Assembly: GCF_014397005.1 (NCBI RefSeq)
Contig: NZ_JACGWS010000001.1
Location: 186,001 to 250,000, forward strand
DNA length: 64,000 nt
Reading direction: 5' to 3'
DNA from: Kordia aestuariivivens
GTDB lineage: Bacteria; Bacteroidota; Bacteroidia; Flavobacteriales; Flavobacteriaceae
Below, one piece after another: positions 1 to 64,000 of the stretch (positions within the stretch are counted from its first letter, which is position 1; the number at the start of each line of letters is the position of its first letter). The notes beneath the pieces were generated by a model that had not been told where the DNA came from, searched no databases, and was given only the letters and a program-made list of their open reading frames with translations. The position numbers and the translations under genes are program-made.

Positions 1-2
1 AA

Positions 3-383
3 CATGTGATCGGAAATAAAAAACGAGAAGCTATTGTGATTCGCACGTTGCCAAATTTTGACGAAAAGAAAAGCAAACAATATTCGCATACAAATCCGCC
101 ATACATAGAAGAAGCTGGCGCAGTATATCTTCGCGAAAAAGGAATCAAACATTTATTAATTGATCTTCCAAGTGTTGATAAAGAAAAAGATGATGGTGAT
201 TTGTTAGCGCACAATGCATTTTGGAATACTTCAGGTGATATTCGTATGGATGCTACCATTACGGAGTTTATATATGTTGCAAACAGTATAAAAGATGGCG
301 CATATTATCTAAACATACAAATTGCACCTTTTGAGAATGATGCTTCGCCAAGCAAACCTATTCTGTATAAAATAGAGAAATAA
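3..383 (+). CDS. Cyclase family protein, C-terminal part (partial)
   Basis: The gene runs in from the left edge; the reading frame is open to base 3, so the true start lies outside the window. The segment 'KHLLIDLPSVDKEKDDGDLLAHNAFW' region is typical of the C-terminal half of cyclase-family metal-dependent hydrolases (relatives of kynurenine formamidase); the family's N-terminal metal-binding motif HxGTHxDxP would lie in the missing part. About 125 residues are visible of the usual 250 or so. Substrate cannot be told. Family assignment is from remembered sequence patterns. Confidence 0.72.
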   Translation, partial: HVIGNKKREAIVIRTLPNFDEKKSKQYSHTNPPYIEEAGAVYLREKGIKHLLIDLPSVDKEKDDGDLLAHNAFWNTSGDIRMDATITEFIYVANSIKDGAYYLNIQIAPFENDASPSKPILYKIEK

Positions 384-399
384 CTATGGAAGTAATTTA

Positions 400-792
400 T
401 TATTTTCCTCTTAAATTTTTTTGAATTTCTTTACTGATTTGATCCAACGTAGGAAACGATTCTAACTTATTACTAAAGTCTTTGAGTTGTTCTTGTACGA
501 TACGCTTGATTTTATTTTCTAAAATTTCATCAATGGATTTTCCGTAATCGGGAAGTGGCTCTTTAGAATTTTTAATATTTATAGTCATATCTCCTTTTCC
601 AGTAATTAACCATAAAGGATTGAGTTCTGGATACGTGTCGATTATACGCTCCAAAACATCACTTCCAACAGAAGCATTCGATTTAGATTGTTTACTAGTG
701 TATCCATTGCCTACTTTTATTGAGATATCAAAGGCACGCATACTCATATTTTTATACTTGATAAATTCAATTATCCTGTCGATTATTTTCAT
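400..792 (-). CDS. Phage CI-like helix-turn-helix regulator, copy 1
   Basis: A 130-residue protein starting MKIIDRIIEF. An open frame continues 24 codons upstream, but the start at 792 matches the start of the paralogue at 1045-1434, which has no such extension. Both share 'NMSMRAFD', 'VGNGYTSKQSKS', 'ASVGSDVLERIIDTYPELNPLWL' and 'TGKGDM', the pattern of short Bacteroidota regulators with a CI-repressor-like N-terminal HTH domain. The C-terminal 50 residues are charged and probably helical (oligomerisation, inferred). No peptidase S24 domain follows, so RecA-driven self-cleavage is unlikely. A palindromic ACTGNCAGT site lies upstream. Confidence 0.7.
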   Translation of the reverse strand: MKIIDRIIEFIKYKNMSMRAFDISIKVGNGYTSKQSKSNASVGSDVLERIIDTYPELNPLWLITGKGDMTINIKNSKEPLPDYGKSIDEILENKIKRIVQEQLKDFSNKLESFPTLDQISKEIQKNLRGK

Positions 793-868
793 CTTATGTC
801 GAAATAAATCTACAAAAATTAACAATTTGTAGTGTATAGTTTTTAAAAGTTGGTAAAACGTCACTTAA

Positions 869-877
869 ACTGACAGT
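869..877. promoter_or_regulatory. Palindromic site ACTGACAGT upstream of CI-like regulator 1
   Basis: ACTG-A-CAGT is a perfect 9-base palindrome about 76 bases upstream of the start at 792. The same palindrome (ACTGTCAGT) lies at 1495-1503 upstream of the paralogue. A shorter core, CTGACAG, is at 1001-1007. Recurrence upstream of both regulator genes makes it a candidate operator; the binding protein is inferred to be the regulators themselves. Confidence 0.5.
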
Positions 878-1044
878 AAATCAGCACAAGCTTAGCAACT
901 CGTAAATATACATAATTTAATAATACGTATAGCGTTTTTTCGGAAAAGACAGGAATTGTATACCGTTGATTCTCAATAGAATCATTTTTTATCGTGCAGT
1001 CTGACAGGAATAGTGATGAGTTTTGTTCTAGTAGAATGACCTTA

Positions 1045-1434
1045 TTAAGATCCTAATTTTTTCTGAATCTCTAAACTAATTTCTTCGATTGTTGGAAATG
1101 TATCTAATCTTTCGTTAATTTTTTTTAGTTGTCTTTCGACAATGCGTTCAATTTTGTTTTCTAAAATGTCATCAATAGATTTTCCATAATCGGGGAGTGG
1201 TTCGTCTGTGATCTCTATTTCCAAAATCATATTGCCTTTTCCCGTAACTAACCATAGTGGATTTAAGTCAGGATACTCATCGATTATACGCTCCAAGACG
1301 TTGCTACCTACGGAAGCCCTAGATTTTGATTGCTTGCTAGTGTAGCCATTTCCCACGCCTATTGACGTATCAAACGTCCGCATGCTCATATTTTTATGAT
1401 TCACAAAGAGGAGTATTCTGTCGATTATTTTCAT
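1045..1434 (-). CDS. Phage CI-like helix-turn-helix regulator, copy 2
   Basis: This 129-residue paralogue of the 400-792 gene starts MKIIDRILLF and is collinear with it along its whole length, including the acidic 'EPLPDYGKSIDDILENKI' segment and the helical tail. The N-terminal 70 residues hold the predicted HTH. The two copies lie in tandem on the minus strand, separated by about 250 noncoding bases, which suggests gene duplication rather than a phage module; no integrase or structural phage gene is nearby. It is divergent from the small gene at 1572, and the 137-base gap between them carries the ACTGTCAGT palindrome. Confidence 0.7.
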   Translation of the reverse strand: MKIIDRILLFVNHKNMSMRTFDTSIGVGNGYTSKQSKSRASVGSNVLERIIDEYPDLNPLWLVTGKGNMILEIEITDEPLPDYGKSIDDILENKIERIVERQLKKINERLDTFPTIEEISLEIQKKLGS

Positions 1435-1494
1435 CGTTTTTGGAAATTACTCTACATAAAATTTCATTATATAGAAAATAGTTTGTAATATTAT

Positions 1495-1503
1495 ACTGTC
1501 AGT
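1495..1503. promoter_or_regulatory. Palindromic site ACTGTCAGT in the divergent promoter region
   Basis: Perfect 9-base palindrome between the divergent genes at 1434 (minus) and 1572 (plus). It ends two bases before TATGTTTT (1506-1513), a near match to the -7 box TAnnTTTG for the plus-strand gene, so bound protein would cover that promoter. It matches the site at 869-877. Confidence 0.5.
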
Positions 1504-1571
1504 TCTATGTTTTGTGGCATAAAATCGACACAAATATAACAATTACTAAATATATAAAGCTAAGAATAGGT

Positions 1572-1832
1572 ATGATACGTAAAGAACAACGTAGAAAGCT
1601 CAAAGAAATTTTAGGATATCATTACACAGATGGCGTCCTAAAAATCTTAAAAGAAAAGAAGGTAACAAGTAGAAACGGAAAGCCGTATGGCTCGTCAATG
1701 ATTCGGAATGTGTTTAATGGTCTTAATGAAAATGAAAACATAGAAAATGCCATTATAGAATTATTTATCCGTACACAAGAAGAGATTGAAGAAACTATCA
1801 AAGAAAGAAATCGAATATTAGGGATTTCATAA
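1572..1832 (+). CDS. Small basic conserved protein, possible DNA-binding partner of the CI-like regulators
   Basis: The 86-residue product starts MIRKEQRRKLKEILGYHYTD. The frame is open 20 codons further upstream but only with a TTG; the ATG at 1572 is preferred. It is rich in Lys, Arg and Glu and predicted mostly helical. The stretch 'VTSRNGKPYGSSMIRNVFNGLNENENIENAIIELF' resembles small phage-type HTH proteins in which the recognition helix follows a loop, but I do not recognise a named family. Its divergent placement next to a CI-like regulator and a shared palindromic operator supports a regulatory role (inference). Confidence 0.5.
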   Translation: MIRKEQRRKLKEILGYHYTDGVLKILKEKKVTSRNGKPYGSSMIRNVFNGLNENENIENAIIELFIRTQEEIEETIKERNRILGIS

Positions 1833-1884
1833 TAGTTTGTTGCGCATAATTTTCTCTCTAAAATACATTTAACTAAAATTAGTT

Positions 1885-1892
1885 TAGATTTG
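1885..1892 (+). promoter_or_regulatory. -7 box TAGATTTG
   Basis: TAGATTTG fits the Bacteroidota -7 consensus TAnnTTTG and lies 31 bases before the ATG at 1924. No convincing -33 TTG is found at the expected distance. Confidence 0.35.
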
Positions 1893-1923
1893 TAGATGCA
1901 ATAATTAGGTATGATTGTTGTAA

Positions 1924-2550
1924 ATGTCTCAATATATGGATATAGTTTTAGCAGTATTGATCGGAGGAATTGTCTCTTATTTTGTATACGATTTCATCGG
2001 TAAAAAACAATCAGGAAAACGCACAAAGCATCAATCACATTTATTGCTTGATAAAATTAAAAATGTTTGCAAGCTAACAACGGTTGAAGGCGATTTTAGT
2101 GAAATTTATCATTACGAAGATAAATCGGCGCATTTTTTACGAATGATTTCAAGTAAAAAAAGAGCGCTTATTGTCATCAAGGCGAAAGCCAGTGTTGGGT
2201 ATGATTTGAAGAAATTGCGACTACAAACTGATGTTGATAAAAAACAAGTTCGAATCATTCACTTTCCACAACCAGAAATTTTAACGGTAGAAACGGACTT
2301 TACCTACTACGATATAAAAGAAGGTTTGTTGAATAAATTCGGAGCAGAAGACTTAACAAAATTAAACCAAGAAGCCAAACAACACATCATTGATAAAGTG
2401 CCACAAAGTGGTTTGTTGGAAATCGCAAAAAAGGAAGCTTTAGACGCTATTTTAATCATCGAAAAAATTGTAGAAACGATAGGTTGGGAAATGGATTATT
2501 CAGAAATTACACTTCCGGAAGAAGATGTAACGTATCTTAAGAAAAACTAA
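1924..2550 (+). CDS. DUF4230 domain-containing membrane-anchored protein
   Basis: A 208-residue protein. Residues 5-25 form one hydrophobic segment ('DIVLAVLIGGIVSYFVYDFI'), followed by basic residues, so the rest is probably anchored outside the cytoplasm or at the membrane face. The remainder matches the DUF4230 pattern: a core with 'LLLDKIKNVCKLTTVEGDFSEI' early, a central beta-rich part and a late 'KEALDAILIIEKIVETIGW'. The family has no established function. It stands alone between unrelated short genes; a -7 box lies at 1885. Confidence 0.8.
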   Translation: MSQYMDIVLAVLIGGIVSYFVYDFIGKKQSGKRTKHQSHLLLDKIKNVCKLTTVEGDFSEIYHYEDKSAHFLRMISSKKRALIVIKAKASVGYDLKKLRLQTDVDKKQVRIIHFPQPEILTVETDFTYYDIKEGLLNKFGAEDLTKLNQEAKQHIIDKVPQSGLLEIAKKEALDAILIIEKIVETIGWEMDYSEITLPEEDVTYLKKN

Positions 2551-2720
2551 AGACAAAACGTGAAATTTAAAATAGTGTAGTTGAATAACTTACGTGTTTG
2601 TACCTGAAAAAAACAGAAACCTCAGAAACAAAATAAAAGCTAGTCGGTTTTGTTATGTATTTCATCGATATTTTACATTCATTTAAAGAAAATAGGATCT
2701 ATTTATAAGCATTGTTGCCG

Positions 2721-2728
2721 TATATTTG
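2721..2728 (+). promoter_or_regulatory. -7 box TATATTTG before a 45-codon gene
   Basis: TATATTTG matches TAnnTTTG and lies 22 bases before the ATG at 2751, a normal flavobacterial distance. No TTG is present about 19 bases upstream, so the promoter is only half supported. Confidence 0.4.
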
Positions 2729-2750
2729 CAGTAACCTAAATAACAATAAG

Positions 2751-2888
2751 ATGTCACTAATAGATAAAGTAGTTTATTATCTGAATGATGTTCTTGTAAG
2801 CTTGGATATTGCACCAACTCAAAAAACAGTTACAAAGCAAAAATCTAAAAGCAACACATCACCAAAAAAATCAGATATTAAGGCTTAA
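2751..2888 (+). CDS. Small hypothetical protein, 45 residues
   Basis: An ATG-to-TAA frame coding MSLIDKVVYYLNDVLVSLD followed by a Lys/Ser/Thr-rich tail. The first 20 residues could form an amphipathic helix; the tail is basic and probably disordered. There are no cysteines, no GG leader and no signal peptide. The support is the -7 box directly upstream and the absence of any competing gene in this 400-base gap. Function unknown; it may be a membrane-surface or nucleic-acid-binding miniprotein. Confidence 0.4.
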   Translation: MSLIDKVVYYLNDVLVSLDIAPTQKTVTKQKSKSNTSPKKSDIKA

Positions 2889-2963
2889 TTCTTATACTAC
2901 AAAATCAGTATATTAAAATCCGTATTCGAAAGTTTTTTATATCTTGTTTTCAAAACAATATGT

Positions 2964-3335
2964 ATGAATATTGAATTGTTACGTCAATACTGTATTTCTA
3001 AACCTGCAGTTACAGAAGAATTTCCTTTTGATCAAGATACGTTGGTTTTTAAAGTTTTAGGTAAAATGTTCGCATTAACTTCTTTAAAAGGTTGGGAAGC
3101 TGGAATCGCTTCTGTAAATCTAAAATGCGATCCTGAAAAAGCAGTTGAACTTCGGGAGGAATACGAAAGTATCAAACCAGGATTTCACATGAGTAAAACA
3201 CATTGGAATACGGTTGAACTTTATCATCGAGAATTTTCAACCAAATTCATTCAAGAACTTATCGATGATTCGTATCAATTAGTCATCAAAGGAATGACCA
3301 AAAAACAACAAGCAGAATTAGCAAATTATCAATAA
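2964..3335 (+). CDS. MmcQ/YjbR family protein
   Basis: A 123-residue protein matching the MmcQ/YjbR fold over its full length: 'YCISKPAVTEEFPFDQDTLVFKV' at the start, 'GKMFALTSL', 'VNLKCDPEKAVELREEYESIKPGFHMSKTHWNTV' in the middle and a final helical 'LIDDSYQLVIKGMTKK'. The family has a double-wing DNA-binding-like (CyaY-like) fold; its physiological role is poorly known. It is followed after 13 bases by the DUF1272 gene, probably on one transcript. Confidence 0.88.
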   Translation: MNIELLRQYCISKPAVTEEFPFDQDTLVFKVLGKMFALTSLKGWEAGIASVNLKCDPEKAVELREEYESIKPGFHMSKTHWNTVELYHREFSTKFIQELIDDSYQLVIKGMTKKQQAELANYQ

Positions 3336-3348
3336 TTACAATCACGAT

Positions 3349-3624
3349 ATGTTAGAAATTCGACCAAGCTGTGAACATTGCAACAAAGACTTACCTTTCG
3401 ATGCATCGGAAGCAATGATTTGTACGTTTGAATGTACCTATTGTGAAACCTGCGCGACAGAAATATTAAAAAGTGTGTGTCCAAATTGCGGTGGAAATTT
3501 TACGCAACGACCTATTCGTCCAAAAAGCTTACTAGAAAAATATCCCCCAAGCACAAAACGAGTACATAAACCTGCTAATTTATTGGAGCACTACGAGAAA
3601 ATTCTTTCAACAAAAACAAAATAA
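3349..3624 (+). CDS. DUF1272 zinc-ribbon-like protein
   Basis: A 91-residue protein with a Cys-rich first half: 'CEHCNKDLP', 'CTFECTYCETCA' and 'VCPNCGGNF' give paired CxxC knuckles typical of DUF1272. The C-terminal 40 residues are basic and Pro-rich and probably unstructured. Zinc binding is expected from the cysteines; the biological role is unknown. It lies 13 bases after the MmcQ/YjbR gene in the same direction. Confidence 0.85.
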   Translation: MLEIRPSCEHCNKDLPFDASEAMICTFECTYCETCATEILKSVCPNCGGNFTQRPIRPKSLLEKYPPSTKRVHKPANLLEHYEKILSTKTK

Positions 3625-3775
3625 TCCAAAAAAATACAGCAGTAGTAAAACCGCTAAACTGTATTAAAAGGTCATTCAACCCTCTTAAAATTTAATTTAA
3701 TCGAAAGAAGCAGGCAATCTCGAAGATAAAGAGGAAATTTATGAATTAATTGCTGATATTATAAGAAAACCTACA

Positions 3776-4186
3776 ATGGAAAATCTTTCGTTTTTATTTA
3801 TCGAAGATGACGAGATTGAAGTATTAAAGTTCAAAAAATCCATGAAAAAACTTGGATTTACGCACCGAATACTTGAAGCTAAGAACGGAGAGGAGGCGCT
3901 CGAAATCTTGAAAAAGAAAGAAGAGCTTCCTAATGTTATTCTATTGGACTTAAACATGCCAAAAATGAACGGACTTGAATTCCTGAAAGAACTCAAGGAA
4001 GATCAGCATTTGCGTTATATTCCGGCAATTATTGTAACAACTTCAAACAATCATCAAGACATGTTAGAAAGTTACAAATTAGGAATTGCAGGCTACATTA
4101 TAAAACCTTTACGTTACGAAGATTACATACGCAAAATACAACGCGTAGTTGACTATTGGATGGTCAATGAAGTAATTAATTTCTAA
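3776..4186 (+). CDS. Single-domain response regulator (CheY/Rcp1 type)
   Basis: The 136-residue product is one receiver domain: acidic pocket 'FIEDDE' (residues 9-13), phospho-acceptor Asp58 in 'LLDLNMPKMNG', Thr/Ser switch 'VTTS' near 88-90 and Lys110 in 'IIKPL'. There is no output domain, so it probably passes phosphate or acts by protein contact, as Rcp1-like regulators do. The frame stays open without a usual start codon for 25 codons upstream of the ATG (back to a TAA at 3698) and that stretch reads like coding sequence, so the N-terminus could be longer if a rare start is used. The kinase operon begins 147 bases downstream. Confidence 0.9.
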   Translation: MENLSFLFIEDDEIEVLKFKKSMKKLGFTHRILEAKNGEEALEILKKKEELPNVILLDLNMPKMNGLEFLKELKEDQHLRYIPAIIVTTSNNHQDMLESYKLGIAGYIIKPLRYEDYIRKIQRVVDYWMVNEVINF

Positions 4187-4333
4187 CGATACTACACACT
4201 TATTTTCTGTTTCTCACATTTTTACTCAATTCTAAACGTGTAGATCATCGGTTAATTTTCTTTTAAAACGAAAAATTATACGGAATTTAGTATATTCAAG
4301 CGCAAAACCCGAAGTCATCTAGATTTGCGTTCA

Positions 4334-6397
4334 ATGAAAGAAACGATTCAATCCCTTAAGCAAGCGCTTCAGAACGAAAAGAAAGCACGCGAAAAAGCAG
4401 AAGAAATACTCTTACATCGCACAAGCGAACTGTTAGAAACACGCGAAGCTTTAAAAGCTAAGACACATGAGTATGATGTTTTCTTTGAAAATATATTGGA
4501 CTCATTCATCGTCATGGACACCATGGGGAATGTCATTAAAATGAATGATGCAGCCGTAAAGCTATTTGGATATGACATCAAAGAAGAAGAATTAAATGTT
4601 GTCAATATTATTTACAGAGCTGATTTTGAATACGCAATGAATTCTTTTGCAAAACTCATTGAAGAAGGTTCATTTACAAACTACGAAGCAAGAATTTACA
4701 CCAAAAGCAAAGAAGTAAAGTGGGTTCAAATCAATTCGAGTTTAATTCACAATGAAGAAGGGAGAATTATTGCAGCACAAGGCGTTGTGAGAGACATTAC
4801 AAGTGCCAAAGAAAATGCTGTAAGCTTTGAAGAACAACGAGAACAGCTCGCCGCCATTGTAGACAATTCAACACTGGGAATTGTGTTGGCACAAGATCGT
4901 AAAATCATCAAAACAAATAATGCTTTCCAAAAATTAATGCAACAATCAGAAGAAGAATTGCAGGGAATTCCTTTGGGAGATCTTTCTTTTGAAGAAGCGC
5001 ACGAAGAATCAAAAAAGTATTACGATCAAATGGTAGCTGGAGACATTAATAATTACAGTCTTGTAGAACGCTACAGACGTAAAGATGGTACCGCTTTTTT
5101 ATCCAAAACAAAAGTAACAGCAGTTCGCGATAGTAAAGGAAACATAAAATACCAATTGGCATTAATTGAAGACGTCACAGAAAAAAATAAAAGGCGTTTA
5201 ATTCTAAATACATTAAACAACCTAACGCGCTCTTTCATCGGAAAATTAACCATTCATGATATTGCTTGGGAAATTGCTAATGTAACAGCACATGACTTAG
5301 GATTTGAAGACTGTGTTGTCTATATAGTCAACAAAGAAGAAAAGGTCTTGGAGCAAATTGCTGGATATGGTGCTAAAGTAGATAAGAACAAAGAAATTAT
5401 AAATAAAATATACATTCCGATTGGAAAAGGAATTGTTGGACATGTAGCACAAACGGGAAAAGCAGAACTAATTGGTGATACAAGTAAAGATGAACGTTAT
5501 GTAGTTGATGACAAAAGGCGTTTCTCTGAAATAACGGTGCCAATTATTATCAATAGAGAAGTCGTCGGAATCATAGATTCTGAAAACTCAGCAAAAAACT
5601 TCTTTTCCAAAGAACACTTGCGCTTACTTAAAAATGTAGCAAACCTAGTGTCAATTCAGTTAACAAATGCAGTAAACCTAGAACGTACCATAGAAGCGGA
5701 AAGTCAAAACAAAGAACTTTTAGAAAACTTGAAGCGAAGTAATAAAGAACTTCACGATTTTGCACACATTGTATCACACGATTTAAAATCACCACTGCGA
5801 AGTATCAACGCGTTAGTGTCTTGGTTTCAAGAAGATTATGAAGAAGTGTTGGACGAAGGTGCCAATGAAACTTTTGATAAGTTAAATAACAAACTAGAAC
5901 AAATGGACGCGCTTATTGACGGTATTTTGCGCTATTCTAGTGTAAACGATAAAAATATTTTAGTTGTCCAAAAAGTAAAAGTAAAAGAAGTTTTAGAAGA
6001 AATTAAAACAATTCTGTACATTCCTGAACACATAAAATTTAGTTATCCAGAAAACTTACCAACGATCAGAGCTGATAAAACACGCGTCAAGCAATTATTT
6101 CAAAACTTAATCAGTAATGCAATCAATTACATTGACAAAGAAGAAGGAAAAATAGAAGTGAAGTTCAGAGAATTGAAACAACATTGGAAGTTTTCAATTT
6201 CGGACAATGGTGTTGGTATTTCCAAAGCCTATCACGATAAAATCTTCAAAATATTCCAAACCTTAGACAAAAAAGGAAAATCTACAGGAATTGGGCTATC
6301 AATTGTAAAAAAGATTGTTGAACTTTATGGTGGTGAAATTTATTTAGAATCTGAAGAAGGAAAAGGAACCACATTCTTCTTTAAAATTAAAAAATAA
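4334..6397 (+). CDS. Soluble PAS-PAS-GAF sensor histidine kinase
   Basis: A 687-residue protein with no membrane segment. An N-terminal coiled coil (about 1-50) leads into two PAS domains (about 50-160 and 175-285, each ending in 'VRDIT' or 'IEDVTEK'), a GAF domain (about 300-450), a HisKA helix pair with His482 in 'HIVSHDLKSPL', and an ATPase domain with N box 'QNLISNAINYI', G1 'DNGVGIS' and G2 'GIGLSIV'. A TTG three codons earlier could also start; ATG at 4334 is chosen. It is followed by one base and then an Hpt gene, then a LytTR regulator, a likely phosphorelay or co-transcribed signalling unit. Ligand unknown; GAF and PAS suggest a cytoplasmic small-molecule or redox cue. Confidence 0.92.
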   Translation: MKETIQSLKQALQNEKKAREKAEEILLHRTSELLETREALKAKTHEYDVFFENILDSFIVMDTMGNVIKMNDAAVKLFGYDIKEEELNVVNIIYRADFEYAMNSFAKLIEEGSFTNYEARIYTKSKEVKWVQINSSLIHNEEGRIIAAQGVVRDITSAKENAVSFEEQREQLAAIVDNSTLGIVLAQDRKIIKTNNAFQKLMQQSEEELQGIPLGDLSFEEAHEESKKYYDQMVAGDINNYSLVERYRRKDGTAFLSKTKVTAVRDSKGNIKYQLALIEDVTEKNKRRLILNTLNNLTRSFIGKLTIHDIAWEIANVTAHDLGFEDCVVYIVNKEEKVLEQIAGYGAKVDKNKEIINKIYIPIGKGIVGHVAQTGKAELIGDTSKDERYVVDDKRRFSEITVPIIINREVVGIIDSENSAKNFFSKEHLRLLKNVANLVSIQLTNAVNLERTIEAESQNKELLENLKRSNKELHDFAHIVSHDLKSPLRSINALVSWFQEDYEEVLDEGANETFDKLNNKLEQMDALIDGILRYSSVNDKNILVVQKVKVKEVLEEIKTILYIPEHIKFSYPENLPTIRADKTRVKQLFQNLISNAINYIDKEEGKIEVKFRELKQHWKFSISDNGVGISKAYHDKIFKIFQTLDKKGKSTGIGLSIVKKIVELYGGEIYLESEEGKGTTFFFKIKK

Positions 6398-6398
6398 A

Positions 6399-6722
6399 AT
6401 GCAGTTAGATACCCCAAATTTATCCTACATAAAAGAACTTGCCGATGGCGATGCAGAGTTTGAAGCAAGCCTGATTACAATCCTAAAAAAAGAACTTCCA
6501 AAGGAAAAAGAAGCGTTTATAGAAAGTGTTCAGAATAAAAACTATCAAAATTCAGCCGAACATGTACATAAAATTAAACATAAAATTAGTATTTTAGGAC
6601 TCGAAAAAAGCTATAGCTTTGCAATCTCTTTTGAGGAAGAGCTAAAAAAAGGAAATCCCAAGCGCTATGAAACGTTTCTTAGTATCCTGCAAAAGATGGA
6701 AGAATTTTTAATGAAAATATAA
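6399..6722 (+). CDS. Hpt-domain phosphotransfer protein
   Basis: A 107-residue all-helical protein starting one base after the kinase stop codon. 'AEHVHKIKHKISILGL' (around residues 53-68) corresponds to the Hpt signature AHxLKGxSxxLG, with a histidine near 57 as the likely phosphorylation site. Stand-alone Hpt proteins shuttle phosphate between receiver domains. No receiver is fused to the kinase, so the partners are probably the LytTR regulator encoded 12 bases downstream and the single-domain regulator at 3776 (inference). Confidence 0.85.
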   Translation: MQLDTPNLSYIKELADGDAEFEASLITILKKELPKEKEAFIESVQNKNYQNSAEHVHKIKHKISILGLEKSYSFAISFEEELKKGNPKRYETFLSILQKMEEFLMKI

Positions 6723-6734
6723 GCCTACCTACTT

Positions 6735-7457
6735 ATGAAATGTATAATTGTAGACGATGAAGCTGCTGCAAGAGCAATAACAAAGCAATTGTGTAAAAAG
6801 ATTGAAAAGCTAACAATTTCGGAAGAATTTGATAATGCAATTGATGCCATAAAATATCTCAACACAAACGAAGTTGACCTGATCTTTTTAGATATTCACA
6901 TGCCAGCATTCTCTGGATTTGACTTCATTCAAACATTAAAAAATCCGCCACAAATTATATTAACAACGTCTGATCGGAATTTTGCATTGGACGCTTTTGA
7001 GTACGACTGTGTCATTGATTACTTAGTAAAACCAATTACGCCTGAGCGCTTTGCCAAAGCCGTTGATCGCATAAAAGATCGGAATGCAACAGTGGCAAAA
7101 CCAGAAGAAACAACACCTTCGACTTCAGGAGACACAAAAGCAGTAGGCAATGATTTATATGTAAATATTGATCGTCGTTTGGTAAAAATAAACATTCCCG
7201 ATATTTGCCTGATTGAAGCAAAAGGCGATTATATAAAAATCAAAGCAGAAGACAAAAACTACGTTGTACACTCTACACTCAAAAAAATAGAGGAAAAATT
7301 GCCAAGTCATTTATTCTTAAAAGTACATCGTTCCTACATTATCAATACCACAAAAATTGTGGATATAGAAGATAATAGTGTACTTATAAAACAAGATGTA
7401 ATTCCTGTGAGTAGAGCCAATCGAAAAGAGTTAATGCAACGCTTAAATTTACTATAA
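6735..7457 (+). CDS. LytTR-type response regulator
   Basis: A 240-residue two-domain regulator: receiver (about 1-120; 'IVDDEAAA', Asp53 in 'FLDIHMPAFSG', Thr in 'LTTSD', Lys in 'VKPI') and a LytTR DNA-binding domain (about 140-240; 'CLIEAKGDYIKIK', 'LFLKVHRSYIINTTKI', 'PVSRANRKEL'). It lies in the same run as the kinase and Hpt genes with gaps of 1 and 12 bases. LytTR regulators usually bind pairs of short direct repeats; I see no obvious target immediately next to the operon. Confidence 0.92.
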   Translation: MKCIIVDDEAAARAITKQLCKKIEKLTISEEFDNAIDAIKYLNTNEVDLIFLDIHMPAFSGFDFIQTLKNPPQIILTTSDRNFALDAFEYDCVIDYLVKPITPERFAKAVDRIKDRNATVAKPEETTPSTSGDTKAVGNDLYVNIDRRLVKINIPDICLIEAKGDYIKIKAEDKNYVVHSTLKKIEEKLPSHLFLKVHRSYIINTTKIVDIEDNSVLIKQDVIPVSRANRKELMQRLNLL

Positions 7458-7583
7458 GTTCAGAACATTTATACAAGCCTTAGTAGCTATTTAACTAGTT
7501 TTTAGAACATTTATCGCCATAAATACAAATTATTTCAAATAATTTTCTTACTTTTTAATTCCAAAATCTTAACCTATGCACCT

Positions 7584-7808
7584 ATGAGATGGAAAGGAAA
7601 TAAAAAATTCAAGGAAGTTTTTACAGAAGATGGTTACCATTTAAAGGCAGAATACTTCAATGAAAGTAAGTATTGGTGGATCGTTTACAAAAACGGTAAA
7701 GTGCTATACAGAGCAGTTGCTGATAGCGAATTTGCAAGCAGCCTCCAAATTGCACAAGCAAAAGCGCAACAGCGAATGATCAAACATTTAAAAAGTTCAA
7801 TGGTTTAA
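7584..7808 (+). CDS. Small hypothetical protein, 74 residues
   Basis: Starts MRWKGNKKFKEVF and is rich in aromatic and basic residues ('YFNESKYWWIVYKNGKVLYRAV'), with a short helical tail 'AQAKAQQRMIKHL'. No family recognised, no signal peptide and no cysteines. It ends tail to tail with the DUF4407 gene: the two stop codons share the bases TTAA at 7805-7808. Function unknown. Confidence 0.6.
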   Translation: MRWKGNKKFKEVFTEDGYHLKAEYFNESKYWWIVYKNGKVLYRAVADSEFASSLQIAQAKAQQRMIKHLKSSMV

Positions 7809-8905
7809 AACTGTTTTTTCTGTAAATTAAAAAAAGCATCTGCTTGTAATTGCATTAACTCACGCGCTTTTTTGCGTTTGTAATTGTACACTTCGTCTTC
7901 TTCAGCAATATCAGCATATACTTTATTATTCAAGGATTGATCTGTTTGCAACAACGTTTTGCGTTGATGTACTTTTTGGGTAACCCAAGTTTTTACAGCA
8001 TCTTCTGCATCTTGAAGCTTCAAATCATATTCACCTTTAGACGTAAACAATTTGGCAAAAATTGGAGACGTTTCGATCGCTAAGAACAACAAAAAGATAA
8101 AAAAGGAGGGAAGCCAAGGCAATTCGCCAAGCGCATTCACACGCGCCATTAAACCATCAAATCCGTCAATAATTGGTTGTGTGGTTGCTTCTTGTTCTTT
8201 CTGTTTCGCAATCAAATCTGCAATAGCGAGTTCTTTCGTTTCAATCTTTTTACTATTTTCAGCGCGCAAAGCTTGTAATTCCTGCAAAGCTGCATCATGC
8301 TTTTCACGTTTTTCTTTATACACAGGACCTTTTCCAATAATTTCAGTTCCTTTTCGTCCTTCTGCTTCCGCGATAAACGTCTCGTACAAATCATTTACCT
8401 CTTTTTCTTTGGTAATAACATCACCCTTTAATTGTGTAATTTCTTGTGAAACTTGTTCAATTTCGGGTGTAAATTGTAAAGCAATTTGATCTTTATTAGA
8501 AAGTGTGAGTTCGTTTTTCTGTTCCAACAACACTTGATTGATCTCTTTTTCAAAAATCTTCAACTCTAACGGTTTCGAAATCACAATTGCGATAATAACT
8601 GCTAAAATAATTCGTGGTGTGGCTTGTAAAAATTCGTCAAACTTATTCTCTCTTTTACGAAGTGTAGATACAATAAAGCGATCGAGATTAAAAATCAACA
8701 ATCCCCAAATAAGTCCAAAGCCGACAGCGGCAAACGGATTATCAAAAACGGTATACAAAGCATAACTTCCGGCTATAAAAGCCATCAGCGCGGTAAAGAA
8801 AACGGTAGCGCCAATTCCTGCATATTTAGTTTGTTCGCCATCGCTACATTCACGTATGAGGTTGAGGTCAACGCCCGAACAGACGAGAAAAAATTGTTTC
8901 AACAT
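7805..8905 (-). CDS. DUF4407 domain-containing membrane protein
   Basis: A 366-residue protein starting MLKQFFLVCSGVD; an upstream in-frame extension of 17 codons lacks the usual family start and is left out. Two hydrophobic segments near residues 35-85 ('VFFTALMAFIAGSYALYTVF', 'AVGFGLIWGLLIFNLDRFIVS'), a third near 100-120, then a long charged coiled coil with Glu/Lys/Gln heptads, a further hydrophobic segment ('FFIFLLFLAIETSPIFAKL') and a basic tail. This order is the DUF4407 layout. Function is not established. The gene overlaps the stop of the small convergent gene by four bases. Confidence 0.85.
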   Translation of the reverse strand: MLKQFFLVCSGVDLNLIRECSDGEQTKYAGIGATVFFTALMAFIAGSYALYTVFDNPFAAVGFGLIWGLLIFNLDRFIVSTLRKRENKFDEFLQATPRIILAVIIAIVISKPLELKIFEKEINQVLLEQKNELTLSNKDQIALQFTPEIEQVSQEITQLKGDVITKEKEVNDLYETFIAEAEGRKGTEIIGKGPVYKEKREKHDAALQELQALRAENSKKIETKELAIADLIAKQKEQEATTQPIIDGFDGLMARVNALGELPWLPSFFIFLLFLAIETSPIFAKLFTSKGEYDLKLQDAEDAVKTWVTQKVHQRKTLLQTDQSLNNKVYADIAEEDEVYNYKRKKARELMQLQADAFFNLQKKQF

Positions 8906-8976
8906 AAGATGATTTTTTTTTGATTGATGATATAAGATGATACAATAAGAACGCAAAATGTATAGAAATGTTACAA

Positions 8977-9006
8977 AAAAAGAGCCTCAATATTGAGACT
9001 CTTTTA
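8977..9006 (-). terminator. Rho-independent terminator of the M56 gene
   Basis: Near-perfect hairpin (AGAG-C-CTCAA / TTGAG-A-CTCT) with a purine run on one side and a T run on the other, 30 bases past the stop of the minus-strand M56 gene. Confidence 0.75.
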
Positions 9007-9037
9007 TAAATTGTTTGAAAACGATACTAAATTTCAG

Positions 9038-11176
9038 CTATCCTTTCTTCTTTTTTTTTGCTGGCGGAGGCGGAGGCGGCGGAAGTAATTTTCCGTTTTT
9101 ATCTACCAATTGACTTTTCTCGTTGTAAATATATTTGTAATCATTTTTTATTACGTAATAATGTTTCTTGCCATTAATCATCATGGTTTCTACCTTCTGA
9201 CCTTTAATGTTTCGGTGCATTCTTGCTACGTCTGCAGTTTCTTGAACTGTTGGCGCATCAGGAATTTCAACTTCCTTAATCATAGGTTTTTTGGATGCTG
9301 GAACTTTTACCTCTTTTCCCACGACTACAGGTTTTTTTGGTGCTGGAACTTCTATCTCTTTTTCCGCTACTAAAGGTTTTTTAGGCACTGGTGGCGGTGG
9401 CGGCAATCGTATTTCCTCTCCAGAATCAGCTGTTATAATTGTAATATCATAAATTTTATTACTTTTTAAGATTGCAACCGCTTTGTTTACTAAATCTTTT
9501 GAAATAGCATTGTCATACCGAATTGAAGCTGTTCTCGATTTTTTATGTAGAATTTTAGCAAGCTCCAATTTTACAAACTTATCTAAACTATTTAGTTTAC
9601 AGACATAGTCTTCATTCACTAGAAAATCTCCGTTTTTATTAATCATCACTACGATGTCTTTTCTATTTTGCTTCATGACTATTTCCGCTTTCGTAGGAAT
9701 CTCCATTTCATTAGGACCACTTTTTTCATTTACGTAATTAATACCTAATTTATTAATCTCCGCAAGCTCTTGTTGTACAGTTTTTGTTTCTTTTTTAGCG
9801 CTTACTTTTTTCTTTCCCATAGGTTTTTTATATGAACCTTCTTTGGAATGTATAACAGCACGTTTACCTAACGGATTTGTTATTTCTCTTTTAAAGTCTT
9901 CAAAACCAGCAGTTGTGTACAAACGCATTTGATACAATTGCGGAAAACGTTTGCTTCTCGCATTTTTAGCCACACGACTTCCTGTGTAATGCACAATATC
10001 ATGATTTGAAATTTCAGTGTTGTCAATCACCTTTCCATCCAACCAAATAGCAAAACCTTTTTTATCTTTCCAATCATTTAAAAGTTTAGCTGTTGGACGT
10101 CTTGCTACAGGTGTTTTTGGCGGCTGTCTTAAGTTTTCTTTTTGCTTGTTGGTGAGCTCCGTATACTTTTTTTTGACTTTATTTCCATCGGCATCTTCAA
10201 AAATAAACGTCACATTTTTATAATAATAATCTTTTGGATCTTCTTGCTCTTGCTGAACGATCGTTTGCGTTTTTATAGTTTCTATCAATTCCGCAGTTGC
10301 TTCTTTCGCTACCACTTTTGTGCTAAATAAAAATAGTGCGCCCATAAATATTGGAATTGTCAGCGAGGCAACGAGCCAAGCGCGAACACGAGATGTTTGT
10401 TTTGTCATCATTTGTAGTCTTTTTTTAGTTACAGAAAAATTTAAATTACTGGCCAAGTATAAGTTATGATTCCAACTTGCGTTATCGAGCAATAATTGTT
10501 GATAGGCTGGAATCTGAGTGTTTGATTTTAGTACAGCATCATCCGCTAAAAATTCGTGGTTGAGCTGTATTGCTTTTTTGTAATAGATAAGTAGTGGATT
10601 GAACCAAAATACAATCTGAATCAATTCAATTAAAATAATATCCAAGGTATGCTTTTGTGAAACATGAGCGAGTTCATGTGTATACAATTCATTCGCTATA
10701 GTTGAAGAATCATGCGCTTCTTTATCAATAAATATATAGTGTAAAAACGTATGTGGCACTACATTTTCTTTTAGTAAAACCAACGACGCTTTTTTGTAGA
10801 ATGCTTTTGTGTTTTCGGCAATTTTTCGAAAGATTTTATAAATATTAGACGTAAATCGTGAAAAGAAAAACAAACCGCCAATAGCGTACAAACCTACTAA
10901 ATAGAGCGTCCATGAAATTGGGTTCGAAGCTTCTTGTGGTGACATATTTAATGGCAATGCTTCTGTATTTTCAATAATTAACCCTGAATTGTTTTCTACT
11001 AAAGGAATTGCAACTGAACTTACCATAGGAATAAAAGGAACTATAAACGAAAAGCACAATCCAAACAGTAAATAATATCGGTTGAACACATATACGCGTT
11101 CGCGCTCAAGCAATACTTTGTATACTAAAAGTACCAATGCTAAGCACAATCCTGATTTTATAAGATACGTGATCAT
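9038..11176 (-). CDS. BlaR1-like M56 metallopeptidase with ExbD-like and Pro-rich C-terminal region
   Basis: A 712-residue membrane protein. Residues 1-290 form the M56 module: about four hydrophobic segments, zinc motif HELAH at 167-171 and the third ligand Glu208 in 'NHEFLADD', with the last helix near 268-288. The long C-terminal part is predicted outside the cytoplasm. About residues 500-590 ('INKNGDFLVNEDYV', 'TASIRYDNAISKDLVNKAVAILKSN', 'DITIITADSGEE') resemble an ExbD/TolR periplasmic domain; Pro-rich KKP repeats and a Pro/Lys tail follow. No penicillin-binding sensor domain is seen. The start overlaps the stop of the BlaI gene by four bases, so the two are co-translated. In BlaR1/MecR1 relatives a signal activates the protease and relieves BlaI repression; the signal here is unknown. 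Confidence 0.88.
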   Translation of the reverse strand: MITYLIKSGLCLALVLLVYKVLLERERVYVFNRYYLLFGLCFSFIVPFIPMVSSVAIPLVENNSGLIIENTEALPLNMSPQEASNPISWTLYLVGLYAIGGLFFFSRFTSNIYKIFRKIAENTKAFYKKASLVLLKENVVPHTFLHYIFIDKEAHDSSTIANELYTHELAHVSQKHTLDIILIELIQIVFWFNPLLIYYKKAIQLNHEFLADDAVLKSNTQIPAYQQLLLDNASWNHNLYLASNLNFSVTKKRLQMMTKQTSRVRAWLVASLTIPIFMGALFLFSTKVVAKEATAELIETIKTQTIVQQEQEDPKDYYYKNVTFIFEDADGNKVKKKYTELTNKQKENLRQPPKTPVARRPTAKLLNDWKDKKGFAIWLDGKVIDNTEISNHDIVHYTGSRVAKNARSKRFPQLYQMRLYTTAGFEDFKREITNPLGKRAVIHSKEGSYKKPMGKKKVSAKKETKTVQQELAEINKLGINYVNEKSGPNEMEIPTKAEIVMKQNRKDIVVMINKNGDFLVNEDYVCKLNSLDKFVKLELAKILHKKSRTASIRYDNAISKDLVNKAVAILKSNKIYDITIITADSGEEIRLPPPPPVPKKPLVAEKEIEVPAPKKPVVVGKEVKVPASKKPMIKEVEIPDAPTVQETADVARMHRNIKGQKVETMMINGKKHYYVIKNDYKYIYNEKSQLVDKNGKLLPPPPPPPAKKKKKG

Positions 11177-11544
11177 TTGTTATTGTCTTTTATTTGTTGA
11201 TCGATAACCTTTTTTAATTCTTGTAATTCATCATCTGATAAGTTGGTTTCTTTTGTAAAAAAAGAAGCAAATTGTGACGCTGAATCATTGAAGAAATTCT
11301 TAATCAATCCATTCAAATGATTGGAAAAATAATCCGCCTTTTTGATTAATGGAAAGTATTCTCTCGATTTTCCAAACGTTGCATACGAAACATATCCTTT
11401 ATCAGTCATACGTTTCAATAGTGTAGCAATCGTTGTTGTTGCAGGTTTTGGATTATTGTATTGTTCCAAAATATCTTTCATGAACGCTTTTTCAAGTTTC
11501 CATAAATGCTGCATTAACTGTTCTTCTGTTTTTGATAATTTCAT
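11173..11544 (-). CDS. BlaI/MecI-family transcriptional repressor
   Basis: A 123-residue protein starting MKLSKTEEQLMQHLWKLEKA, the usual family start; a 33-codon in-frame extension upstream is rejected. Winged-helix domain in residues 1-75 ('PKPATTTIATLLKRMTDKGYVSYATFGKSREYFPL'), then a helical dimerisation tail. It is first in the operon with the M56 protease (ATGA overlap). Two 14-base palindromes with the BlaI-type core TACAnnTGTA lie about 105-147 bases upstream and cover the promoter, so autorepression is very likely. Confidence 0.93.
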   Translation of the reverse strand: MKLSKTEEQLMQHLWKLEKAFMKDILEQYNNPKPATTTIATLLKRMTDKGYVSYATFGKSREYFPLIKKADYFSNHLNGLIKNFFNDSASQFASFFTKETNLSDDELQELKKVIDQQIKDNNK

Positions 11545-11649
11545 TTTCAACTCATGTTTTTTGATTCTGATAAGGAATTTGCAGTTTACTATTTCGGTCG
11601 ACATCGAACTAATAATTTGCTCATTTCTCAGGAATCCGTGCAATATTAC

Positions 11650-11691
11650 TCTACAAATGTAGAACTAAATTTTGTATTCTACAAGTGTAGA
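11650..11691 (-). promoter_or_regulatory. Promoter with two BlaI-type operators
   Basis: Two 14-base palindromes, TCTACAAATGTAGA (11650-11663) and TCTACAAGTGTAGA (11678-11691), are spaced 28 bases start to start. Read on the minus strand, the first contains the -7 box TACATTTG (11661-11654) and the second contains a TTG (11684-11682) 20 bases upstream of it, a full Bacteroidota promoter. Repressor bound to both sites would cover both promoter elements. Confidence 0.85.
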
Positions 11692-11720
11692 GGTTAAATA
11701 ATTTCAAAACCGCGTTAAGG

Positions 11721-11825
11721 ATTGCAGTGAAAAGCCCGGAACGATAGTGAGGACTTGCAGCGGAAAGCCTGACCGCAAATGTTCATTGAGGTTTTCTCGA
11801 AATGAACATTTGTGGTAACGCCCAA
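11721..11825. other. Structured intergenic element, possible ncRNA or dispersed repeat
   Basis: The stretch 'AAAGCCCGGA..' to 'GGACTTGCAGCGGAAAGCCT' resembles an intergenic sequence I recall as recurrent in flavobacterial genomes. It is followed by a perfect 12-base-pair hairpin (CAAATGTTCATT at 11776-11787 with AATGAACATTTG at 11801-11812) whose loop can pair GAG with CTC; flanking ACC and GGT extend the stem. No open frame covers it. It could be a small RNA (compare the Rfam flavo-1 motif) or a REP-like repeat; not decided. Confidence 0.4.
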
Positions 11826-11870
11826 AAACTTTATAATTTAAGAGGTTGAAACAAGTTTAGTACAAAAGAA

Positions 11871-11894
11871 AAAATCCGCACGAAGCGGATTTTT
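11871..11894 (-). terminator. Terminator of the M20 dipeptidase gene
   Basis: AAAATCCGC / GCGGATTTT hairpin with a five-base loop, flanked by A and T runs, 14 bases beyond the stop codon at 11908. Confidence 0.75.
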
Positions 11895-11907
11895 AGGTAT
11901 TATTTTA

Positions 11908-13296
11908 TTACTTAGAAAGTTCTGTGTAGTATTTGTAGAACAGTGGAATGGTTTCAATTCCTTTGAGATAATTGAAGATTCCAAAGTGTTCATTTGGCGA
12001 GTGAATTGCGTCACTATTTAAGCCGAATCCCATTAAAATCGTTTTGCTTTTTAATTCTTTTTCGAAGAGCGAAACTATTGGAATACTTCCGCCTGAACGT
12101 TGTGGAATGGCAGGAACGCCAAACGTCTCTTCATACGCTTTGCTTGCTGCTTGATAACCAATATTGTCAATTGGAGTTACATAGCCTTGTCCGCCATGAT
12201 GAGGCGTTACTTTGACTGTCACACCTTTTGGCGCGATGTTTTCAAAGTGTGTTTTAAATAATTCGGTAATTTCTTTCCATTCTTGATTTGGCACTAAACG
12301 CATCGAAATTTTAGCATACGCTTTACTTGCGATGACCGTTTTTGCGCCTTCGCCAGTGTATCCTCCCCAAATTCCGTTAACATCTAAGGTTGGACGAATG
12401 GAGTTGCGTTCGTTAGTTGTGTAACCTGCTTCACCGTACACCGAATCAATATCGAGTGCATTTTTATATTCTTCTAGCGAGAAAGGCGCTTTTGCCATTT
12501 CAGCGCGTTCTTCCGTTGATAAATCTTCTACTTTATCGTAAAAACCAGGAATGGTAATGCGATTGTTTTCATCATGAAGCGAAGCAATCATTTTTGCTAA
12601 TATATTGATCGGATTCGCCACAGCGCCACCGTACAATCCAGAATGTAAATCGCGGTTTGGACCTGTAACTTCAACTTCAACATAACTTAATCCCCGTAAA
12701 CCTGTGGTAATAGAAGGTTGTGTGTTGCTAATCATTCCAGTATCTGAAATCAGGATAACATCGTTGGCAAGTTTCTCTTGATTGCGTTCTACAAACCAAG
12801 CTAAGCTTTCAGAGCCAACTTCTTCTTCGCCTTCAATCATAAACTTCACATTACAAGGTAATTGATTGGTTGCGTTCATCAATTCCAATGCTTTTACGTG
12901 CATGTACATTTGCCCTTTATCATCGCAAGAGCCGCGCGCAAAAATAGCGCCTTCTGGATGAATTTCTGTTTTTTTGATAATTGGTTCAAATGGTCCACTT
13001 TCCCAAAGTTCTAAAGGATCTGGCGGTTGTACGTCGTAATGTCCGTAGACTAAAACAGTTGGTAAGTCGTCAGAAATATGTTTATGTCCGTATACAATAG
13101 GATAGCCAGGCGTTTCGCAAATTTCTACATGATCGCAACCTGCTTTTTCCAAACTGGTTTTAATAACGGCAGAAGTATCAATGACATCTTGTGTATATGC
13201 TGGGTCAGCACTTATTGAAGGAATTTTTAGAAGTTCGATGAGTTCATCAATGAAACGATTTTTATGCGTTTCGACATAAGATTTTATAGTGTTCAT
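11908..13296 (-). CDS. M20 family dipeptidase
   Basis: A 462-residue cytosolic zinc peptidase of the M20/CNDP-like type. Visible motifs: 'VYGHYDVQPPDP' (first metal His and its Asp), 'GSCDDKGQ' (bridging Asp), 'EGEEEVGS' (catalytic Glu and metal Glu) and the C-terminal 'IHSPNEHF' (metal His). The dimerisation lid lies between. Length is normal and no signal peptide is seen. It probably hydrolyses dipeptides in amino-acid salvage. It stands alone, with its own terminator and a tRNA gene behind it. Confidence 0.92.
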   Translation of the reverse strand: MNTIKSYVETHKNRFIDELIELLKIPSISADPAYTQDVIDTSAVIKTSLEKAGCDHVEICETPGYPIVYGHKHISDDLPTVLVYGHYDVQPPDPLELWESGPFEPIIKKTEIHPEGAIFARGSCDDKGQMYMHVKALELMNATNQLPCNVKFMIEGEEEVGSESLAWFVERNQEKLANDVILISDTGMISNTQPSITTGLRGLSYVEVEVTGPNRDLHSGLYGGAVANPINILAKMIASLHDENNRITIPGFYDKVEDLSTEERAEMAKAPFSLEEYKNALDIDSVYGEAGYTTNERNSIRPTLDVNGIWGGYTGEGAKTVIASKAYAKISMRLVPNQEWKEITELFKTHFENIAPKGVTVKVTPHHGGQGYVTPIDNIGYQAASKAYEETFGVPAIPQRSGGSIPIVSLFEKELKSKTILMGFGLNSDAIHSPNEHFGIFNYLKGIETIPLFYKYYTELSK

Positions 13297-13365
13297 GTAA
13301 TATGTTGAATTTATCTATATACTCAAATGTACTAAAAAAAGAGGTAAAAAATAGTATCTACTTCC

Positions 13366-13395
13366 TTTGAATATTAAAAATGTTCTTTATATTTG
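13366..13395 (+). promoter_or_regulatory. Promoter of tRNA-Leu
   Basis: TTTG at 13366-13369, 18 bases, then TATATTTG at 13388-13395: a full match to the Bacteroidota consensus, 12 bases before the mature tRNA. Confidence 0.8.
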
Positions 13396-13407
13396 CACCC
13401 ACATTTT

Positions 13408-13489
13408 GCGGGTGTGGTGAAATTGGTAGACACGCTAGACTTAGGATCTAGTGCCTCACGGTGTGAAGGTTCGAGTCCTTTCACCCGCA
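13408..13489 (+). tRNA. tRNA-Leu (anticodon TAG)
   Basis: An 82-base gene. Acceptor arms GCGGGTG and CACCCGC pair fully; the D arm holds 'AAATTGGTAGACAC'; the anticodon stem CTAGA/TCTAG encloses loop CTTAGGA with anticodon TAG; a long variable arm (class II) follows, and the T arm contains GGTTCGAGTCC. The discriminator is A. The CCA end is not encoded. It reads CUA and related Leu codons. It has its own promoter and terminator. Confidence 0.96.
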
Positions 13490-13496
13490 CAAAGCC

Positions 13497-13527
13497 AAAA
13501 GCTTCAGAGAAATCTGAAGCTTTTTTT
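13497..13527 (+). terminator. Terminator of tRNA-Leu
   Basis: Perfect 12-base-pair hairpin AAAAGCTTCAGA / TCTGAAGCTTTT with GAAA loop, followed by T residues, eight bases after the tRNA. Confidence 0.9.
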
Positions 13528-13700
13528 GTTTGGTATAACTTATATAATTTTTAATGGATCGGTAAGCATTTAGTAAACTGTATCTACTGTTAAAAACTTA
13601 TCGGGATCATTTAAACTTCTTTTCTGCGTAAATTCTACAATTACTTTTAGATGAATTTGAGTATTTAAAATTCATAGTTGATTTATAATATGTTCACTTT

Positions 13701-13715
13701 TATGGTTTTCCCGTA
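13701..13715 (+). promoter_or_regulatory. Regulatory dyad A, copy 1 (TATGG-N5-CCGTA)
   Basis: Inverted repeat TATGG/CCGTA around TTTTC, 57 bases before the ATG at 13773 and 22 bases before a -7-like TAATTTAT (13738). The same element at the same distance precedes the genes at 15516, 17331, 27898 and 28299. Regulator unknown. Confidence 0.65.
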
Positions 13716-13772
13716 ATTGATTATGATTTTAAATGCTTAATTTATAACATATTAACCAAATAAATTTAAAAC

Positions 13773-15299
13773 ATGAAAAAAATTACATTAATTTTTGCGT
13801 TACTTTTTAGTGCACTTTGCTTTTCTCAAAACCAATCTTTTGGTAGTGTGCAATCTTCAATCTTCAACCCAATCCCTCAACAATTTAGTGGGCAAGAAAT
13901 TTTCAGGTTTAGGCCTGGTTTAGTAACTCAACTAGAAAAAGGAAACGCTTTTGATTTCAATAATAGTCGTTGGTTTTCTATTGGTCGCTTAAATACAGGG
14001 AGCCAAACTGTATATGGTTTACGTTTTCAATTGGAAAATAGAGCAATCACTATGGGGTATCAGGATTTATTGGATGTAAATCCAAGAATTCAATGGATAG
14101 GTGCTGGTTCTTCTTCAGGAACTGATTTAGAATTTAGAGCCGCAAATAGTTTTACATCAACAGGTTCTACATTAGTTGCCACGATGACTGACGATGGCAG
14201 AACCCTTTTTGGGAAGCCATTAACTACAAGCGAAACAAAAGTAGGTATTGATTATAGTGACATTGCTACCAACAGTAGAACAGGTATAACTGTGCAAAAT
14301 AATACTACAGAAGGTAATTATTATACGATTACAGGTTACAAATCAATCAATAATGTTTCTTGTACTATAAAAACGGGTATGAGTATTCAAAGTGATGGTG
14401 GCTCTTATGGGAATACAGGTCTTAGTGTTAGCTTACTAGACGGATATTATAATACGGGAGTAAGTTCATCAGTGCGAAGCCAAGCATCTGGAGGTAGCTC
14501 TAATGGTGTAAGAGGAACTGTTTACGGACCTAGTGGTGTAACTCCTACTGGTTTTGGAGCAGGTATTTATGGTAGTTCAACAGCAAGTACAAATAGATAT
14601 GCTGGTTATTTTAGTGGAAATGTGGTGGTTACTGGATCATTTTCTTCGGGTTCTGATCGGAAATTGAAACAAGACATTAAAACTGAGGAAAATATGTTGG
14701 AAAAATTAGCTCAGATAGATGCAGTATCATACACTTTTAAACCAAATGAGCAACTAAATCTTCCTTCCAATTTACAACATGGATTTATTGCTCAAAATAT
14801 AGAAGAAGTTTTTCCAGAATTAGTTTCTACCATTACAAAACCTATTTTGGGTGAAAACAATAAGGAGCTTGGTATGTATGAATATAAAGCTGTAAACTAT
14901 ATTGGAATGATTTCAATTTTAACTTCGAGTTTAAACGAAATGAACGAAAAAATGGTTGCGCTTGAAAGTGAATTGGAAGATATGAAAAGACAAGTTGAAT
15001 CTAATGGAGAAACTAAATTGGACAACCAGAATGATACTGGAGATGAAGGCTTTTCAATGGAGCAAAATAAACCAAATCCTTTTACAGATCAAACAGTGGT
15101 GAATTATACGTTGCCAAGCAACACAAAAGCAACGATTGCAGTTGTTGATTTATCTGGGAAGTTTATTAAGGAATATGATTTATCGAGTGAAAAAGGACAA
15201 TTAGTGATCAATTCAGGTGATATAGGAAAAGGAATTTTTATCTACACTTTAATTTCAGATAATGAAGTCATCATCTCTAAAAAGATGATTATAAGATAA
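13773..15299 (+). CDS. Secreted S74-chaperone (tail-fibre-domain) protein with T9SS sorting domain, copy 1
   Basis: A 508-residue protein: signal peptide (1-18, ending 'LCFSQ'), a conserved head ('GEIFRFRPGLVTQLEKGNAF', 'RWFSIGRLNTGSQTVYGLRF', 'AITMGYQDL'), a Gly/Ser/Thr-rich beta region, then from Ser294 'SDRKLKQDI' an S74 intramolecular chaperone domain ('LQHGFIAQNIEEVFPELV', 'YKAVNYIGMISILTSSL'), a short coiled coil and a type A T9SS sorting domain (about 430-508; 'NKPNPFTDQTVVNYTLP'). In S74 relatives Ser and the Lys five residues on form the self-cleavage dyad; both (Ser294, Lys299) are present. Likely a trimeric surface or secreted fibre. Followed by its own terminator. Confidence 0.88.
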   Translation: MKKITLIFALLFSALCFSQNQSFGSVQSSIFNPIPQQFSGQEIFRFRPGLVTQLEKGNAFDFNNSRWFSIGRLNTGSQTVYGLRFQLENRAITMGYQDLLDVNPRIQWIGAGSSSGTDLEFRAANSFTSTGSTLVATMTDDGRTLFGKPLTTSETKVGIDYSDIATNSRTGITVQNNTTEGNYYTITGYKSINNVSCTIKTGMSIQSDGGSYGNTGLSVSLLDGYYNTGVSSSVRSQASGGSSNGVRGTVYGPSGVTPTGFGAGIYGSSTASTNRYAGYFSGNVVVTGSFSSGSDRKLKQDIKTEENMLEKLAQIDAVSYTFKPNEQLNLPSNLQHGFIAQNIEEVFPELVSTITKPILGENNKELGMYEYKAVNYIGMISILTSSLNEMNEKMVALESELEDMKRQVESNGETKLDNQNDTGDEGFSMEQNKPNPFTDQTVVNYTLPSNTKATIAVVDLSGKFIKEYDLSSEKGQLVINSGDIGKGIFIYTLISDNEVIISKKMIIR

Positions 15300-15324
15300 T
15301 TTAAAAATCGTTAAGTTACAAAGC

Positions 15325-15356
15325 AAAAGTCGAAGTTCTAAACTTCGACTTTTTTG
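15325..15356 (+). terminator. Terminator after S74 protein 1
   Basis: Perfect 13-base-pair hairpin AAAAGTCGAAGTT / AACTTCGACTTTT with loop CTA and further T residues. Confidence 0.9.
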
Positions 15357-15442
15357 TTTGAGTAAAACATATAAAGTTTTGCGTAATTTTTATTCAATAT
15401 GAGTATTTGAAATTTACAGTTAGCTTGTAACATACTCATTTT

Positions 15443-15457
15443 TACGGTTTCCCCGTA
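15443..15457 (+). promoter_or_regulatory. Regulatory dyad A, copy 2 (TACGG-N5-CCGTA)
   Basis: Perfect inverted repeat TACGG/CCGTA around TTTCC, 58 bases before the ATG at 15516 and 22 bases before TATATTTA (15480-15487), a seven-of-eight match to the -7 box. Confidence 0.7.
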
Positions 15458-15515
15458 ATTTTGTTTAACTTTTTTATATTATATTTAAACACAGTTAACC
15501 AATTAATTTTAAATT

Positions 15516-17093
15516 ATGAAAAAAGTTACATTAATTTTTACGTTATTAATTACAGCAATTTGCTTCGCTCAGAATGAATCTTCAGGCACTATATCAACTA
15601 CAATTACAACTCCTAGTCCACTATCAGGAGAAATTTTCAGGTTTGATTCTGGTATAGTAACCCAATTAGATTCAGGTGTTAGTTTTGATTTTGACAGCAG
15701 ATGGTTTTCTTTAGGTAGACTCAATACGGGAACCCAAAATGTATACGGTTTACGTTTTCAGTTACCAGATAGAGCAATTACTATGGGATATCAAGATTTA
15801 GGAGATGCAAATCCAAGAGTTCAATGGATAGGAGAATCTTCTTTCTCAGGAACCGATTTAGAGTTTAGAGCTGCAAATAGCTTTAGTTCTACCAGTTCTA
15901 CATTAGTTGCAACGATGACGAATGATGGTAAAACATTTTTCGGGAATCCTTTAAGCGCAATTGAAGCGAAAGTTGGTATTGATTATGGAGATGTTGGAAG
16001 TACTCGCACAGGTTTGATCGTAGATAATGTTTCTACCGCAAATGCCTATATAGCTACAGGATTCAAATCCATTAATAATGTTGGCGGGTATAGAAAAATT
16101 GGTTTGGATGTTTCAGGAACTAGTACTAGTGGAGCGGCTTACGATAATATAGGTGTTAATATTCGTTTAAACGGAGCATCTGTCAATAGAGGTGTAAACG
16201 CATCCGTAACGGGTAGTAGTACTGGAACTACCTATGGAGTTGCAGGATTCATTTATGGACCAAGTGGAACAACGCCAACTGGTTTGGGAGCTGCTGTTTA
16301 TGGTAGTTCAGCAACAACTTCAAACCGATATGCAGGTTATTTTAACGGAAATGTGTTTACTACTGGATTGTATTTATCCTCTGACAAGAAATTAAAAACA
16401 GATATAGAAGATGAAAAAAATATTTTAAACAAACTAGCACAGTTAGACGCGGTTAACTATACTTATAAAGTAAATGATCAACTGAATTTACCTCAAGGAT
16501 TACAACATGGTTTTATAGCACAAAATATAGAAGAGGTTTTCCCAGAATTGGTAACGACTATTAAGAAACCTATTTTTGATAAAGACAACAAAGAAGTTGA
16601 TGTATATGAGTACAAAGCTGTAAATTATATTGGAATGATTTCTATTTTAACTTCGAGTTTAAAAGAATTAAATGAAACATCAACAGCAAGAATAAATGAA
16701 CTAACTGAAACATCAACAGCAAGGATAAATGAATTAAATGAAAAAGTAGAAGCCCTAGAAAATGTAATAGAAAACATAAGAGATCAAGTTGAATCTAATG
16801 GAGAAACTAAACTTGATAACTTAAATGACGCCGAAGAAATGGGCTTTTTAATGGAGCAAAATAAACCAAACCCTTTTACAGATCAAACTGTGGTAAATTA
16901 TACGTTGCCAAATAATGCCAAAGCAACAATTGCAGTGGTTGATTTATCAGGAAAGTTCATTAGAGAATACGATTTATCGAGGCAAAAAGGACAATTAACC
17001 ATCAATTCAAGTGATATAGGGAAAGGAATCTTTATCTATACCTTAATTTCAGATAACGAAGTAATGATCTCTAAGAAGATGATTGTAAGATAA
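15516..17093 (+). CDS. Secreted S74-chaperone protein with T9SS sorting domain, copy 2
   Basis: A 525-residue paralogue of the preceding gene: signal peptide 1-18 (ending 'ICFAQ'), the same head motifs ('FRFDSGIVTQLDSG', 'RWFSLGRLNTGTQ'), S74 domain from Ser289 ('SDKKLKTDI', dyad Lys294) and a T9SS sorting domain almost the same as copy 1. The extra length is mainly an 11-residue tandem repeat (ETSTARINELT) in the coiled-coil stalk between the S74 and sorting domains. The central part differs most between copies, as expected for ligand-facing or antigenic surfaces (inference). Monocistronic, with dyad A upstream and a terminator downstream. Confidence 0.88.
   Translation: MKKVTLIFTLLITAICFAQNESSGTISTTITTPSPLSGEIFRFDSGIVTQLDSGVSFDFDSRWFSLGRLNTGTQNVYGLRFQLPDRAITMGYQDLGDANPRVQWIGESSFSGTDLEFRAANSFSSTSSTLVATMTNDGKTFFGNPLSAIEAKVGIDYGDVGSTRTGLIVDNVSTANAYIATGFKSINNVGGYRKIGLDVSGTSTSGAAYDNIGVNIRLNGASVNRGVNASVTGSSTGTTYGVAGFIYGPSGTTPTGLGAAVYGSSATTSNRYAGYFNGNVFTTGLYLSSDKKLKTDIEDEKNILNKLAQLDAVNYTYKVNDQLNLPQGLQHGFIAQNIEEVFPELVTTIKKPIFDKDNKEVDVYEYKAVNYIGMISILTSSLKELNETSTARINELTETSTARINELNEKVEALENVIENIRDQVESNGETKLDNLNDAEEMGFLMEQNKPNPFTDQTVVNYTLPNNAKATIAVVDLSGKFIREYDLSRQKGQLTINSSDIGKGIFIYTLISDNEVMISKKMIVR
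16674..16739 (+). repeat. 33-base tandem repeat in the stalk of S74 protein 2
   Basis: Two near-identical 33-base units (16674-16706 and 16707-16739) each encode an 11-residue hendecad ETSTARINEL(T/N), lengthening the coiled coil by one unit relative to the paralogues. In-frame, so the protein stays intact. Confidence 0.9.
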
Positions 17094-17137
17094 TTTAAAA
17101 AGTAATTTTTACTTTAAAAGCCTTCAAGTCAAAAAGC

Positions 17138-17169
17138 AAAAGCCGAAGTTCTAATACTTCGGCTTTTTT
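17138..17169 (+). terminator. Terminator after S74 protein 2
   Basis: Hairpin AAAAGCCGAAGT / ACTTCGGCTTTT with six-base loop and T run. Confidence 0.9.
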
Positions 17170-17256
17170 GTTTGAGTAAAACGTATATAGTTTTTCGTAA
17201 TTTTTATTAAATATGAGTATTTGAAATTTACAATTAATTTGTAACATGCTCATTTT

Positions 17257-17271
17257 TATGGTTTAACCGTA
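17257..17271 (+). promoter_or_regulatory. Regulatory dyad A, copy 3 (TATGG-N5-CCGTA)
   Basis: TATGG/CCGTA around TTTAA, 59 bases before the ATG at 17331 and 22 bases before TATATTTA (17294-17301). The whole upstream region aligns with that of copy 2. Confidence 0.65.
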
Positions 17272-17330
17272 ATTATGTTTAATCTTTTTAATTTATATTT
17301 AAACAAAATTAACCTAAAAATAACTTAGTC

Positions 17331-18905
17331 ATGAAAAAAATTACATTAATTCTAGCATTGCTTTTTTCAGCAATTTCCTTTGCACAAATATCTGTAGGAC
17401 CTGTACCTGTACCTATTAGTCAAAATCAATCTTTTGGCAGTGTGAGTTCTTCAATTTTTACTCCAATTCCTCAACAATTTAGTGGTGGAGAAATTTTTAG
17501 GTTCAGACCTGGTTTAGTAACCCAATTAGACAAAGGGAACGCTTTTGATTTTAACAACAGTCGATGGTTTTCTATCGGGAAATTAAAAACAGGTACGCAG
17601 ACTGTATTTGGTTTGCGTTTTCAATTACCAAACACAGCGATTACGATGGGATATCAAGATATCGCTGATTTAAACCCACGAATTCAATGGGTAGGATCGG
17701 GAACCGATTTAGAATTCAGAGCGGCAAATAGTTTTACATCAACTAATTCTAAGCTGGTAGCAACGATGACAAATGATGGAAGAACCTATTTTGGAGATCC
17801 ATTAGCCGCATTTGATACAAAAGTTAGTATTGATTATACGGAAGTTAGTGGTGCTTCTTCGCGTGTGGGCTTAACTTTAGAAAGTGATGCTAGTCAAAAT
17901 GGTGTTTTTACCACAGCAATAAGATCAGTAAACAATGCTGGAGGTTTTATTAAAACGGGCTTGGATATTGAAAGTACTACGGGTTCTAGCTTCGAAAATA
18001 CAGGGATTAATATTCGTTTAAATGGAGGAACTCAAAACACTGGAGTAAGAGCATTTGTAACAGATAATGGTAGTGATGGTCCAACGTATGGTGTTTTTGG
18101 ATCAATAGCTAGTACTGCTGATGTAGCAGTTCCTGCTTTTGGAGCAGCTATTTATGGTACTTCATCAACAGACCCAAATCGATTTGCAGGTTATTTTAAT
18201 GGAAATGTTTTTGTTACTGGAACATTTACGGTTTCCGATAAAAAATTAAAAGATAATATCAAAAATGAAGAAAATGTGTTAGATAAATTAGCACAGTTAG
18301 ATGCCGTAACCTATACATTTAAACCAAATGACCAGTTAAATTTACCTAGTGAATTACAACATGGATTTTTAGCGCAAAACCTTGAAGAAGTATTTCCTGA
18401 ATTGGTAACAACAATCAATAAGCCGATATTAGATAAAGAAAATAAACAAACTGGGATTTACGAGTATAAAGCTGTAAACTACACAGGACTTATCTCAGTT
18501 TTAACATCAAGCTTACAAGAATTAAATGAAAAAGCTACAGCAAGTATAGATGAATTAAATGAAAAAGTAGCATCGCTAGAAAGTCAGTTGGAAGAGTTGA
18601 GAGGAGAAGCTGGTTCATCTAAAGAAAATAAATTAGATAACGCTGGAGAAGTAGGTTTTTCAATGGAGCAAAACAGGCCAAATCCTTTCACAGATCAAAC
18701 AGTTGTGAATTACACGTTGCCAAGCAATACAAAAGCAACAATTGCAGTTGTTGATTTATCAGGAAAATTTATCAAAGAATACAATTTATCGAATCAAAAA
18801 GGACAATTGACTATCAATTCAAGTGATATAGGAAAAGGGATTTTTATCTATACTTTAATTTCAGATAATGAAGTAATGATCTCTAAAAAGATGATCGTAC
18901 GATAA
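17331..18905 (+). CDS. Secreted S74-chaperone protein with T9SS sorting domain, copy 3
   Basis: A 524-residue paralogue, closest to copy 1 in the head ('FRFRPGLVTQLDKGNAFDFNNS'). Signal peptide 1-18 or so (ending 'ISFAQ'), with a Val/Pro-rich insertion after it. S74 domain from Ser302 ('SDKKLKDNI', dyad Lys307), stalk 'ATASIDELNEKVASLESQLEEL', sorting domain 'NRPNPFTDQ'. No terminator separates it from the GG-leader peptide 38 bases downstream, so at least this copy is probably co-transcribed with a peptide gene, unlike copies 1 and 2. Confidence 0.88.
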   Translation: MKKITLILALLFSAISFAQISVGPVPVPISQNQSFGSVSSSIFTPIPQQFSGGEIFRFRPGLVTQLDKGNAFDFNNSRWFSIGKLKTGTQTVFGLRFQLPNTAITMGYQDIADLNPRIQWVGSGTDLEFRAANSFTSTNSKLVATMTNDGRTYFGDPLAAFDTKVSIDYTEVSGASSRVGLTLESDASQNGVFTTAIRSVNNAGGFIKTGLDIESTTGSSFENTGINIRLNGGTQNTGVRAFVTDNGSDGPTYGVFGSIASTADVAVPAFGAAIYGTSSTDPNRFAGYFNGNVFVTGTFTVSDKKLKDNIKNEENVLDKLAQLDAVTYTFKPNDQLNLPSELQHGFLAQNLEEVFPELVTTINKPILDKENKQTGIYEYKAVNYTGLISVLTSSLQELNEKATASIDELNEKVASLESQLEELRGEAGSSKENKLDNAGEVGFSMEQNRPNPFTDQTVVNYTLPSNTKATIAVVDLSGKFIKEYNLSNQKGQLTINSSDIGKGIFIYTLISDNEVMISKKMIVR

Positions 18906-18943
18906 TTTGACAACATTTAATAAATAAGCCAAAACTTTCAATT

Positions 18944-19129
18944 ATGAAAAAAAGAAACATTAAGAAAATCGCATTCAAGAAAAGTATTGTTTCCAACCTA
19001 GCTACAGATAGCTTAAAAGGAGGAACAAGAACCTCTAATCTTTGCTCGGCAGTATGTACTGGACAGTGTCCGCCAATGACAGATGGTTGTTTTACATTAG
19101 ACAATGCCAGTGCATGTAAATGCTTGTAA
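18944..19129 (+). CDS. GG-leader Cys-rich peptide precursor 1 (class I lanthipeptide-like)
   Basis: A 61-residue precursor. Leader: MKKRNIKKIAFKKSIVSNL then 'ATDSLKGG', ending in a double glycine at 26-27; the core of 34 residues has five cysteines plus Ser/Thr ('CSAVCTGQCPP', 'GCFTLDN', 'CKCL'). The leader pattern 'MKK..L.L.K..I/V..L...GG' is shared with nine other genes here. Cys with Ser/Thr would suit lanthionine or disulfide formation, but no modification enzyme or peptidase-exporter is in the window. It sits 38 bases after S74 protein 3 and has its own terminator. Confidence 0.72.
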   Translation: MKKRNIKKIAFKKSIVSNLATDSLKGGTRTSNLCSAVCTGQCPPMTDGCFTLDNASACKCL

Positions 19130-19148
19130 CAGCATACTATTTTAAATC

Positions 19149-19173
19149 AAAGCGAACTTCGGTTCGCTTTTTT
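19149..19173 (+). terminator. Terminator with TTCG tetraloop after peptide 1
   Basis: AAAGCGAAC-TTCG-GTTCGCTTT hairpin followed by T residues; the C(TTCG)G loop is especially stable. Confidence 0.9.
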
Positions 19174-19280
19174 TGTTTACAAGCTTTCAAGTAAATGATA
19201 TTGAGTTAATTATGTTAAAAATATTCGTGAATTATGGATTATTTCTTACTTTAATGACTTAACCAAAACTATTTTAAATC

Positions 19281-19514
19281 ATGAAAAAAAAGTGCATTAA
19301 AAATCTGTCATTAAACAAAAATTCAATCTCTAGTTTGAGTGCGGCTCAAGGCATTGGAGGAATAGAAAATTCAGTTCAACTCTGTATTCGAACATTTGTA
19401 GATGCAAATGGGAACAATATATGCTTTAAAACTAGGTTTAATTGCGATCGTACACAATTCGTAGGTTGTGCAATCACAAATGAAGTTGATCCATTTACAA
19501 TTCCTCTTTGCTAG
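19281..19514 (+). CDS. GG-leader peptide precursor 2
   Basis: A 77-residue precursor: leader MKKKCIKNLSLNKNSISSLS with 'AAQGIGG' ending at residue 27, core of 50 residues with four cysteines well spaced ('LCIRT', 'ICFKT', 'NCDRT', 'GCAIT') and a final Cys. It is a tandem duplicate of the 19670 gene. Its 5' leader holds TTAACCAAAACTATTTTAAATC right before the ATG, a box shared with other peptide genes. A terminator follows, so the unit is monocistronic. Bioactivity is not known. Confidence 0.7.
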   Translation: MKKKCIKNLSLNKNSISSLSAAQGIGGIENSVQLCIRTFVDANGNNICFKTRFNCDRTQFVGCAITNEVDPFTIPLC

Positions 19515-19538
19515 GAATAACCTTTATTTAAAAAAATT

Positions 19539-19562
19539 GAGTGGGCTTCGGTCCACTTTTAT
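19539..19562 (+). terminator. Terminator after peptide 2
   Basis: AGTGGG-CTTCGG-TCCACT hairpin with T residues, about 25 bases after the stop codon. Confidence 0.8.
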
Positions 19563-19669
19563 TGTTTACAAGCTTTCAAGTAAATGGTCTTGAGTTAATT
19601 ATGTTAAAAATATTCGCGAATTATAGATTATTTCTTACTTTAATGACTTAACCAAAATTATATTAAATC

Positions 19670-19903
19670 ATGAAAAAAAAGAGCATCAAAAACCTGTCAT
19701 TAAACAAAAAATCAATCTCTAGTTTGAGCGCAGCGCAAGGCGTTGGAGGAAAAGAAAATTCAGTTCAAATTTGTATTCTCACATTAGTTGATCAAAATGG
19801 AAATAACATTTGTTTTCAGACTGCGGCGTATAATTGTCATACGCGAAGAATTGGTTGTGTGAACACAAATGAAGTAGACACAAATACATATCCTATTTGT
19901 TAA
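19670..19903 (+). CDS. GG-leader peptide precursor 3
   Basis: A 77-residue duplicate of precursor 2. Leader MKKKSIKNLSLNKKSISSLS plus 'AAQGVGG'; core 'KENSVQICILTLVDQNGNNI' onwards with five cysteines. Relative to precursor 2 the leader is nearly unchanged while the core has several non-conservative changes (for example 'RFNCDRTQFV' against 'AAYNCHTRRI'), the pattern expected if cores are under diversifying pressure. Own promoter region and terminator. Confidence 0.7.
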   Translation: MKKKSIKNLSLNKKSISSLSAAQGVGGKENSVQICILTLVDQNGNNICFQTAAYNCHTRRIGCVNTNEVDTNTYPIC

Positions 19904-19927
19904 AAATAGCTTCTATTTGAAAAATAG

Positions 19928-19951
19928 AGTGAGCTTCGACTCACTTTTTTT
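19928..19951 (+). terminator. Terminator after peptide 3
   Basis: AGTGAG-CTTCGA-CTCACT hairpin followed by T residues. Confidence 0.85.
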
Positions 19952-20038
19952 ATACTTAACTAGTTGATTTTTTGGCTTTAAGCTGTTTATTGTTAATGTA
20001 ATTATGTATTTTTAAGAATTAACTTAAAATTTTAAACC

Positions 20039-20233
20039 ATGAAAAAAAAGAATCTTATCAATTTAAAACTGAACAAAAAATCAGTATCTAACTTATCACA
20101 AAACTCAGTAGTTGGAGGAACAAATTGGCCGCCAAGAGAAAACCAATCAGAGAGTTGTTTTGGAGGCTGTGGAATAACTGAAGGACAAACTGGTTCTTGG
20201 TGTCTTACTGGAAACCAAACAAACTGTCAATAA
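20039..20233 (+). CDS. GG-leader peptide precursor 4
   Basis: A 64-residue precursor. Leader MKKKNLINLKLNKKSVSNLS followed by 'QNSVVGG'; the 37-residue core has four cysteines ('SCFGGCG', 'WCLT', 'NCQ') and many Ser, Thr and Gly. Promoter region is unlike that of precursors 2 and 3. A strong terminator lies 20 bases downstream. Confidence 0.7.
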   Translation: MKKKNLINLKLNKKSVSNLSQNSVVGGTNWPPRENQSESCFGGCGITEGQTGSWCLTGNQTNCQ

Positions 20234-20252
20234 ATAAATATGATGTATAAAA

Positions 20253-20282
20253 AAAAGCTTCTCCATTCGGAGAAGCTTTTGC
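20253..20282. terminator. Bidirectional terminator between peptide 4 and the lipoprotein gene
   Basis: AAAAGCTTCTCC-ATTC-GGAGAAGCTTTT hairpin with A and T tracts on either side; it can serve both convergent genes. Confidence 0.9.
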
Positions 20283-20307
20283 TTTTGTATGCGAAAAGAA
20301 ACAAATC

Positions 20308-20697
20308 TTAGTGACCTGAAGCTTTTTCTTTTAAATTGTTAGCAGCTTTCTTAGTATCATCAACCGCTTTAGTTGCAGCGTCTTTTGCGTCACTAGCAGC
20401 TTTGTTTGCAGCATCTTTTACGTCTTCAGCAGCTTTTTCTGCACCTTCTTTTACGTCTTTAACTACCTCTTTTGCTCCATCTACTGCATCTTTAGCAGCC
20501 TCTTTAGTTGCATCAACAGCATCATTTGCAGCTTCTTTAGTTGCATCAACTGCATCTTTAGTAGCGTCTTTTACATCTTTTACTACTTCTCCAGCTTTAT
20601 CAGCAGCTTTGTCTCCTTCTTTTTTTACCTCTTCACATGAAGTTGTTCCGAATGCTAAAGCAACAACCAATGCAGCACTTAAAATTACTTTTTTCAT
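20308..20697 (-). CDS. Repetitive amphipathic (LEA/apolipoprotein-like) lipoprotein
   Basis: A 129-residue protein with an N-terminal signal and probable lipobox ending at Cys21 ('LAFGTTSCEEVKK'). The mature part is almost wholly Ala, Lys, Asp, Val and Glu in 11-residue-like repeats ('DAVDATKEAANDAVDATKEA', 'DVKDAANKAASDAKDAATKA'), predicting one long amphipathic helix like LEA or YtfJ/YjfN-type stress proteins. Likely lipid-anchored to the inner or outer membrane. The opposite strand carries a long Ser/Ala open frame that is only a by-product of the repeats. Stress protection is a guess. Confidence 0.7.
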   Translation of the reverse strand: MKKVILSAALVVALAFGTTSCEEVKKEGDKAADKAGEVVKDVKDATKDAVDATKEAANDAVDATKEAAKDAVDGAKEVVKDVKEGAEKAAEDVKDAANKAASDAKDAATKAVDDTKKAANNLKEKASGH

Positions 20698-20802
20698 CTC
20701 TTAATCTATTTATTGTTAAATGTAATAGCAATGTTAAGATTTCTTTTACGGATTCACAAAGAATGTTTTAACATCTTTTTAACATTCTGTAAAATTATCG
20801 TT

Positions 20803-22080
20803 TTAACAGTTGAAAGGTAACTTTTTAAGAATTTCTTGCTTTTTGGAGAGATATGCCATAATAATTTCACTTGCATTTCCATTAGCATGCACATAATTGT
20901 GATTAATAATACCAACCGAAGCTCTAAAATTAGTGTCTTTTAGTAAGTTAGATAGTGTATTTTGAAACGCTGCCGGAGACTTTACAGAAAGAACACCGCC
21001 GAGTTTTACCAAATCTTCGGCTTCTTTAAATCCAGCATAGTGTTTGCCAATCACAACAGGAATTCCAAACACCGCAGGTTCTAAAGTATTATGCAAACCT
21101 GTACTTCCCATGCCACCGCCAATGTATGCAATAGCAGCATAACTATATATTTTTGTCAAAATTCCAATAGTATCTACAATAAAAACATCAAACTGACTTA
21201 GATCTTTATGTTGATCTAACTCAGAAAATAAAACAGTCGATTTTGTAATGCTATTTTTTAATTTTTGAATCTCTTGCGATTTAATATTGTGCGGTGCAAT
21301 AATATACTTGCAATCTTCCTTAGAAGAATTAATAAAAGGTACAAATAAAGCTTCATCTTCTGCCCAACTACTTCCGATCACAACAGTAGTTTTATCATTC
21401 TTAAAATTGGCAATAAAAGGCAATGAATTATCACGTTGTAAAATCTCTAAAACTCTGTCGAAACGAGTATCGCCACTAATAGTTACATTTTTATAATTGA
21501 TGTTTTCTAATAACTGTTTTGAAGTTTCATCCTGTACAAAAATATGGTTAAACGCATGAAGCGATTTTCGCATCCAACCACCATACGACTTAAAAAACGC
21601 TTGCGAACTCCTAAAAATAGTAGAAATAGAAATGGTGTGAATGTGTTGTTTTTTCAATTCGGCTAAATAATTTGGCCAAAATTCATACTTCACAAATACT
21701 ACTAATTCCGGATGCACTAACTTGATAAATCTCTTTGCATTTGCTTTTGTATCAAGTGGTAAATATGTAATAATATCTGCAACGCCACTATCTTTTTTCA
21801 CTTCATAACCCGAAGGCGAGAAGAAAGTCAGTACAAATTTATGTGTTGGATACAACTCTTTTAAGGATTCTAAAACGGGCAAACCTTGTTCATATTCGCC
21901 CAAAGAAGCCGTATGAAACCATACAACGCTATCCTCTTTTTTAAGTTGATTTGATAAAATTTCAAAAACGGTTTTTCTTCCTTGTACAAAAAGTCCAAGC
22001 TTTTTATGAAACAATGCTACAATCTTTAAGAAGAAACCAGCAATATAAACCAATATGTTGTAGATGAAATACAAAAGCAA
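20803..22080 (-). CDS. waaA: 3-deoxy-D-manno-octulosonic acid (Kdo) transferase
   Basis: A 425-residue GT30 glycosyltransferase that adds Kdo to lipid A precursor at the inner membrane. Visible: N-terminal membrane-binding hydrophobic helix, acceptor-site motif 'VWFHTASLGEYEQGLPVLESL' with the family's Glu, 'TFFSPSGYEV', 'VKYEFWPNYLAEL' and the CMP-Kdo-binding C-terminal part 'YIGGGMGSTGLHNTLEPAVFGIPVVIG'. The start is a TTG; no ATG is available in frame near the conserved N-terminus. It diverges from the aminotransferase gene at 22173, which together with galE suggests a cell-envelope sugar locus. Confidence 0.93.
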   Translation of the reverse strand: MLLYFIYNILVYIAGFFLKIVALFHKKLGLFVQGRKTVFEILSNQLKKEDSVVWFHTASLGEYEQGLPVLESLKELYPTHKFVLTFFSPSGYEVKKDSGVADIITYLPLDTKANAKRFIKLVHPELVVFVKYEFWPNYLAELKKQHIHTISISTIFRSSQAFFKSYGGWMRKSLHAFNHIFVQDETSKQLLENINYKNVTISGDTRFDRVLEILQRDNSLPFIANFKNDKTTVVIGSSWAEDEALFVPFINSSKEDCKYIIAPHNIKSQEIQKLKNSITKSTVLFSELDQHKDLSQFDVFIVDTIGILTKIYSYAAIAYIGGGMGSTGLHNTLEPAVFGIPVVIGKHYAGFKEAEDLVKLGGVLSVKSPAAFQNTLSNLLKDTNFRASVGIINHNYVHANGNASEIIMAYLSKKQEILKKLPFNC

Positions 22081-22172
22081 TGAGTTTACTGCTAAAATAC
22101 ATTCTTTCGTTTAAATTCATTGGGTATCGTTCTACAATTTTGTAATATTGTTAGAACAAAAGAAAGATACGA

Positions 22173-23330
22173 ATGAAGAAAATCCAAATGGTCGATCTTA
22201 AAGGTCAATACGCAAAAATCAAAGACCAAGTTGATCAATCCGTATTAGATGTAATTGCATCTTCAGCATTCATAAACGGACCCGAAGTACACGCATTTCA
22301 AAAAGAATTAGAAGAATATTTAGACGTAAAACATGTCATTCCATGTGCTAATGGAACTGATGCTTTGCAAATAGCAATGATGGGACTTGGACTGAAGCCA
22401 GGTGATGAAGTCATTACTGCCGATTTTACGTTTGCAGCAACTGTTGAGGTAATCGCATTATTGCAATTAACTCCTGTGTTGGTTGATGTTGAAAAAGATT
22501 CATTCAATATAGATCCAGAAGCAATTCGGAAGGCAATCACACCCAAAACAAAAGCCATTGTTCCTGTGCATTTATTTGGACAATGTGCCAATATGGACGC
22601 CATTCAAGCCATCGCTAAAGAACACGATTTATACGTCATTGAAGATAATGCACAAGCCATTGGTGCGAGTTATACATTTGCTGATGGAAGCGTGAAAAAA
22701 GCAGGCGGAATTGGTCATGTAGCTTCTACGTCTTTCTTTCCTTCAAAAAATTTAGGTTGTTATGGAGATGGCGGTGCTATTTTTACAAACGATGATGACT
22801 TAGCACATACAATCAGAGGAATCGTAAATCACGGAATGTACAAACGATATCATCATGATGTGGTTGGTGTAAACTCACGATTAGATTCAATTCAAGCAAC
22901 GGTTTTACGTGCAAAATTACCACTTTTAGATACCTACAATGCCGCACGTCAAGATGCCGCTCGTAAATACAATGCAGCATTTTCTGGAAATGAAAAAATA
23001 ATCACTCCGCAAATATCAAAATCTTGCGAAAGCCCTATATGTTCAGGTTGTGACTGTCACGTATTTCATCAATACACATTGCGTGTTGTTGATGTCGATA
23101 GAGACGCTTTAGCACAACATTTAAACGAAACTGGAATTCCTTGTGGTGTATATTACCCAATTCCGTTACATGCACAAAAAGCATACAAAGACGAACGTTA
23201 TAACGAAGCAGATTTCCCAATAACGAATCAATTGATAAAAGAAGTAATTTCACTTCCAATGCACACGGAATTAGATGATGAGCAAATAGCATTCATCACG
23301 AAAACGATATTGGATTTTGTGAATAAATAA
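22173..23330 (+). CDS. DegT/DnrJ/EryC1/StrS family sugar aminotransferase
   Basis: A 385-residue PLP enzyme starting MKKIQMVDLKGQYAKIKDQV. The PLP lysine is in 'STSFFPSKNLGCYGDGGAIFT'; 'VIEDNAQAIGA' supplies the Asp that binds the pyridine ring; 'NSRLDSIQATVLRAKL' is the substrate-side motif. Members transaminate nucleotide-linked keto-sugars for LPS or surface glycans. It is followed 27 bases later by galE, probably in one operon. The exact sugar (for example a WlbE/FdtB-type 3-amino sugar or 4-amino sugar) cannot be told. Confidence 0.9.
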   Translation: MKKIQMVDLKGQYAKIKDQVDQSVLDVIASSAFINGPEVHAFQKELEEYLDVKHVIPCANGTDALQIAMMGLGLKPGDEVITADFTFAATVEVIALLQLTPVLVDVEKDSFNIDPEAIRKAITPKTKAIVPVHLFGQCANMDAIQAIAKEHDLYVIEDNAQAIGASYTFADGSVKKAGGIGHVASTSFFPSKNLGCYGDGGAIFTNDDDLAHTIRGIVNHGMYKRYHHDVVGVNSRLDSIQATVLRAKLPLLDTYNAARQDAARKYNAAFSGNEKIITPQISKSCESPICSGCDCHVFHQYTLRVVDVDRDALAQHLNETGIPCGVYYPIPLHAQKAYKDERYNEADFPITNQLIKEVISLPMHTELDDEQIAFITKTILDFVNK

Positions 23331-23357
23331 TTGCGAACAAGCACAAATTATTAAAAT

Positions 23358-24383
23358 TTGAAAAAAATAGTAGTTACTGGCGGATTAGGTTACATTGGCT
23401 CACACACAGTTGTCGCGTTGCAATTAGCTGGATTTGAAGTGGTAATTATTGATAACTTATCAAACTCTTCTTTAGACGTATTACAAGGAATAGAAACCAT
23501 TTCTGGGATAAAGCCACAGTTTGAAGAATTGGATTTACGTGATAAACCTGCGACAATTTCTTTCTTTAAAAAACATCTAACTATTGAAGGAATCATTCAC
23601 TTTGCAGCAAGCAAAGCAGTTGGCGAAAGTGTTACGAATCCGTTGTTGTATTATGAAAATAATCTCTCAACGTTAATTACTATTTTACAGCAAATTCAAC
23701 ATAAAAAACAAATTTCCTTCATCTTTAGTTCTTCGTGTACGGTGTACGGTCAAGCCGAAAAAATGCCGATTTCAGAAAATGCTCCGATACAACAAGCATT
23801 CTCTCCGTATGGAAACACAAAACAAATTGGTGAAGAAATTCTTCAAGATACGGCTCAAATCGCAAACGGACTTCAGGTAATTTCACTGCGCTATTTCAAT
23901 CCAATTGGCGCGCATGCAAGTACTGAAATTGGTGAATTGCCCAATGGGGTTCCACAAAATTTAGTGCCTTTCATCACACAAACAGCAATTGGTTTACGAA
24001 AAGAACTAGCTGTTTTTGGAAATGATTATCCTACGGAAGATGGAACTTGCATCCGTGATTATATCCACGTGGTCGATCTCGCGGAAGCGCACGTAATAGC
24101 TTTAAAAAGATTATTGGACAAGAAGCATGAAACTTCTTTTGAAGTCTTTAATATTGGCACAGGAAAAGGAAGTTCCGTATTAGAAGTTATTGAAAGTTTT
24201 GAGCGCGTAAGCCAACAAAAACTAAACTATAAAATTATAGATAGGCGAGAAGGCGATGTGATTTCTGCGTATGCAGATACAACAAAAGCAAATACTATTT
24301 TAGGATGGAAAGCAACATCAACATTAGATGAAGCGATGCTTTCGGCTTGGAAATGGGAACAGAAAATTAGAAAAACCAACTAA
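23358..24383 (+). CDS. galE: UDP-glucose 4-epimerase
   Basis: A 341-residue extended short-chain dehydrogenase. NAD motif 'GGLGYIGSH' at the start, 'FAASKAVGESV', catalytic Ser in 'FSSSCTVYG', Tyr/Lys in 'SPYGNTK', and 'RYFNPIGAHAS' plus 'DGTCIRDYIHVVDLAEAH', all characteristic of GalE. The start codon is TTG: the frame upstream has no ATG and the protein begins exactly as the family does (MKKIVVTGG). It interconverts UDP-glucose and UDP-galactose for surface polysaccharides, fitting the adjacent aminotransferase and Kdo transferase. Confidence 0.93.
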   Translation: MKKIVVTGGLGYIGSHTVVALQLAGFEVVIIDNLSNSSLDVLQGIETISGIKPQFEELDLRDKPATISFFKKHLTIEGIIHFAASKAVGESVTNPLLYYENNLSTLITILQQIQHKKQISFIFSSSCTVYGQAEKMPISENAPIQQAFSPYGNTKQIGEEILQDTAQIANGLQVISLRYFNPIGAHASTEIGELPNGVPQNLVPFITQTAIGLRKELAVFGNDYPTEDGTCIRDYIHVVDLAEAHVIALKRLLDKKHETSFEVFNIGTGKGSSVLEVIESFERVSQQKLNYKIIDRREGDVISAYADTTKANTILGWKATSTLDEAMLSAWKWEQKIRKTN

Positions 24384-24417
24384 ACTAACCATAAACAAAA
24401 CCAAATGAAACCGACAT

Positions 24418-24462
24418 ATTAAAAATAATTATTAGCATACAATTACAATGATTATTTTTAAT
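24418..24462 (+). terminator. Possible terminator after galE
   Basis: Perfect 12-base inverted repeat ATTAAAAATAAT / ATTATTTTTAAT with a 21-base loop. Only A and T pairs, so weak as a terminator. Confidence 0.35.
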
Positions 24463-24508
24463 ATCAAAGATTCCATTTGACCTTATTAAAAAAATAAAAA
24501 CCAACCAA

Positions 24509-25789
24509 ATGAAAAAAGGACTCATCTTATGCTTGAGTATTTTGTGTGCAACCATTGTAATGGCACAAGATACCTATTTGCATTGCGGAAAAATTATTGA
24601 TACCGAAAGCGGAAAAGTGTTAACAGAAAAAACAATTGTTGTTTCTGGAAATAAAATCATAAGTGTTTCGGATGGTTATTTGCAACCCAAAAAAGAAAAT
24701 GTGATCATGATTGACTTAAAGTCGAAAACGGTCATGCCTGGGTTGATTGATATGCACGTTCATATTGAAAGTGAAACAAATCCAAAAGCATATTTAGAAA
24801 AATACACGCTCAATGATGCAGATGTTGCTTTTCGTTCGGTAGGTTTTGCAAACGTAACACTAAAAGCAGGATTTACGACTGTAAGAGATTTAGGTGGAAG
24901 TGGCGTAAATATTTCGTTGCGAAACGCTATCAATCAAGGAAGAATTGATGGTCCAAGAATATTCACTTCAGGAAAAGCGTTGGCAACTACAGGTGGACAC
25001 GCCGATCCGACCAACGGAAATCGTAAAGAAATTGTTGGCGATCCAGGACCAAAAGAAGGTGTTGTCAATAATGTAAGTGATGCAAAAAAAGCAGTCCGTC
25101 AGCGGTATAAGAATGGCGCAGATATGATTAAAATTACGGCAACTGGCGGTGTTTTAAGTGTTGCTAAAAGTGGAAGTAATCCACAATTTACTGTGGAAGA
25201 AATCAAAGTAATTTGCGAAACAGCGAAAGATTACGGAATGCATGTTGCGGCACACGCACATGGAGACGAAGGAATGCAGCGTGCTATTATTGGTGGTGTA
25301 AAAACTATAGAACATGGAACCTTAATGAGCGACGAAACGATGGAGCTCATGAAAAAGCATGATGCATATTTAGTGCCAACAATTACGGCAGGAAAAGAAG
25401 TTGCAGCGAAAGCAAAAATTAAAGGATACTATCCGGATATTATTGTGCCGAAAGCATTGGAGGTTGGACCAAAAATTCAGGGAACATTTGCCAGAGCTTA
25501 TAAAAGAGGTGTTGGAATTGCGTTCGGAACAGATGCAGGTGTATATGAGCATGGATTGAACGGAAAAGAATTCGGATTTATGGTAGAAGGTGGAATGCCA
25601 GCAATGGAAACTCTTCAATCTGCAACGATTACAAATGCAAAAATTCTAGGAATGGAAGATCAATTAGGGAAGCTAAAAGCAGGATTTTTAGCTGATATTG
25701 TTGCCGTTGACGAAGATCCTACAAAAAACATCAATACGATGGAAAATGTAGTTTTTGTGATGAAAGATGGAAAAATATACAAGCAATAA
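24509..25789 (+). CDS. Secreted amidohydrolase (imidazolonepropionase-like)
   Basis: A 426-residue protein with a signal peptide (1-19, ending 'IVMAQ'). Metal motif 'MPGLIDMHVHIES', carboxylated or bridging Lys in 'MIKITATGG', metal His in 'HVAAHAHG' and 'TIEHGT', and Asp in 'GTDAGVYEHG' define the amidohydrolase superfamily subgroup that includes periplasmic Xaa-Pro or cyclic-peptide hydrolases. Substrate unknown. A 3' fragment of a second copy survives at 27539-27637. A 16-base sequence 19 bases upstream of the ATG is identical to one before the gene at 33400. Confidence 0.9.
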   Translation: MKKGLILCLSILCATIVMAQDTYLHCGKIIDTESGKVLTEKTIVVSGNKIISVSDGYLQPKKENVIMIDLKSKTVMPGLIDMHVHIESETNPKAYLEKYTLNDADVAFRSVGFANVTLKAGFTTVRDLGGSGVNISLRNAINQGRIDGPRIFTSGKALATTGGHADPTNGNRKEIVGDPGPKEGVVNNVSDAKKAVRQRYKNGADMIKITATGGVLSVAKSGSNPQFTVEEIKVICETAKDYGMHVAAHAHGDEGMQRAIIGGVKTIEHGTLMSDETMELMKKHDAYLVPTITAGKEVAAKAKIKGYYPDIIVPKALEVGPKIQGTFARAYKRGVGIAFGTDAGVYEHGLNGKEFGFMVEGGMPAMETLQSATITNAKILGMEDQLGKLKAGFLADIVAVDEDPTKNINTMENVVFVMKDGKIYKQ

Positions 25790-25790
25790 A

Positions 25791-25834
25791 AAAAAGCAAA
25801 GCCATATGCATTTTACATATGGCTTTGCTTTTTT
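25791..25834. terminator. Strong bidirectional terminator after the amidohydrolase
   Basis: A 17-base-pair perfect hairpin (AAAAGCAAAGCCATATG / CATATGGCTTTGCTTTT) with A and T tracts, between convergent genes. Confidence 0.92.
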
Positions 25835-25866
25835 ATTAATTTAATAGTTTGCTTTAATAAATAGTA

Positions 25867-27447
25867 TTATTTACTCTCTCCTTTTAATAATTCTGAATAT
25901 ATATGGCTTAAGTCTGAAGGTTTTAAACCTGGGCTTGCAGAGTGGTGACAACTAAAACAGGTTCCATATAGAGCATAACTTGCCCCGTTTTGTGCATACG
26001 TTTCCATTGTACTATTTGCTAATTGACTGGTTCCTATAGCTACACCTGGAGCTGTATTTGTTGAAGAATAACTTGTTCCATCTGGCGCTGCTCCACCGTC
26101 AGTCCAAGTAGCTCCAATAAAAATATAGTTCTTACGTAAATCACCTGCTACTAACTGACCTAATACACTATTGTTTATAGAAATCACTTCGCTGTTAGAT
26201 GCTGCTGGAGTGTCATTTTCAGCATTAGGCGCACCTTCATTTGCAGCTCCCCAAGGTTTTGTCATTTTAGTATTGCTAGCACTAATTGTATTGCTATCTT
26301 TTGCAACAATAGTGTTAAGTTCATCACACTTCTTAGCCTTTAACTCATCAGAGTTACAAAAAATCATGTGTGATTGATTGTAGGTTGAATTTGAGCTATC
26401 GCTATTTAATAACCAATCATTTCCTGTATCTGCAGCTTGTGTTTTGGTATTACTTTCCGTATCTAGGTAAGTATACTCAAGATTAGGTGCATTATTCACA
26501 TGTTCAAAAGTTGCCCAAACCATTTCAGGATGCCCATCAATAGTACCTACAATATGTATTCCTATCATTGCTAACTTTTTTTCCCCTGTACCATTAGGAA
26601 CCCATTTTTGATCATTACTTGTATCATAAGTAGGAACAATAGCATTCATCGTAATATAATCGTCTGCATTTGTTAATTGATCAGCGTCTACCCACGAAGT
26701 TTTAATTTCTATTGTTAAGGTGTTAGGGTCTTTAACAGTAATTCCTTGCGTTGCTGCAAAAGCGATAATAGTATTTAACTGATCTTGTGTTGTAGGGAAC
26801 TCACTTCCACTAACACTTCCTCCACTATTTGCAACTCCATTTAAGTATTGCGCATATACGTCATTTACCATACTTATGTAATAAATGAGTGAACCATTTT
26901 GAGCCATCAATACATCATCTGTTGCTTGTCCTTCTTCAGTATCAACAAAGAGTCCATCATTTTTTTGGGCATTAGCTACTGCACTTATTAATTTTCCTTC
27001 TTCATGAGGTATTAATGTACGCACATCATCAACAGATGTAGATACCGTATAAAAACTATCTGATTCCATAACTGTTCCACTACTATAATCTCCCGAGGTA
27101 TTTGGTGAGGTAATCCACAAAAACATTTGTTCAGACCATTTGTAAAAATCACAATTGTTGTTGTGTACAGCAGTTACTGAATTGGCTGCATTTACAGCAC
27201 CATTTTCAGAAACAGTTTTAGAAGCAAACCAAGAATTAAAATCCGAATTGCTTACTGTACACGATTGTAATACATCGGTAGGGAGTTTAGAGTTTATGGG
27301 AGTGCTCAGGACAATTTGAGCCATAGCAGCTCCAGCATCATTCGTTGTCGTCTTATATTTTTCCTTATCCTTTTTTTCTTCACAGGAAACCATAATAAAC
27401 GCTAAAATTAAAACGATAGATAAGCCTTTAAAAAGTAAATTCTTCAT
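25867..27447 (-). CDS. Lipoprotein with single C-type haem motif, unknown family
   Basis: A 526-residue protein starting MKNLLFKGLSIVLILAF, with lipobox Cys after 'FIMVS'. The earlier in-frame ATG, 47 codons upstream, would place a long non-signal leader before it and is rejected. The only recognisable motif is 'GTCFSCHHS' (CxxCH) about 25 residues from the C-terminus, so one covalently bound haem c is likely. The rest, with 'WSEQMFLWITSP', 'KTSWVDAD' and 'IGIHIVGTIDGHPEMVWATFEHVNNAP', is typical of an uncharacterised family of large envelope proteins; I do not know its function. It lies convergent to the amidohydrolase. Confidence 0.65.
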   Translation of the reverse strand: MKNLLFKGLSIVLILAFIMVSCEEKKDKEKYKTTTNDAGAAMAQIVLSTPINSKLPTDVLQSCTVSNSDFNSWFASKTVSENGAVNAANSVTAVHNNNCDFYKWSEQMFLWITSPNTSGDYSSGTVMESDSFYTVSTSVDDVRTLIPHEEGKLISAVANAQKNDGLFVDTEEGQATDDVLMAQNGSLIYYISMVNDVYAQYLNGVANSGGSVSGSEFPTTQDQLNTIIAFAATQGITVKDPNTLTIEIKTSWVDADQLTNADDYITMNAIVPTYDTSNDQKWVPNGTGEKKLAMIGIHIVGTIDGHPEMVWATFEHVNNAPNLEYTYLDTESNTKTQAADTGNDWLLNSDSSNSTYNQSHMIFCNSDELKAKKCDELNTIVAKDSNTISASNTKMTKPWGAANEGAPNAENDTPAASNSEVISINNSVLGQLVAGDLRKNYIFIGATWTDGGAAPDGTSYSSTNTAPGVAIGTSQLANSTMETYAQNGASYALYGTCFSCHHSASPGLKPSDLSHIYSELLKGESK

Positions 27448-27538
27448 AATGATTAGTATTTGGTTAGTTGTCAAATTTATCGATAATATACGATATATAT
27501 CTCGGTAAAAATACCTGTTTTTAAAGATTGACATCAGT

Positions 27539-27637
27539 TTAGTTACTATTATAACGGCTAATGAAGATCCTGCAAAAAACATCAACACGATGGAAAACGT
27601 AGTTTTTGTGATGAAAGAGGAAAAATATATAAAGTAG
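27539..27637 (+). pseudogene. Remnant of an amidohydrolase 3' end
   Basis: Translates to 'ITANEDPAKNINTMENVVFV' and then 'MKEEKYIK', matching the last 32 codons of the amidohydrolase at 24509-25789 ('VAVDEDPTKNINTMENVVFV', 'MKDGKIYKQ'). One base is missing relative to the intact gene (GATGGA became GAGGA), shifting the frame near the end. No upstream coding part remains; the minus-strand lipoprotein gene lies in its place. Confidence 0.85.
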
Positions 27638-27659
27638 TTTCTTAGAAAAATGACTTTAA

Positions 27660-27696
27660 AAAAGGAGAAGTGAATCGAAATTCACTTCTCCTTTTT
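27660..27696 (-). terminator. Terminator of peptide 5
   Basis: AAAGGAGAAGTGAAT-CGAA-ATTCACTTCTCCTTT hairpin, 15 base pairs, just beyond the minus-strand peptide gene at 27713; it also follows the amidohydrolase remnant. Confidence 0.9.
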
Positions 27697-27712
27697 AATT
27701 TTGCAGCTTTTC

Positions 27713-27898
27713 TTAATAAGGAAAAGGGCAATTCCAAGGTAAATCAGTTGGACATACCCAAGCTGACGGACACGCATCAATAACAGATGTGCATGTATCT
27801 GTAAGTGGAAGTTTTGTTCCTCCTTTGATTTGTTCGTTTCCTAATTTCGAAATTGAACTTTTGTGAAGCTTCAATGATTTTACATTTCTTTTTTTCAT
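27713..27898 (-). CDS. GG-leader Cys-rich peptide precursor 5
   Basis: A 61-residue precursor: leader MKKRNVKSLKLHKSSISKLG plus 'NEQIKGG' (ends at 27), core of 34 residues with four cysteines ('DTCTSVIDACPSAWVCP', 'WNCPFPY'). The core segment 'IDACPSA' also occurs in precursor 6, so the two are related. Regulatory dyad A lies 57 bases upstream, as for the S74 proteins. The untranslated leader contains AACCAAAACTTTAAG. Confidence 0.72.
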   Translation of the reverse strand: MKKRNVKSLKLHKSSISKLGNEQIKGGTKLPLTDTCTSVIDACPSAWVCPTDLPWNCPFPY

Positions 27899-27955
27899 AG
27901 TCTTAAAGTTTTGGTTATGTGTAGATTAAGATAAATAAATAGTGCAAGAAGTCAT

Positions 27956-27970
27956 TACGGGAATGCCGTA
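27956..27970 (-). promoter_or_regulatory. Regulatory dyad A, copy 4 (TACGG-N5-CCGTA)
   Basis: Perfect TACGG/CCGTA repeat, 57 bases upstream of the start at 27898; TATCTTAA lies 22 bases downstream on the coding strand. The flank TACGGGAATGCCGTAGTTAA is identical to that of copy 5. Confidence 0.7.
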
Positions 27971-28062
27971 GTTAACATAAAGTATAGTTTAAAACATTAA
28001 TATTTCTTCATTGAAAAGAAATAGAACAATTAGGCTTACTATTTTACGCCTAATGAAATCGT

Positions 28063-28299
28063 TTACTTTGTACATTCTACCAATGATTGACATTCGTAAT
28101 TAAGTGTTGGACATGTATTGTTTAATGTCTGACAAGTTTGAAAATAGGTGCAAGCAAGCGCAGATGGACAAGCGTCAATTTGTGAGCCACAGACATTAAT
28201 TTTTGTGATTTGTACAAGTCCTCCATGTATTTGATCATGGTTTAAATGAGAAATTGATTTTTTACGAAGTGTCAATGATTTTGTGATTCTTTTTTTCAT
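28063..28299 (-). CDS. GG-leader Cys-rich peptide precursor 6
   Basis: A 78-residue precursor starting MKKRITKSLTLRKKSISHLN with 'HDQIHGG'; an upstream ATG ten codons earlier is rejected because all relatives start at MKK. Core of 51 residues with seven cysteines at fairly regular spacing ('VCGSQIDACPSALACTYFQT', 'CQTLNNTCPTLNYECQSLVE', final 'CTK'), the most Cys-rich of the set here. Dyad A lies 59 bases upstream and is nearly the same as that of precursor 5, which suggests a duplicated peptide unit. Confidence 0.72.
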   Translation of the reverse strand: MKKRITKSLTLRKKSISHLNHDQIHGGLVQITKINVCGSQIDACPSALACTYFQTCQTLNNTCPTLNYECQSLVECTK

Positions 28300-28358
28300 G
28301 ATATAAAGTTTTTGGTTATACAATACCATTAAATTATAAAAAAAGAATAGAAATTGTG

Positions 28359-28373
28359 TACGGGAATGCCGTA
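28359..28373 (-). promoter_or_regulatory. Regulatory dyad A, copy 5 (TACGG-N5-CCGTA)
   Basis: Perfect dyad 59 bases upstream of the start at 28299, with TAATTTAA 22 bases downstream on the coding strand. It is also 45 bases upstream of the divergent plus-strand gene at 28419 and could act on both. Confidence 0.7.
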
Positions 28374-28418
28374 GTTAACATTTAGACATATCTTTATCTG
28401 AAATGCTAAAATTAAGAT

Positions 28419-28889
28419 TTGAAAAGAATAATTATTATCGGGTTCTTTCTAGCCGCATGTATCTACATTTTATTTTTTATAAATAGAGAAATTGTAGTAC
28501 TGTGGAAATTAAATTCTATAACAATTCGAGTAGAAGCACCGTTACTGAAAGAAAAGATTACAGTTGAATATGCGATGAGTACCAAGTTTTATAAAGATGA
28601 TATCGACTTTTTAAAGAATACAGATTATGTTTTAGTTTTTGATGGAATAGACACGAAAGCGATTCCACATAATTATGGAGAGAATGATTTTATAATTAGT
28701 TATGAGAATCAATATTATGTTCCTTTTAGACATTTTAAAACAAAAAGGCAACATCAACATGATTATATATTTTACCTTTATGAAAAAGAAGATGGACTAT
28801 ATGTGAGAATAATGATTGATGGTCCAGATGAAATGAATTTTGAAGCAAAAATGATAGCAATACCTATAAAAAAAACTAGCATTCACTAG
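28419..28889 (+). CDS. Membrane-anchored hypothetical protein, 156 residues
   Basis: Starts at a TTG (KRIIIIGFFLAACIYILFF follows the initiator), giving a single N-terminal membrane helix and an extracytoplasmic domain of about 130 residues with mixed beta-type sequence ('ITIRVEAPLLKEKITVEYAM', 'YVLVFDGIDTKAIPHNY', 'LYEKEDGLYVRIMID'). No family recognised. It is divergent from peptide precursor 6, and dyad A lies between the two starts, so joint control is possible. Confidence 0.55.
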   Translation: MKRIIIIGFFLAACIYILFFINREIVVLWKLNSITIRVEAPLLKEKITVEYAMSTKFYKDDIDFLKNTDYVLVFDGIDTKAIPHNYGENDFIISYENQYYVPFRHFKTKRQHQHDYIFYLYEKEDGLYVRIMIDGPDEMNFEAKMIAIPIKKTSIH

Positions 28890-28898
28890 GTTTTATAT

Positions 28899-29405
28899 TT
28901 ATGATATAGAAAATTCTTTTCGTTTGATAAATGAAATAATGAGCAACCCAGTTCCGAGCATGACGGAAACATCTGCCATGTTGAAAATTCCTGTTTTGAA
29001 AATTCCACCTAAATCAATATGCATAAAGTCGGTTACGGAGCGATATAAGATTCTGTCGTATAAATTTCCGATTCCGCCACCGATAATACAACACAACCCG
29101 AAAATCATGTACTTATCTAAATCAGTGCTGATAATGATCATTCGCAAGATAAAAAGTAATACAGCAATTGGAAGTATGATGAGAAAGATAACTTTCAAAA
29201 TAGGGTTTTCCATAGAAGATAGAAATCCTAAAAAAGCACCTTTATTTTCTATTTTCATGAGGACAACATACTCGCCAATTACAGAAATTGTTTCGCGTGC
29301 GTTAATATGAGTTCGGGCAACAGATTTTGAAACTTGATCGCAACCAACATTCATTAAAATCAGTCCAAAAATCAACAACATCCTTAGCGATCTGGAAATT
29401 TTCAT
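28899..29405 (-). CDS. lspA: Lipoprotein signal peptidase (signal peptidase II)
   Basis: A 168-residue membrane aspartyl protease starting MKISRSLRMLL. Four hydrophobic segments; conserved 'GCDQVSK' near 21-27, 'NKGAFLGF', 'IGGGIGNLYDR', catalytic Asp126 in 'VTDFMHI' and Asp145 in 'FNMADVSV'. It cleaves prolipoproteins before the lipid-modified Cys, needed for the many lipoproteins in this window. The gene follows fabD by 16 bases on the same strand. An in-frame extension of 44 codons overlapping fabD is rejected. Confidence 0.93.
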   Translation of the reverse strand: MKISRSLRMLLIFGLILMNVGCDQVSKSVARTHINARETISVIGEYVVLMKIENKGAFLGFLSSMENPILKVIFLIILPIAVLLFILRMIIISTDLDKYMIFGLCCIIGGGIGNLYDRILYRSVTDFMHIDLGGIFKTGIFNMADVSVMLGTGLLIISFIKRKEFSIS

Positions 29406-29421
29406 AGGTAGTTTTATTAAC

Positions 29422-30312
29422 TTATTCTTCTCCGAAAGTAGCACTTTGCGCCGATACAGAACGATCAATTTTACGCAACAATCCTTGCAATACTTTTCCA
29501 GGTCCAACCTCTGTAAATGAAGTCGCGCCATCTGCAATCATTTGTTGAATAGATTGTGTCCATTTTACAGGAGCCGTCAATTGTGACATTAAGTTCTTTT
29601 TGATTTCATCAGCGTCAATGATTGCTGTAGTTGTCACATTTTGATATATAGGACAGTTTGGTTTGCTAAACGTCGTGTTTTCAATAGCGGCTGCTAATTC
29701 TTCGCGAGCAGGTTCCATTAAAGGAGAGTGAAATGCGCCACCAACAGGAAGCACTAAAGCTCTTCTAGCGCCAGCTTCTTTTAAGGTTTCACAAGCAGCA
29801 TTAATTGCTTCAATTTCTCCAGAAATTACAATTTGTCCAGGACAGTTATAGTTTGCAGCTACGACAATTCCGGGAGTTTCATCACATACTTTTTCAACAA
29901 CCTCGTTGTCTAAGCCTAAAACAGCTGCCATTGTACTTGGTTGAATTTCACAAGCTTTTTGCATTGCCAACGCACGTTGAGAAACGAGTCTTAAACCATC
30001 TTCAAACGTCAAAGCTCCATTTGCAACCAAAGCAGAAAGTTCGCCTAGTGAATGTCCTGCAACCATTTCTGGTTGAAAGCTGTCGCCAAGAACTTTGCTT
30101 AAAATTACAGAGTGTAAAAAGATCGCTGGTTGCGTTACTTTCGTTTCCTTTAAATCTTCCGGAGAACCTTCAAACATAATATCCGTGATATGAAATCCTA
30201 AAATACTATTTGCGTCTTCAAAAAGATGTTGTGCAACATCAGACTTCTCGTAAAGGTCTAATCCCATTCCTGTAAATTGAGCACCTTGCCCTGGAAATAT
30301 GTATGCTTTCAT
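29422..30312 (-). CDS. fabD: Malonyl-CoA:ACP transacylase
   Basis: A 296-residue enzyme starting MKAYIFPGQGAQFTGMG. 'GHSLGELSAL' carries the nucleophile Ser88; 'QRALAMQKA' supplies the Arg that binds the malonyl carboxylate; 'GGAFHSPLM' gives the catalytic His near 197; 'EVGPGKVL' ends the fold. It loads malonate onto ACP for fatty acid synthesis. The ATG at 30312 is chosen over one eight codons earlier. It heads the short fabD-lspA unit. Confidence 0.95.
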   Translation of the reverse strand: MKAYIFPGQGAQFTGMGLDLYEKSDVAQHLFEDANSILGFHITDIMFEGSPEDLKETKVTQPAIFLHSVILSKVLGDSFQPEMVAGHSLGELSALVANGALTFEDGLRLVSQRALAMQKACEIQPSTMAAVLGLDNEVVEKVCDETPGIVVAANYNCPGQIVISGEIEAINAACETLKEAGARRALVLPVGGAFHSPLMEPAREELAAAIENTTFSKPNCPIYQNVTTTAIIDADEIKKNLMSQLTAPVKWTQSIQQMIADGATSFTEVGPGKVLQGLLRKIDRSVSAQSATFGEE

Positions 30313-30435
30313 GTGTGTATGTGTTGGTTTCTTCACATAGTGAAGAAGTGGTATTTTGTTTAAATTTTATTTGCAAAAATAAGCAATTCTGTAGAAAGTT
30401 AAGGATTAGTTTTATCCAAACACCTTTTGTAGTAA

Positions 30436-31587
30436 TTAATCTATTTTCTTTTTTTGCTCTAAATTGATACTTGGTGGTGGCGGAATCCTCTTTTTTAAGA
30501 ATAATATTTGTCCCAAATGACTTGATTGATGTTCCATGACATGAAACCAATAATAATGATTGTTATCCGTAGATCCTGGACGAATTTTTGCAAGCCAACT
30601 GTCGTCTAATTTTTTAAACTCTTCTAATGTTTTTGCTCTTACTTCTTTGTAAATTTTCAAATAATAGGCTACATCTTTTCCTTTAAAAGCTTCTCTTCCT
30701 GCATCATCTAAATTTAATGCTGGTCCCCAAAATTTTTCTTCTTCTTCGTTGAAACCTCTATTTTCAAAAGTGTATAATTGATATATTTTTTCGGCTGCAG
30801 CCAAATGCATAATTAAGGCACCAATAGAATTTGCTTTTTCATCGTGTAAATGATCTAGCTGTCTTTGATCTAGATCTTTCACGACACGTTCTACGCGTGC
30901 ACTTAAATTATTCAACATAGAAATTAACGTGCCAATTTGTGGAGAATATCCTTCTCGTTCACCAATTATATAGGTTTGATCAATTTTAATATTTTTTCCT
31001 TCAATGCAAAGAGAATTGTTTTTAGAAGGATCATCTTTTACTAATTTGAAACCATATCCTTTTTTGATTTCATCAGTAAGCATAGGGTTTTTATTTTTCC
31101 AATCAAGAATATTATTGTCAGTGATTTTTTTCTCAAAATCATGATTGTCTAGCTTTACCTCTTCTAGCGCTCCCGTATTTTTGTTTTCGATATAAAGTTT
31201 AAAATCATCAAAATAAAATTTTCCATTATACATGCAAATTCCACCAAAATTTAGCGAACTCGAGTATTCATCAATATAACCGTTGATTTCGTATGTATCC
31301 CAAGTATCAGATAGTACAGGTCTATCGCCCATATTGTCAAAAAAACCATCTTCATCATTTTTATTATCAACTCTAGCCCAAATAGAAGCCCAACTAGATT
31401 GATCTCCGCCAACCAGTTTTACAGAAGCAGTAAGTTTAAATTTCAACTTCGTATCGGTTGTCATTTTGATCGACCTAGAAAATGATGTCCAAACTTTATC
31501 TTGTCCGTATGAATTAAAAGAAATAAGAATGAAAAGGGTGTAAAAGAGTGCTAAACTCTTTCTTGAAAGAAAATTGAGAGTATTCAT
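30436..31587 (-). CDS. Secreted two-part protein with C-terminal DinB-like domain
   Basis: A 383-residue protein with signal peptide (about 1-28, ending 'FNSYGQ'). Residues 30-200 look like a beta-sandwich ('MTTDTKLKFKLTASVKL', 'YIDEYSSSLNFGGICMYNG', 'KFYFDDFKLYIEN'), as in carbohydrate-binding-like domains. Residues 220-370 match the DinB/YfiT four-helix bundle, with 'IGALIMHLAAAEKIY' and 'HYYWFHVMEHQSSHLGQIL' giving three metal-type His. DinB proteins are usually cytosolic thiol-transferases; an exported version joined to a beta domain is unusual. Function unknown. Confidence 0.78.
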   Translation of the reverse strand: MNTLNFLSRKSLALFYTLFILISFNSYGQDKVWTSFSRSIKMTTDTKLKFKLTASVKLVGGDQSSWASIWARVDNKNDEDGFFDNMGDRPVLSDTWDTYEINGYIDEYSSSLNFGGICMYNGKFYFDDFKLYIENKNTGALEEVKLDNHDFEKKITDNNILDWKNKNPMLTDEIKKGYGFKLVKDDPSKNNSLCIEGKNIKIDQTYIIGEREGYSPQIGTLISMLNNLSARVERVVKDLDQRQLDHLHDEKANSIGALIMHLAAAEKIYQLYTFENRGFNEEEEKFWGPALNLDDAGREAFKGKDVAYYLKIYKEVRAKTLEEFKKLDDSWLAKIRPGSTDNNHYYWFHVMEHQSSHLGQILFLKKRIPPPPSINLEQKKKID

Positions 31588-31613
31588 GTAATGTGTAAAT
31601 ATAGTTGTTTTAA

Positions 31614-32549
31614 TTATACTCTTTCATAAGTAAGAAAAGAGAATTCATAATTGTGCTTTTCATCTTTTTTATGAAAAGTGTTTGCTACTTCTTTCCAGTC
31701 TTTAAGTTCTATTTCAGGAAAAAAGGTGTCGCCTTCAAATTCATGATGTACACGTGTTAATTCTATTTTTGTAGCAAATGGAAGTGCTTGTTTGTATATT
31801 TCGCCACCACCAATTACAAAAGGTTCGGCATCGCTAAGTGTCGCAATACTGACAGCTTCTTTCATAGAATGCACCACAATAACACCTTTGGGGACTTTGT
31901 AGTCTTTTTGTCGTGTAATGACAATATGTGTTCTGTTTGGAAGCGGTTTTGGAAAGCTTTCAAATGTTTTACGTCCCATAATAATGTGATGACCAGACGT
32001 TAGTTTTTTAAACCGTTTTAAATCGTTACTTAAATGCCAAATCAATTTATTGTCTTTTCCAATGACATTATTTTCTGCGGCAGCAACAATTAATGATAAA
32101 GAACTTCGATCTGTAATTGCGTCAGTTTGAGGTGTATTTTCAATTTCTTGTTTTACTAATTCTTCGGCAACTTTAGTTTCTTGTGTTAGGAATTTTTGTT
32201 TGAGTTTTTCAATACGATATTCTTGTTGTGCAACTAAACGTTCAAGTTGTTTTGCTTCCCAATCTTTCCCCATGAATTTATTCGTAATGTATACATCAAA
32301 TACATGAAATAGGAAGAAAAATAACCAAGCCAATACTGCCCATACAAACCATTGCGTTCCAAAGAGTGTAATGTCTTCTCCAAATCCTAAGACGACATTT
32401 AAAAGTACTAGAAGTGCAGAACCAATAATAAATATGACCAAATGATAGTACAGACGTTTTTTTTGTCGAATACGCTTTTGAGCATTTTCAATGATAGCAA
32501 GTTGTTCTTGATCGATTTGTGTGGTAGGTTTATTTTTTTTGCCAAACAT
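31614..32549 (-). CDS. folA: 2TM-domain/dihydrofolate reductase fusion
   Basis: A 311-residue protein. Residues 1-120: short charged N-terminus, two membrane helices ('LYYHLVIFIIGSALLVLLNV', 'WFVWAVLAWLFFFLFHVFDV') and a coiled coil, matching the Bacteroidota 2TM domain. Residues 150-311: complete DHFR with 'LIVAAAENNVIGKDNKLIWH', 'DLKRFKKLTSGHHIIMGRKT', 'LPNRTHIVIT', 'FVIGGGEIY' and 'RVHHEFEGDTFFPEI'. There is no Met at the DHFR boundary to allow separate translation. DHFR reduces dihydrofolate to tetrahydrofolate; thyA lies 3.7 kb upstream on the same strand. The fusion would tether the enzyme to the inner membrane. Confidence 0.9.
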   Translation of the reverse strand: MFGKKNKPTTQIDQEQLAIIENAQKRIRQKKRLYYHLVIFIIGSALLVLLNVVLGFGEDITLFGTQWFVWAVLAWLFFFLFHVFDVYITNKFMGKDWEAKQLERLVAQQEYRIEKLKQKFLTQETKVAEELVKQEIENTPQTDAITDRSSLSLIVAAAENNVIGKDNKLIWHLSNDLKRFKKLTSGHHIIMGRKTFESFPKPLPNRTHIVITRQKDYKVPKGVIVVHSMKEAVSIATLSDAEPFVIGGGEIYKQALPFATKIELTRVHHEFEGDTFFPEIELKDWKEVANTFHKKDEKHNYEFSFLTYERV

Positions 32550-32562
32550 GTATGCGGGTTTT

Positions 32563-33051
32563 CTAGTCGTTTACAGCATTTCTAAGTAATCTATCTGCTT
32601 GAAGCGTTAGTGAATACGCAGCATTTACAGCGTTTCCTTGATGCGTTCCACGAGAAAATGCAGGTAAGGTTTTCACGATTCTTAGTACTTCGGCTTTTAG
32701 TGAACTATTGTTTGTGCGTACACCAACATTTTCCACATTTCCTTGTTTGTTTACAATAAAACGAATGTATACAGTATTATTTTCGCCATTTCTTTGGTTA
32801 GATACGGAACGTGCAATGTCTTTGTTGAATGCTTTTTGAATGAAATCTTCAATTTTATCAGCAGTACATTTATTTTGCTTTTTTGAAATACTTGCGTTTT
32901 CACAACCTTCTAACAATGGTGCTTTATCCATCACTGCAAAGTGAATAGTTCCATTGGCAGCAACTTTAGGTGTTGACATATCGGTTGCTTTTTGAGCAAA
33001 CCCAATTTGTATTGTTAGGCAAAATAAAGCAGGAATAATAAATTTTTTCAT
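32563..33051 (-). CDS. Secreted TonB C-terminal-domain-like protein
   Basis: A 162-residue protein with signal peptide (1-20, ending 'IGFAQ'). The C-terminal half ('TVYIRFIVNKQGNVENVGVR', 'LKAEVLRIVKTLPAFSRGTH', 'VNAAYSLTL') is the TonB-C pattern, but instead of an inner-membrane anchor and Pro-rich spacer there is a cleavable signal and a Cys-containing segment ('APLLEGCENASISKKQNKCT'). It is therefore probably a soluble periplasmic protein. ATG at 33051 is used in place of a GTG one codon earlier. Two larger relatives lie at 34418 and 35329. Confidence 0.78.
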   Translation of the reverse strand: MKKFIIPALFCLTIQIGFAQKATDMSTPKVAANGTIHFAVMDKAPLLEGCENASISKKQNKCTADKIEDFIQKAFNKDIARSVSNQRNGENNTVYIRFIVNKQGNVENVGVRTNNSSLKAEVLRIVKTLPAFSRGTHQGNAVNAAYSLTLQADRLLRNAVND

Positions 33052-33399
33052 CACGATATAAATTTTAATGATATAAAGATACTTTTCTTTTTTGAATACT
33101 ACATTCCGATGATACGAAAAGATAAAGTTTCACTATGAAATGCACTTTTTTTAGATGAATGTAATTTGATCAGTTTTATGAAAATGTAAAAATTACGAAA
33201 ACGATGTCGCTGAAAATCAAGGGAAAAGCATCTGTTTTTCGGGTTGTTAATCTGTCAATTAAAGGGCGCCTTTTTTCAATTCTTTTTTGTTTTGAAACCT
33301 ATTTTTTATCAAAATCATAATTCTTTCATTTTTGTGGGATTAATTATATGTTTGCCAAAAATTCTTATATACATTTGACCTTATTAAACTCTTGAAATT
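33052..33399. other. Intergenic region upstream of the isoamylase-like gene
   Basis: No gene seen in 348 bases. TACATTTG at 33370-33377 is a perfect -7 box 22 bases before the ATG at 33400, though a TTG at the proper distance is missing. ATTTGACCTTATTAAA (33373-33388) is identical to 24475-24490 before the amidohydrolase gene. Confidence 0.5.
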
Positions 33400-33696
33400 A
33401 TGGGAATTAAAAAACAATATTTAAAAAGCAAACCACTTTGCAAAGTAACATTTAGTGTTGCAGCAAAAGAAGCAGAAGCGGTTTCTGTAGTTGGAAATTT
33501 TAATGAATGGAATACAGAAGCAACAAGCTTAAAAAAGTTAAAAAACGGAACTTTTAAAGGAACGGTTGATTTAGAAAAAGACAACGAATATGAATTTAGA
33601 TATTTAGTTGACGGCGCATATACAAACGACGAACAAGCAGATTCGTATAAGTGGAATGACTATGCAGCCGCAGAAAACGGAGTTTTAAGTTTATAA
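33400..33696 (+). CDS. Isoamylase early-set (CBM48-like) protein
   Basis: A 98-residue single-domain protein. 'CKVTFSVAAKEAEAVSVVGN', 'FNEWNTEATSLKKLKNGTFK' and 'YEFRYLVDGAYTNDEQADSY' is the early-set glycogen-binding domain pattern seen in AMPK beta and isoamylases. It has no catalytic domain and no signal peptide, so it probably binds alpha-glucan or acts as a small regulatory subunit in the cytosol. Its own promoter and a bidirectional terminator flank it. Confidence 0.88.
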   Translation: MGIKKQYLKSKPLCKVTFSVAAKEAEAVSVVGNFNEWNTEATSLKKLKNGTFKGTVDLEKDNEYEFRYLVDGAYTNDEQADSYKWNDYAAAENGVLSL

Positions 33697-33715
33697 TTTG
33701 ATTCAACTTTTATAA

Positions 33716-33748
33716 CAAAGCCTTCTAGGAAACTAGAAGGCTTTGTTG
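33716..33748. terminator. Bidirectional terminator
   Basis: CAAAGCCTTCTAG-GAAA-CTAGAAGGCTTTG, 13 base pairs, between the convergent genes at 33400 and 33751. Confidence 0.88.
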
Positions 33749-33750
33749 GT

Positions 33751-34344
33751 TTATAACTTCTTCAATAACTCTCGTTTCACGCGACTAAACCATTCGTAGC
33801 GTAAAATACTGAGTACAATACTGTCGCGTCTGCCATCTACGGAAGCGCAATTACTTCGTAACACGCCTTCCACGGTACAGCCGATACTTTTCATGGCGGC
33901 AATACTACGTTTGTTATTATTGTCAGCTCTAAATTCCACACGCTGTACTTTCATGTGTTCAAAAGCAAATTGAAGCAGTAAGAATTTACAATTTTTGTTT
34001 AAGCCAGTTCCTTGGAATTCGTTTCCATACCAAGTATATCCTAATGAAACGGTTTCGTGATTTTGGTGAAAATCGTAAAATCGGGTAGTGCCTGCGTAAG
34101 TTTTAAAGCGTTTGTCATACACAATAAAAGGATAGGCTTCTTCATTGGCTCTTCCTTCCAAAGCCAATTCCATATATTTTTTAAGATTTGCTTCTCCGTT
34201 GCCTGGTGTCAGTGAATATTTCCATAACTCAGGTTCTTTGAGTGAAAACGGTAACAAATGTTCATAATCATCTGCCTGTAAAGGTCGCAATTGTACAAAA
34301 CCGTTATCTAAAATATAATTTTTCTTGAAGTCTAATAATATCAT
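33751..34344 (-). CDS. GNAT family N-acetyltransferase (RimJ/RimL type)
   Basis: A 197-residue cytosolic protein. 'VQLRPLQADDYEHLLPFSLK' begins the fold, 'ETVSLGYTWYGNEFQGTGLN' and 'KNCKFLLLQFAFEHMKVQRV' form the acetyl-CoA-binding core, and 'FRADNNNKRSIAAMKSIGCT' is the hallmark of RimL-like enzymes that acetylate protein N-termini or small amines. Substrate unknown. It is separated from neighbours by a terminator on one side and 73 bases on the other. Confidence 0.9.
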   Translation of the reverse strand: MILLDFKKNYILDNGFVQLRPLQADDYEHLLPFSLKEPELWKYSLTPGNGEANLKKYMELALEGRANEEAYPFIVYDKRFKTYAGTTRFYDFHQNHETVSLGYTWYGNEFQGTGLNKNCKFLLLQFAFEHMKVQRVEFRADNNNKRSIAAMKSIGCTVEGVLRSNCASVDGRRDSIVLSILRYEWFSRVKRELLKKL

Positions 34345-34417
34345 ATATGATAAATTCCTTGAATAACTAAGTTACAAATCATTCTTGTAAGTCAAACTTT
34401 TTATGCTGCTTTTAATA

Positions 34418-35260
34418 CTAATTTACTTTAAAAACGATCGGTAATGTATACGGTATGGAAACTGGAGTATCTCGTAAAGAAGCTGGTTTTATTTCAGGAA
34501 GCATTTTTATAATACGTTCTACTTCACGCGCAAGCATAGGATGTGGCGCACGTACATTAACATTTGTGAGCGAACCATTTTCCGCAATGCTAAACGAAGC
34601 ATACATTTTTACGACGCCTTCTATATCTAGTTTTTCAACAACTTCAAAATCGAAATTCTCAGAAACATGTTTAGAAATAGAAGATCCAAAACATTTTCTT
34701 TGTGTTGCAAACGTAGTTTGATCTTCACAACCCGGATAGATGGCAAACTTATCAGGAACACTAAATGATTTTCTTTTAGGTTTGTAATTGTATAATGGGA
34801 TTAGTTTTTTATTAGCTCTGTCAATTTTTAAAAAAAGAGAACTACTCATAATGGCTTCTTGATTAAAAGAAGTTGAGCTTAGCGCAAATGGCAACTCATT
34901 AAGTGAAAAACTTAAAGGGACTCCAAAACTTTTCCTTTTACTTTCGTGAAATTTTATAGAAGAATCTTCAAGAAGCAACTTTTTATCAATATCATAACTT
35001 AAGATTATTTTCATGAAAATAATATCTTTTTGTGTATGCCCAATTATTTTTTCAATATCTGTAGCTTTTAAGGCTTCAAAAGCAGCATTGTTCAGTTTGT
35101 CAACTCCGCATTTAGATCTGTATTCTTCTTCTTCACAACCTTCCACAATTGGTGGTGGCGGTGGTGGCGTAGATTTTTGCTCTATTATAAATGAATCTTG
35201 TGCGTTGCAAACAAATACTAAAGAAAATAGTAAAGCCGTAAAAAGATATTTTTTCATCAT
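34418..35260 (-). CDS. Secreted protein with TonB-C-like C-terminal domain, paralogue 1
   Basis: A 280-residue protein with signal peptide ending 'VCNAQ' and a Pro-rich strip ('KSTPPPPPPIVEGCEEEE'). Two repeated units each begin with a Cys-Glu motif ('VEGCEEEEYRSKC', 'YPGCEDQTTFATQRKC'); the last 80 residues ('VVKMYASFSIAENGSLTNVN', 'LAREVERIIKMLPEIKPASL') match TonB-C. It shares its whole layout with the gene at 35329. There is no membrane anchor after signal removal. The role is unknown; energy transduction is unlikely without an anchor. Confidence 0.72.
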   Translation of the reverse strand: MMKKYLFTALLFSLVFVCNAQDSFIIEQKSTPPPPPPIVEGCEEEEYRSKCGVDKLNNAAFEALKATDIEKIIGHTQKDIIFMKIILSYDIDKKLLLEDSSIKFHESKRKSFGVPLSFSLNELPFALSSTSFNQEAIMSSSLFLKIDRANKKLIPLYNYKPKRKSFSVPDKFAIYPGCEDQTTFATQRKCFGSSISKHVSENFDFEVVEKLDIEGVVKMYASFSIAENGSLTNVNVRAPHPMLAREVERIIKMLPEIKPASLRDTPVSIPYTLPIVFKVN

Positions 35261-35328
35261 AATATTTTGGTGGAAAAAGTGTGAAATTAAAGTGTAATAA
35301 TGTTTAAGTATACTGAAAGCGATGATAA

Positions 35329-36186
35329 CTAATTTTTTCTTCTTTTTCGTGAAGATTTTATTTTAAATACAATTGGAAGTGTGTACGATACATTTACAGA
35401 AACACCTTCTATGGCAGCTGGTTGCATTCGAGGAAGTCTTCTCACAACTCTTATTGCTTCTTTTTCCAACTCAGGGTGTGGAGCTCTAGAGCGTATCTCA
35501 ACAGCTTTTCCTTGTTCATTTATCTTAAAAACAACATAAATTCTTATAATACCGTCTAATTTTAATTTTTTACCCAATCGGGTATTAAAATTTTCTCCCA
35601 CAAAAGCGGATATTTTTTCAGCCATACAACGTTTTCTTTCTTTGTTTGTTGTTGCTTTTTGACAGCCTGGATATATAACGCCTATTTCTGGACCGCTAAA
35701 CGGAACTCGTTCTGGGATATGATCGTATAATGGAATGAAAATATTATTTTCTCTATCTATTTTTAGGAATAAATGACTTGCTATATAGCTATTTTGTTTC
35801 TGGGATACTGGCGCTAATTCAATTTGAAAATCTTCCAAAGGAGTTGTTGGTTCAACAGCTAAAGCCTTCATTTCAGTTTCGTGAAATTTTAAAGAAGAAC
35901 GCTCTTTGACAATTTTTCCCTCGTTATCAGTCGCAAGACTCATATTGACAAAAATGATTTCTTGTTTTGTGCTTTTAGCCACATTCAATACATCTGAAGG
36001 TGTTAAAAATGCAAACGTAGCACGCTGTAATTTTTCTCTGGAACATTCATAGATTTCTTCTTCGTATTGACAATCTTTTACAACTGTTGATTCAGCAGTA
36101 ATAGGCTTTTTAGGGGCGTCAGTTTGTGCGTTTAATACTATAGTTAAACAGAATAATAATCCTGTTAGTAATTTTTTGTGTATCAT
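35329..36186 (-). CDS. Secreted protein with TonB-C-like C-terminal domain, paralogue 2
   Basis: A 285-residue paralogue of the 34418 gene: signal peptide ending 'VLNAQ', 'VVKDCQYEEEIYECSREKLQ', a middle segment 'LFLKIDRENNIFIPLYDHIP', 'GVIYPGCQKATTNKERKRCM' and a TonB-C end 'IIRIYVVFKINEQGKAVEIR', 'LEKEAIRVVRRLPRMQPAAI'. The conserved cysteine pairs suggest disulfides. It follows thyA after 22 bases, so it may be on the same transcript. A very basic tail (SSRKRRKN) ends the protein. Confidence 0.72.
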   Translation of the reverse strand: MIHKKLLTGLLFCLTIVLNAQTDAPKKPITAESTVVKDCQYEEEIYECSREKLQRATFAFLTPSDVLNVAKSTKQEIIFVNMSLATDNEGKIVKERSSLKFHETEMKALAVEPTTPLEDFQIELAPVSQKQNSYIASHLFLKIDRENNIFIPLYDHIPERVPFSGPEIGVIYPGCQKATTNKERKRCMAEKISAFVGENFNTRLGKKLKLDGIIRIYVVFKINEQGKAVEIRSRAPHPELEKEAIRVVRRLPRMQPAAIEGVSVNVSYTLPIVFKIKSSRKRRKN

Positions 36187-36208
36187 AAATGTGTGTAAAG
36201 TAATAATA

Positions 36209-37033
36209 TTAAACAGCTACTGCACCTTTGATGCGTGGATGCGGATTGTAATTAACGAGTTCAAAATCTTCAAAAGTAAAGTCGAAAATACTCTTAATTT
36301 CTGGATTCATTTTCATTGTTGGTAATGGACGTGGTTTTCTTGATAATTGTAATGCTAATTGCTCAAAGTGATTGCTGTAAATATGCGCATCACCAAATGT
36401 GTGAATGAAATCGCCCGCTTCATATCCGCAAACTTGTGCCATCATCATCGTTAATAACGCATACGAAGCAATATTAAATGGAACGCCCAAGAAAATATCT
36501 GCACTTCGTTGATATAGTTGACATGATAATTTTCCATTCGCTACATAAAATTGAAAAAACGCATGGCATGGTGGCAAAGCTGCTTTTCCATTTGCTACAT
36601 TTTCTCTGAATGAAATTTTCGTATTTGGCAATACACTCGGATTCCATGCAGAAACCATCATACGCCTGCTATCTGGATTATTTTTTAGGGTGTCAATTAC
36701 GTTTGCTAATTGATCAATACTTTCGCTATTCCAGTTGCGCCATTGATGTCCGTATACTGGACCAAGATCACCATTTTCATCTGCCCAAGCGTCCCAAATT
36801 TTCACGCCGTTGTCTTGTAAATATTTAATATTCGTATCACCTTTAATAAACCATAACAATTCATGAATGATCGATTTTAAGTGTAATTTTTTCGTTGTTA
36901 CCATCGGAAAACCTTCGCTGAGGTCAAAACGCATTTGATGCCCAAATACACTTTTGGTACCAGTTCCTGTACGATCTTCTTTTTCATTCCCGTTTTCTAG
37001 TACATGTTTGACTAAGTCTAAATATTGTCTCAT
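36209..37033 (-). CDS. thyA: Thymidylate synthase
   Basis: A 274-residue enzyme starting [15 protein letters not shown]; a 26-codon upstream extension is rejected. '[20 protein letters not shown]' binds phosphate, catalytic Cys156 is in '[11 protein letters not shown]', '[20 protein letters not shown]' binds dUMP, and the final '[20 protein letters not shown]' is standard. It makes dTMP from dUMP with methylene-tetrahydrofolate, giving dihydrofolate for the DHFR encoded at 31614. It lies just beyond a nucleoside transporter on the same strand. Confidence 0.97.
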
Positions 37034-37148
37034 GATGGTTTCTTTTAATAATGGTGCAACACAATTTTTGTAGTGTGTAAAAATAAAAAAAACGCGTTGA
37101 TTATAAACCAAAGCGTTTGTATTTTATTAATAGGTTATTAACTATACT

Positions 37149-39185
37149 TTATCCAACTATCATTCCAGCAATAGTAGCTGAAATTAACGAAGCAATTGTT
37201 CCTCCAATTAATGCTTTCATTCCGAATTCAGACAATGTTTTTCGTTGTCCTGGTGCTAGTGAGCCAATTCCTCCAATTTGTATTCCGATAGAAGCAAAGT
37301 TGGCAAATCCACATAACATATACGTCGCCATAATAATAGATTTATCATACGCTAAGTGCGAAGCGTTTGCTGCATTTTTTAAATCTGCTAATTGAATGTA
37401 TCCAATAAATTCACTGGCGGCTAATTTAATTCCTAATAATTGTCCCATCAGCATCATATCTTCTTTCGCAACACCAATTAACCACATTAACGGCGCAAAA
37501 ACAGTTCCGAGAATAGCTTCTAGTGAAAATCTAGGATACGGTGTGTTTGCTGCCATCCAATCGTTTAGGGAAGTTACATCACCAATCCAACCAAAAATTC
37601 CGTTGATCATGGCAATGAACGCGACAAATACTAATAACATGGCACCAACATTTACGGCAAGTTTCAAACCTTCCGTAGTTCCGTTTGAAATTGCATCTAA
37701 AATATTTGAACCTATTTTTTCTTGTGATACTTCAATATCATTATTAATTTTTTCCGTTTGTGGATATAATATTTTAGAAATCACAATCGCACCCGGCGCT
37801 GCCATTACGGAAGCTGCTAATAAGTGTTTCGCGTAAAATAAACGTAAAGCCGGATCGTCTCCACCTAAAAATCCGATGTATGCTGCTAAAACGGCTCCTG
37901 CAACTGTTGCCATTCCACCGATCATAACGAGCAGAATTTCGGAACGCGTCATTTTTTCCAAATAGGCTTTTATCAATAATGGTGCTTCTGTTTGACCTAA
38001 AAAGATATTTCCGGCAACGGATAAACTTTCAGCTCCAGAAATTCCTAAGATTTTTGTCAATACCCAAGCCATTCCTTTTACAACTTTCTGAATAACTCCT
38101 AAATAAAATAATACAGAAGTGAGGGCAGAGAAGAAGATAATAGTTGGTAATACTTGAAACGCAAAGATGAATCCATATGAATTCACGTCCATTACGCCAC
38201 TAAATAAAAATTCGCTTCCTGCTCTTGTATAATCTAGAATGTTGATAAAAACTTGACCTACGCTTTCAAAAATAGTTTTAACGAAATCAATTTTTAATAC
38301 GGCAATGGCAATTAATAATTGAAAAGTTAATCCAATACCAACCGTTCTCCAGTTAATTGCTTTCCTGTTTTTACTGAATAAGAACGCTATAAAGATTAAG
38401 GTAATCATTCCTAAAATACCTCTCCAAAGACTCGTGAATGAGATACCTTGACTTTCGATAATTGTACTTTCAACTGTAGTTGGAACAATATAATCAGGAT
38501 GGTTTTTTGATACAAAAGAATAAACTTGATTCGCACCTTTTTTGATTTTCAAGGTTTGCTCTGTTTCTTCTATAATCTCGTAGTAAACGTCAATATTTGT
38601 TGGAACTTTTTGTTTAAATACCAATAAATTATTGTTTTGCAACCAATATCCTTTATTGAATGTATTGTCTAGGTTGCTTATGTATGAACCATCTTTATTA
38701 AGACTTAAAAAATCTTTTCCTTTTGAGAATTGTCTTGTTTCCTTAATACTGTCAGGATATTTTTTAAGATCCTCATACACAATATTACTCGTCAGTTGCC
38801 AATTTGCACCATCAGCTTTTGCGATATTTTCTTTTGTAAATTGATACGAAACACCTTTTTCATTAAATACTAAAGTAGAATCGGTGAGTGAAGTAATTTT
38901 GTATTTGCGGATGGTATCTGTTGGCGTATTGTAATAAAAAACCAATAAATTATTCTGATAAATATAATCACCACTAGCTTTTAAGTTGTCTTTTGCAGCA
39001 AGTTGATATTGAAATTCTCCTTTATCTAATGTAAGTTGGTCATTAGCAGTCGTAGGAATGATGCTTTCGTTTAAAGAATTTTGAATGCTATTAAAATTCC
39101 ACGTTCCATCAATTTCAACTTCTTGTGCCTGTACGCTAAAAAGCACACAACACATCATAATAATACTTGCTACAAATTTTTGCAT
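37149..39185 (-). CDS. Concentrative nucleoside transporter (NupC/CNT) with N-terminal periplasmic domain
   Basis: A 678-residue protein starting MQKFVASIIMM. Residues 1-20 are a signal peptide ('VLFSVQAQ'), 25-235 a soluble beta-rich region of two lipocalin-like repeats ('IDGTWNFNS', 'LLVFYYNTPTDTI', 'GYWLQNNNLLVFKQ'), and 250-678 the CNT transporter: 'GVMDVNSYGFIFAFQVLPTI', 'SLSVAGNIFLGQTEAPLLIK', 'MATVAGAVLAAYIGF' and 'LCGFANFASIGIQIGGIGSL'. Most bacterial CNTs are about 400 residues, so the N-terminal domain is an addition. It imports nucleosides with Na+ or H+. The bifunctional nuclease gene ends 13 bases upstream and thyA follows. Confidence 0.9.
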   Translation of the reverse strand: MQKFVASIIMMCCVLFSVQAQEVEIDGTWNFNSIQNSLNESIIPTTANDQLTLDKGEFQYQLAAKDNLKASGDYIYQNNLLVFYYNTPTDTIRKYKITSLTDSTLVFNEKGVSYQFTKENIAKADGANWQLTSNIVYEDLKKYPDSIKETRQFSKGKDFLSLNKDGSYISNLDNTFNKGYWLQNNNLLVFKQKVPTNIDVYYEIIEETEQTLKIKKGANQVYSFVSKNHPDYIVPTTVESTIIESQGISFTSLWRGILGMITLIFIAFLFSKNRKAINWRTVGIGLTFQLLIAIAVLKIDFVKTIFESVGQVFINILDYTRAGSEFLFSGVMDVNSYGFIFAFQVLPTIIFFSALTSVLFYLGVIQKVVKGMAWVLTKILGISGAESLSVAGNIFLGQTEAPLLIKAYLEKMTRSEILLVMIGGMATVAGAVLAAYIGFLGGDDPALRLFYAKHLLAASVMAAPGAIVISKILYPQTEKINNDIEVSQEKIGSNILDAISNGTTEGLKLAVNVGAMLLVFVAFIAMINGIFGWIGDVTSLNDWMAANTPYPRFSLEAILGTVFAPLMWLIGVAKEDMMLMGQLLGIKLAASEFIGYIQLADLKNAANASHLAYDKSIIMATYMLCGFANFASIGIQIGGIGSLAPGQRKTLSEFGMKALIGGTIASLISATIAGMIVG

Positions 39186-39198
39186 TTGAATAGGTGTT

Positions 39199-39840
39199 TT
39201 ATTTTTTGTCTTCTCTCTTAGAAATTTCATCTCGAAGTCTGGCGGCTTTTTCATAATCTTCATCTGCGACAGCGCCATCTAACATATTGTATAATTCTTG
39301 AAGTGAAAGCGATGTTAATGCATTATCTTCAACACTTTCTACAACGTCCATATCATCTTCTTCTGTGAAGAGTTCATCAACGACAATACTTTCTTTTTCG
39401 GCAGCTTCTTCCTCTTCTTTGGAAGTTAACTTTAAGAAAATACCAGCTTTATCTAAGATTGTTTTGTATGTAAAAATAGGCGCGTCAAAACGAAGTGCTA
39501 ACGCAATGGCGTCGGAAGTTCTCGCATCTATGATTTCTTCAATTTTATCGCGTTCGCAAATAATACTTGAGTAAAAAACGCCATCCACTAATTTGTGAAT
39601 AATTACTTGTTTTACAACAATATCAAACCGATCCGCAAAATTTTTGAATAAATCGTGTGTTAATGGTCGTGGAGGTTTTATTTCTTTTTCTAGTGCGATG
39701 GCAATTGATTGCGCTTCAAATGCGCCAATTACAATTGGTAGTTTTCGGTCTCCATCAACCTCGTTCAAAATTAGTGCGTACGCTCCATTTTGTGTTTGGC
39801 TGTATGAAATTCCCTTAATATTTAGTTTTACTAAACTCAT
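39199..39840 (-). CDS. Bifunctional nuclease (DUF151) family protein with UVR motif
   Basis: A 213-residue protein. Residues 1-130 match the BFN/DUF151 domain ('RKLPIVIGAFEAQSIAIALE', 'PRPLTHDLFKNFADRF', 'IDARTSDAIALALRFDAPIF'). An acidic linker follows, then a C-terminal UvrB/UvrC motif ('LQELYNMLDGAVADEDYEKAARLRDEISKR' region). It starts an apparent operon with the nucleoside transporter (13 bases apart). The original plant and bacterial members degrade RNA and DNA; the real substrate in Bacteroidota is not settled. Confidence 0.9.
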   Translation of the reverse strand: MSLVKLNIKGISYSQTQNGAYALILNEVDGDRKLPIVIGAFEAQSIAIALEKEIKPPRPLTHDLFKNFADRFDIVVKQVIIHKLVDGVFYSSIICERDKIEEIIDARTSDAIALALRFDAPIFTYKTILDKAGIFLKLTSKEEEEAAEKESIVVDELFTEEDDMDVVESVEDNALTSLSLQELYNMLDGAVADEDYEKAARLRDEISKREDKK

Positions 39841-39861
39841 GTGTCTTTGAATACATTGACA

Positions 39862-39908
39862 TAAAAAAAAGGCTGTCTAAAAGAAGGGATTACCCATTTT
39901 TAGACAGC
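39862..39908 (-). terminator. Terminator of the etf genes
   Basis: GGCTGTCTAAAA / TTTTAGACAGCC, 12 base pairs, with a nested GGG/CCC pair in the loop and an eight-base T run on the minus strand, 27 bases after etfA. Confidence 0.88.
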
Positions 39909-39935
39909 CCTTAGTTGGGCACAATTTAAAAAAAA

Positions 39936-40904
39936 TTATGCGTTATTCGCTTTAAATTCTTTCAATTTTTCGATAAGTGTCGGAACTACTTCAAAAGCGT
40001 CTCCAACAATACCGTAATCAGCCGCTTTAAAGAAAGGCGCTTCTGGATCTGTATTAATGACAACTTTTACTTTAGAAGCGTTAATTCCAGCTAAATGCTG
40101 AATGGCTCCAGAAATTCCAATTGCAATGTATAAGTTAGAAGCAACTGGCTTTCCAGTTTGTCCAACGTGTTCTCCGTGTGGTCTCCATCCTAAGTCAGAA
40201 ACTGGTTTAGAACATGCTGTTGCAGCGCCTAATACATCGGCTAACTCTTCAATCATTCCCCAGTTTTCTGGACCTTTCATTCCTCTTCCTGCGGATACAA
40301 CAACCTCTGCATCTGCAATGGTTACTTTTCCAGATACTTTATCTACAGATGCTACTTTTACACCAAATAATGAATCATCTAAGCTTGGCGCGAACGATTC
40401 TGCTGCTGCGGCACCTGAATTTTCAACCAATCCGAAAGAGTTATTTGAAACTCCAACAACTTTTACATCAGAGCTAATCTCTGTTATGTTGAATGCTTTG
40501 TTTGTAAAAGCAGTTCTTCTTACGGTAAACGGATTTGTGCTTGTTGGTGCTGCAACTACATTAGAAGCGTATCCAGCTTCTAAATTAACAGCTAAAATAG
40601 GTGCTAATGTTTTGCTATCTGCACTTGAACTTACGATGACTACTTTAGCTCCTTCTTTTGTTGCTGCTTGATGTACTGCTGATGCGTATGCTTTGGCATT
40701 AAAGTCTTTTAACGTATCTGCTGATACATTTAATACTTTATCTACACCATAGTTTCCTAATTCAGAAGCATCTTCAACATTAATAGCAACTGCAGTTACA
40801 GTTGTTCCTAGTTGATTTGCAACTTCTTTAGCATAAGAAGCAACTTCAAAAGCTGCTTTTTTAAATTTTCCTTGTTCTGATTCTGTATATACTAAAACTG
40901 ACAT
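39936..40904 (-). CDS. etfA: Electron transfer flavoprotein subunit alpha
   Basis: A 322-residue protein. N-terminal adenine-nucleotide-like domain ('SVLVYTESEQGKFKKAAFEV') and the C-terminal FAD domain with 'VVSAGRGMKGPENWGMIEEL', 'ACSKPVSDLGWRPHGEHVGQ', 'TGKPVASNLYIAIGISGAIQHLAG' region and 'NTDPEAPFFKAADYGIVGD'. It forms a heterodimer with EtfB, taking electrons from acyl-CoA dehydrogenases and passing them to the quinone pool. It follows etfB by 84 bases on the same strand and ends in a strong terminator. Confidence 0.96.
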   Translation of the reverse strand: MSVLVYTESEQGKFKKAAFEVASYAKEVANQLGTTVTAVAINVEDASELGNYGVDKVLNVSADTLKDFNAKAYASAVHQAATKEGAKVVIVSSSADSKTLAPILAVNLEAGYASNVVAAPTSTNPFTVRRTAFTNKAFNITEISSDVKVVGVSNNSFGLVENSGAAAAESFAPSLDDSLFGVKVASVDKVSGKVTIADAEVVVSAGRGMKGPENWGMIEELADVLGAATACSKPVSDLGWRPHGEHVGQTGKPVASNLYIAIGISGAIQHLAGINASKVKVVINTDPEAPFFKAADYGIVGDAFEVVPTLIEKLKEFKANNA

Positions 40905-40988
40905 AATTTTTTTCTATTTAAAAATTAAATAATTGAAACATTAGTTGAAAAGATTCCGAAATAAATTCGGAATGATTTAGTCATTTGA

Positions 40989-41735
40989 CTAAATCACTTT
41001 CGCTTCGTTGTGAAGTAAATTGATTAATTCATCAATATTAGCTGCATCAACTAATTTTACAGCGCCTCTTGGTGCTGGTTTCTCAAATTTTACAGCTGTT
41101 GTTTCTTTAGCTGCGTCTGTTGGTTCAATGACATTTAATGGTTTTTTACGTGCCATCATGATTCCTCTCATGTTTGGAATACGCAAATCACTTTCTTCAA
41201 CCAATCCTTTTTGTCCACCAATTACTAATGGAAGTGAAGTGTTTGAAGTTTCTTTTCCTCCGTCAATTTCACGCATCGCTGTTGCAGCTGTTCCGTCAAC
41301 TTCTAGACTGATACAATTGTTTACAAAATTAGCTTCAATTAACGTTGCTAGCATTCCCGGAACCATTCCTCCATTATAATCAATAGATTCTCTTCCAGCA
41401 ATAATTAAATCGTAACCACCATTTTTTGCTACGGCAGCTAATTGTTTAGCAACAAAAAATCCGTCTGTCGCTTCTGCGTTCACACGGATGGCTCCATCAG
41501 CTCCAATGGCTAATGCTTTACGTAATGTAGGCTCAGTTTCTGTACCACCAACATTAACAACATCTACAGATGCTCCTTGCTTTTCTTTGAACCACATAGC
41601 GCGTGTTAATCCAAACTCATCATTTGGGTTAATTACAAATTGTACACCATTGGTATCAAATTTAGTATCTCCTTCGGTAAAGTTGATCTTTGAAGTAGTG
41701 TCAGGTACGTGACTAATACATACTAATATCTTCAT
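40989..41735 (-). CDS. etfB: Electron transfer flavoprotein subunit beta
   Basis: A 248-residue protein starting MKILVCISHVPDTTSKINF. 'NPNDEFGLTRAMWFKEKQGA', 'LRKALAIGADGAIRVN', 'LIIAGRESIDYNGGMVPGML' and 'LRIPNMRGIMMARKKPLNVI' are typical EtfB segments, including the recognition loop. It binds AMP in the complex with EtfA. A perfect 14-base palindrome (41802-41815) lies 67 bases upstream. Confidence 0.96.
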   Translation of the reverse strand: MKILVCISHVPDTTSKINFTEGDTKFDTNGVQFVINPNDEFGLTRAMWFKEKQGASVDVVNVGGTETEPTLRKALAIGADGAIRVNAEATDGFFVAKQLAAVAKNGGYDLIIAGRESIDYNGGMVPGMLATLIEANFVNNCISLEVDGTAATAMREIDGGKETSNTSLPLVIGGQKGLVEESDLRIPNMRGIMMARKKPLNVIEPTDAAKETTAVKFEKPAPRGAVKLVDAANIDELINLLHNEAKVI

Positions 41736-42268
41736 TGGTATTATATATTTTGAATGTTTTTGAAAATTTTTACGAAGATACTGATAATTTCTCTAAAAAT
41801 GCTATGCATGCATAGTAAAATTCAATTATTTTTTATGTTTGGCTCATTTTGTTTCATTATCCGCAATATATAAGCTCTTTTGAATCTAATTTATCATATT
41901 TTTATAATAATGAAGTTACATTTTTTCTCTCTGATTTGATAGAAATTCCTTAAACGCAATCGTTTTCAATGAAGTTTTTATTCATTCTACTATATAGAAG
42001 TGAAGGTGCGTTGTAAAAAAACGATCTAGGATTTATTTACAGAAGAAGTATTTGATCTTTTTTTAAATAGAAGTAGTCTAAAGGCTACGCCTAATTTTTT
42101 TCTCATGATTTTAATGATGAAAATTAAAATATACTGCAATCCTTTACTGAATTTCCTAAAGATATCACAAAAAGACAGGACTTTGAGAAATGTTTGATTT
42201 TGTAACTCTCATTTTTAGAATTAATTGTTATTTTTGTTTTTCACTTTTTTAAAAATAACATCAATTGT
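41736..42268. other. Divergent intergenic region between etfB and pdhB
   Basis: A 533-base gap without a convincing gene. It holds a perfect palindrome at 41802-41815, a minus-strand -7-like TATCTTCG at 41781-41774, a short hairpin with T run near 42080-42100 (AGGCTACGCCT then T residues) that may be a remnant terminator, and TATTTTTG at 42229-42236, a -7-box match 33 bases before pdhB. Confidence 0.55.
41802..41815. promoter_or_regulatory. Perfect palindrome CTATGCATGCATAG upstream of etfB
   Basis: A 14-base perfect palindrome 67 bases before the etfB start, about 20 bases upstream of a possible -7 box and so over the -33 position. Candidate operator for a dimeric regulator of electron-transfer or fatty-acid oxidation genes (inference). 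Confidence 0.45.
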
Positions 42269-43246
42269 ATGAGAACAATACAGTTTAGAGAAGCGGTAGC
42301 TGAAGCTATGAGCGAAGAAATGCGAACTGACGATAGCATTTATTTAATGGGAGAAGAAGTTGCCGAATATAATGGAGCATACAAAGCCTCTAAAGGAATG
42401 CTTGATGAGTTTGGACCAGATAGAGTTATTGATACACCAATTGCAGAACTAGGTTTTGCAGGTATTGGAGTTGGCTCTGCCATGGGCGGAAACAGGCCTA
42501 TCATTGAGTTTATGACATTCAACTTTGCACTAGTAGGAATTGATCAAATTATCAATAATGCAGCAAAAATGCGTCAAATGTCTGGTGGACAATTAAATAT
42601 TCCTATTGTATTTCGTGGACCAACAGCTTCGGCAGGTCAGTTAGGAGCAACACACTCTCAGGCTTTTGAAAGTTGGTTTGCAAACTGTCCAGGTTTAAAA
42701 GTGGTAATTCCATCTAATGTATATGATGCAAAAGGTTTGTTAAAAGCTGCTATTAGAGATGATGATCCAGTTATTTTTATGGAATCTGAGCAAATGTATG
42801 GCGATAAAGGAGATGTTCCAGAAGGCGAATACACAATTCCATTAGGTGTTGCAGATATTAAACGTGAAGGAACTGATGTAACCATTGTTTCTTTTGGTAA
42901 AATCATTAAAGAAGCGTACAAAGCTGCAGATGAATTAGCCGCAGAAGGAATTTCTTGTGAAGTGATCGATTTACGTACCATACGTCCAATGGACAGTGCA
43001 GCCATCATAAAATCAGTAAAGAAAACAAATAGATTGGTAATTTTAGAAGAAGCGTGGCCGTTTGGAAATGTTTCTACCGAAATTGTATATCAAGTTCAAG
43101 CAGAAGCTTTTGACTACTTAGATGCACCAATTCAAAAAATAAATACAGCAGATACACCAGCACCATATTCACCAGTTTTATTGGAGGAATGGTTGCCAAA
43201 TAAAAACGACGTAATCAAAGCTGTAAAGAAAGTTATGTACAAATAA
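42269..43246 (+). CDS. pdhB: Pyruvate dehydrogenase E1 component, beta subunit
   Basis: A 325-residue protein covering the whole E1-beta fold: 'TIQFREAVAEAMSEEMRTDD', 'LMGEEVAEYNGAYKASKGML' with the Glu that activates thiamine diphosphate, 'RVIDTPIAELGFAGIGVGSA', 'RGPTASAGQLGATHSQAFES' and the C-terminal 'ILEEAWPFGNVSTEI', 'NTADTPAPYSPVLLE'. With E1-alpha, not in this window, it decarboxylates pyruvate. A branched-chain 2-oxoacid E1-beta is possible but the sequence reads as PdhB. Transcribed alone, ending in a weak hairpin. Confidence 0.93.
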   Translation: MRTIQFREAVAEAMSEEMRTDDSIYLMGEEVAEYNGAYKASKGMLDEFGPDRVIDTPIAELGFAGIGVGSAMGGNRPIIEFMTFNFALVGIDQIINNAAKMRQMSGGQLNIPIVFRGPTASAGQLGATHSQAFESWFANCPGLKVVIPSNVYDAKGLLKAAIRDDDPVIFMESEQMYGDKGDVPEGEYTIPLGVADIKREGTDVTIVSFGKIIKEAYKAADELAAEGISCEVIDLRTIRPMDSAAIIKSVKKTNRLVILEEAWPFGNVSTEIVYQVQAEAFDYLDAPIQKINTADTPAPYSPVLLEEWLPNKNDVIKAVKKVMYK

Positions 43247-43267
43247 AAATGTACTTTTAACATAGTA

Positions 43268-43303
43268 AAAGCTTCATCGGCATGTTTGTTGATGAAGTTT
43301 TTG
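43268..43303 (+). terminator. Terminator after pdhB
   Basis: CTTCATC / GATGAAG stem with 12-base loop and a T run; modest stability. Confidence 0.6.
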
Positions 43304-43322
43304 TTTTTAAAAAGATAAAAAT

Positions 43323-45845
43323 TTGAAGACTACATTCTATTGTTTATTAGCCCTATTTTTCTGCTATTCAGGATTTTCTCAAACGAAAGTAAGTGGATTA
43401 ATCAAAGATACTAATGGAGAACCTGTGCCATTTGCCAATGTTGTATTTAAAAATTCCATTGTTGGAACAATTAGTAATGAAGATGGGCGATTTTACCTAG
43501 AATCCGATAAAACGTACGATATCGTTGTGTTTTCTTTTGTGGGTTATACTACAAAAGAAGTTAAATTAACTAAAAAGGTTAATTACAAAATGGAAATTGT
43601 GCTGGAAGAAGGTGAAAAACTGAAAGCCGTTGTCATTGTTTCAGGAAAGCAATCCAAAAAGAACAATCCAGCGATTGATATTCTCCGAAAAATTTGGGAC
43701 CGAAAACGTTTCAATGGTGTCAATCAGTTCAAGCAATACGCGTATGATAAGTACGAAAAAGTAGAGTTTGATTTAAATACAATTGACAGCGCGATGATGA
43801 AAAGTAGATTGTTTCGCGGAATGGAATTCATCTTCAGTGAAATAGATACTTCACGCATTACAGGAAAAACATATTTGCCAATCTTTATTAATGAAGCGGT
43901 TTCCAAAGTATATGGCGATAATGTCAAAAATAAGGAAAAGGAAGATTTACTCGGAAACAAAAATTCAGGATTTAGTAGCAACGAAACCATTACAGCATTT
44001 ATCAAAGATTTATATGCTGAGTATGATATTTATGATAATTATTTAAAGTTTTTTGACAAGAGCTTTACAAGTCCATTATCACGAACAGGAATCAATACTT
44101 ATAATTATGTATTGGTCGACACGGCGTATATTGATAACAAGCTGTGTTACAATATTGTATACTATCCTAGACGAAAAAACGAACTGACTTTTAAAGGTGA
44201 TTTTTGGGTGAATGATTCTACGTTTGCGATCAAAAAAATAAACCTTCAAGCAAGTAAAAGCGCCAATATCAACTGGGTAAAAGAGATTTACATTGAGCAA
44301 GAATTTGATGTTGTCAATGATTCTGTTTTCTTGTTGAAACGCGATTATATGCTGTCTGATTTCGCATTAAACAAAAAAGAAAAATCAAAAGGTGTGTATG
44401 GAAAGCGTACTACTTTATTTGATAATTATGTGTTTGATGAAGAAAAACCGTCTGGCTTCTATGCAAAAGAAATCAATCCGTTTAACGAAGAAATTTACGA
44501 ACGCGATGATGCTTTCTGGGAAACCAATCGTTTAGAAAAATTAAACAAAGATGAAAAAGGTGTCTACAAAATGTTAGATACTTTAAAAACAGTTCCAAAG
44601 TTCAAACGCTTGTATAATTTGGCTTCTATTTTAGCTTCTGGTTATGTAGAATTTGATAAATACAACATCGATTATGGGCCGATTTTCTCAACGTTCGGAT
44701 TCAATGATGTAGAAGGAATTAGGTTGCGTGCAGGAGGAAGAACCTATTTTGGACCAAACGACAAGTGGAGAGTTGAAGGATATGGCGCGTATGGTTTTAA
44801 AGACAACAGATTCAAATATGGAATCTCAGGAAAATGGTTATTAAACCCAAGAAACAGATTGATTATTTCAGCAGGAAATCGTCGAGATGTGGAACAAACA
44901 GGTGTGAGTTTAACCGTAAATGATAATGTTTTAGGAAGAAGTTTTGCTTCATCTGCATTATTTGCAAGTGGAAATAGTGACCGATTGACAAATATTAATT
45001 TATCAACGTTTGCTGTACAAATGGAGCCATGGAAAAATATTACCATGCGTTTGGGAAGTTCATACAAAACGATGCGTTCTGCATCGCCAACAACATTTAG
45101 TCTGTCTTACCTTGATCCACAAGCACCAAATGGAATTAATGATCGATTGGTACAATCGGAAGTAAACTTTTCTATCGACATGACACCTGGAAGAAGAACC
45201 ATTCGTCATGGTGTAGAACGAAAAGTAGTGAATGATAATTTTCCACGAATTTATCTAAATTATAGTAGAGGTGTGGAAGGATTATTTAATAGTGATTTTA
45301 ACTATTCAAGAGTTCAATTATTTTACAGACAACCATTTCAATTAGGAGGTTTTGGACGTACATTCACTACATTAGAAGCAGGGAAAACGTTTGGAACTGT
45401 TCCGTTAAGTTTACTAAACGTAGTACCAGGAAATCAAGCGTACTTCTCTATTCATAACACATTCTCACAATTGAATTTTTATGAATTTGTAACCGATACG
45501 TATGCTTCTTTACACATAGAACACAACTTTAATGGACGAATTTTTTCAAGAATTCCGTTTTTACGAAAATTAAATTTAAGAGAAATCATAGGAATTCGTG
45601 GAGTTTGGGGACAAATTTCAGATGAAAACGTAGCCATGAATGTTCCAGCATTTCAAAGCTTGCCGTTTAGTAGCATTACACCCGAAGGTATTGCGCCGAA
45701 TAAAGAAATCTATTGGGAATATTCACTCGGAATTGGAAACATCTTTAAAGTCTTTAGAATCGATTTTAACTTTAGAGGAAACTACAAAAACAATATTGAC
45801 GCACGACAATTTGGAGTCACAGGCGCATTTGGATTTCACTTCTAA
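43323..45845 (+). CDS. DUF5686 outer-membrane protein with carboxypeptidase-like N-terminal domain
   Basis: An 840-residue protein whose start codon is TTG (KTTFYCLLALFFCYSGFSQ after the initiator, a clear signal peptide). Residues 20-105 form a CarboxypepD-reg-like domain ('KVSGLIKDTNGEPVPFANVV', 'YDIVVFSFVGYTTKEVKLT'). The middle belongs to DUF5686 ('NPAIDILRKIWDRKRFNG', 'RKNELTFKGDFWVNDSTFAI'), and the C-terminal 350 residues alternate beta strands ending in aromatic 'GVTGAFGFHF', a beta-barrel ending. Located in the outer membrane; possible role in TonB-like uptake or surface assembly is unknown. Confidence 0.88.
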   Translation: MKTTFYCLLALFFCYSGFSQTKVSGLIKDTNGEPVPFANVVFKNSIVGTISNEDGRFYLESDKTYDIVVFSFVGYTTKEVKLTKKVNYKMEIVLEEGEKLKAVVIVSGKQSKKNNPAIDILRKIWDRKRFNGVNQFKQYAYDKYEKVEFDLNTIDSAMMKSRLFRGMEFIFSEIDTSRITGKTYLPIFINEAVSKVYGDNVKNKEKEDLLGNKNSGFSSNETITAFIKDLYAEYDIYDNYLKFFDKSFTSPLSRTGINTYNYVLVDTAYIDNKLCYNIVYYPRRKNELTFKGDFWVNDSTFAIKKINLQASKSANINWVKEIYIEQEFDVVNDSVFLLKRDYMLSDFALNKKEKSKGVYGKRTTLFDNYVFDEEKPSGFYAKEINPFNEEIYERDDAFWETNRLEKLNKDEKGVYKMLDTLKTVPKFKRLYNLASILASGYVEFDKYNIDYGPIFSTFGFNDVEGIRLRAGGRTYFGPNDKWRVEGYGAYGFKDNRFKYGISGKWLLNPRNRLIISAGNRRDVEQTGVSLTVNDNVLGRSFASSALFASGNSDRLTNINLSTFAVQMEPWKNITMRLGSSYKTMRSASPTTFSLSYLDPQAPNGINDRLVQSEVNFSIDMTPGRRTIRHGVERKVVNDNFPRIYLNYSRGVEGLFNSDFNYSRVQLFYRQPFQLGGFGRTFTTLEAGKTFGTVPLSLLNVVPGNQAYFSIHNTFSQLNFYEFVTDTYASLHIEHNFNGRIFSRIPFLRKLNLREIIGIRGVWGQISDENVAMNVPAFQSLPFSSITPEGIAPNKEIYWEYSLGIGNIFKVFRIDFNFRGNYKNNIDARQFGVTGAFGFHF

Positions 45846-45868
45846 AAGACACTTCTTATAAAATAAAT

Positions 45869-45903
45869 AAACGGTCATAATTGTAAAATTATGACCGTTT
45901 TTG
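45869..45903 (+). terminator. Terminator after the DUF5686 gene
   Basis: AAACGGTCATAATT / AATTATGACCGTTT, 14 base pairs with a four-base loop and T run. Confidence 0.92.
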
Positions 45904-46028
45904 TTTGTTATTACTTCAACTAAAATAATTTTTCAAAAAAAATAAAACGAAGAGCTGTTTTCCTTTATAAATGAAGCGATAAATTTTTAATTAATTGAAT
46001 ATCAATACTTTAATTGTTAAAATAGAAG

Positions 46029-46089
46029 TCGAATTTGCGCAAACACGACATTCTCTTGTTGGAAACCTTCAAGCTGAACAATACATTTG
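46029..46089 (+). promoter_or_regulatory. Palindrome B1 and promoter of peptide 7
   Basis: Imperfect palindrome TCGAATTTGCGCAAACACGA (46029-46048), ten bases, then TTG (46059-46061), 20 bases, and TACATTTG (46082-46089), a full consensus promoter. The same palindrome-10-TTG-20-box architecture is found on the minus strand at 46791-46730. The position just upstream of -33 suits an activator site. Confidence 0.78.
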
Positions 46090-46119
46090 AATCATTATTA
46101 ATCGTATAAAACTTATATC

Positions 46120-46371
46120 ATGAAAAAAAGAAAAGTGAATGTATTAGCCTTAAACAAAAAAATGGTTTCTAACTTAAACTCTAATGAAGTAACTGGTGGT
46201 TGGTTTTCGTATTTCTGTCCAGGAACCAATGATACTAACTGTGATGGTGGTTCACAATCCTGTGATGTAGAATGTGGAGGCGCAAGTAATATATGTCCTT
46301 CTGACCCGAATGGACAATGTGGAGAATCTCAGAAAATTACTTGTGGGGAAACATGTGTATTTTGTCAATAG
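46120..46371 (+). CDS. GG-leader Cys-rich peptide precursor 7
   Basis: An 83-residue precursor: leader MKKRKVNVLALNKKMVSNLN with 'SNEVTGG' ending at 27; core of 56 residues with eleven cysteines ('FCPGTND', 'NCDGGSQSCDVECGG', 'ICPSDPNGQCGES', 'TCGETCVFCQ'), Gly and Asn rich. It has a full promoter with palindrome B1 71 bases upstream. It converges on peptide gene 8 across a shared terminator. Disulfide-rich or thioether-linked product; modification enzymes not in view. Confidence 0.74.
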   Translation: MKKRKVNVLALNKKMVSNLNSNEVTGGWFSYFCPGTNDTNCDGGSQSCDVECGGASNICPSDPNGQCGESQKITCGETCVFCQ

Positions 46372-46390
46372 GAACTAAATAAGAAGATAA

Positions 46391-46446
46391 AAGAGACTGA
46401 ATCTAATGCTTGAAATGTATTTCTTCAACTCAGATTCAGTTTCTTT
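46391..46446. terminator. Bidirectional terminator between peptides 7 and 8
   Basis: AAGAGACTGAATCT pairs with AGATTCAGTTTCTT (one G-T), long loop, A and T rich flanks. Confidence 0.72.
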
Positions 46447-46449
46447 ATT

Positions 46450-46701
46450 TTACATAATATTGATAGAATAATCTCCTAATGAATCACTCGTACGCGTATT
46501 TATAGTACCTTGAGTATGACAAGTGTCAAATTCGTGTGTTTCATTATTACAAACATCGTTGAGACAAGACGTGACTCCAATGGTTTCGCCTGAAATTTCT
46601 CCGCAATTAGTATTTGTTAAAGCGCCACCTTTTATGTTTAGTGTGTGTGCTAATTTGGCAATTTTAAATTTTTTAAGTGCTAGTTTTTTATACTTCTTCA
46701 T
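46450..46701 (-). CDS. GG-leader Cys-containing peptide precursor 8
   Basis: An 83-residue precursor: leader MKKYKKLALKKFKIAKLAHT with 'LNIKGG', core 'ALTNTNCGEISGETIGVTSC' onwards with four cysteines and a Ser/Thr-rich tail that lacks a final Cys ('NTRTSDSLGDYSINIM'). The leader differs slightly from those of peptides 1-6 and resembles that of peptide 9 (KxKIAxL). It lies 106 bases downstream of the TPR/AraC regulator at 46808-48520; palindrome B2 and a promoter lie in that gap, so the peptide is an independently switched gene next to its probable regulator. Confidence 0.72.
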   Translation of the reverse strand: MKKYKKLALKKFKIAKLAHTLNIKGGALTNTNCGEISGETIGVTSCLNDVCNNETHEFDTCHTQGTINTRTSDSLGDYSINIM

Positions 46702-46729
46702 GAGATTTTGTATGAATGATTAATGCGTT

Positions 46730-46791
46730 CTAAACTAAAGGTAAAATAGCGTAAACGCAAAGAAGAAGCTATCGTATTTGCGCAAATACGA
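46730..46791 (-). promoter_or_regulatory. Palindrome B2 and promoter of peptide 8
   Basis: Perfect 20-base palindrome TCGTATTTGCGCAAATACGA (46772-46791). On the minus strand it is followed by ten bases, TTTG (46761-46758), 20 bases and TAGTTTAG (46737-46730), a seven-of-eight -7 box. The start codon at 46701 lies 70 bases from the palindrome, against 71 for B1. A smaller dyad GCGTAAACGC (46749-46758) overlaps the -33 area. Confidence 0.78.
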
Positions 46792-46807
46792 CTTGTTAAG
46801 CAAGTAA

Positions 46808-48520
46808 TTATTCCTTTAATTTATTTAAGTTTTTGATATAAAAAGAAGGATAAATTCCAGTGCGTTTTTTAAAGGCTTTCGAGAAGGATTCAGACGTGTT
46901 AAAACCTAATTCAGCTGCAATGGATTTAATATCATACTTTCTAAAAGTTGCGTCATTTTTTAATTGAGACAATGCATAATCAATCCGTAAATCGGTAATA
47001 TACTGTACAAACTTTTTTTGCTTGTGCGATTGTAATGTTCTAGATAAATACGTTTTATTCGTGTGAATTTTCTTTGCTACAAAATTAATAGTGCAATTTT
47101 TATGCAGAAACAATTTCTTCTCTTCAAACTTTGCCAAACCTTGTAAAATCTTGGCAATATTTTCATCTTTTATCGTATAAGATTGTGAACTATCTTCTTC
47201 GGGAGCAGTCTTTTCTGTTGTGTTGAGTGTTGCCAAAATAGCGTTGAAACTCTTTTTATATTTCTGTACTTTATTTCTATAAAACACAAAACCTAAGGCG
47301 AGTAATGCCAGCAATCCCAAACTTATATATATCAATGTTTGTGATAATTGTTCTTGTTTATTTGATTGATTTTCAAGTTGATTAATTTTATTCTTAAAAG
47401 ATGGAATATCATATTGCGTATAAACATTTTCAGATGCTTCCCGAACTCTTTGGTCATTTTCTTTGTCTTTTTCCTCAAAACGACGATAATACTTTACTGC
47501 ATTTTTTTGATCATTCAGAGCGTCATAAGATTTTGCCAGAAGAATATAGGTTTCTTCAAAAAAAGGAGAAATTTTTGCTTCTTTTTGATAAGTGCTATCC
47601 GCTTTCAATAAATACGTTACTGCATTTTTGTAATGCTCTTTTAAAAAGAAGTTTTTCCCTTTATACAAGTATAAAACAGGCAATTGTTTATGGAATGATA
47701 ATTTTTTGGCATATTGCTCTGCACTATCTAGATGTGTAAGAGCGTCAATCAAATTTCCTCGCTTTTGATGAATAATTCCTTTGAGCGTTAAAAATAAATT
47801 GTAAACTTCAAGATCATTTGCCTCCAAGCTTTCTTTTAAACCTCTAGTATTTGCAATTTCTGCCGAATCTAAATACACATTGCGAAGTGCTGGAAAATCT
47901 TCGGAAAGCTTCGCGTACGTATCACTAAGTCCTAAAAGCGTATTGAAATATGATAACTTATATGGATTGCTTTCCGAGGACGTTTCATAAAAAGTTAAAT
48001 TCTCTTTAAAATATTCCAACGCTTGTTTTCTATAACCAAGATCGCTTTTTAAAATAGCAACACTGTTTGATATTTTTGCTAATTTGACTTTTTCGTCTGT
48101 ATTCTTAAGCAAATCATACGCTTTTGAGTAGTATTCTATGGCTTCTTTATACGCTTTGGCATTATGATAAATAACACCTTTTTTATAAATTCCGTTTACA
48201 TAACTATTAGCGTCAGTGGATCTTGAAATATAAATATCTATAAAATAATGAGCACTATCTTGCTGACCTAAAGCGTCATAAACAATGGCGTTTAAAAAAC
48301 TTCCGCGTGATGTTTCATGATCATTTTTTTCTAAAACAGCTTTCTTATAATATGCAATAGTTACTTTTTTAGCTTTCTCTAAATCTGAAAAACGATATTG
48401 TTTATATAAACTCTTTAAAGAATCGTATGATACATCTATTAAAGAATCATCTGTTTGTTGTGCTGCAATTGTTTGAAAGATAAATAGTGAAAAGAGTAGA
48501 AAAAATATGTTTTTTATCAT
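46808..48520 (-). CDS. Membrane-spanning TPR sensor/AraC-type regulator 1
   Basis: A 570-residue protein starting MIKNIFFLLFSLFIFQ; an ATG nine codons earlier is less likely. Signal-like helix 1-20 ('IAAQQ'), then about 350 residues of TPR-type helical repeats ('AIEYYSKAYDLLKN', 'ALEYFKENLTFYET', 'AVTYLLKADSTYQ', 'AVKYYRRFEEKDKEN'), a short coiled coil, a membrane helix ('TLIYISLGLLALLALGFVFY'), and a cytoplasmic AraC HTH domain in the last 110 residues ('INFVAKKIHTNKTYLSRTLQ', 'SIAAELGFNTSESFSKAFKK', 'RTGIYPSFYI'). The topology puts the TPRs in the periplasm: a one-component transmembrane regulator. A 9-base inverted repeat lies upstream. Confidence 0.88.
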   Translation of the reverse strand: MIKNIFFLLFSLFIFQTIAAQQTDDSLIDVSYDSLKSLYKQYRFSDLEKAKKVTIAYYKKAVLEKNDHETSRGSFLNAIVYDALGQQDSAHYFIDIYISRSTDANSYVNGIYKKGVIYHNAKAYKEAIEYYSKAYDLLKNTDEKVKLAKISNSVAILKSDLGYRKQALEYFKENLTFYETSSESNPYKLSYFNTLLGLSDTYAKLSEDFPALRNVYLDSAEIANTRGLKESLEANDLEVYNLFLTLKGIIHQKRGNLIDALTHLDSAEQYAKKLSFHKQLPVLYLYKGKNFFLKEHYKNAVTYLLKADSTYQKEAKISPFFEETYILLAKSYDALNDQKNAVKYYRRFEEKDKENDQRVREASENVYTQYDIPSFKNKINQLENQSNKQEQLSQTLIYISLGLLALLALGFVFYRNKVQKYKKSFNAILATLNTTEKTAPEEDSSQSYTIKDENIAKILQGLAKFEEKKLFLHKNCTINFVAKKIHTNKTYLSRTLQSHKQKKFVQYITDLRIDYALSQLKNDATFRKYDIKSIAAELGFNTSESFSKAFKKRTGIYPSFYIKNLNKLKE

Positions 48521-48536
48521 GAAACAAGAGAATGGC

Positions 48537-48567
48537 ATTCTATACATAATTATAAAAAGTATAGAAT
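48537..48567. promoter_or_regulatory. Inverted repeat upstream of regulator 1
   Basis: ATTCTATAC (48537-48545), 13 bases, GTATAGAAT (48559-48567), beginning 16 bases before the start of the regulator gene. It is a perfect 9-base inverted repeat and could bind a regulator or form an mRNA hairpin. Confidence 0.45.
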
Positions 48568-48687
48568 AAAGTCAGAAAGCTAAAATACTAAAAATGCAAG
48601 CAACTAAAAGCGGTCTTATCTTATTAATATTTAGTACAACAATCTATGTTTTTCAGTTTCACTTCGGAATTCATTTTGGTAATAAAA

Positions 48688-48717
48688 AAAGCGCATAAAT
48701 TTCTTCATGCGCTTTTG
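48688..48717 (-). terminator. Terminator at the end of the broken peptide gene
   Basis: AAAAGCGCAT / ATGCGCTTTT hairpin, 10 base pairs, with a T run on the minus strand; it overlaps the last codons of the degenerate peptide gene. Confidence 0.78.
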
Positions 48718-48873
48718 TGTGTTTTATTTAAGGGAAAACTTAATTTTTGATTTGGACCTCTTGTGTCAGTGCAACGATCCGTTTCTGCTATTGTTTGTAA
48801 AGTCCCTCCAACTATTTTCAATATTTGAAAATTAGAAACTCTATTTTTTTTAAATTTAGTGTTTTGTTTTCAT
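48706..48873 (-). pseudogene. Frameshifted GG-leader peptide precursor
   Basis: On the minus strand the ATG at 48873 gives MKTKH and then a stop. One frame over, the sequence reads 'FKKNRVSNFQILKIVGGTLQ' and on to 'TIAETDRCTDTRGP', which has the shape of the GG leader and a core start. Restoring one base near 48857 would join ATG, leader and core. Only one Cys remains in the core. I read it as a decayed eleventh member lying between the two regulator cassettes. Confidence 0.6.
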
Positions 48874-48921
48874 TTTGTTTTGAAATTAATTAGTAAGCTA
48901 TACCGTGTCAAAAACTAGACC

Positions 48922-48951
48922 AAAAATGCAACATATATTTGATGCATTTTT
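48922..48951 (-). terminator. Terminator of peptide 9
   Basis: AAAAATGCA / TGCATTTTT stem with 12-base loop, about 30 bases past the stop codon at 48981. Confidence 0.7.
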
Positions 48952-48980
48952 GTTTTTACAATACTAGGAGTTAAAATACT

Positions 48981-49226
48981 TTAGCATATTGCATGGTCTC
49001 GAGTTTCTCCGTCTCCACCACAAACATCGCTTTCTGATACTGTTTTAATTGTAGTAGGGCAATATTTATAAGTATCACATTCAAATGAGTTAGCGCATGT
49101 ACAGGTAGGTTCATGAGGTTGATCACCTGTTGGACAATGCGTAGTGACTCCACCAACTAAAGAGTTAATAATGTTAACTCCTGCAATTTTAATCTTTCCT
49201 AAATTTAATTTTTTTTGTTTCTTCAT
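48981..49226 (-). CDS. GG-leader Cys-rich peptide precursor 9
   Basis: An 81-residue precursor starting MKKQKKLNLGKIKIAGVNII with 'NSLVGG' ending at 26; an in-frame extension 17 codons upstream is rejected. The 55-residue core has eight cysteines ('HCPTGDQPHEPTCTCANSFE', 'CDTYKYCPT', 'VCGGDGE', terminal 'AIC') and resembles no family I know. It lies 68 bases downstream of regulator 2, with no convincing promoter between them, so it may be co-transcribed with that regulator. Confidence 0.72.
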   Translation of the reverse strand: MKKQKKLNLGKIKIAGVNIINSLVGGVTTHCPTGDQPHEPTCTCANSFECDTYKYCPTTIKTVSESDVCGGDGETRDHAIC

Positions 49227-49294
49227 GACAATATGTTTTAGTGAGCTCGAAAGTAGTTGTGTTAAGTGTAAAAACAAAACAAAACACCCTGTAA

Positions 49295-51085
49295 TTATCG
49301 AATTAAAGGTTCTTGAATGTCTTCTGAGGTGTTGATTTTATTGATGTTTTTAATATAATAAGAAGGATATATGCCTGTTTTACTCTTGAAAGCTCTAGAG
49401 AACGAATCTGGTGATTTAAAACCTAATTCTGAAGCAATAGACTTAATATCATACGAACGAAAAAGCTTGTCTTCTTTTAATTTTTCTAAGGCAAAAGTAA
49501 TTCGCAAATTTGTAATGTATTGGATAAATTTCTGTTGTTTTTCCGAATGAATTACTTTTGATAAATACGCTTTGTTTGTTTTTACTTTTTTTGCGACAAA
49601 TGCTAAATCGCAATTCACATCTAGAAAAAGTTTCTTTTGTTCAAACTTGTCTAAAGCAGTAAGAATTTGTTGTATTTTTTCTTCGTCAATAGTTAAGGTA
49701 GGTTTTGACTTTTCTTTTTTTACAGGAACAATTTCTTTCTTTGTCTTCAACTCCTTTAAGAGATTCTGAAACTTAGCTTCATTTTGACGTTGTTTACCTT
49801 TACTGTATACTAGAAATAGTAAGAAAAGGAAAATAAGAACGATAATTATGATCAGAGCTACAGTATAGTTATTTTCTTTTTCTTCTTGATCTGCTATTAA
49901 TCTTTTTATTTGATCCTCTAATTTTTCCATGTCATGATCTCGAATAGCGCTTTTTACACTTTTGCTAACGTGCTCATTAATTTTCCTGTTCTCTTTATAT
50001 AATTCCCAATATTTAAGAGTGTTTTTTCCGTCACCCTTTTTACTATAAAAATCTGTTAGTGTATAATATGTTCTGTCTAGAAGTATATAATTGGCAACAT
50101 TTTTTTGGGATACAGAATCAGTTTTTCTTAAAAAGTCAATTGCTTTTTCTTCTTGTCCAAGTTTTTTATAACTGACTCCAATGTAATAATATATACTTGT
50201 AAGTAAGACTTTTTCACCTTGTTGAATTGCTTTTCTTTCTGCAATATTTAATTCAGAAATAGCTTTTTGATACTCCCCTTTTTCATGATTTATAATTCCA
50301 TATTCGGTTAAAAAATAAATATATCGAGAAACATTATCAACACGTAGTGATTCTTTTAAGCCTATTTCATTGTAGATTTCAGCAGAGTCTAATAAACTTT
50401 TTTTTAAATCTTCTTCATTTGCAGCATATTTTACATAAGTGTCTGTTAGTGCTATTAATGTACTTAAGTACGAATAGGAATAAGAATTAGATTTTCGTTC
50501 TTCTTCGGAGAATGAATTGTAATAGTTGTAATTTTTCAGCAGAATTTTTAAAGCAGCCTCCTGATCTCCTAAAATATTTTCTACTAATGCGATATTATGA
50601 GAAACCATATATGTCATACGAGGATTCGAATCTTTATAAAAACTATAAGCAATACTATAGTTTTCAAAAGCTTCTTCATATTTGCCGTAATCATATAAAA
50701 TTTTTCCTTTTAGGAATATGGACAGAACTTCTAGGTTGCGGTCTTTTAATTGTGTTGTGGCAATGTCTCTTGCTGTTTCAATATATTCAACTGCCTGATC
50801 ATGGTTTCCTTTGTTATTCTCTAAAACTGCATAGCGCCTGTAGGCGTAAAATAATTTTAATGAATCATTTTTCTTCTGTGCATTTTCAAAAAGCTTATCT
50901 GCATATATCTTTGCTTTGTTAGACTCGTTATATAAATATTTTAAATAAAACTTATTAAGTTCTTTGTATGAATACTTCGCCAAGGAATCAACTTCTTGTT
51001 CTTGGGCATAAAATGTTTGAGTTGAGGTATATATGCAAAAAAGCAGCAATAGCCTTAAATAAGTTGGAGGAATTATAAAGCGCAT
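49295..51085 (-). CDS. Membrane-spanning TPR sensor/AraC-type regulator 2
   Basis: A 596-residue paralogue of the 46808 protein with the same order: signal-type helix (1-28, 'TQTFYAQ'), TPR-rich periplasmic part ('AVEYIETARDIATTQLKDRN', 'AFENYSIAYSFYKD', 'AISELNIAERKAIQ', 'AIDFLRKTDSVSQ'), coiled coil, membrane helix ('VALIIIIVLIFLFLLFLVY') and AraC HTH ('LAFVAKKVKTNKAYLSKVIH', 'SIASELGFKSPDSFSRAFKS', 'KTGIYPSYYIKNIN'). A -7 box TAGATTTG on the minus strand lies at 51184-51177. With peptide 9 downstream it forms a second regulator-peptide cassette next to the first. Confidence 0.88.
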   Translation of the reverse strand: MRFIIPPTYLRLLLLFCIYTSTQTFYAQEQEVDSLAKYSYKELNKFYLKYLYNESNKAKIYADKLFENAQKKNDSLKLFYAYRRYAVLENNKGNHDQAVEYIETARDIATTQLKDRNLEVLSIFLKGKILYDYGKYEEAFENYSIAYSFYKDSNPRMTYMVSHNIALVENILGDQEAALKILLKNYNYYNSFSEEERKSNSYSYSYLSTLIALTDTYVKYAANEEDLKKSLLDSAEIYNEIGLKESLRVDNVSRYIYFLTEYGIINHEKGEYQKAISELNIAERKAIQQGEKVLLTSIYYYIGVSYKKLGQEEKAIDFLRKTDSVSQKNVANYILLDRTYYTLTDFYSKKGDGKNTLKYWELYKENRKINEHVSKSVKSAIRDHDMEKLEDQIKRLIADQEEKENNYTVALIIIIVLIFLFLLFLVYSKGKQRQNEAKFQNLLKELKTKKEIVPVKKEKSKPTLTIDEEKIQQILTALDKFEQKKLFLDVNCDLAFVAKKVKTNKAYLSKVIHSEKQQKFIQYITNLRITFALEKLKEDKLFRSYDIKSIASELGFKSPDSFSRAFKSKTGIYPSYYIKNINKINTSEDIQEPLIR

Positions 51086-51206
51086 AAAAAGTAAAAATAT
51101 AAAGTATGAATATTCGATTGAAGGTACTAAGTGCTACTAACAATAGAAAAAGTTATAAATTCAGCTAAGAATCATACAAATCTAATAAAAATATAATCCG
51201 TACACA

Positions 51207-51237
51207 TTGGTCAGTCAAAGTGTTTTACATAAATTTG
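51207..51237 (+). promoter_or_regulatory. Promoter of the pyrophosphatase gene
   Basis: TTG at 51207-51209, 20 bases, TAAATTTG at 51230-51237, a full consensus match 35 bases before the ATG at 51273. This promoter excludes the in-frame TTG at 51207 as a start codon. Confidence 0.8.
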
Positions 51238-51272
51238 CACCCGATTTGAAAAGAAGCGTAAAAATTGAAGAT

Positions 51273-51800
51273 ATGACAGCGAAAGAGAAAAGAACATTTG
51301 ATGCACTGATTGAAATTCCAAAAGGAAGTAGAAACAAATATGAATATGACTTTGAATTAAAGAAAATTCGATTCGACAGAATGTTATTCTCATCAATGAT
51401 GTATCCTGGCGATTATGGCTTTATTCCTGAAACACTAGCACTTGACGGTGATCCATTAGATGTATTAGTATTAGGAACAGAACCTACATTTCCAATGTGT
51501 GTGATGGAAGTAAAACCAATTGGAGTTTTCCACATGGCTGACGAAAAAGGACCCGATGAAAAAATAGTATGTGTACCTGTAAGTGATCCAATTTGGAATA
51601 GCTACAATGATATTGATGATTTGAATCCGCACAGAATAAAAGAAATTACACACTTCTTTCAAGTATATAAAGATTTAGAAAAAAAGAAAGTAGATGTTGG
51701 CGGATGGGGAAATGCCCATGAAGCCTATGATATCGTTGATAAATGCATTGAACGATACGAGTCTAGCGAGCACAAAATAAAGGGAGACTTCTCAATATAA
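51273..51800 (+). CDS. ppa: Soluble inorganic pyrophosphatase (family I)
   Basis: A 175-residue enzyme starting MTAKEKRTFDALIEIPKGSR. 'NKYEYDFELKKIRFDRML', 'YPGDYGFIPETLALDGDPLD' and 'VCVPVSDPIWN' contain the metal-binding acids of family I; length is standard for bacteria. It hydrolyses cytosolic pyrophosphate to phosphate. A membrane pyrophosphatase gene follows directly in the same direction, an unusual pairing that puts both routes of PPi removal side by side. Confidence 0.94.
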   Translation: MTAKEKRTFDALIEIPKGSRNKYEYDFELKKIRFDRMLFSSMMYPGDYGFIPETLALDGDPLDVLVLGTEPTFPMCVMEVKPIGVFHMADEKGPDEKIVCVPVSDPIWNSYNDIDDLNPHRIKEITHFFQVYKDLEKKKVDVGGWGNAHEAYDIVDKCIERYESSEHKIKGDFSI

Positions 51801-51824
51801 AAAAAAGATTACACCGTAAATTAA

Positions 51825-51862
51825 AAAAAAACCTTCTAAAGCTATTTAGAAGGTTTTTTTTT
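51825..51862 (+). terminator. Terminator between the two pyrophosphatase genes
   Basis: AAAAAAACCTTCTAAA-GCTA-TTTAGAAGGTTTTTTT hairpin, about 16 base pairs, ending in a T run. Confidence 0.9.
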
Positions 51863-51913
51863 ATGCTTGATTTTGTTACATTTACGCCGCTAAATAACAA
51901 ATCAAACAAAAAT

Positions 51914-54229
51914 ATGGAATCAATGATGATTTACATGCCAATAGCATTGGCTGCATTAGGCTTAGTCTACATGCTTATCAAAAAATCTTGGGTAATGAAG
52001 CAAGATGCCGGCGACGGAAAAATGAAAGAGATATCTGATTATATATATGAAGGAGCGTTGGCTTTCCTAAATGCAGAATATCGTTTACTAGCAATATTTG
52101 TAGTAATAGTAAGTATCGCTTTATTTGCTGTATCTGTCTTTGTGGAAACAACACACTGGTTAATAGTAATCGCATTTATATTTGGAGCTGTATTCTCTGC
52201 GTATGCAGGAAACATCGGAATGAAAATAGCAACCAAAACTAATGTGCGAACTACGCAAGCAGCACGTACAAGCTTACCAAATGCTTTAAAAGTATCATTT
52301 GGTGGTGGAACAGTTATGGGACTTGGAGTTGCTGGTTTAGCAGTTTTAGGACTCACAGGATTCTTTATCATATTCTACCAATACTTTATGGGAGGAATAT
52401 GGACGTCAACTGGCGACATGACAATTGTACTAGAAACACTAGCAGGATTCTCTCTTGGAGCGGAATCAATTGCATTATTTGCACGTGTTGGTGGTGGAAT
52501 CTATACAAAAGCTGCCGATGTAGGAGCTGATTTAGTTGGAAAAGTAGAAGCAGGAATTCCTGAAGATGATCCAAGAAACCCAGCAACAATTGCTGATAAT
52601 GTTGGAGACAATGTAGGAGATGTAGCAGGAATGGGAGCCGATTTATTTGGTTCGTATGTAGCCACTGTATTAGCAGCAATGGTATTAGGAAACTATATCA
52701 TTCGTGATATGGGCGGAAATATTGTTGACAAAGGTTTTGACGGAATTGGACCTGTATTATTACCAATGTCAATTGCTGGTGTTGGAATTATTATTTCTTT
52801 GATCGGAACCATGTTGGTGAAAATAAAAAGTAATGATGCCAAAGAAAAACAAGTAATGGGCGCATTAAATATTGGAAACTGGGTATCTATTGCACTTGTA
52901 GCATTAGCTTGTTTCGGATTAATAAAATATATGTTACCAGATACAATCTCAATGAAATTCTTCGGTGAAAACTTAGATGATGCAGGAAAGGCTGTACCAG
53001 TAGTTATAGACTCTATGCGTGTATTCTATGCAACCTTAGTTGGTTTATTTGTTGGTGGAGTTATATCATCAATCACAGAATATTATACAGGATTAGGTAA
53101 AAGCCCAATCTTAAAAATTGTACAACAATCATCTACCGGAGCAGGAACAAATATTATTGCAGGTTTAGCAACAGGTATGATTTCTACATTCCCATCAGTA
53201 TTATTATTTGCAGGTGCAATTTGGTCGTCATACGCATTAGCAGGATTCTACGGAGTTGCTTTAGCAGCTTCAGCAATGATGGCAACAACAGCAATGCAGT
53301 TAGCAATTGATGCTTTCGGACCTATTGCGGATAACGCGGGTGGAATTGCTGAAATGAGTGAACAAGAACCAATCGTACGTGAACGTACTGATATCTTAGA
53401 TGCAGTAGGAAATACAACAGCAGCCACAGGAAAAGGTTTCGCTATTGCTTCTGCAGCTTTAACATCATTAGCCTTATTTGCAGCGTATGTAACCTTTACT
53501 GGAATTGACGGAATCAACATTTTCAAAGCGCCAGTACTAGCAATGTTATTTGTTGGAGGAATGATTCCAGTAGTATTCTCTGCATTAGCAATGAATGCAG
53601 TAGGAAAAGCAGCGATGGAAATGGTAGAAGAAGTACGTCGTCAGTTCAAAGAAATTCCAGGAATTATGGAAGGAACTGGAAAACCAGAATACGACAAATG
53701 TGTAGCAATCTCTACGAAAGCATCTTTAAAAGAAATGATGTTACCAGGATTATTAACAATCGGTTTCCCATTAGCAATTGCTTTTATTCCAATGATTTTT
53801 GGAATGGACAATTTAGCAATCGCGGAAATGTTAGGTGGATATATGGCAGGAGTTACCGTAAGTGGTGTACTTTGGGCAATCTTCCAAAACAACGCTGGTG
53901 GAGCTTGGGACAACGCTAAGAAATCATTTGAAGCTGGTGTTGAAATCAACGGAGAAATGACATACAAAGGTTCTGAGGCACACAAAGCAGCTGTAACTGG
54001 AGATACTGTTGGAGATCCTTTCAAAGATACGTCTGGTCCATCAATGAACATCTTAATCAAATTAACATGTTTAATTGGATTGGTAATTGCACCAATCTTA
54101 GGAGGGCACGCTGAAGAAACGCAAACAGCAGAAGAAGTAAACAAAAACGTAATTCAAGTAAATGTTGAAGAAGCTGCAAAAACTGATGTCGCATTGAACG
54201 TGATTACAATGAAAGAAGAGAATTTATAA
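51914..54229 (+). CDS. hppA: Membrane-bound ion-translocating pyrophosphatase
   Basis: A 771-residue protein with some 15-16 membrane helices, starting MESMMIYMPIALAALG; an ATG 17 codons earlier lies before a -7-like TACATTTA and inside the terminator tail, so it is rejected. Signature 'AADVGADLVGKVEAGIPEDD' and 'NPATIADNVGDNVGDVAGMG' bind PPi and Mg. 'GNTTAATGKG' has Ala where K+-independent enzymes carry Lys, which points to the K+-dependent class containing Na+ pumps. It couples PPi hydrolysis to Na+ or H+ export. An extra hydrophilic tail (about 60 residues, 'EETQTAEEVNKNVIQVNVEE') ends the protein. Confidence 0.93.
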   Translation: MESMMIYMPIALAALGLVYMLIKKSWVMKQDAGDGKMKEISDYIYEGALAFLNAEYRLLAIFVVIVSIALFAVSVFVETTHWLIVIAFIFGAVFSAYAGNIGMKIATKTNVRTTQAARTSLPNALKVSFGGGTVMGLGVAGLAVLGLTGFFIIFYQYFMGGIWTSTGDMTIVLETLAGFSLGAESIALFARVGGGIYTKAADVGADLVGKVEAGIPEDDPRNPATIADNVGDNVGDVAGMGADLFGSYVATVLAAMVLGNYIIRDMGGNIVDKGFDGIGPVLLPMSIAGVGIIISLIGTMLVKIKSNDAKEKQVMGALNIGNWVSIALVALACFGLIKYMLPDTISMKFFGENLDDAGKAVPVVIDSMRVFYATLVGLFVGGVISSITEYYTGLGKSPILKIVQQSSTGAGTNIIAGLATGMISTFPSVLLFAGAIWSSYALAGFYGVALAASAMMATTAMQLAIDAFGPIADNAGGIAEMSEQEPIVRERTDILDAVGNTTAATGKGFAIASAALTSLALFAAYVTFTGIDGINIFKAPVLAMLFVGGMIPVVFSALAMNAVGKAAMEMVEEVRRQFKEIPGIMEGTGKPEYDKCVAISTKASLKEMMLPGLLTIGFPLAIAFIPMIFGMDNLAIAEMLGGYMAGVTVSGVLWAIFQNNAGGAWDNAKKSFEAGVEINGEMTYKGSEAHKAAVTGDTVGDPFKDTSGPSMNILIKLTCLIGLVIAPILGGHAEETQTAEEVNKNVIQVNVEEAAKTDVALNVITMKEENL

Positions 54230-54250
54230 AAAATTCAAACGTATATATTC

Positions 54251-54339
54251 AAAAGGCTGTAATTGAAAAATTACAGCCTTTTTGTTTTTCAATACACTAT
54301 TAAAAAGTGTATTGAAATAATCTCGCTGAAAAGCGAGAT
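54251..54339 (+). terminator. Three stacked hairpins after hppA
   Basis: AAAAGGCTGTAATT/AATTACAGCCTTTT (54251-54282) is a strong terminator with T run. It is followed by CAATACACT/AGTGTATTG (54290-54314) and ATCTCGCT/AGCGAGAT (54320-54339). The first ends hppA; the last two lie just beyond the convergent methyltransferase gene and may serve it. Confidence 0.82.
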
Positions 54340-54343
54340 CTCA

Positions 54344-54835
54344 TCACTTTTTCCGATACAAATACAATGTAAAAGGCGTTGCTTTACGCGATATAAAATT
54401 AACCACTTTCTCCGCTTCCCAAGCAGGAATATCAAAATCATGTGTCACAATACGTGCACCAACAGGCAATTCGTTTTCCAACTTCAATGAAATTTTTCCT
54501 AACATATTTCGGGTTAAGTATAAAATAAGTGCATCCACTTTTGAAATATCGGCGTTGAAAAAATCTTCCGCTCTAATTTCTATGGAATCTAAATTTCCTT
54601 CTTTTTTTAAATTTTCAGCAGCAGCTTTCAATGCAACAGGCAAAATTTCATAACCAACACAGGTTACCTTTGCCATTTTTGAAGCTGCAATCAAACTTCG
54701 AGCGTCGCCGCAACCTAAATCAAAAAGGAGTTCTCCATCTTTCAAATCTAAAAGACGTAATTTTTCTAACACTACTTCGTCTGGCGTTAGCTCGTAAGGT
54801 TCGCCTAATGACGTAAAAATGGTTGGTGAACTCAT
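54344..54835 (-). CDS. Class I SAM-dependent methyltransferase
   Basis: A 163-residue protein: 'LFDLGCGDARSLIAASKMAK' is the SAM-binding motif I, 'CVGYEILPVALKAAAENLKK' motif II, 'IEIRAEDFFNADISKVDALI' and 'LYLTRNMLGKISLKLENELP' the post-motif region. The short one-domain form with 'YLTRNMLGKI' resembles the Dot1-like/FAM173 (ATP synthase c-subunit lysine methyltransferase) branch, so a protein lysine may be the target (weak inference). It is followed on the same strand by nothing; a six-base gap separates it from the large gene upstream, likely one operon. Confidence 0.85.
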   Translation of the reverse strand: MSSPTIFTSLGEPYELTPDEVVLEKLRLLDLKDGELLFDLGCGDARSLIAASKMAKVTCVGYEILPVALKAAAENLKKEGNLDSIEIRAEDFFNADISKVDALILYLTRNMLGKISLKLENELPVGARIVTHDFDIPAWEAEKVVNFISRKATPFTLYLYRKK

Positions 54836-54841
54836 ATAAAT

Positions 54842-57346
54842 TTAACTAGTATATAATTGTTTTTTTAAGGTTTCGAATGTATCCGACAAGTAAAAAGCGC
54901 ACATGCTTTTCAATCGGATAATTAATTCTTGATGTACAAACTCGCCTGTTTCGTTGGTGCGTGCTAAAAAGGCTTCTACGCCATATTGTGAAATAATAGG
55001 ATGATCTTGTTCAAAAGTAGTCATTCCTGCCAACAAACCTTTAACAGCAGCTTTTAAGTCATCAGCGAAGAGCAGCGCAACTTTATCTGCCACAATTTCC
55101 ATCAATCTCGAAGTAATCAGTAAATTTTGTGAATCATTTGCTTGCGATTTGTCTTTGCTAAAAGGATTCAAATTAAACTTTTCAGTTACTTCCATAATTC
55201 CTTGTCCTTTCTCAGCAACATTGGCAACTTGTTCCACACGATTGATGATTTTCCCATACTTTTCAATATTCGCAATGTTTCCAAAAATAGCGCCAATATT
55301 CCCCACAAAAGGCAATACGGTTAACAACATATTTACAACGGTAAATCCTTTATTGGCAGCACCACGCCAAACATCTGTTGAGGTAATTTTTGAATGTTCA
55401 AAATAAATATGCGCCAATTCAATTGCGACTAAAAACGTCAAGGCATTCACTTCTAAATGTCGAAGGCTTTTTGGGTCTAAAAAGTCAATTCCAATCATCA
55501 AAAAAGATGGTTTTCCTTCTACACCAATTACAGAAGTAGAATATGTTCCGCGACCAATATAACATTCAGGAACGTTTATCTGCAACGCGAAACAAATTGC
55601 CGTAATGCGTTCTATAATTTCTGGGTGATTATGAGCGTTTAATCGATCTGAAAAAGAAATCACCGCTTCATAATCTGGCGGATTCAACGCGGCAATAAAA
55701 TTGTTCAACGAGTCAAAAAAACCTTTGGCATTTTGAAAACAACTTGGCACAACTTCTTTCAGTACTTCTTTCTTTTCCAGCCGTTGATAATCGTTTGTAA
55801 CTTCCGTTTTATGCGTTACTAAATCTTTCGCGCTTAATATTTCTTGGATTGTTTTTGCTTTCTGTTGATGTTTTTCATGTAAGGCTAATGCGTCAATTCG
55901 CGCATGTAATAATGGTTGTAATACCGCAAGTTTGTGAATGGTTTCAGAAACATCTTCATTGAGTTCTTTTTGAATATTCAACATAGCTTCCAAAATCGTA
56001 ATTTTCAACTGTTGCCCACCTTCGCCTTCCAAAAGATTGGTCGTGTTTGTCGGTAACAAATCTACAATACTATCATCCGGAAGCGATTCGTAAATTGTTC
56101 TATATAAAGAAATAGCTGCTGTAAATCGTTCTGAATTATTCAAGTGTTTTGCATAATTCAGATTGAACTCAAACACAATTTCAGCTTTCTTTTCTTTCTC
56201 AATAAACAATTGGTAAAAATGCTCATGAAAAGCAATCGTATGTTTGGCAGTTGTCTTTTTTTGAAGTGGTTGTAAAATCGCTAATACTTTCTTTTGTTCG
56301 TAGTATGAAAGTTTCCAATCGTTCACAATCATAATTAAATTCTCGCCAAAAGTTTCATGTGCATTTGCGTGTTTTGTAAAAACTTCCAATAGTTTTTCTG
56401 GCTTTTCTGCATCTACTTTTAATCGCTTTAACAGCGGAATTAAATCTGCTTTCAATTCATTCAACAACAAATCTGTCGTTGTACTTTGCAGTTGAAACAA
56501 GCGTGAAGCTAGCTGTAAATGTGCTTCTTTCTTATTGTATTTTTTAACTAAAATATCTCCAAAAATCCCCAAGCGATTTCCTGTATTTTCAAGCACAGGT
56601 AAAATTTCATGATACAACGTATCGTTCATGAATTCGGTGTAAAAAGACAGTGAATCTGTTGTAATTAAATCTTTCCCTGTTTTATCTTCAAGTGTAAAAC
56701 TTTCGCTAGAAATGTCAAGCAATAGCATATTATAATCTGGTATTTTTCCAAGGAGAAACGTTCGTTTGGAAGTCAGTACAAAATGCCAAGAAGTATGTTT
56801 TGGAAGTTCCTTTTCTGCATCTTGAAGCGTTACTTCGCTAATTCCCAAAATACTCAAAACATATTCTTTCAGTTGCAACTGATGAAAAATAAAATTCTGC
56901 GTTTCTAAATCGAGTACTTGTACATATGAAATGACTTCTTCGTTTTTGAGCGCATACAAATGATCATCTTGCAGCTTCAGTAAAAAGGTTTGTAAGTGTA
57001 TAAAAAACGCTTGTTTCTTCAAATCGAAATCTGCCGCTTTCTTTGTTTCTTTATAAGAAGAAAGGTCAATTTCTACCTGTTCCGCAATGACATAAATAAT
57101 GGTTGAATTCTGGATGCATTGCAATCGTGTAGTTGCAATAATGCCTTTTTTTTCATCCGTAGTAACATCTGTGTCAACTGTAAAACCATTCGTAATTTTC
57201 TTAACAGCTAGCTCCGTTTTTGATGTTGTTTCAAAAAAAGTAACCAAAGGAATTTTTAAATCGTGAACCGAAAAACCATCGGAAACATACAGTTTAGCAA
57301 TGGTTTTTTCGTCTTTATCTTTTGAACCTTTAAAAAAGTTGAGCAT
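54842..57346 (-). CDS. Large hypothetical protein with degenerate M48-like region
   Basis: An 834-residue protein without signal peptide. Most of it is helical and unlike anything I know. Around residues 630-760 it has 'TFLVAIELAHIYFEHS' followed some 100 residues later by 'RLMEIVADKVALLFADD'. This resembles the M48 peptidase layout (HExxH plus ExxAD), but the first His of HExxH is Ile, so classical zinc catalysis is doubtful. A hydrophobic stretch lies between ('VVNMLLTVLPFVGNIGAIFG'). The methyltransferase gene follows after six bases. Function unknown. Confidence 0.6.
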   Translation of the reverse strand: MLNFFKGSKDKDEKTIAKLYVSDGFSVHDLKIPLVTFFETTSKTELAVKKITNGFTVDTDVTTDEKKGIIATTRLQCIQNSTIIYVIAEQVEIDLSSYKETKKAADFDLKKQAFFIHLQTFLLKLQDDHLYALKNEEVISYVQVLDLETQNFIFHQLQLKEYVLSILGISEVTLQDAEKELPKHTSWHFVLTSKRTFLLGKIPDYNMLLLDISSESFTLEDKTGKDLITTDSLSFYTEFMNDTLYHEILPVLENTGNRLGIFGDILVKKYNKKEAHLQLASRLFQLQSTTTDLLLNELKADLIPLLKRLKVDAEKPEKLLEVFTKHANAHETFGENLIMIVNDWKLSYYEQKKVLAILQPLQKKTTAKHTIAFHEHFYQLFIEKEKKAEIVFEFNLNYAKHLNNSERFTAAISLYRTIYESLPDDSIVDLLPTNTTNLLEGEGGQQLKITILEAMLNIQKELNEDVSETIHKLAVLQPLLHARIDALALHEKHQQKAKTIQEILSAKDLVTHKTEVTNDYQRLEKKEVLKEVVPSCFQNAKGFFDSLNNFIAALNPPDYEAVISFSDRLNAHNHPEIIERITAICFALQINVPECYIGRGTYSTSVIGVEGKPSFLMIGIDFLDPKSLRHLEVNALTFLVAIELAHIYFEHSKITSTDVWRGAANKGFTVVNMLLTVLPFVGNIGAIFGNIANIEKYGKIINRVEQVANVAEKGQGIMEVTEKFNLNPFSKDKSQANDSQNLLITSRLMEIVADKVALLFADDLKAAVKGLLAGMTTFEQDHPIISQYGVEAFLARTNETGEFVHQELIIRLKSMCAFYLSDTFETLKKQLYTS

Positions 57347-57415
57347 ATATCTACAGAAATAACTTTTGAGAATAGAAAAATAAACAATTTTTAGCAGAAC
57401 TGCTGTTTTTTCGTG

Positions 57416-57427
57416 TATACGCGTATA
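57416..57427. promoter_or_regulatory. Perfect palindrome TATACGCGTATA upstream of peptide 10
   Basis: A 12-base perfect palindrome 81 bases before the ATG at 57509 and 69 bases before the divergent start at 57346. Its position relative to the peptide resembles that of palindrome B, but the sequence differs. Confidence 0.45.
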
Positions 57428-57508
57428 AATGGTATGGTTAAATGCTTATTGTCAGGCTGATAAGATTGTAACTTGAAGTCAATTATTAACAAACAAAACA
57501 ATTTAATC

Positions 57509-57751
57509 ATGAAAAAAAAGAAATTAATCGCGAAGTTAGCTTTAGGGAAAAACAAAGTTTCGGACTTATCAAAAGTAAATGGAGGATATATACCTCCATA
57601 CGATGATACAACTGATGATGGCGGCGGCGGAAGCGGCGGCGGTGGAACGTATACCAATAATTGTAGTGGACAAACCTGCGGATATTGCATCACAAATAAT
57701 CATCCTGTGAGTGATCCAATTCATTGCAGAACCTGTCATGATGCTTGCTAG
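57509..57751 (+). CDS. GG-leader Cys-rich peptide precursor 10
   Basis: An 80-residue precursor starting MKKKKLIAKLALGKNKVSDL with 'SKVNGG' ending at 26; the in-frame ATG 12 codons earlier is rejected by comparison with relatives. The core opens 'YIPPYDDTTDD', has a Gly/Ser run of about ten residues and then six cysteines ('NCSGQTCGYC', 'HCRTCHDAC'). The Gly-rich linker between leader and Cys cluster is unique in this set. It stands alone, more than 6 kb from the regulator island. Confidence 0.72.
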   Translation: MKKKKLIAKLALGKNKVSDLSKVNGGYIPPYDDTTDDGGGGSGGGGTYTNNCSGQTCGYCITNNHPVSDPIHCRTCHDAC

Positions 57752-57762
57752 GAAAGTAAAAA

Positions 57763-57791
57763 AAAAGCCATTCTGTACAGAATGGCTTTTG
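57763..57791. terminator. Bidirectional terminator after peptide 10
   Basis: AAAAGCCATTCTG-TA-CAGAATGGCTTTT, 13 base pairs, between convergent genes. Confidence 0.92.
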
Positions 57792-57811
57792 TGTTTTATG
57801 TTGAAATTGTG

Positions 57812-58426
57812 CTAAAACAATCCGTGTATTTCTGCATCAATTTTGTTGATTACGCTTCCTAAATCTTCCGGATTATCTACAAAATCCAAATTATCAACGT
57901 CAACAACTAATAATTTTCCTTGATCATATTTTGAAATCCAAGCTTCATAACGTTCGTTCAATCTGCTCAAATAATCAATACTAATTGAATTCTCATAATC
58001 GCGTCCACGTTTGTGAATTTGCGCAACCAACGTAGAAATATCGGCACGTAAATAAATCAATAAATCGGGCGGATCTACCAATTTTTGCATCAATTCAAAA
58101 AGGGATTGATAATTTTCATAATCGCGATTCGTCATCAAACCCATGGCGTGAAGATTTGGTGCAAAAATATTTGCATCTTCATAAATCGTACGATCTTGAA
58201 TGATTTTTTTTCCGCTTTCGCGAATTTGCAATACTTGTCTAAAACGACTGTTTAAGAAATAAATTTGAAGATTAAAACTCCAACGTTCCATCTGTGTGTA
58301 AAAATCATCCAAATACGGATTGTCTACGACATCTTCAAAATGTGGTTCCCAACGGTAATGTTTTGCTAATAGTTTTGTTAAAGTTGTTTTTCCTGCGCCA
58401 ATGTTTCCTGCAATTGCAACGTGCAT
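57812..58426 (-). CDS. Deoxynucleoside kinase
   Basis: A 204-residue kinase of the dCK/dGK type. P-loop 'GNIGAGKT' (7-14), 'QDRTIYEDANIFA' (equivalent of the ERS/DRS catalytic motif), 'DPPDLLIYLRADISTLVAQI' and LID motif 'HKRGRDYENSISIDYLSRLN'. It phosphorylates deoxynucleosides (often deoxyadenosine or deoxyguanosine in relatives) for salvage, fitting the nucleoside transporter and thyA elsewhere in the window. Exact specificity is not readable from sequence. Confidence 0.93.
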   Translation of the reverse strand: MHVAIAGNIGAGKTTLTKLLAKHYRWEPHFEDVVDNPYLDDFYTQMERWSFNLQIYFLNSRFRQVLQIRESGKKIIQDRTIYEDANIFAPNLHAMGLMTNRDYENYQSLFELMQKLVDPPDLLIYLRADISTLVAQIHKRGRDYENSISIDYLSRLNERYEAWISKYDQGKLLVVDVDNLDFVDNPEDLGSVINKIDAEIHGLF

Positions 58427-58503
58427 GTGATTCTGTGATTAGGTGTTCGCTTTACAATACAACTACTGGATTTTGAGCTATATTCTAAAAATATTCGTTC
58501 TAT

Positions 58504-59295
58504 CTATTCTTTTGTTGGTTTTTTTAGTTGAAACTGATACAATACAATTCCGTCGTAAATATACAAGATATCATCGTGAAGCGAAAACTGTTTTATAGCA
58601 ATTCTGTCAGACGGTACATTTATAAGATAAACGTCTTCACTATTGGTAAAATAAAGCTGTTCATCCTTTAAAAAAATAACTTCTGTGTTGGTCATGGAAA
58701 AATCTGTGACGCCTGTCAATTCTTGTTGCGATAACAAACTTCCATAAATATTATAGGTGTATAAGGTAGTTTCTGTTAGTACTCTGCAAAAATTATAATT
58801 GCTTTTCAGCGTGATCATTTTCTCTGAGATCGGAAGATTTTTAACATGCGTTTTCTGTTGAACGTAATTAAACACTTCCAATTGTTGCGTATTCGTGTCA
58901 AAAATCCACAAATTTCGATCGTTTGCGGTAGTGGCTGCTGCCAGGTTTTTGAATTCGCCAATTACATTAAAATCTATGCGTCTAATTTCATTCAGTGTAT
59001 TGTCGAGTACAATTACGGTATTAAAATCTTCATAAAACAATGTGATTTTCAGCGGATTTAAAATATCTACGGAAGTAATATCGCCTAACTGAAAGTTATT
59101 GTATTGCCATGATTTTGTGTCTTTTCGCTTGATTAAGATATTATCTTTAATTACATACGAAGCACCAAAATTATCCACTTCAATAAATCGGTCAACTAAC
59201 AAACTATCTTGCTGTTGCAAAGTTGCCGTAATTGTTTTCTGTGCGAACAGTATCGTAGAACAACACAAGAAAATATAAAGGATGAAACTTTTCAT
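58504..59295 (-). CDS. Secreted hypothetical protein, possible beta-propeller
   Basis: A 263-residue protein with signal peptide starting MKSFILYIFLCCSTILFAQ; an in-frame ATG 14 codons upstream is rejected. The rest is beta-rich with repeating strands of 'LWIFDTNTQQLEVFNYV', 'LYTYNIYGSLLSQQEL' and 'QLYFTNSEDVYLINVPSDRI', about 40 residues apart, suggesting a WD40-like or six-bladed propeller. No catalytic motif. Exported to the periplasm or beyond. Family not identified. Confidence 0.68.
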   Translation of the reverse strand: MKSFILYIFLCCSTILFAQKTITATLQQQDSLLVDRFIEVDNFGASYVIKDNILIKRKDTKSWQYNNFQLGDITSVDILNPLKITLFYEDFNTVIVLDNTLNEIRRIDFNVIGEFKNLAAATTANDRNLWIFDTNTQQLEVFNYVQQKTHVKNLPISEKMITLKSNYNFCRVLTETTLYTYNIYGSLLSQQELTGVTDFSMTNTEVIFLKDEQLYFTNSEDVYLINVPSDRIAIKQFSLHDDILYIYDGIVLYQFQLKKPTKE

Positions 59296-59352
59296 GGTTG
59301 ACAAATTACAAAAAATGCGCCATAGTTGGTGTAACAATTTTTTAATGTGTCA

Positions 59353-59459
59353 ATTTGAAAATTACGCAATGTGATAATTTGAAAATGCGCTGATTTGAAA
59401 ATGTAATGCCCAAACGTCAATTCGAGTGATTTTTTTGTCATATCGAGCGCAGTCGAGAT
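59353..59459. repeat. Intergenic repeat-like region
   Basis: ATTTGAAAAT occurs three times (59353-59362, 59377-59386, 59393-59402), then GTCAATTCGAG (59416-59426) and GTCATATCGAGCGCAGTCGA (from 59437), the latter a sequence I recall as dispersed in flavobacterial intergenic DNA. It lies within a 322-base gap (59296-59617) with no gene. Confidence 0.5.
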
Positions 59460-59617
59460 AGATAAAAAAATTGTATCGAGAATAGTTTAGAAAAGCTTAT
59501 CAATGTCTCAACATAATAATTTAAAAATTCTCACAATGGCTTTGAAGTTCGTTAAAAAACAAGTAGTTTCGGTTATTATCAAAAAAACAAGTAAAAAACC
59601 CTGATCTTAATATAAAT

Positions 59618-60187
59618 ATGCCGAACTCTATTCGTAATTTTTTTTCATGTATTCTTTTGTTATTAATAGTTGGCTGTAAATCACAGACGCTATCATTAAA
59701 AGAAACTACTAATCAAGCCGTTAAAGAACTTGGTCCAAATCCATATTTTGTTGTCAATGGAGAACCTGTCGATCAAAAGACTTTTGTATCACTGAATAAA
59801 GCTGACATATCAACCTTATCAATTATTTATGGTAAAGAAGCAACTGATTTATTCAATGAAAACGGCAAAGACGGCGTAATTACGGTTCAAACAAAAACGT
59901 ATGCCATAAATAAGTTTCAATCTACATTTAAGGCTCTTTCAGACGAATATAATGAAATGATTGATATGTATAAAGACAGTGAAATTCAATATATTTTGAA
60001 CAAAAAGATTCTAAAAGAAGATTTTGAAGGAACATTATCTTTTATTGATGAAACATTATTAAAAAGCATAAAGATTATTGATAGTACTAAACTTAGTCGA
60101 AAATATGGAATCATTGATAAAAAAGTGGGAGTCGTCATAAAATCTAAACCACCTAAAGACCTTTATAATTCAAAAAAGAAATTTTAA
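59618..60187 (+). CDS. Lipoprotein with TonB-receptor plug-like domain, copy 1
   Basis: A 189-residue protein with lipobox Cys20 ('LLLIVGCKS'). The segment 'YFVVNGEPVDQKTFVSLNKA' through 'LSIIYGKEATDLFNENGKDG' and 'VITVQTKT' copies the order of a TonB-dependent receptor plug ('VLDGVPV..IEVLKGASAAALYGSRGANGVI'). No beta-barrel follows; the C-terminal half is helical and charged. It starts a two-gene unit with the next lipoprotein (eight bases apart). Function unknown. Confidence 0.7.
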   Translation: MPNSIRNFFSCILLLLIVGCKSQTLSLKETTNQAVKELGPNPYFVVNGEPVDQKTFVSLNKADISTLSIIYGKEATDLFNENGKDGVITVQTKTYAINKFQSTFKALSDEYNEMIDMYKDSEIQYILNKKILKEDFEGTLSFIDETLLKSIKIIDSTKLSRKYGIIDKKVGVVIKSKPPKDLYNSKKKF

Positions 60188-60195
60188 AATATATT

Positions 60196-60777
60196 ATGAA
60201 AAAGAACCTGTTTATTTTTTTTACGACATTATTATTGATCTCTTGTTCAAGAAAATTAATTCCAAACTTTAATGGTGAAGGATCTTTAGTAAGTATTATT
60301 AACAAAGAAATTAAATCTGGAAATGCGAGTCATAAAACACCAATTTATCTTGATACTCTAAAAATTTCAATGGAAGATTTAACATTTCTAAATATCGTTG
60401 ATACTAAAGATTTTACATCAATTAAAGTACTAAATAAGTTAGCAGCAAAAAAAAATATAAATTCTAATATCAATCAAAAGGTTATACAACTTATTCCTTT
60501 TAAAGATGAATCACTCGGTTTAAAACATTACGCTAATATTAATAATGAATTAATCACTAACACGATTAACTCTTTATTAAAATCTGGACAAGTTAATGCA
60601 AATCCAATACTTGTTTTAGATGGAATTCCACTTCGTGGAAATGAAATTTCCTCAAAAATAAATCAGGTTAAAAAAAGTGAAATTAAAAGCATAAGCATAC
60701 TGAAAAAACAAGCTGCTTATACAATATATGGAATTAGAGCAATAAATGGTGTCATCATTATTACAACAAAAAAATGA
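60196..60777 (+). CDS. Lipoprotein with TonB-receptor plug-like domain, copy 2
   Basis: A 193-residue protein with lipobox Cys17 ('LLLISCSRK'). The C-terminal 60 residues are a clear plug core: 'NPILVLDGIPLRGNEISSKI', 'KSEIKSISILKKQAAYTIYG', 'IRAINGVIIITTKK', where it stops. The first half is weakly conserved. Two plug-only lipoproteins in tandem suggest a stand-alone use of the domain, perhaps gating or capping a receptor encoded elsewhere (inference). Confidence 0.75.
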   Translation: MKKNLFIFFTTLLLISCSRKLIPNFNGEGSLVSIINKEIKSGNASHKTPIYLDTLKISMEDLTFLNIVDTKDFTSIKVLNKLAAKKNINSNINQKVIQLIPFKDESLGLKHYANINNELITNTINSLLKSGQVNANPILVLDGIPLRGNEISSKINQVKKSEIKSISILKKQAAYTIYGIRAINGVIIITTKK

Positions 60778-60847
60778 TGAACTAAAATTAATTTGGTAAT
60801 TCGAAAATGTAGTTCGTTTTCAATTGTTGAATCATTTAATTTCACAT

Positions 60848-61531
60848 TCAACAAATCAACTTATACCCAAAACCGCGCACATTTACAATCTGAATTTCAG
60901 GATCGCTTTTCAGTTTCTTGCGAAGTTTTGAAATAAAAACGTCCATACTTCGTGCGTTGAAAAAGTCATCATCGCCCCAAAGTTTGTTTAAAATGAAGGT
61001 TCTGTCCAAGACATCATTTCGTTTTTCGGATAAATAAAATAATAATTCTGCTTCGCGATGTGTCAATTGTACAGACGTTTCATCCCAAATTAATTGTTGT
61101 TGCGTATGATTGAAAATGTACTTTCCAATCGGAATTTGCGTATGATCTTGTTTTATGTGAATTCTATCCAACAACGCATGAATCCGAACGATTAATTCTT
61201 CCATGCTAAATGGTTTCTTCAAATAATCATTTCCACCGTGTTGAAAACCTTCAACCACATCTTTTACTTGTGATTTTGCAGTTAAAAAAATAATCGGAAT
61301 CGTTGGATTTTCCTGTCGAATTTCTTGCGCAAGCGTGAAACCATCTTTCTTGGGCATCATCACATCTAATACTAAAATTTCGGGTTGTTCCTTTTGATAG
61401 ATTTCATACGCTATTTCGCCATTTTCACACAAAAACACTTCAAAATCGCGCGATTCTAAGCTTTCTTTTACAATCTGTCCCAACGCGGGTTCGTCTTCTG
61501 CCAAGAGCAGTTTTATCTTAGCTGTTTTCAT
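60848..61531 (-). CDS. OmpR-family response regulator
   Basis: A 227-residue regulator: receiver domain ('LLAEDEPALG', Asp56 in 'LVLDVMMPKKDG', Thr in 'FLTAKSQ', Lys in 'LKKPFSMEEL') and a winged-helix DNA-binding domain ('QLTHREAELLFYLSEKRNDV', 'DDFFNARSMDVFISKLRKKL', 'NVRGFGYKLIC'). Its ATG overlaps the kinase gene's stop... in fact the kinase stop at 61528 overlaps this start by four bases, so the pair is co-translated, kinase first. Confidence 0.95.
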   Translation of the reverse strand: MKTAKIKLLLAEDEPALGQIVKESLESRDFEVFLCENGEIAYEIYQKEQPEILVLDVMMPKKDGFTLAQEIRQENPTIPIIFLTAKSQVKDVVEGFQHGGNDYLKKPFSMEELIVRIHALLDRIHIKQDHTQIPIGKYIFNHTQQQLIWDETSVQLTHREAELLFYLSEKRNDVLDRTFILNKLWGDDDFFNARSMDVFISKLRKKLKSDPEIQIVNVRGFGYKLIC

Positions 61532-63009
61532 CCGAGCAGTGTAATTTTAAAAATAGTATGTTTTGTAGCTGGCACTAACTGAATGGTTCCGTTGTGTTTA
61601 TCTACAATCTTTTTTGTGTAATAGAGTCCAATTCCAAACCCTTTTACATCGTGTGTGTTTCCTTTTGGAATTCGATAAAATTGATCAAAAATCTTTTCGC
61701 GCTGTGATTTGTCAATCGTTTCGCCATTGTCTGTAATGGTAATTTCAACAGTTTCAAGTATTTTGGTAACATTCACTTCAATTTGATCGCCGCCATATTT
61801 CAGCGCATTATCGATTAAATTGTTAATAGCATTCTCAAAGTGAAAAAGATCTACATCTGTGGAAAAATGTTCTGTATTGCTGCTAAAACGAATCGTTTTT
61901 TCTGTGGTTAGTGCTTGTTGTTTTTCAGTAATTTTTTGAACAAAATCAACAATATCTACCGTTTCTTTTTGTAATAATAAGTTTTCACTATCCAATGTGG
62001 CAGTTTCCAATAACTTTTCCACCATAAGGTGTAATTTTTTCAATTGCTTGTCCGAAATCGCTAAATATTTTTGTGCCTTTTCAGGGTTTTTTAAAGCGTC
62101 AAAATGTTGAATAGCTTCCAAAGCAGTTGAAATTGTGGTAATTGGCGTTTTAAATTCGTGTGTAATATTGCTTATCAAATCATTCTTTATTTCCGCCAAT
62201 TGCTTTTGTCGTCGAATCACGCGCAATAAATACAGCAAAGACGTAATAATTGCCAATGAAAGTAAGGTTGAAAGTAAAATTCCAAACATGCTTTTTTTCC
62301 ATACTGTATTAGAAATATTAGCGTATTGCAACTCTAGCTTTTCGCCAGGTCTCAAGTATGCTGATTTCGCATTTGTTTTTAAGAATTTTTTCGGAAGTTG
62401 CTCATTACTAACGGTATGAATAACCGTTTTGGCAACATATTGATTCAAGCGATATGGAACCGTAATTTGTTTTCGATCAAACTCAGTCGCTAAAAAAGAT
62501 TGTAGTTTTTTAAAATCTAATGAATCTGCAGTAATAGAAATATATAAGGATGAAATTTCATCAAACAAACGAATGCTATCTCTTTTTTGTGATCCAAATG
62601 AACGTGGAAATCTATTGATAATCTTGGCTTTTCCAGAAACAACCAGTGAATCTCCATCAAAACCTCCATTGTGCCTTTGCATTCTATCATCAATAATAAT
62701 AGTTGCAGAATCGCGATAATTCTCAATATCAAGTCCAAAACGTTTAAATATCGAATCAAACTTTATATTACGAATCACTTCAGAATGTTCCATAGAATCA
62801 CCACTACTGAAAATCATCACTTTTTCATTCTTGGCAAAATCTGCATAATACGCTTCTACAGCATTATCCAGGCTAATCTGAACCTGATTGATAAACTGTT
62901 GTTTGTTGACTTGATAATTTTTGTAATTCCAATATACTTGTACAGCAATCGTAATCGCTATCGTAGCGATGATTCCGTATAAAACCCAAGAAGATTGTTT
63001 TTGCTGCAT
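61528..63009 (-). CDS. Transmembrane sensor histidine kinase
   Basis: A 493-residue kinase starting MQQKQSSWVLYGIIATIAIT; an ATG seven codons earlier is possible. Two membrane helices (about 11-30 and 240-262) enclose a periplasmic sensor of some 210 residues. Cytoplasmic part: HisKA 'LISNITHEFKTPITTISTAL', N box 'NAINNLIDNALKYG', G1 'ITDNGETIDKSQ', F box 'IFDQFYRIP', G2 'VKGFGIGLYYTKKIV'. The pair with the OmpR regulator resembles the RprX/RprY type common in Bacteroidota. Signal unknown. Confidence 0.93.
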   Translation of the reverse strand: MQQKQSSWVLYGIIATIAITIAVQVYWNYKNYQVNKQQFINQVQISLDNAVEAYYADFAKNEKVMIFSSGDSMEHSEVIRNIKFDSIFKRFGLDIENYRDSATIIIDDRMQRHNGGFDGDSLVVSGKAKIINRFPRSFGSQKRDSIRLFDEISSLYISITADSLDFKKLQSFLATEFDRKQITVPYRLNQYVAKTVIHTVSNEQLPKKFLKTNAKSAYLRPGEKLELQYANISNTVWKKSMFGILLSTLLSLAIITSLLYLLRVIRRQKQLAEIKNDLISNITHEFKTPITTISTALEAIQHFDALKNPEKAQKYLAISDKQLKKLHLMVEKLLETATLDSENLLLQKETVDIVDFVQKITEKQQALTTEKTIRFSSNTEHFSTDVDLFHFENAINNLIDNALKYGGDQIEVNVTKILETVEITITDNGETIDKSQREKIFDQFYRIPKGNTHDVKGFGIGLYYTKKIVDKHNGTIQLVPATKHTIFKITLLG

Positions 63010-63201
63010 ACTATTGTAATTACAATTCAAAAGTAAGGAGTTATTTATAATTACAACAATCGCTTAACACTCGTTAACAAAAAAACTATTTTTTAGAAAT
63101 GACGATTTTATGACAGAAAAATAATTTAGTAAAGTAGGAAAAATATGTTTATTTTTATATATTGATGCTGGAAAAAATAATATTATTAAAAATAATTAAG
63201 A

Positions 63202-63852
63202 ATGAAAAGAACAATTTTACTGATTTTAGTAGCGCAATTTTTCTTAATTGGTTGCAACCAAGAAGAAGTTTGTTACAGTTGCGATGAAAGCGTCGATGCT
63301 TTCGTAAAAGAAAATTTAAAAGCGATTCAACTGATGAATCGTGCAGACATTATTAACTATTCTAAAGAAAAACAGCGTGGAATATACAGAGCTTTATCGG
63401 CTGACAAGAAAAAAGAAATTTGGCAAGATAAATTCGTGCAAATAAATTCCTTAGATTTGAGTGATGGTGAGCGTGCATTGATGAATAAGTTTCAAGAATT
63501 TGTGAACAAAAAAGATTTTTCAAGCCCTATCACACATAAGGAAACAGGTTATCTGAATAGTTTGCGTGAAACAGGAATACAAAAATTCGGTTGGACACAA
63601 CGCTTTGTTGTAAGCGCATTTGGTTATTTAGAAAACATTGACCGAAGTGGAATCATCGTTGCAAGAGATGGTGATGGTGATCCAGTTTTTACAGATCCCG
63701 ATCCAAAACCAGATTGTGACTGTGATTGGGGATTAGGTTGTTTAGATGGACCTTGTGATGGGAGAGATGGTGCTTGTGATAAAACAGAAACGGGTTGTGG
63801 TTTTCTATTTTTTTATGAATGTGTCAGCCTTTGTAGACCAGATTTAGGATAA
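63202..63852 (+). CDS. Fulvocin C-related lipoprotein
   Basis: A 216-residue protein with signal and lipobox Cys18 ('FFLIGCNQEE'). The middle ('RGIYRALSADKKKEIWQDKF', 'ALMNKFQEFVNKK') matches the pattern of proteins filed as bacteriocin fulvocin C-related in flavobacteria. The C-terminal 55 residues carry a Cys/Asp/Gly-rich cluster ('DCDCDWGLGCLDGPCDGRDG', 'ACDKTETGCGFLFF', 'CVSLC') of nine or more cysteines. Whether any member is toxic is not known to me. A membrane-protein gene starts eight bases downstream. Confidence 0.7.
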   Translation: MKRTILLILVAQFFLIGCNQEEVCYSCDESVDAFVKENLKAIQLMNRADIINYSKEKQRGIYRALSADKKKEIWQDKFVQINSLDLSDGERALMNKFQEFVNKKDFSSPITHKETGYLNSLRETGIQKFGWTQRFVVSAFGYLENIDRSGIIVARDGDGDPVFTDPDPKPDCDCDWGLGCLDGPCDGRDGACDKTETGCGFLFFYECVSLCRPDLG

Positions 63853-63859
63853 AAAAATA

Positions 63860-64000
63860 ATGACAAATAAAAAGAAAAAATATCTAAAATACTTTCTGAA
63901 TTCTATTTTAGGATTAACTATATATATCTTGATTGCTACTTTGTGTAATGGTAGATTCAGCTATACATTTCCTTTATTTAGTATATCATTGTTTATTTTG
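63860..64000 (+). CDS. Membrane protein, N-terminal part (runs off the window)
   Basis: An ATG opens a frame that stays open to the last base (47 codons): MTNKKKKYLKYFLNSILGLT then two hydrophobic segments ('IYILIATLC', 'FPLFSISLFIL'). It starts eight bases after the fulvocin C-related gene, so the two are probably co-transcribed, perhaps as a membrane partner for the exported Cys-rich protein. Too little is visible to name it. Confidence 0.55.
   Translation, partial: MTNKKKKYLKYFLNSILGLTIYILIATLCNGRFSYTFPLFSISLFIL

Follow-up and report, generated by a model that had tools for sequence, protein, structure and literature searches.

A conserved palindrome as the probable operator of a TPR-membrane-AraC regulator and two leader-peptide genes in Kordia aestuariivivens

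Organization of the palindrome B locus

The window analyzed here is a 64-kb stretch (64,000 nt) of the genome of Kordia aestuariivivens (5.46 Mb, 46 contigs, 99.98% complete). It contains two copies of a 20-bp palindrome, termed palindrome B, at the positions given in an earlier note on this DNA (Table 1). Each copy precedes a gene for a leader peptide, and the two genes are convergent, as that note had described. Copy 2 is a perfect palindrome and lies 16 nt from the stop codon of the gene for regulator 1, again in agreement with the note. Regulator 2, a paralogue with the same domain order, is encoded nearby together with its own S-type peptide. A strong terminator-like hairpin (45870-45899; z -7.3) follows the gene at 43323-45845 and separates it from copy 1.

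Table 1. Features of the palindrome B locus and the neighboring regulator 2 module (positions in the window)
Feature	Position	Strand	Basis or remark
Palindrome B copy 1 (TCGAATTTGCGCAAACACGA)	46029..46048	+	Proposed operator of the E-type peptide gene
-33 TTG (copy 1 promoter)	46059..46061	+	Ungapped alignment of 13 promoters
-7 box TACATTTG	46082..46089	+	Predicted transcription start about 46094
E-type leader peptide, 83 aa	46120..46371	+	Class I lanthipeptide-like leader; NF038153 15.5 bits, below cut-off 22
S-type leader peptide, 83 aa, neighboring peptide of regulator 1	46450..46701	-	ORF position
-7 box TAGTTTAG	46730..46737	-	Predicted transcription start about 46725
-33 TTTG (copy 2 promoter)	46758..46761	-	Position relative to palindrome
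Palindrome B copy 2 (perfect, TCGTATTTGCGCAAATACGA)	46772..46791	.	Proposed operator of the S-type peptide gene
Regulator 1	46808..48547	-	N-terminal hydrophobic stretch, then TPR solenoid, membrane helix, and AraC DNA-binding domain; possible alternative start, ATG at 48520
S-type leader peptide of regulator 2	48981..49226	-	ORF position
Operator type A, regulator 2 (CCTTTAATTCGATAATTACAGG on minus strand)	49288..49309	.	Overlaps regulator 2 stop codon
Regulator 2, paralogue	49295..51085	-	Pfam search; 36% identical to regulator 1

The assignment of regulator 1 to the AraC type is upheld by a C-terminal match to PF12833 (HTH_18) at residues 491-572, which scored 58.9 bits against a cut-off of 33.6 (6.2e-16); the TPR region matched TPR_12 (1.5e-12). 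Hydropathy peaks begin at residues 4 and 400 of regulator 1. In regulator 2, a membrane-helix peak begins at residue 403, and no N-terminal hydropathy peak rose over the threshold. The AlphaFold model of regulator 1 (mean pLDDT 82.4, pTM 0.58, nine sequences) consists of a helical solenoid (41-378), a long helix (382-446), and then a C-terminal helical domain. Given the order of the domains and hydrophobic stretches, the TPR part is predicted to be periplasmic.

The earlier note proposed an identical promoter architecture before both peptide genes, with a TTG exactly 10 bases from each palindrome. The layout does recur, with one spacing off by one base and with different leader types. The gap to TTG is 10 nt at copy 1 and 11 nt at copy 2, where 10 nt reaches TTTG. 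The other measurements hold at both copies: 20 nt separate the -33 element from a TAnnTTTG-type box, and the palindrome is 71 nt (copy 1) or 70 nt (copy 2) from the ATG. According to the available text of a study of Flavobacterium psychrophilum, the sigma-A -7 box TAnnTTTG occupies -12 to -5 (PMC9723704), and palindrome B would therefore span about -65 to -46.

Leaders of the E type resemble the lanthipeptide leader family NF038153 and those of the S type the GG-leader RiPP model TIGR04149, mostly with scores below the cut-offs. Among six E-type peptides other than that of the window, one exceeded the NF038153 cut-off (24.0, encoded at the LanB locus), four fell below it, and one had no match. 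Four S-type peptides compared with TIGR04149 gave one score over the cut-off (25.5 vs 25), two below, and one without a match; family profile searches with the two window S-type peptides returned no family at E 0.1. The genome encodes both LanB and LanC, as expected for class I lanthipeptides. Its single lantibiotic dehydratase match (PF04738) is on contig C16, in a locus (L257, G000:C16 6885-19676) with LanC/LanB/Lant_dehydr_C and LANC_like matches, further leader peptides, and a transporter, and this locus is adjoined by two tandem modules of regulator and S-type peptide. Three C39-peptidase matches were found, two of them in ABC transporters (C16 and C1) and a weaker one on C44. With a Lan locus and C39-peptidase transporters in the genome, the window peptides might be modified and exported.

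Recurrence of palindrome B in Kordia genomes

Within the window, a degenerate form of the palindrome with three mismatches allowed gave four strand matches (both sites, each counted on both strands) against 0.11 expected, and none of 100 dinucleotide shuffles reached four. The genome scan suggested in the earlier note was performed over 5,461,693 bases; the perfect 20-mer occurred at ≤3 mismatches only at the two window places, and a reversed control pattern gave 0 matches in the same scan. The two copies are identical at 18/20 positions within the palindrome and unlike outside it (18/40 in the 40 nt before, 5/10 in the 10 nt after, and 17/60 in the next 60 nt). Palindrome B is therefore conserved on its own, and a recent duplication of the promoter region can be ruled out by the dissimilar flanks. 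The core TTTGCGCAAA alone is unremarkable, with 36 places in the genome and 20 for its reversed control.

A broad search of 60 genomes at ≤3 mismatches returned 14 sites in 11 genomes, of which five were looked at: one each in G001, G005, and G008 and the two window copies. This search first revealed palindromes beside related regulators in those three genomes. Their sites, and that of a regulator 1 paralogue elsewhere in the K. aestuariivivens genome (C1:154699), share TCGTATTT and AAATACGA and differ in the four central bases. The conserved element is thus TCGTATTT-N4-AAATACGA; the GCGC center common to both window copies is not conserved and is replaced by ATAT in the site of the paralogue. 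All four of these sites lie 63-70 bp before the ATG of the associated peptide gene. The earlier note had named a lack of conservation upstream of orthologous peptide genes, combined with no binding by either AraC domain, as grounds for refuting its proposal; on the side of conservation, the proposal holds.

The pattern TCGTATTTN4AAATACGA, from which copy 1 departs by two mismatches, was then searched at ≤1 mismatch in 11 Kordia genomes and gave 19 sites, compared with three for the reversed control. Eleven of the 19 are 63-71 bp upstream of the ATG of a leader peptide: five directly behind a regulator gene (S-type) and six elsewhere (E-type), the latter 68-70 bp upstream of lanthipeptide-type peptide genes. 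Of the remaining eight, six fall within long ORFs with no accompanying leader peptide, and two are at other intergenic places. As a background, 262 of 12,400 window positions (2.1%) have a leader peptide 60-75 bp away, or 119 of 12,400 (1.0%) when a glycine motif is also required; 11/19 sites pass either criterion. The corresponding binomial P values, 2e-14 and 4e-18, are both overstated, since related genomes do not count as independent and true cases are part of the background. At two mismatches, the eight remaining sites of the K. aestuariivivens genome are all inside ORFs, and G006 has one site that is also 68 bp before an E-type gene. The close relative of regulator 1 in G006 (L071) has no palindrome before its own S-type gene, though E-type copies exist in that genome.

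The distribution of the peptide-linked sites follows that of the regulators. In a tree of 71 sampled regulators, those associated with palindrome B form a clade (palB) with a support of 0.998, two outgroup members of which have a five-base center. All 11 peptide-linked sites are confined to the genomes that supply this clade (G000, G001, G005, G006, and G008); among the other six Kordia genomes, four have no site and two have only sites within ORFs. A search with the regulator alignment recovered 22 loci with named records, 15 of them from Kordia. Over the last 115 aligned residues, the C1:154699 paralogue is 78% identical to regulator 1. A 392-residue neighbor gene is common to this paralogue and the relatives in G001, G005, and G008 (L230, L231, L233, and L234). 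Regulator 1 is probably a divergent paralogue and not a syntenic orthologue, because the neighbor gene marks the paralogue and those relatives; the tree agrees.

In three Kordia genomes (L226, L227, and L229; positions 965-1010), a palindrome-B-like sequence is also found at the end of one gene, just before the next. It probably reflects coding conservation; the gene is presumably a sugar-nucleotide gene, a name taken from the sequence of its neighbor.

Thirteen palindrome-linked promoters (the 11 peptide-linked sites, copy 1 of the window, and the two-mismatch site of G006) were aligned without gaps, anchored on the palindrome alone. At the -33 place, 11-13 nt after the palindrome, T, T, and G are present in 13/13, 11/13, and 7/13 promoters. 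A TAnnTTTG box starts 34 nt after the palindrome, with T in 12/13, A in 10/13, T in 12/13, and T in 13/13; the S-type promoter of the window is shifted by one base in this alignment. Several of the E-type promoters have a poor -33 box, which fits activation yet weakens the promoter call.

Regulator-peptide modules across the genus

The arrangement in the window is one instance of a genus-wide regulator-peptide design. The loci read contain 74 distinct full-length TPR-membrane-AraC regulators, a sample biased to the best-scoring ones. A leader-peptide ORF follows on the same strand within 400 bp in 71 of the 74 (median distance 96 bp) and within 200 bp in 68; in the K. aestuariivivens genome, 32 of 35 regulators are followed by one. 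The criterion is loose and was passed by 10/54 other long ORFs (450 aa or more). Four alike AraC proteins (L138-L141; frames of 237-253 residues) have signal-like N-termini and no TPR; no leader peptide adjoins three of them, and a doubtful one lies beside the fourth.

Palindromes at a fixed place are a feature of the modules more broadly. They were positioned by their predicted promoters, with some mislocated, and at L044 a second peptide was taken. In 53 modules, palindromy centered 20-21 bp upstream of the -33 TTG scored 5.36 and 4.72 of 12, compared with a mean of 3.55 at other offsets (sd 0.30, largest 4.04); an enlarged set of 69 modules gave 4.99 and 4.48 of 12 at these offsets vs 3.00-4.25 elsewhere. 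At least 8/12 palindrome matches were present at the fixed offset in 24/56 modules and in 0-3 at other offset pairs. For the 20 modules of the K. aestuariivivens genome alone, mean palindromy was not distinctive (4.75 of 12 at offset 20 and 4.55 at offset 21, with up to 4.6 at other offsets), so that the signal in the mean comes from the genus set; here, 8/20 modules had ≥8/12 at the fixed offset, vs at most two at other offset pairs.

The sequences at this place are of several types. The type of regulator 2 recurs before peptide genes in G001, G006, and G008 and elsewhere in the K. aestuariivivens genome. At ≤2 mismatches, it has 55 sites in the 11 genomes, of which 13 have a leader peptide 45-90 bp away (five of these being the neighboring type CCTTAAATT), 24 are inside ORFs, and 18 are neither. 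A third type has 13 sites: six with a peptide, five inside ORFs, and two neither. Partial Mantel tests were applied to the 34 of 71 modules with ≥7/12 palindrome matches. Operator distance correlated with the distance between DNA-binding domains given the TPR (0.376, p 0.001) and not appreciably with TPR distance given the DNA-binding domain (0.066, p 0.18). By this measure, the sequence of an operator goes with the DNA-binding domain of its regulator and not with the TPR domain. In all 71 modules, with the DNA-binding domain controlled for, the peptide core varied with TPR distance (0.211, p 0.003; converse 0.117, p 0.03). The leader, which is not the expected ligand, shows like co-variation (0.295 with the TPR and 0.189 with the DNA-binding domain). 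The data are consistent with a pairing of peptide and TPR domain, in the form of a weak co-variation that is not specific to the core.

Proposed function and relation to known systems

Palindrome B is, with good confidence, the operator through which regulator 1 would activate the neighboring S-type gene and the convergent E-type gene. Because related Kordia keep the site at a like distance before their own peptide genes, it is very probably the landing site of the adjoining membrane regulator. Comparison of sequences establishes that the site exists, that its placement is fixed, that it goes with this clade of regulators, and that unlinked E-type genes are preceded by it as well; the case for operator identity on these grounds is strong. 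The earlier note had taken the geometry to indicate an activator site, with the neighboring AraC-type protein as its regulator, and the conserved site and its placement support this. Activation is likely, rather than repression. Palindromic sites are common for repressors and the sequence does not reveal the sign of regulation, so a repressor operator, with which the regulator or another factor keeps the peptide genes off, was considered. However, a site that spans about -65 to -46 stays entirely on the upstream side of the -33 element and does not overlap the promoter, and several family members have a poor -33 box, as an activated promoter would; repression is accordingly given a small probability. 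A somewhat larger one, still well short of even, is assigned to the possibility that the operators are real and the C1:154699 paralogue is their main activator, or that the two proteins cross-regulate. The half-sites beside both regulator genes are identical, as is much of the C-terminal sequence compared above. Against this, both window copies have the GCGC center, the site of the paralogue has ATAT, and regulator 1 is adjacent.

Two further explanations were considered. Copy 1 does not adjoin a regulator gene and the core TTTGCGCAAA is common, as might be expected if a different, global factor used the sites and the position of the regulator gene beside one copy were fortuitous. A global factor recognizing TTTGCGCAAA was rejected because that core is common and not conserved. 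The wider form of the idea is very improbable: it is the TCGTATTT arms that are conserved, peptide-linked sites are found only in genomes supplying the palB clade, and other clades carry different palindromes at a like place, with the operator following the DNA-binding domain. The least credible reading makes the palindrome beside the regulator gene an RNA hairpin, such as a transcription terminator. The palindrome does come just after the regulator 1 stop codon, the palindrome of the paralogue is followed by a T-rich stretch, and copy 2 folds somewhat better than shuffles (z -1.37; 14/200 as good), but not as the palindrome hairpin. Copy 1 folds no better than shuffles (z +0.67), unlike the hairpin at 45870-45899, and both it and the copies of the E-type genes precede promoters at a fixed distance; the hairpin reading was rejected on the folding comparison.

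If regulator 1 does act through palindrome B, the following mechanism can be proposed, in which dimer binding, membrane topology, activation, and the signal are the parts that we infer. Regulator 1 would be a membrane-spanning one-component factor with a periplasmic TPR part and a cytoplasmic AraC-type DNA-binding domain. A dimer would occupy the two inverted TCGTATTT half-sites, centered about 55 bp upstream of the transcription start, and recruit RNA polymerase to a weak TTG/TAnnTTTG promoter, turning on the neighboring S-type peptide and the convergent E-type lanthipeptide-like peptide. In short, a membrane one-component activator would drive its neighboring peptide gene and one or a few lanthipeptide-like genes. 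The most likely signal, by hypothesis, is the exported S-type peptide or its mature form, which would be bound by the TPR domain and create a positive feedback.

Parts of this design are familiar from other systems. AraC/XylS one-component activators also have a C-terminal AraC-type HTH (PF12833), with a site just upstream of the promoter, as proposed here. AraC-family sites are often direct or asymmetric repeats; the site here is a near-perfect inverted repeat, and regulator 1 differs further in being predicted to span the membrane and in its TPR part. Hybrid two-component systems of Bacteroidetes combine a sensor, a membrane helix, and an AraC output in one chain, as regulator 1 does. In contrast, neither regulator 1 nor regulator 2 has a Pfam match to histidine kinase or receiver domains at E 0.1, and both have a putative TPR sensor and a peptide-gene partner. 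The TPR solenoid is shared with the RNPP/Rap peptide-pheromone receptors of Firmicutes. In a fold search with regulator 1, RapF with its inhibitory peptide (4i9c) ranked 33 and a phage Rap with its pheromone (8rst) ranked 42; this likeness is generic, since TPR peptide binders of eukaryotes (LGN and Pins) head the list, and fold matches of so general a kind do not identify a ligand. RNPP regulators are cytosolic, with an N-terminal HTH of another kind followed by the TPR, whereas here the TPR comes first, the AraC output comes last, and both regulators have a membrane-helix peak.

Nisin, Blp, and plantaricin are peptide-autoinduced bacteriocin or lanthipeptide regulons that act through a kinase and a response regulator. 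They too place a double-glycine leader peptide and a bacteriocin-like peptide under one operator type; the regulator here is one-component, and autoinduction is hypothetical. As in class I lanthipeptides of Bacteroidetes, the genome pairs E-type leaders like NF038153 with a LanC/LanB locus and C39 ABC transporters. Unlike them, the precursors linked to the palindrome are encoded at a distance from the modifying enzymes, and the window peptides fall below or outside the family cut-off. A survey of Bacteroidales RiPPs pointed to two clusters with tetratricopeptide-like genes and a further one with an HTH gene, all as possible regulators (PMC10352776); these are separate observations, and the portion of that survey available describes no fused TPR-membrane-AraC protein, one-to-one pairing, or operator. 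A literature search at the title and abstract level, with most subscription journals and preprints outside its range, found no description of the regulator-peptide pairing.

For a large family of uncharacterized membrane regulators, and for lanthipeptide-like genes that are scattered and would otherwise be orphans, these results yield a wiring diagram that can be put to the test, with operator, promoter, and targets readable from sequence. If the TPR domains sense the neighboring peptides, the family would represent Gram-negative peptide signaling with many parallel channels. More tentatively, and with the balance of probability against it, Kordia might run ~30 such channels in parallel: an exported double-glycine peptide would be sensed in the periplasm by the TPR of its own AraC regulator, which through a private palindrome would amplify the peptide and switch on one or few lanthipeptides elsewhere in the genome. 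In Kordia algicida, protease release responds to culture density and to cell-free filtrate, and no acyl-homoserine lactone was detected, according to the available text of one report (PMC3117869). The K. algicida genome (G009) has 22 matches to the family regulators, and a whole-genome pattern search found no palindrome B site in it at one mismatch. Were the ~30-channel reading true, other channels of the family, not palindrome B, would be candidates for its density signal. This link is tentative because, as far as the available text of a later study goes, inactive cultures stayed inactive on re-inoculation and nutrient starvation was stressed (PMC10565126). If true, the ~30-channel reading would amount to Gram-negative peptide quorum sensing without a kinase or response regulator.
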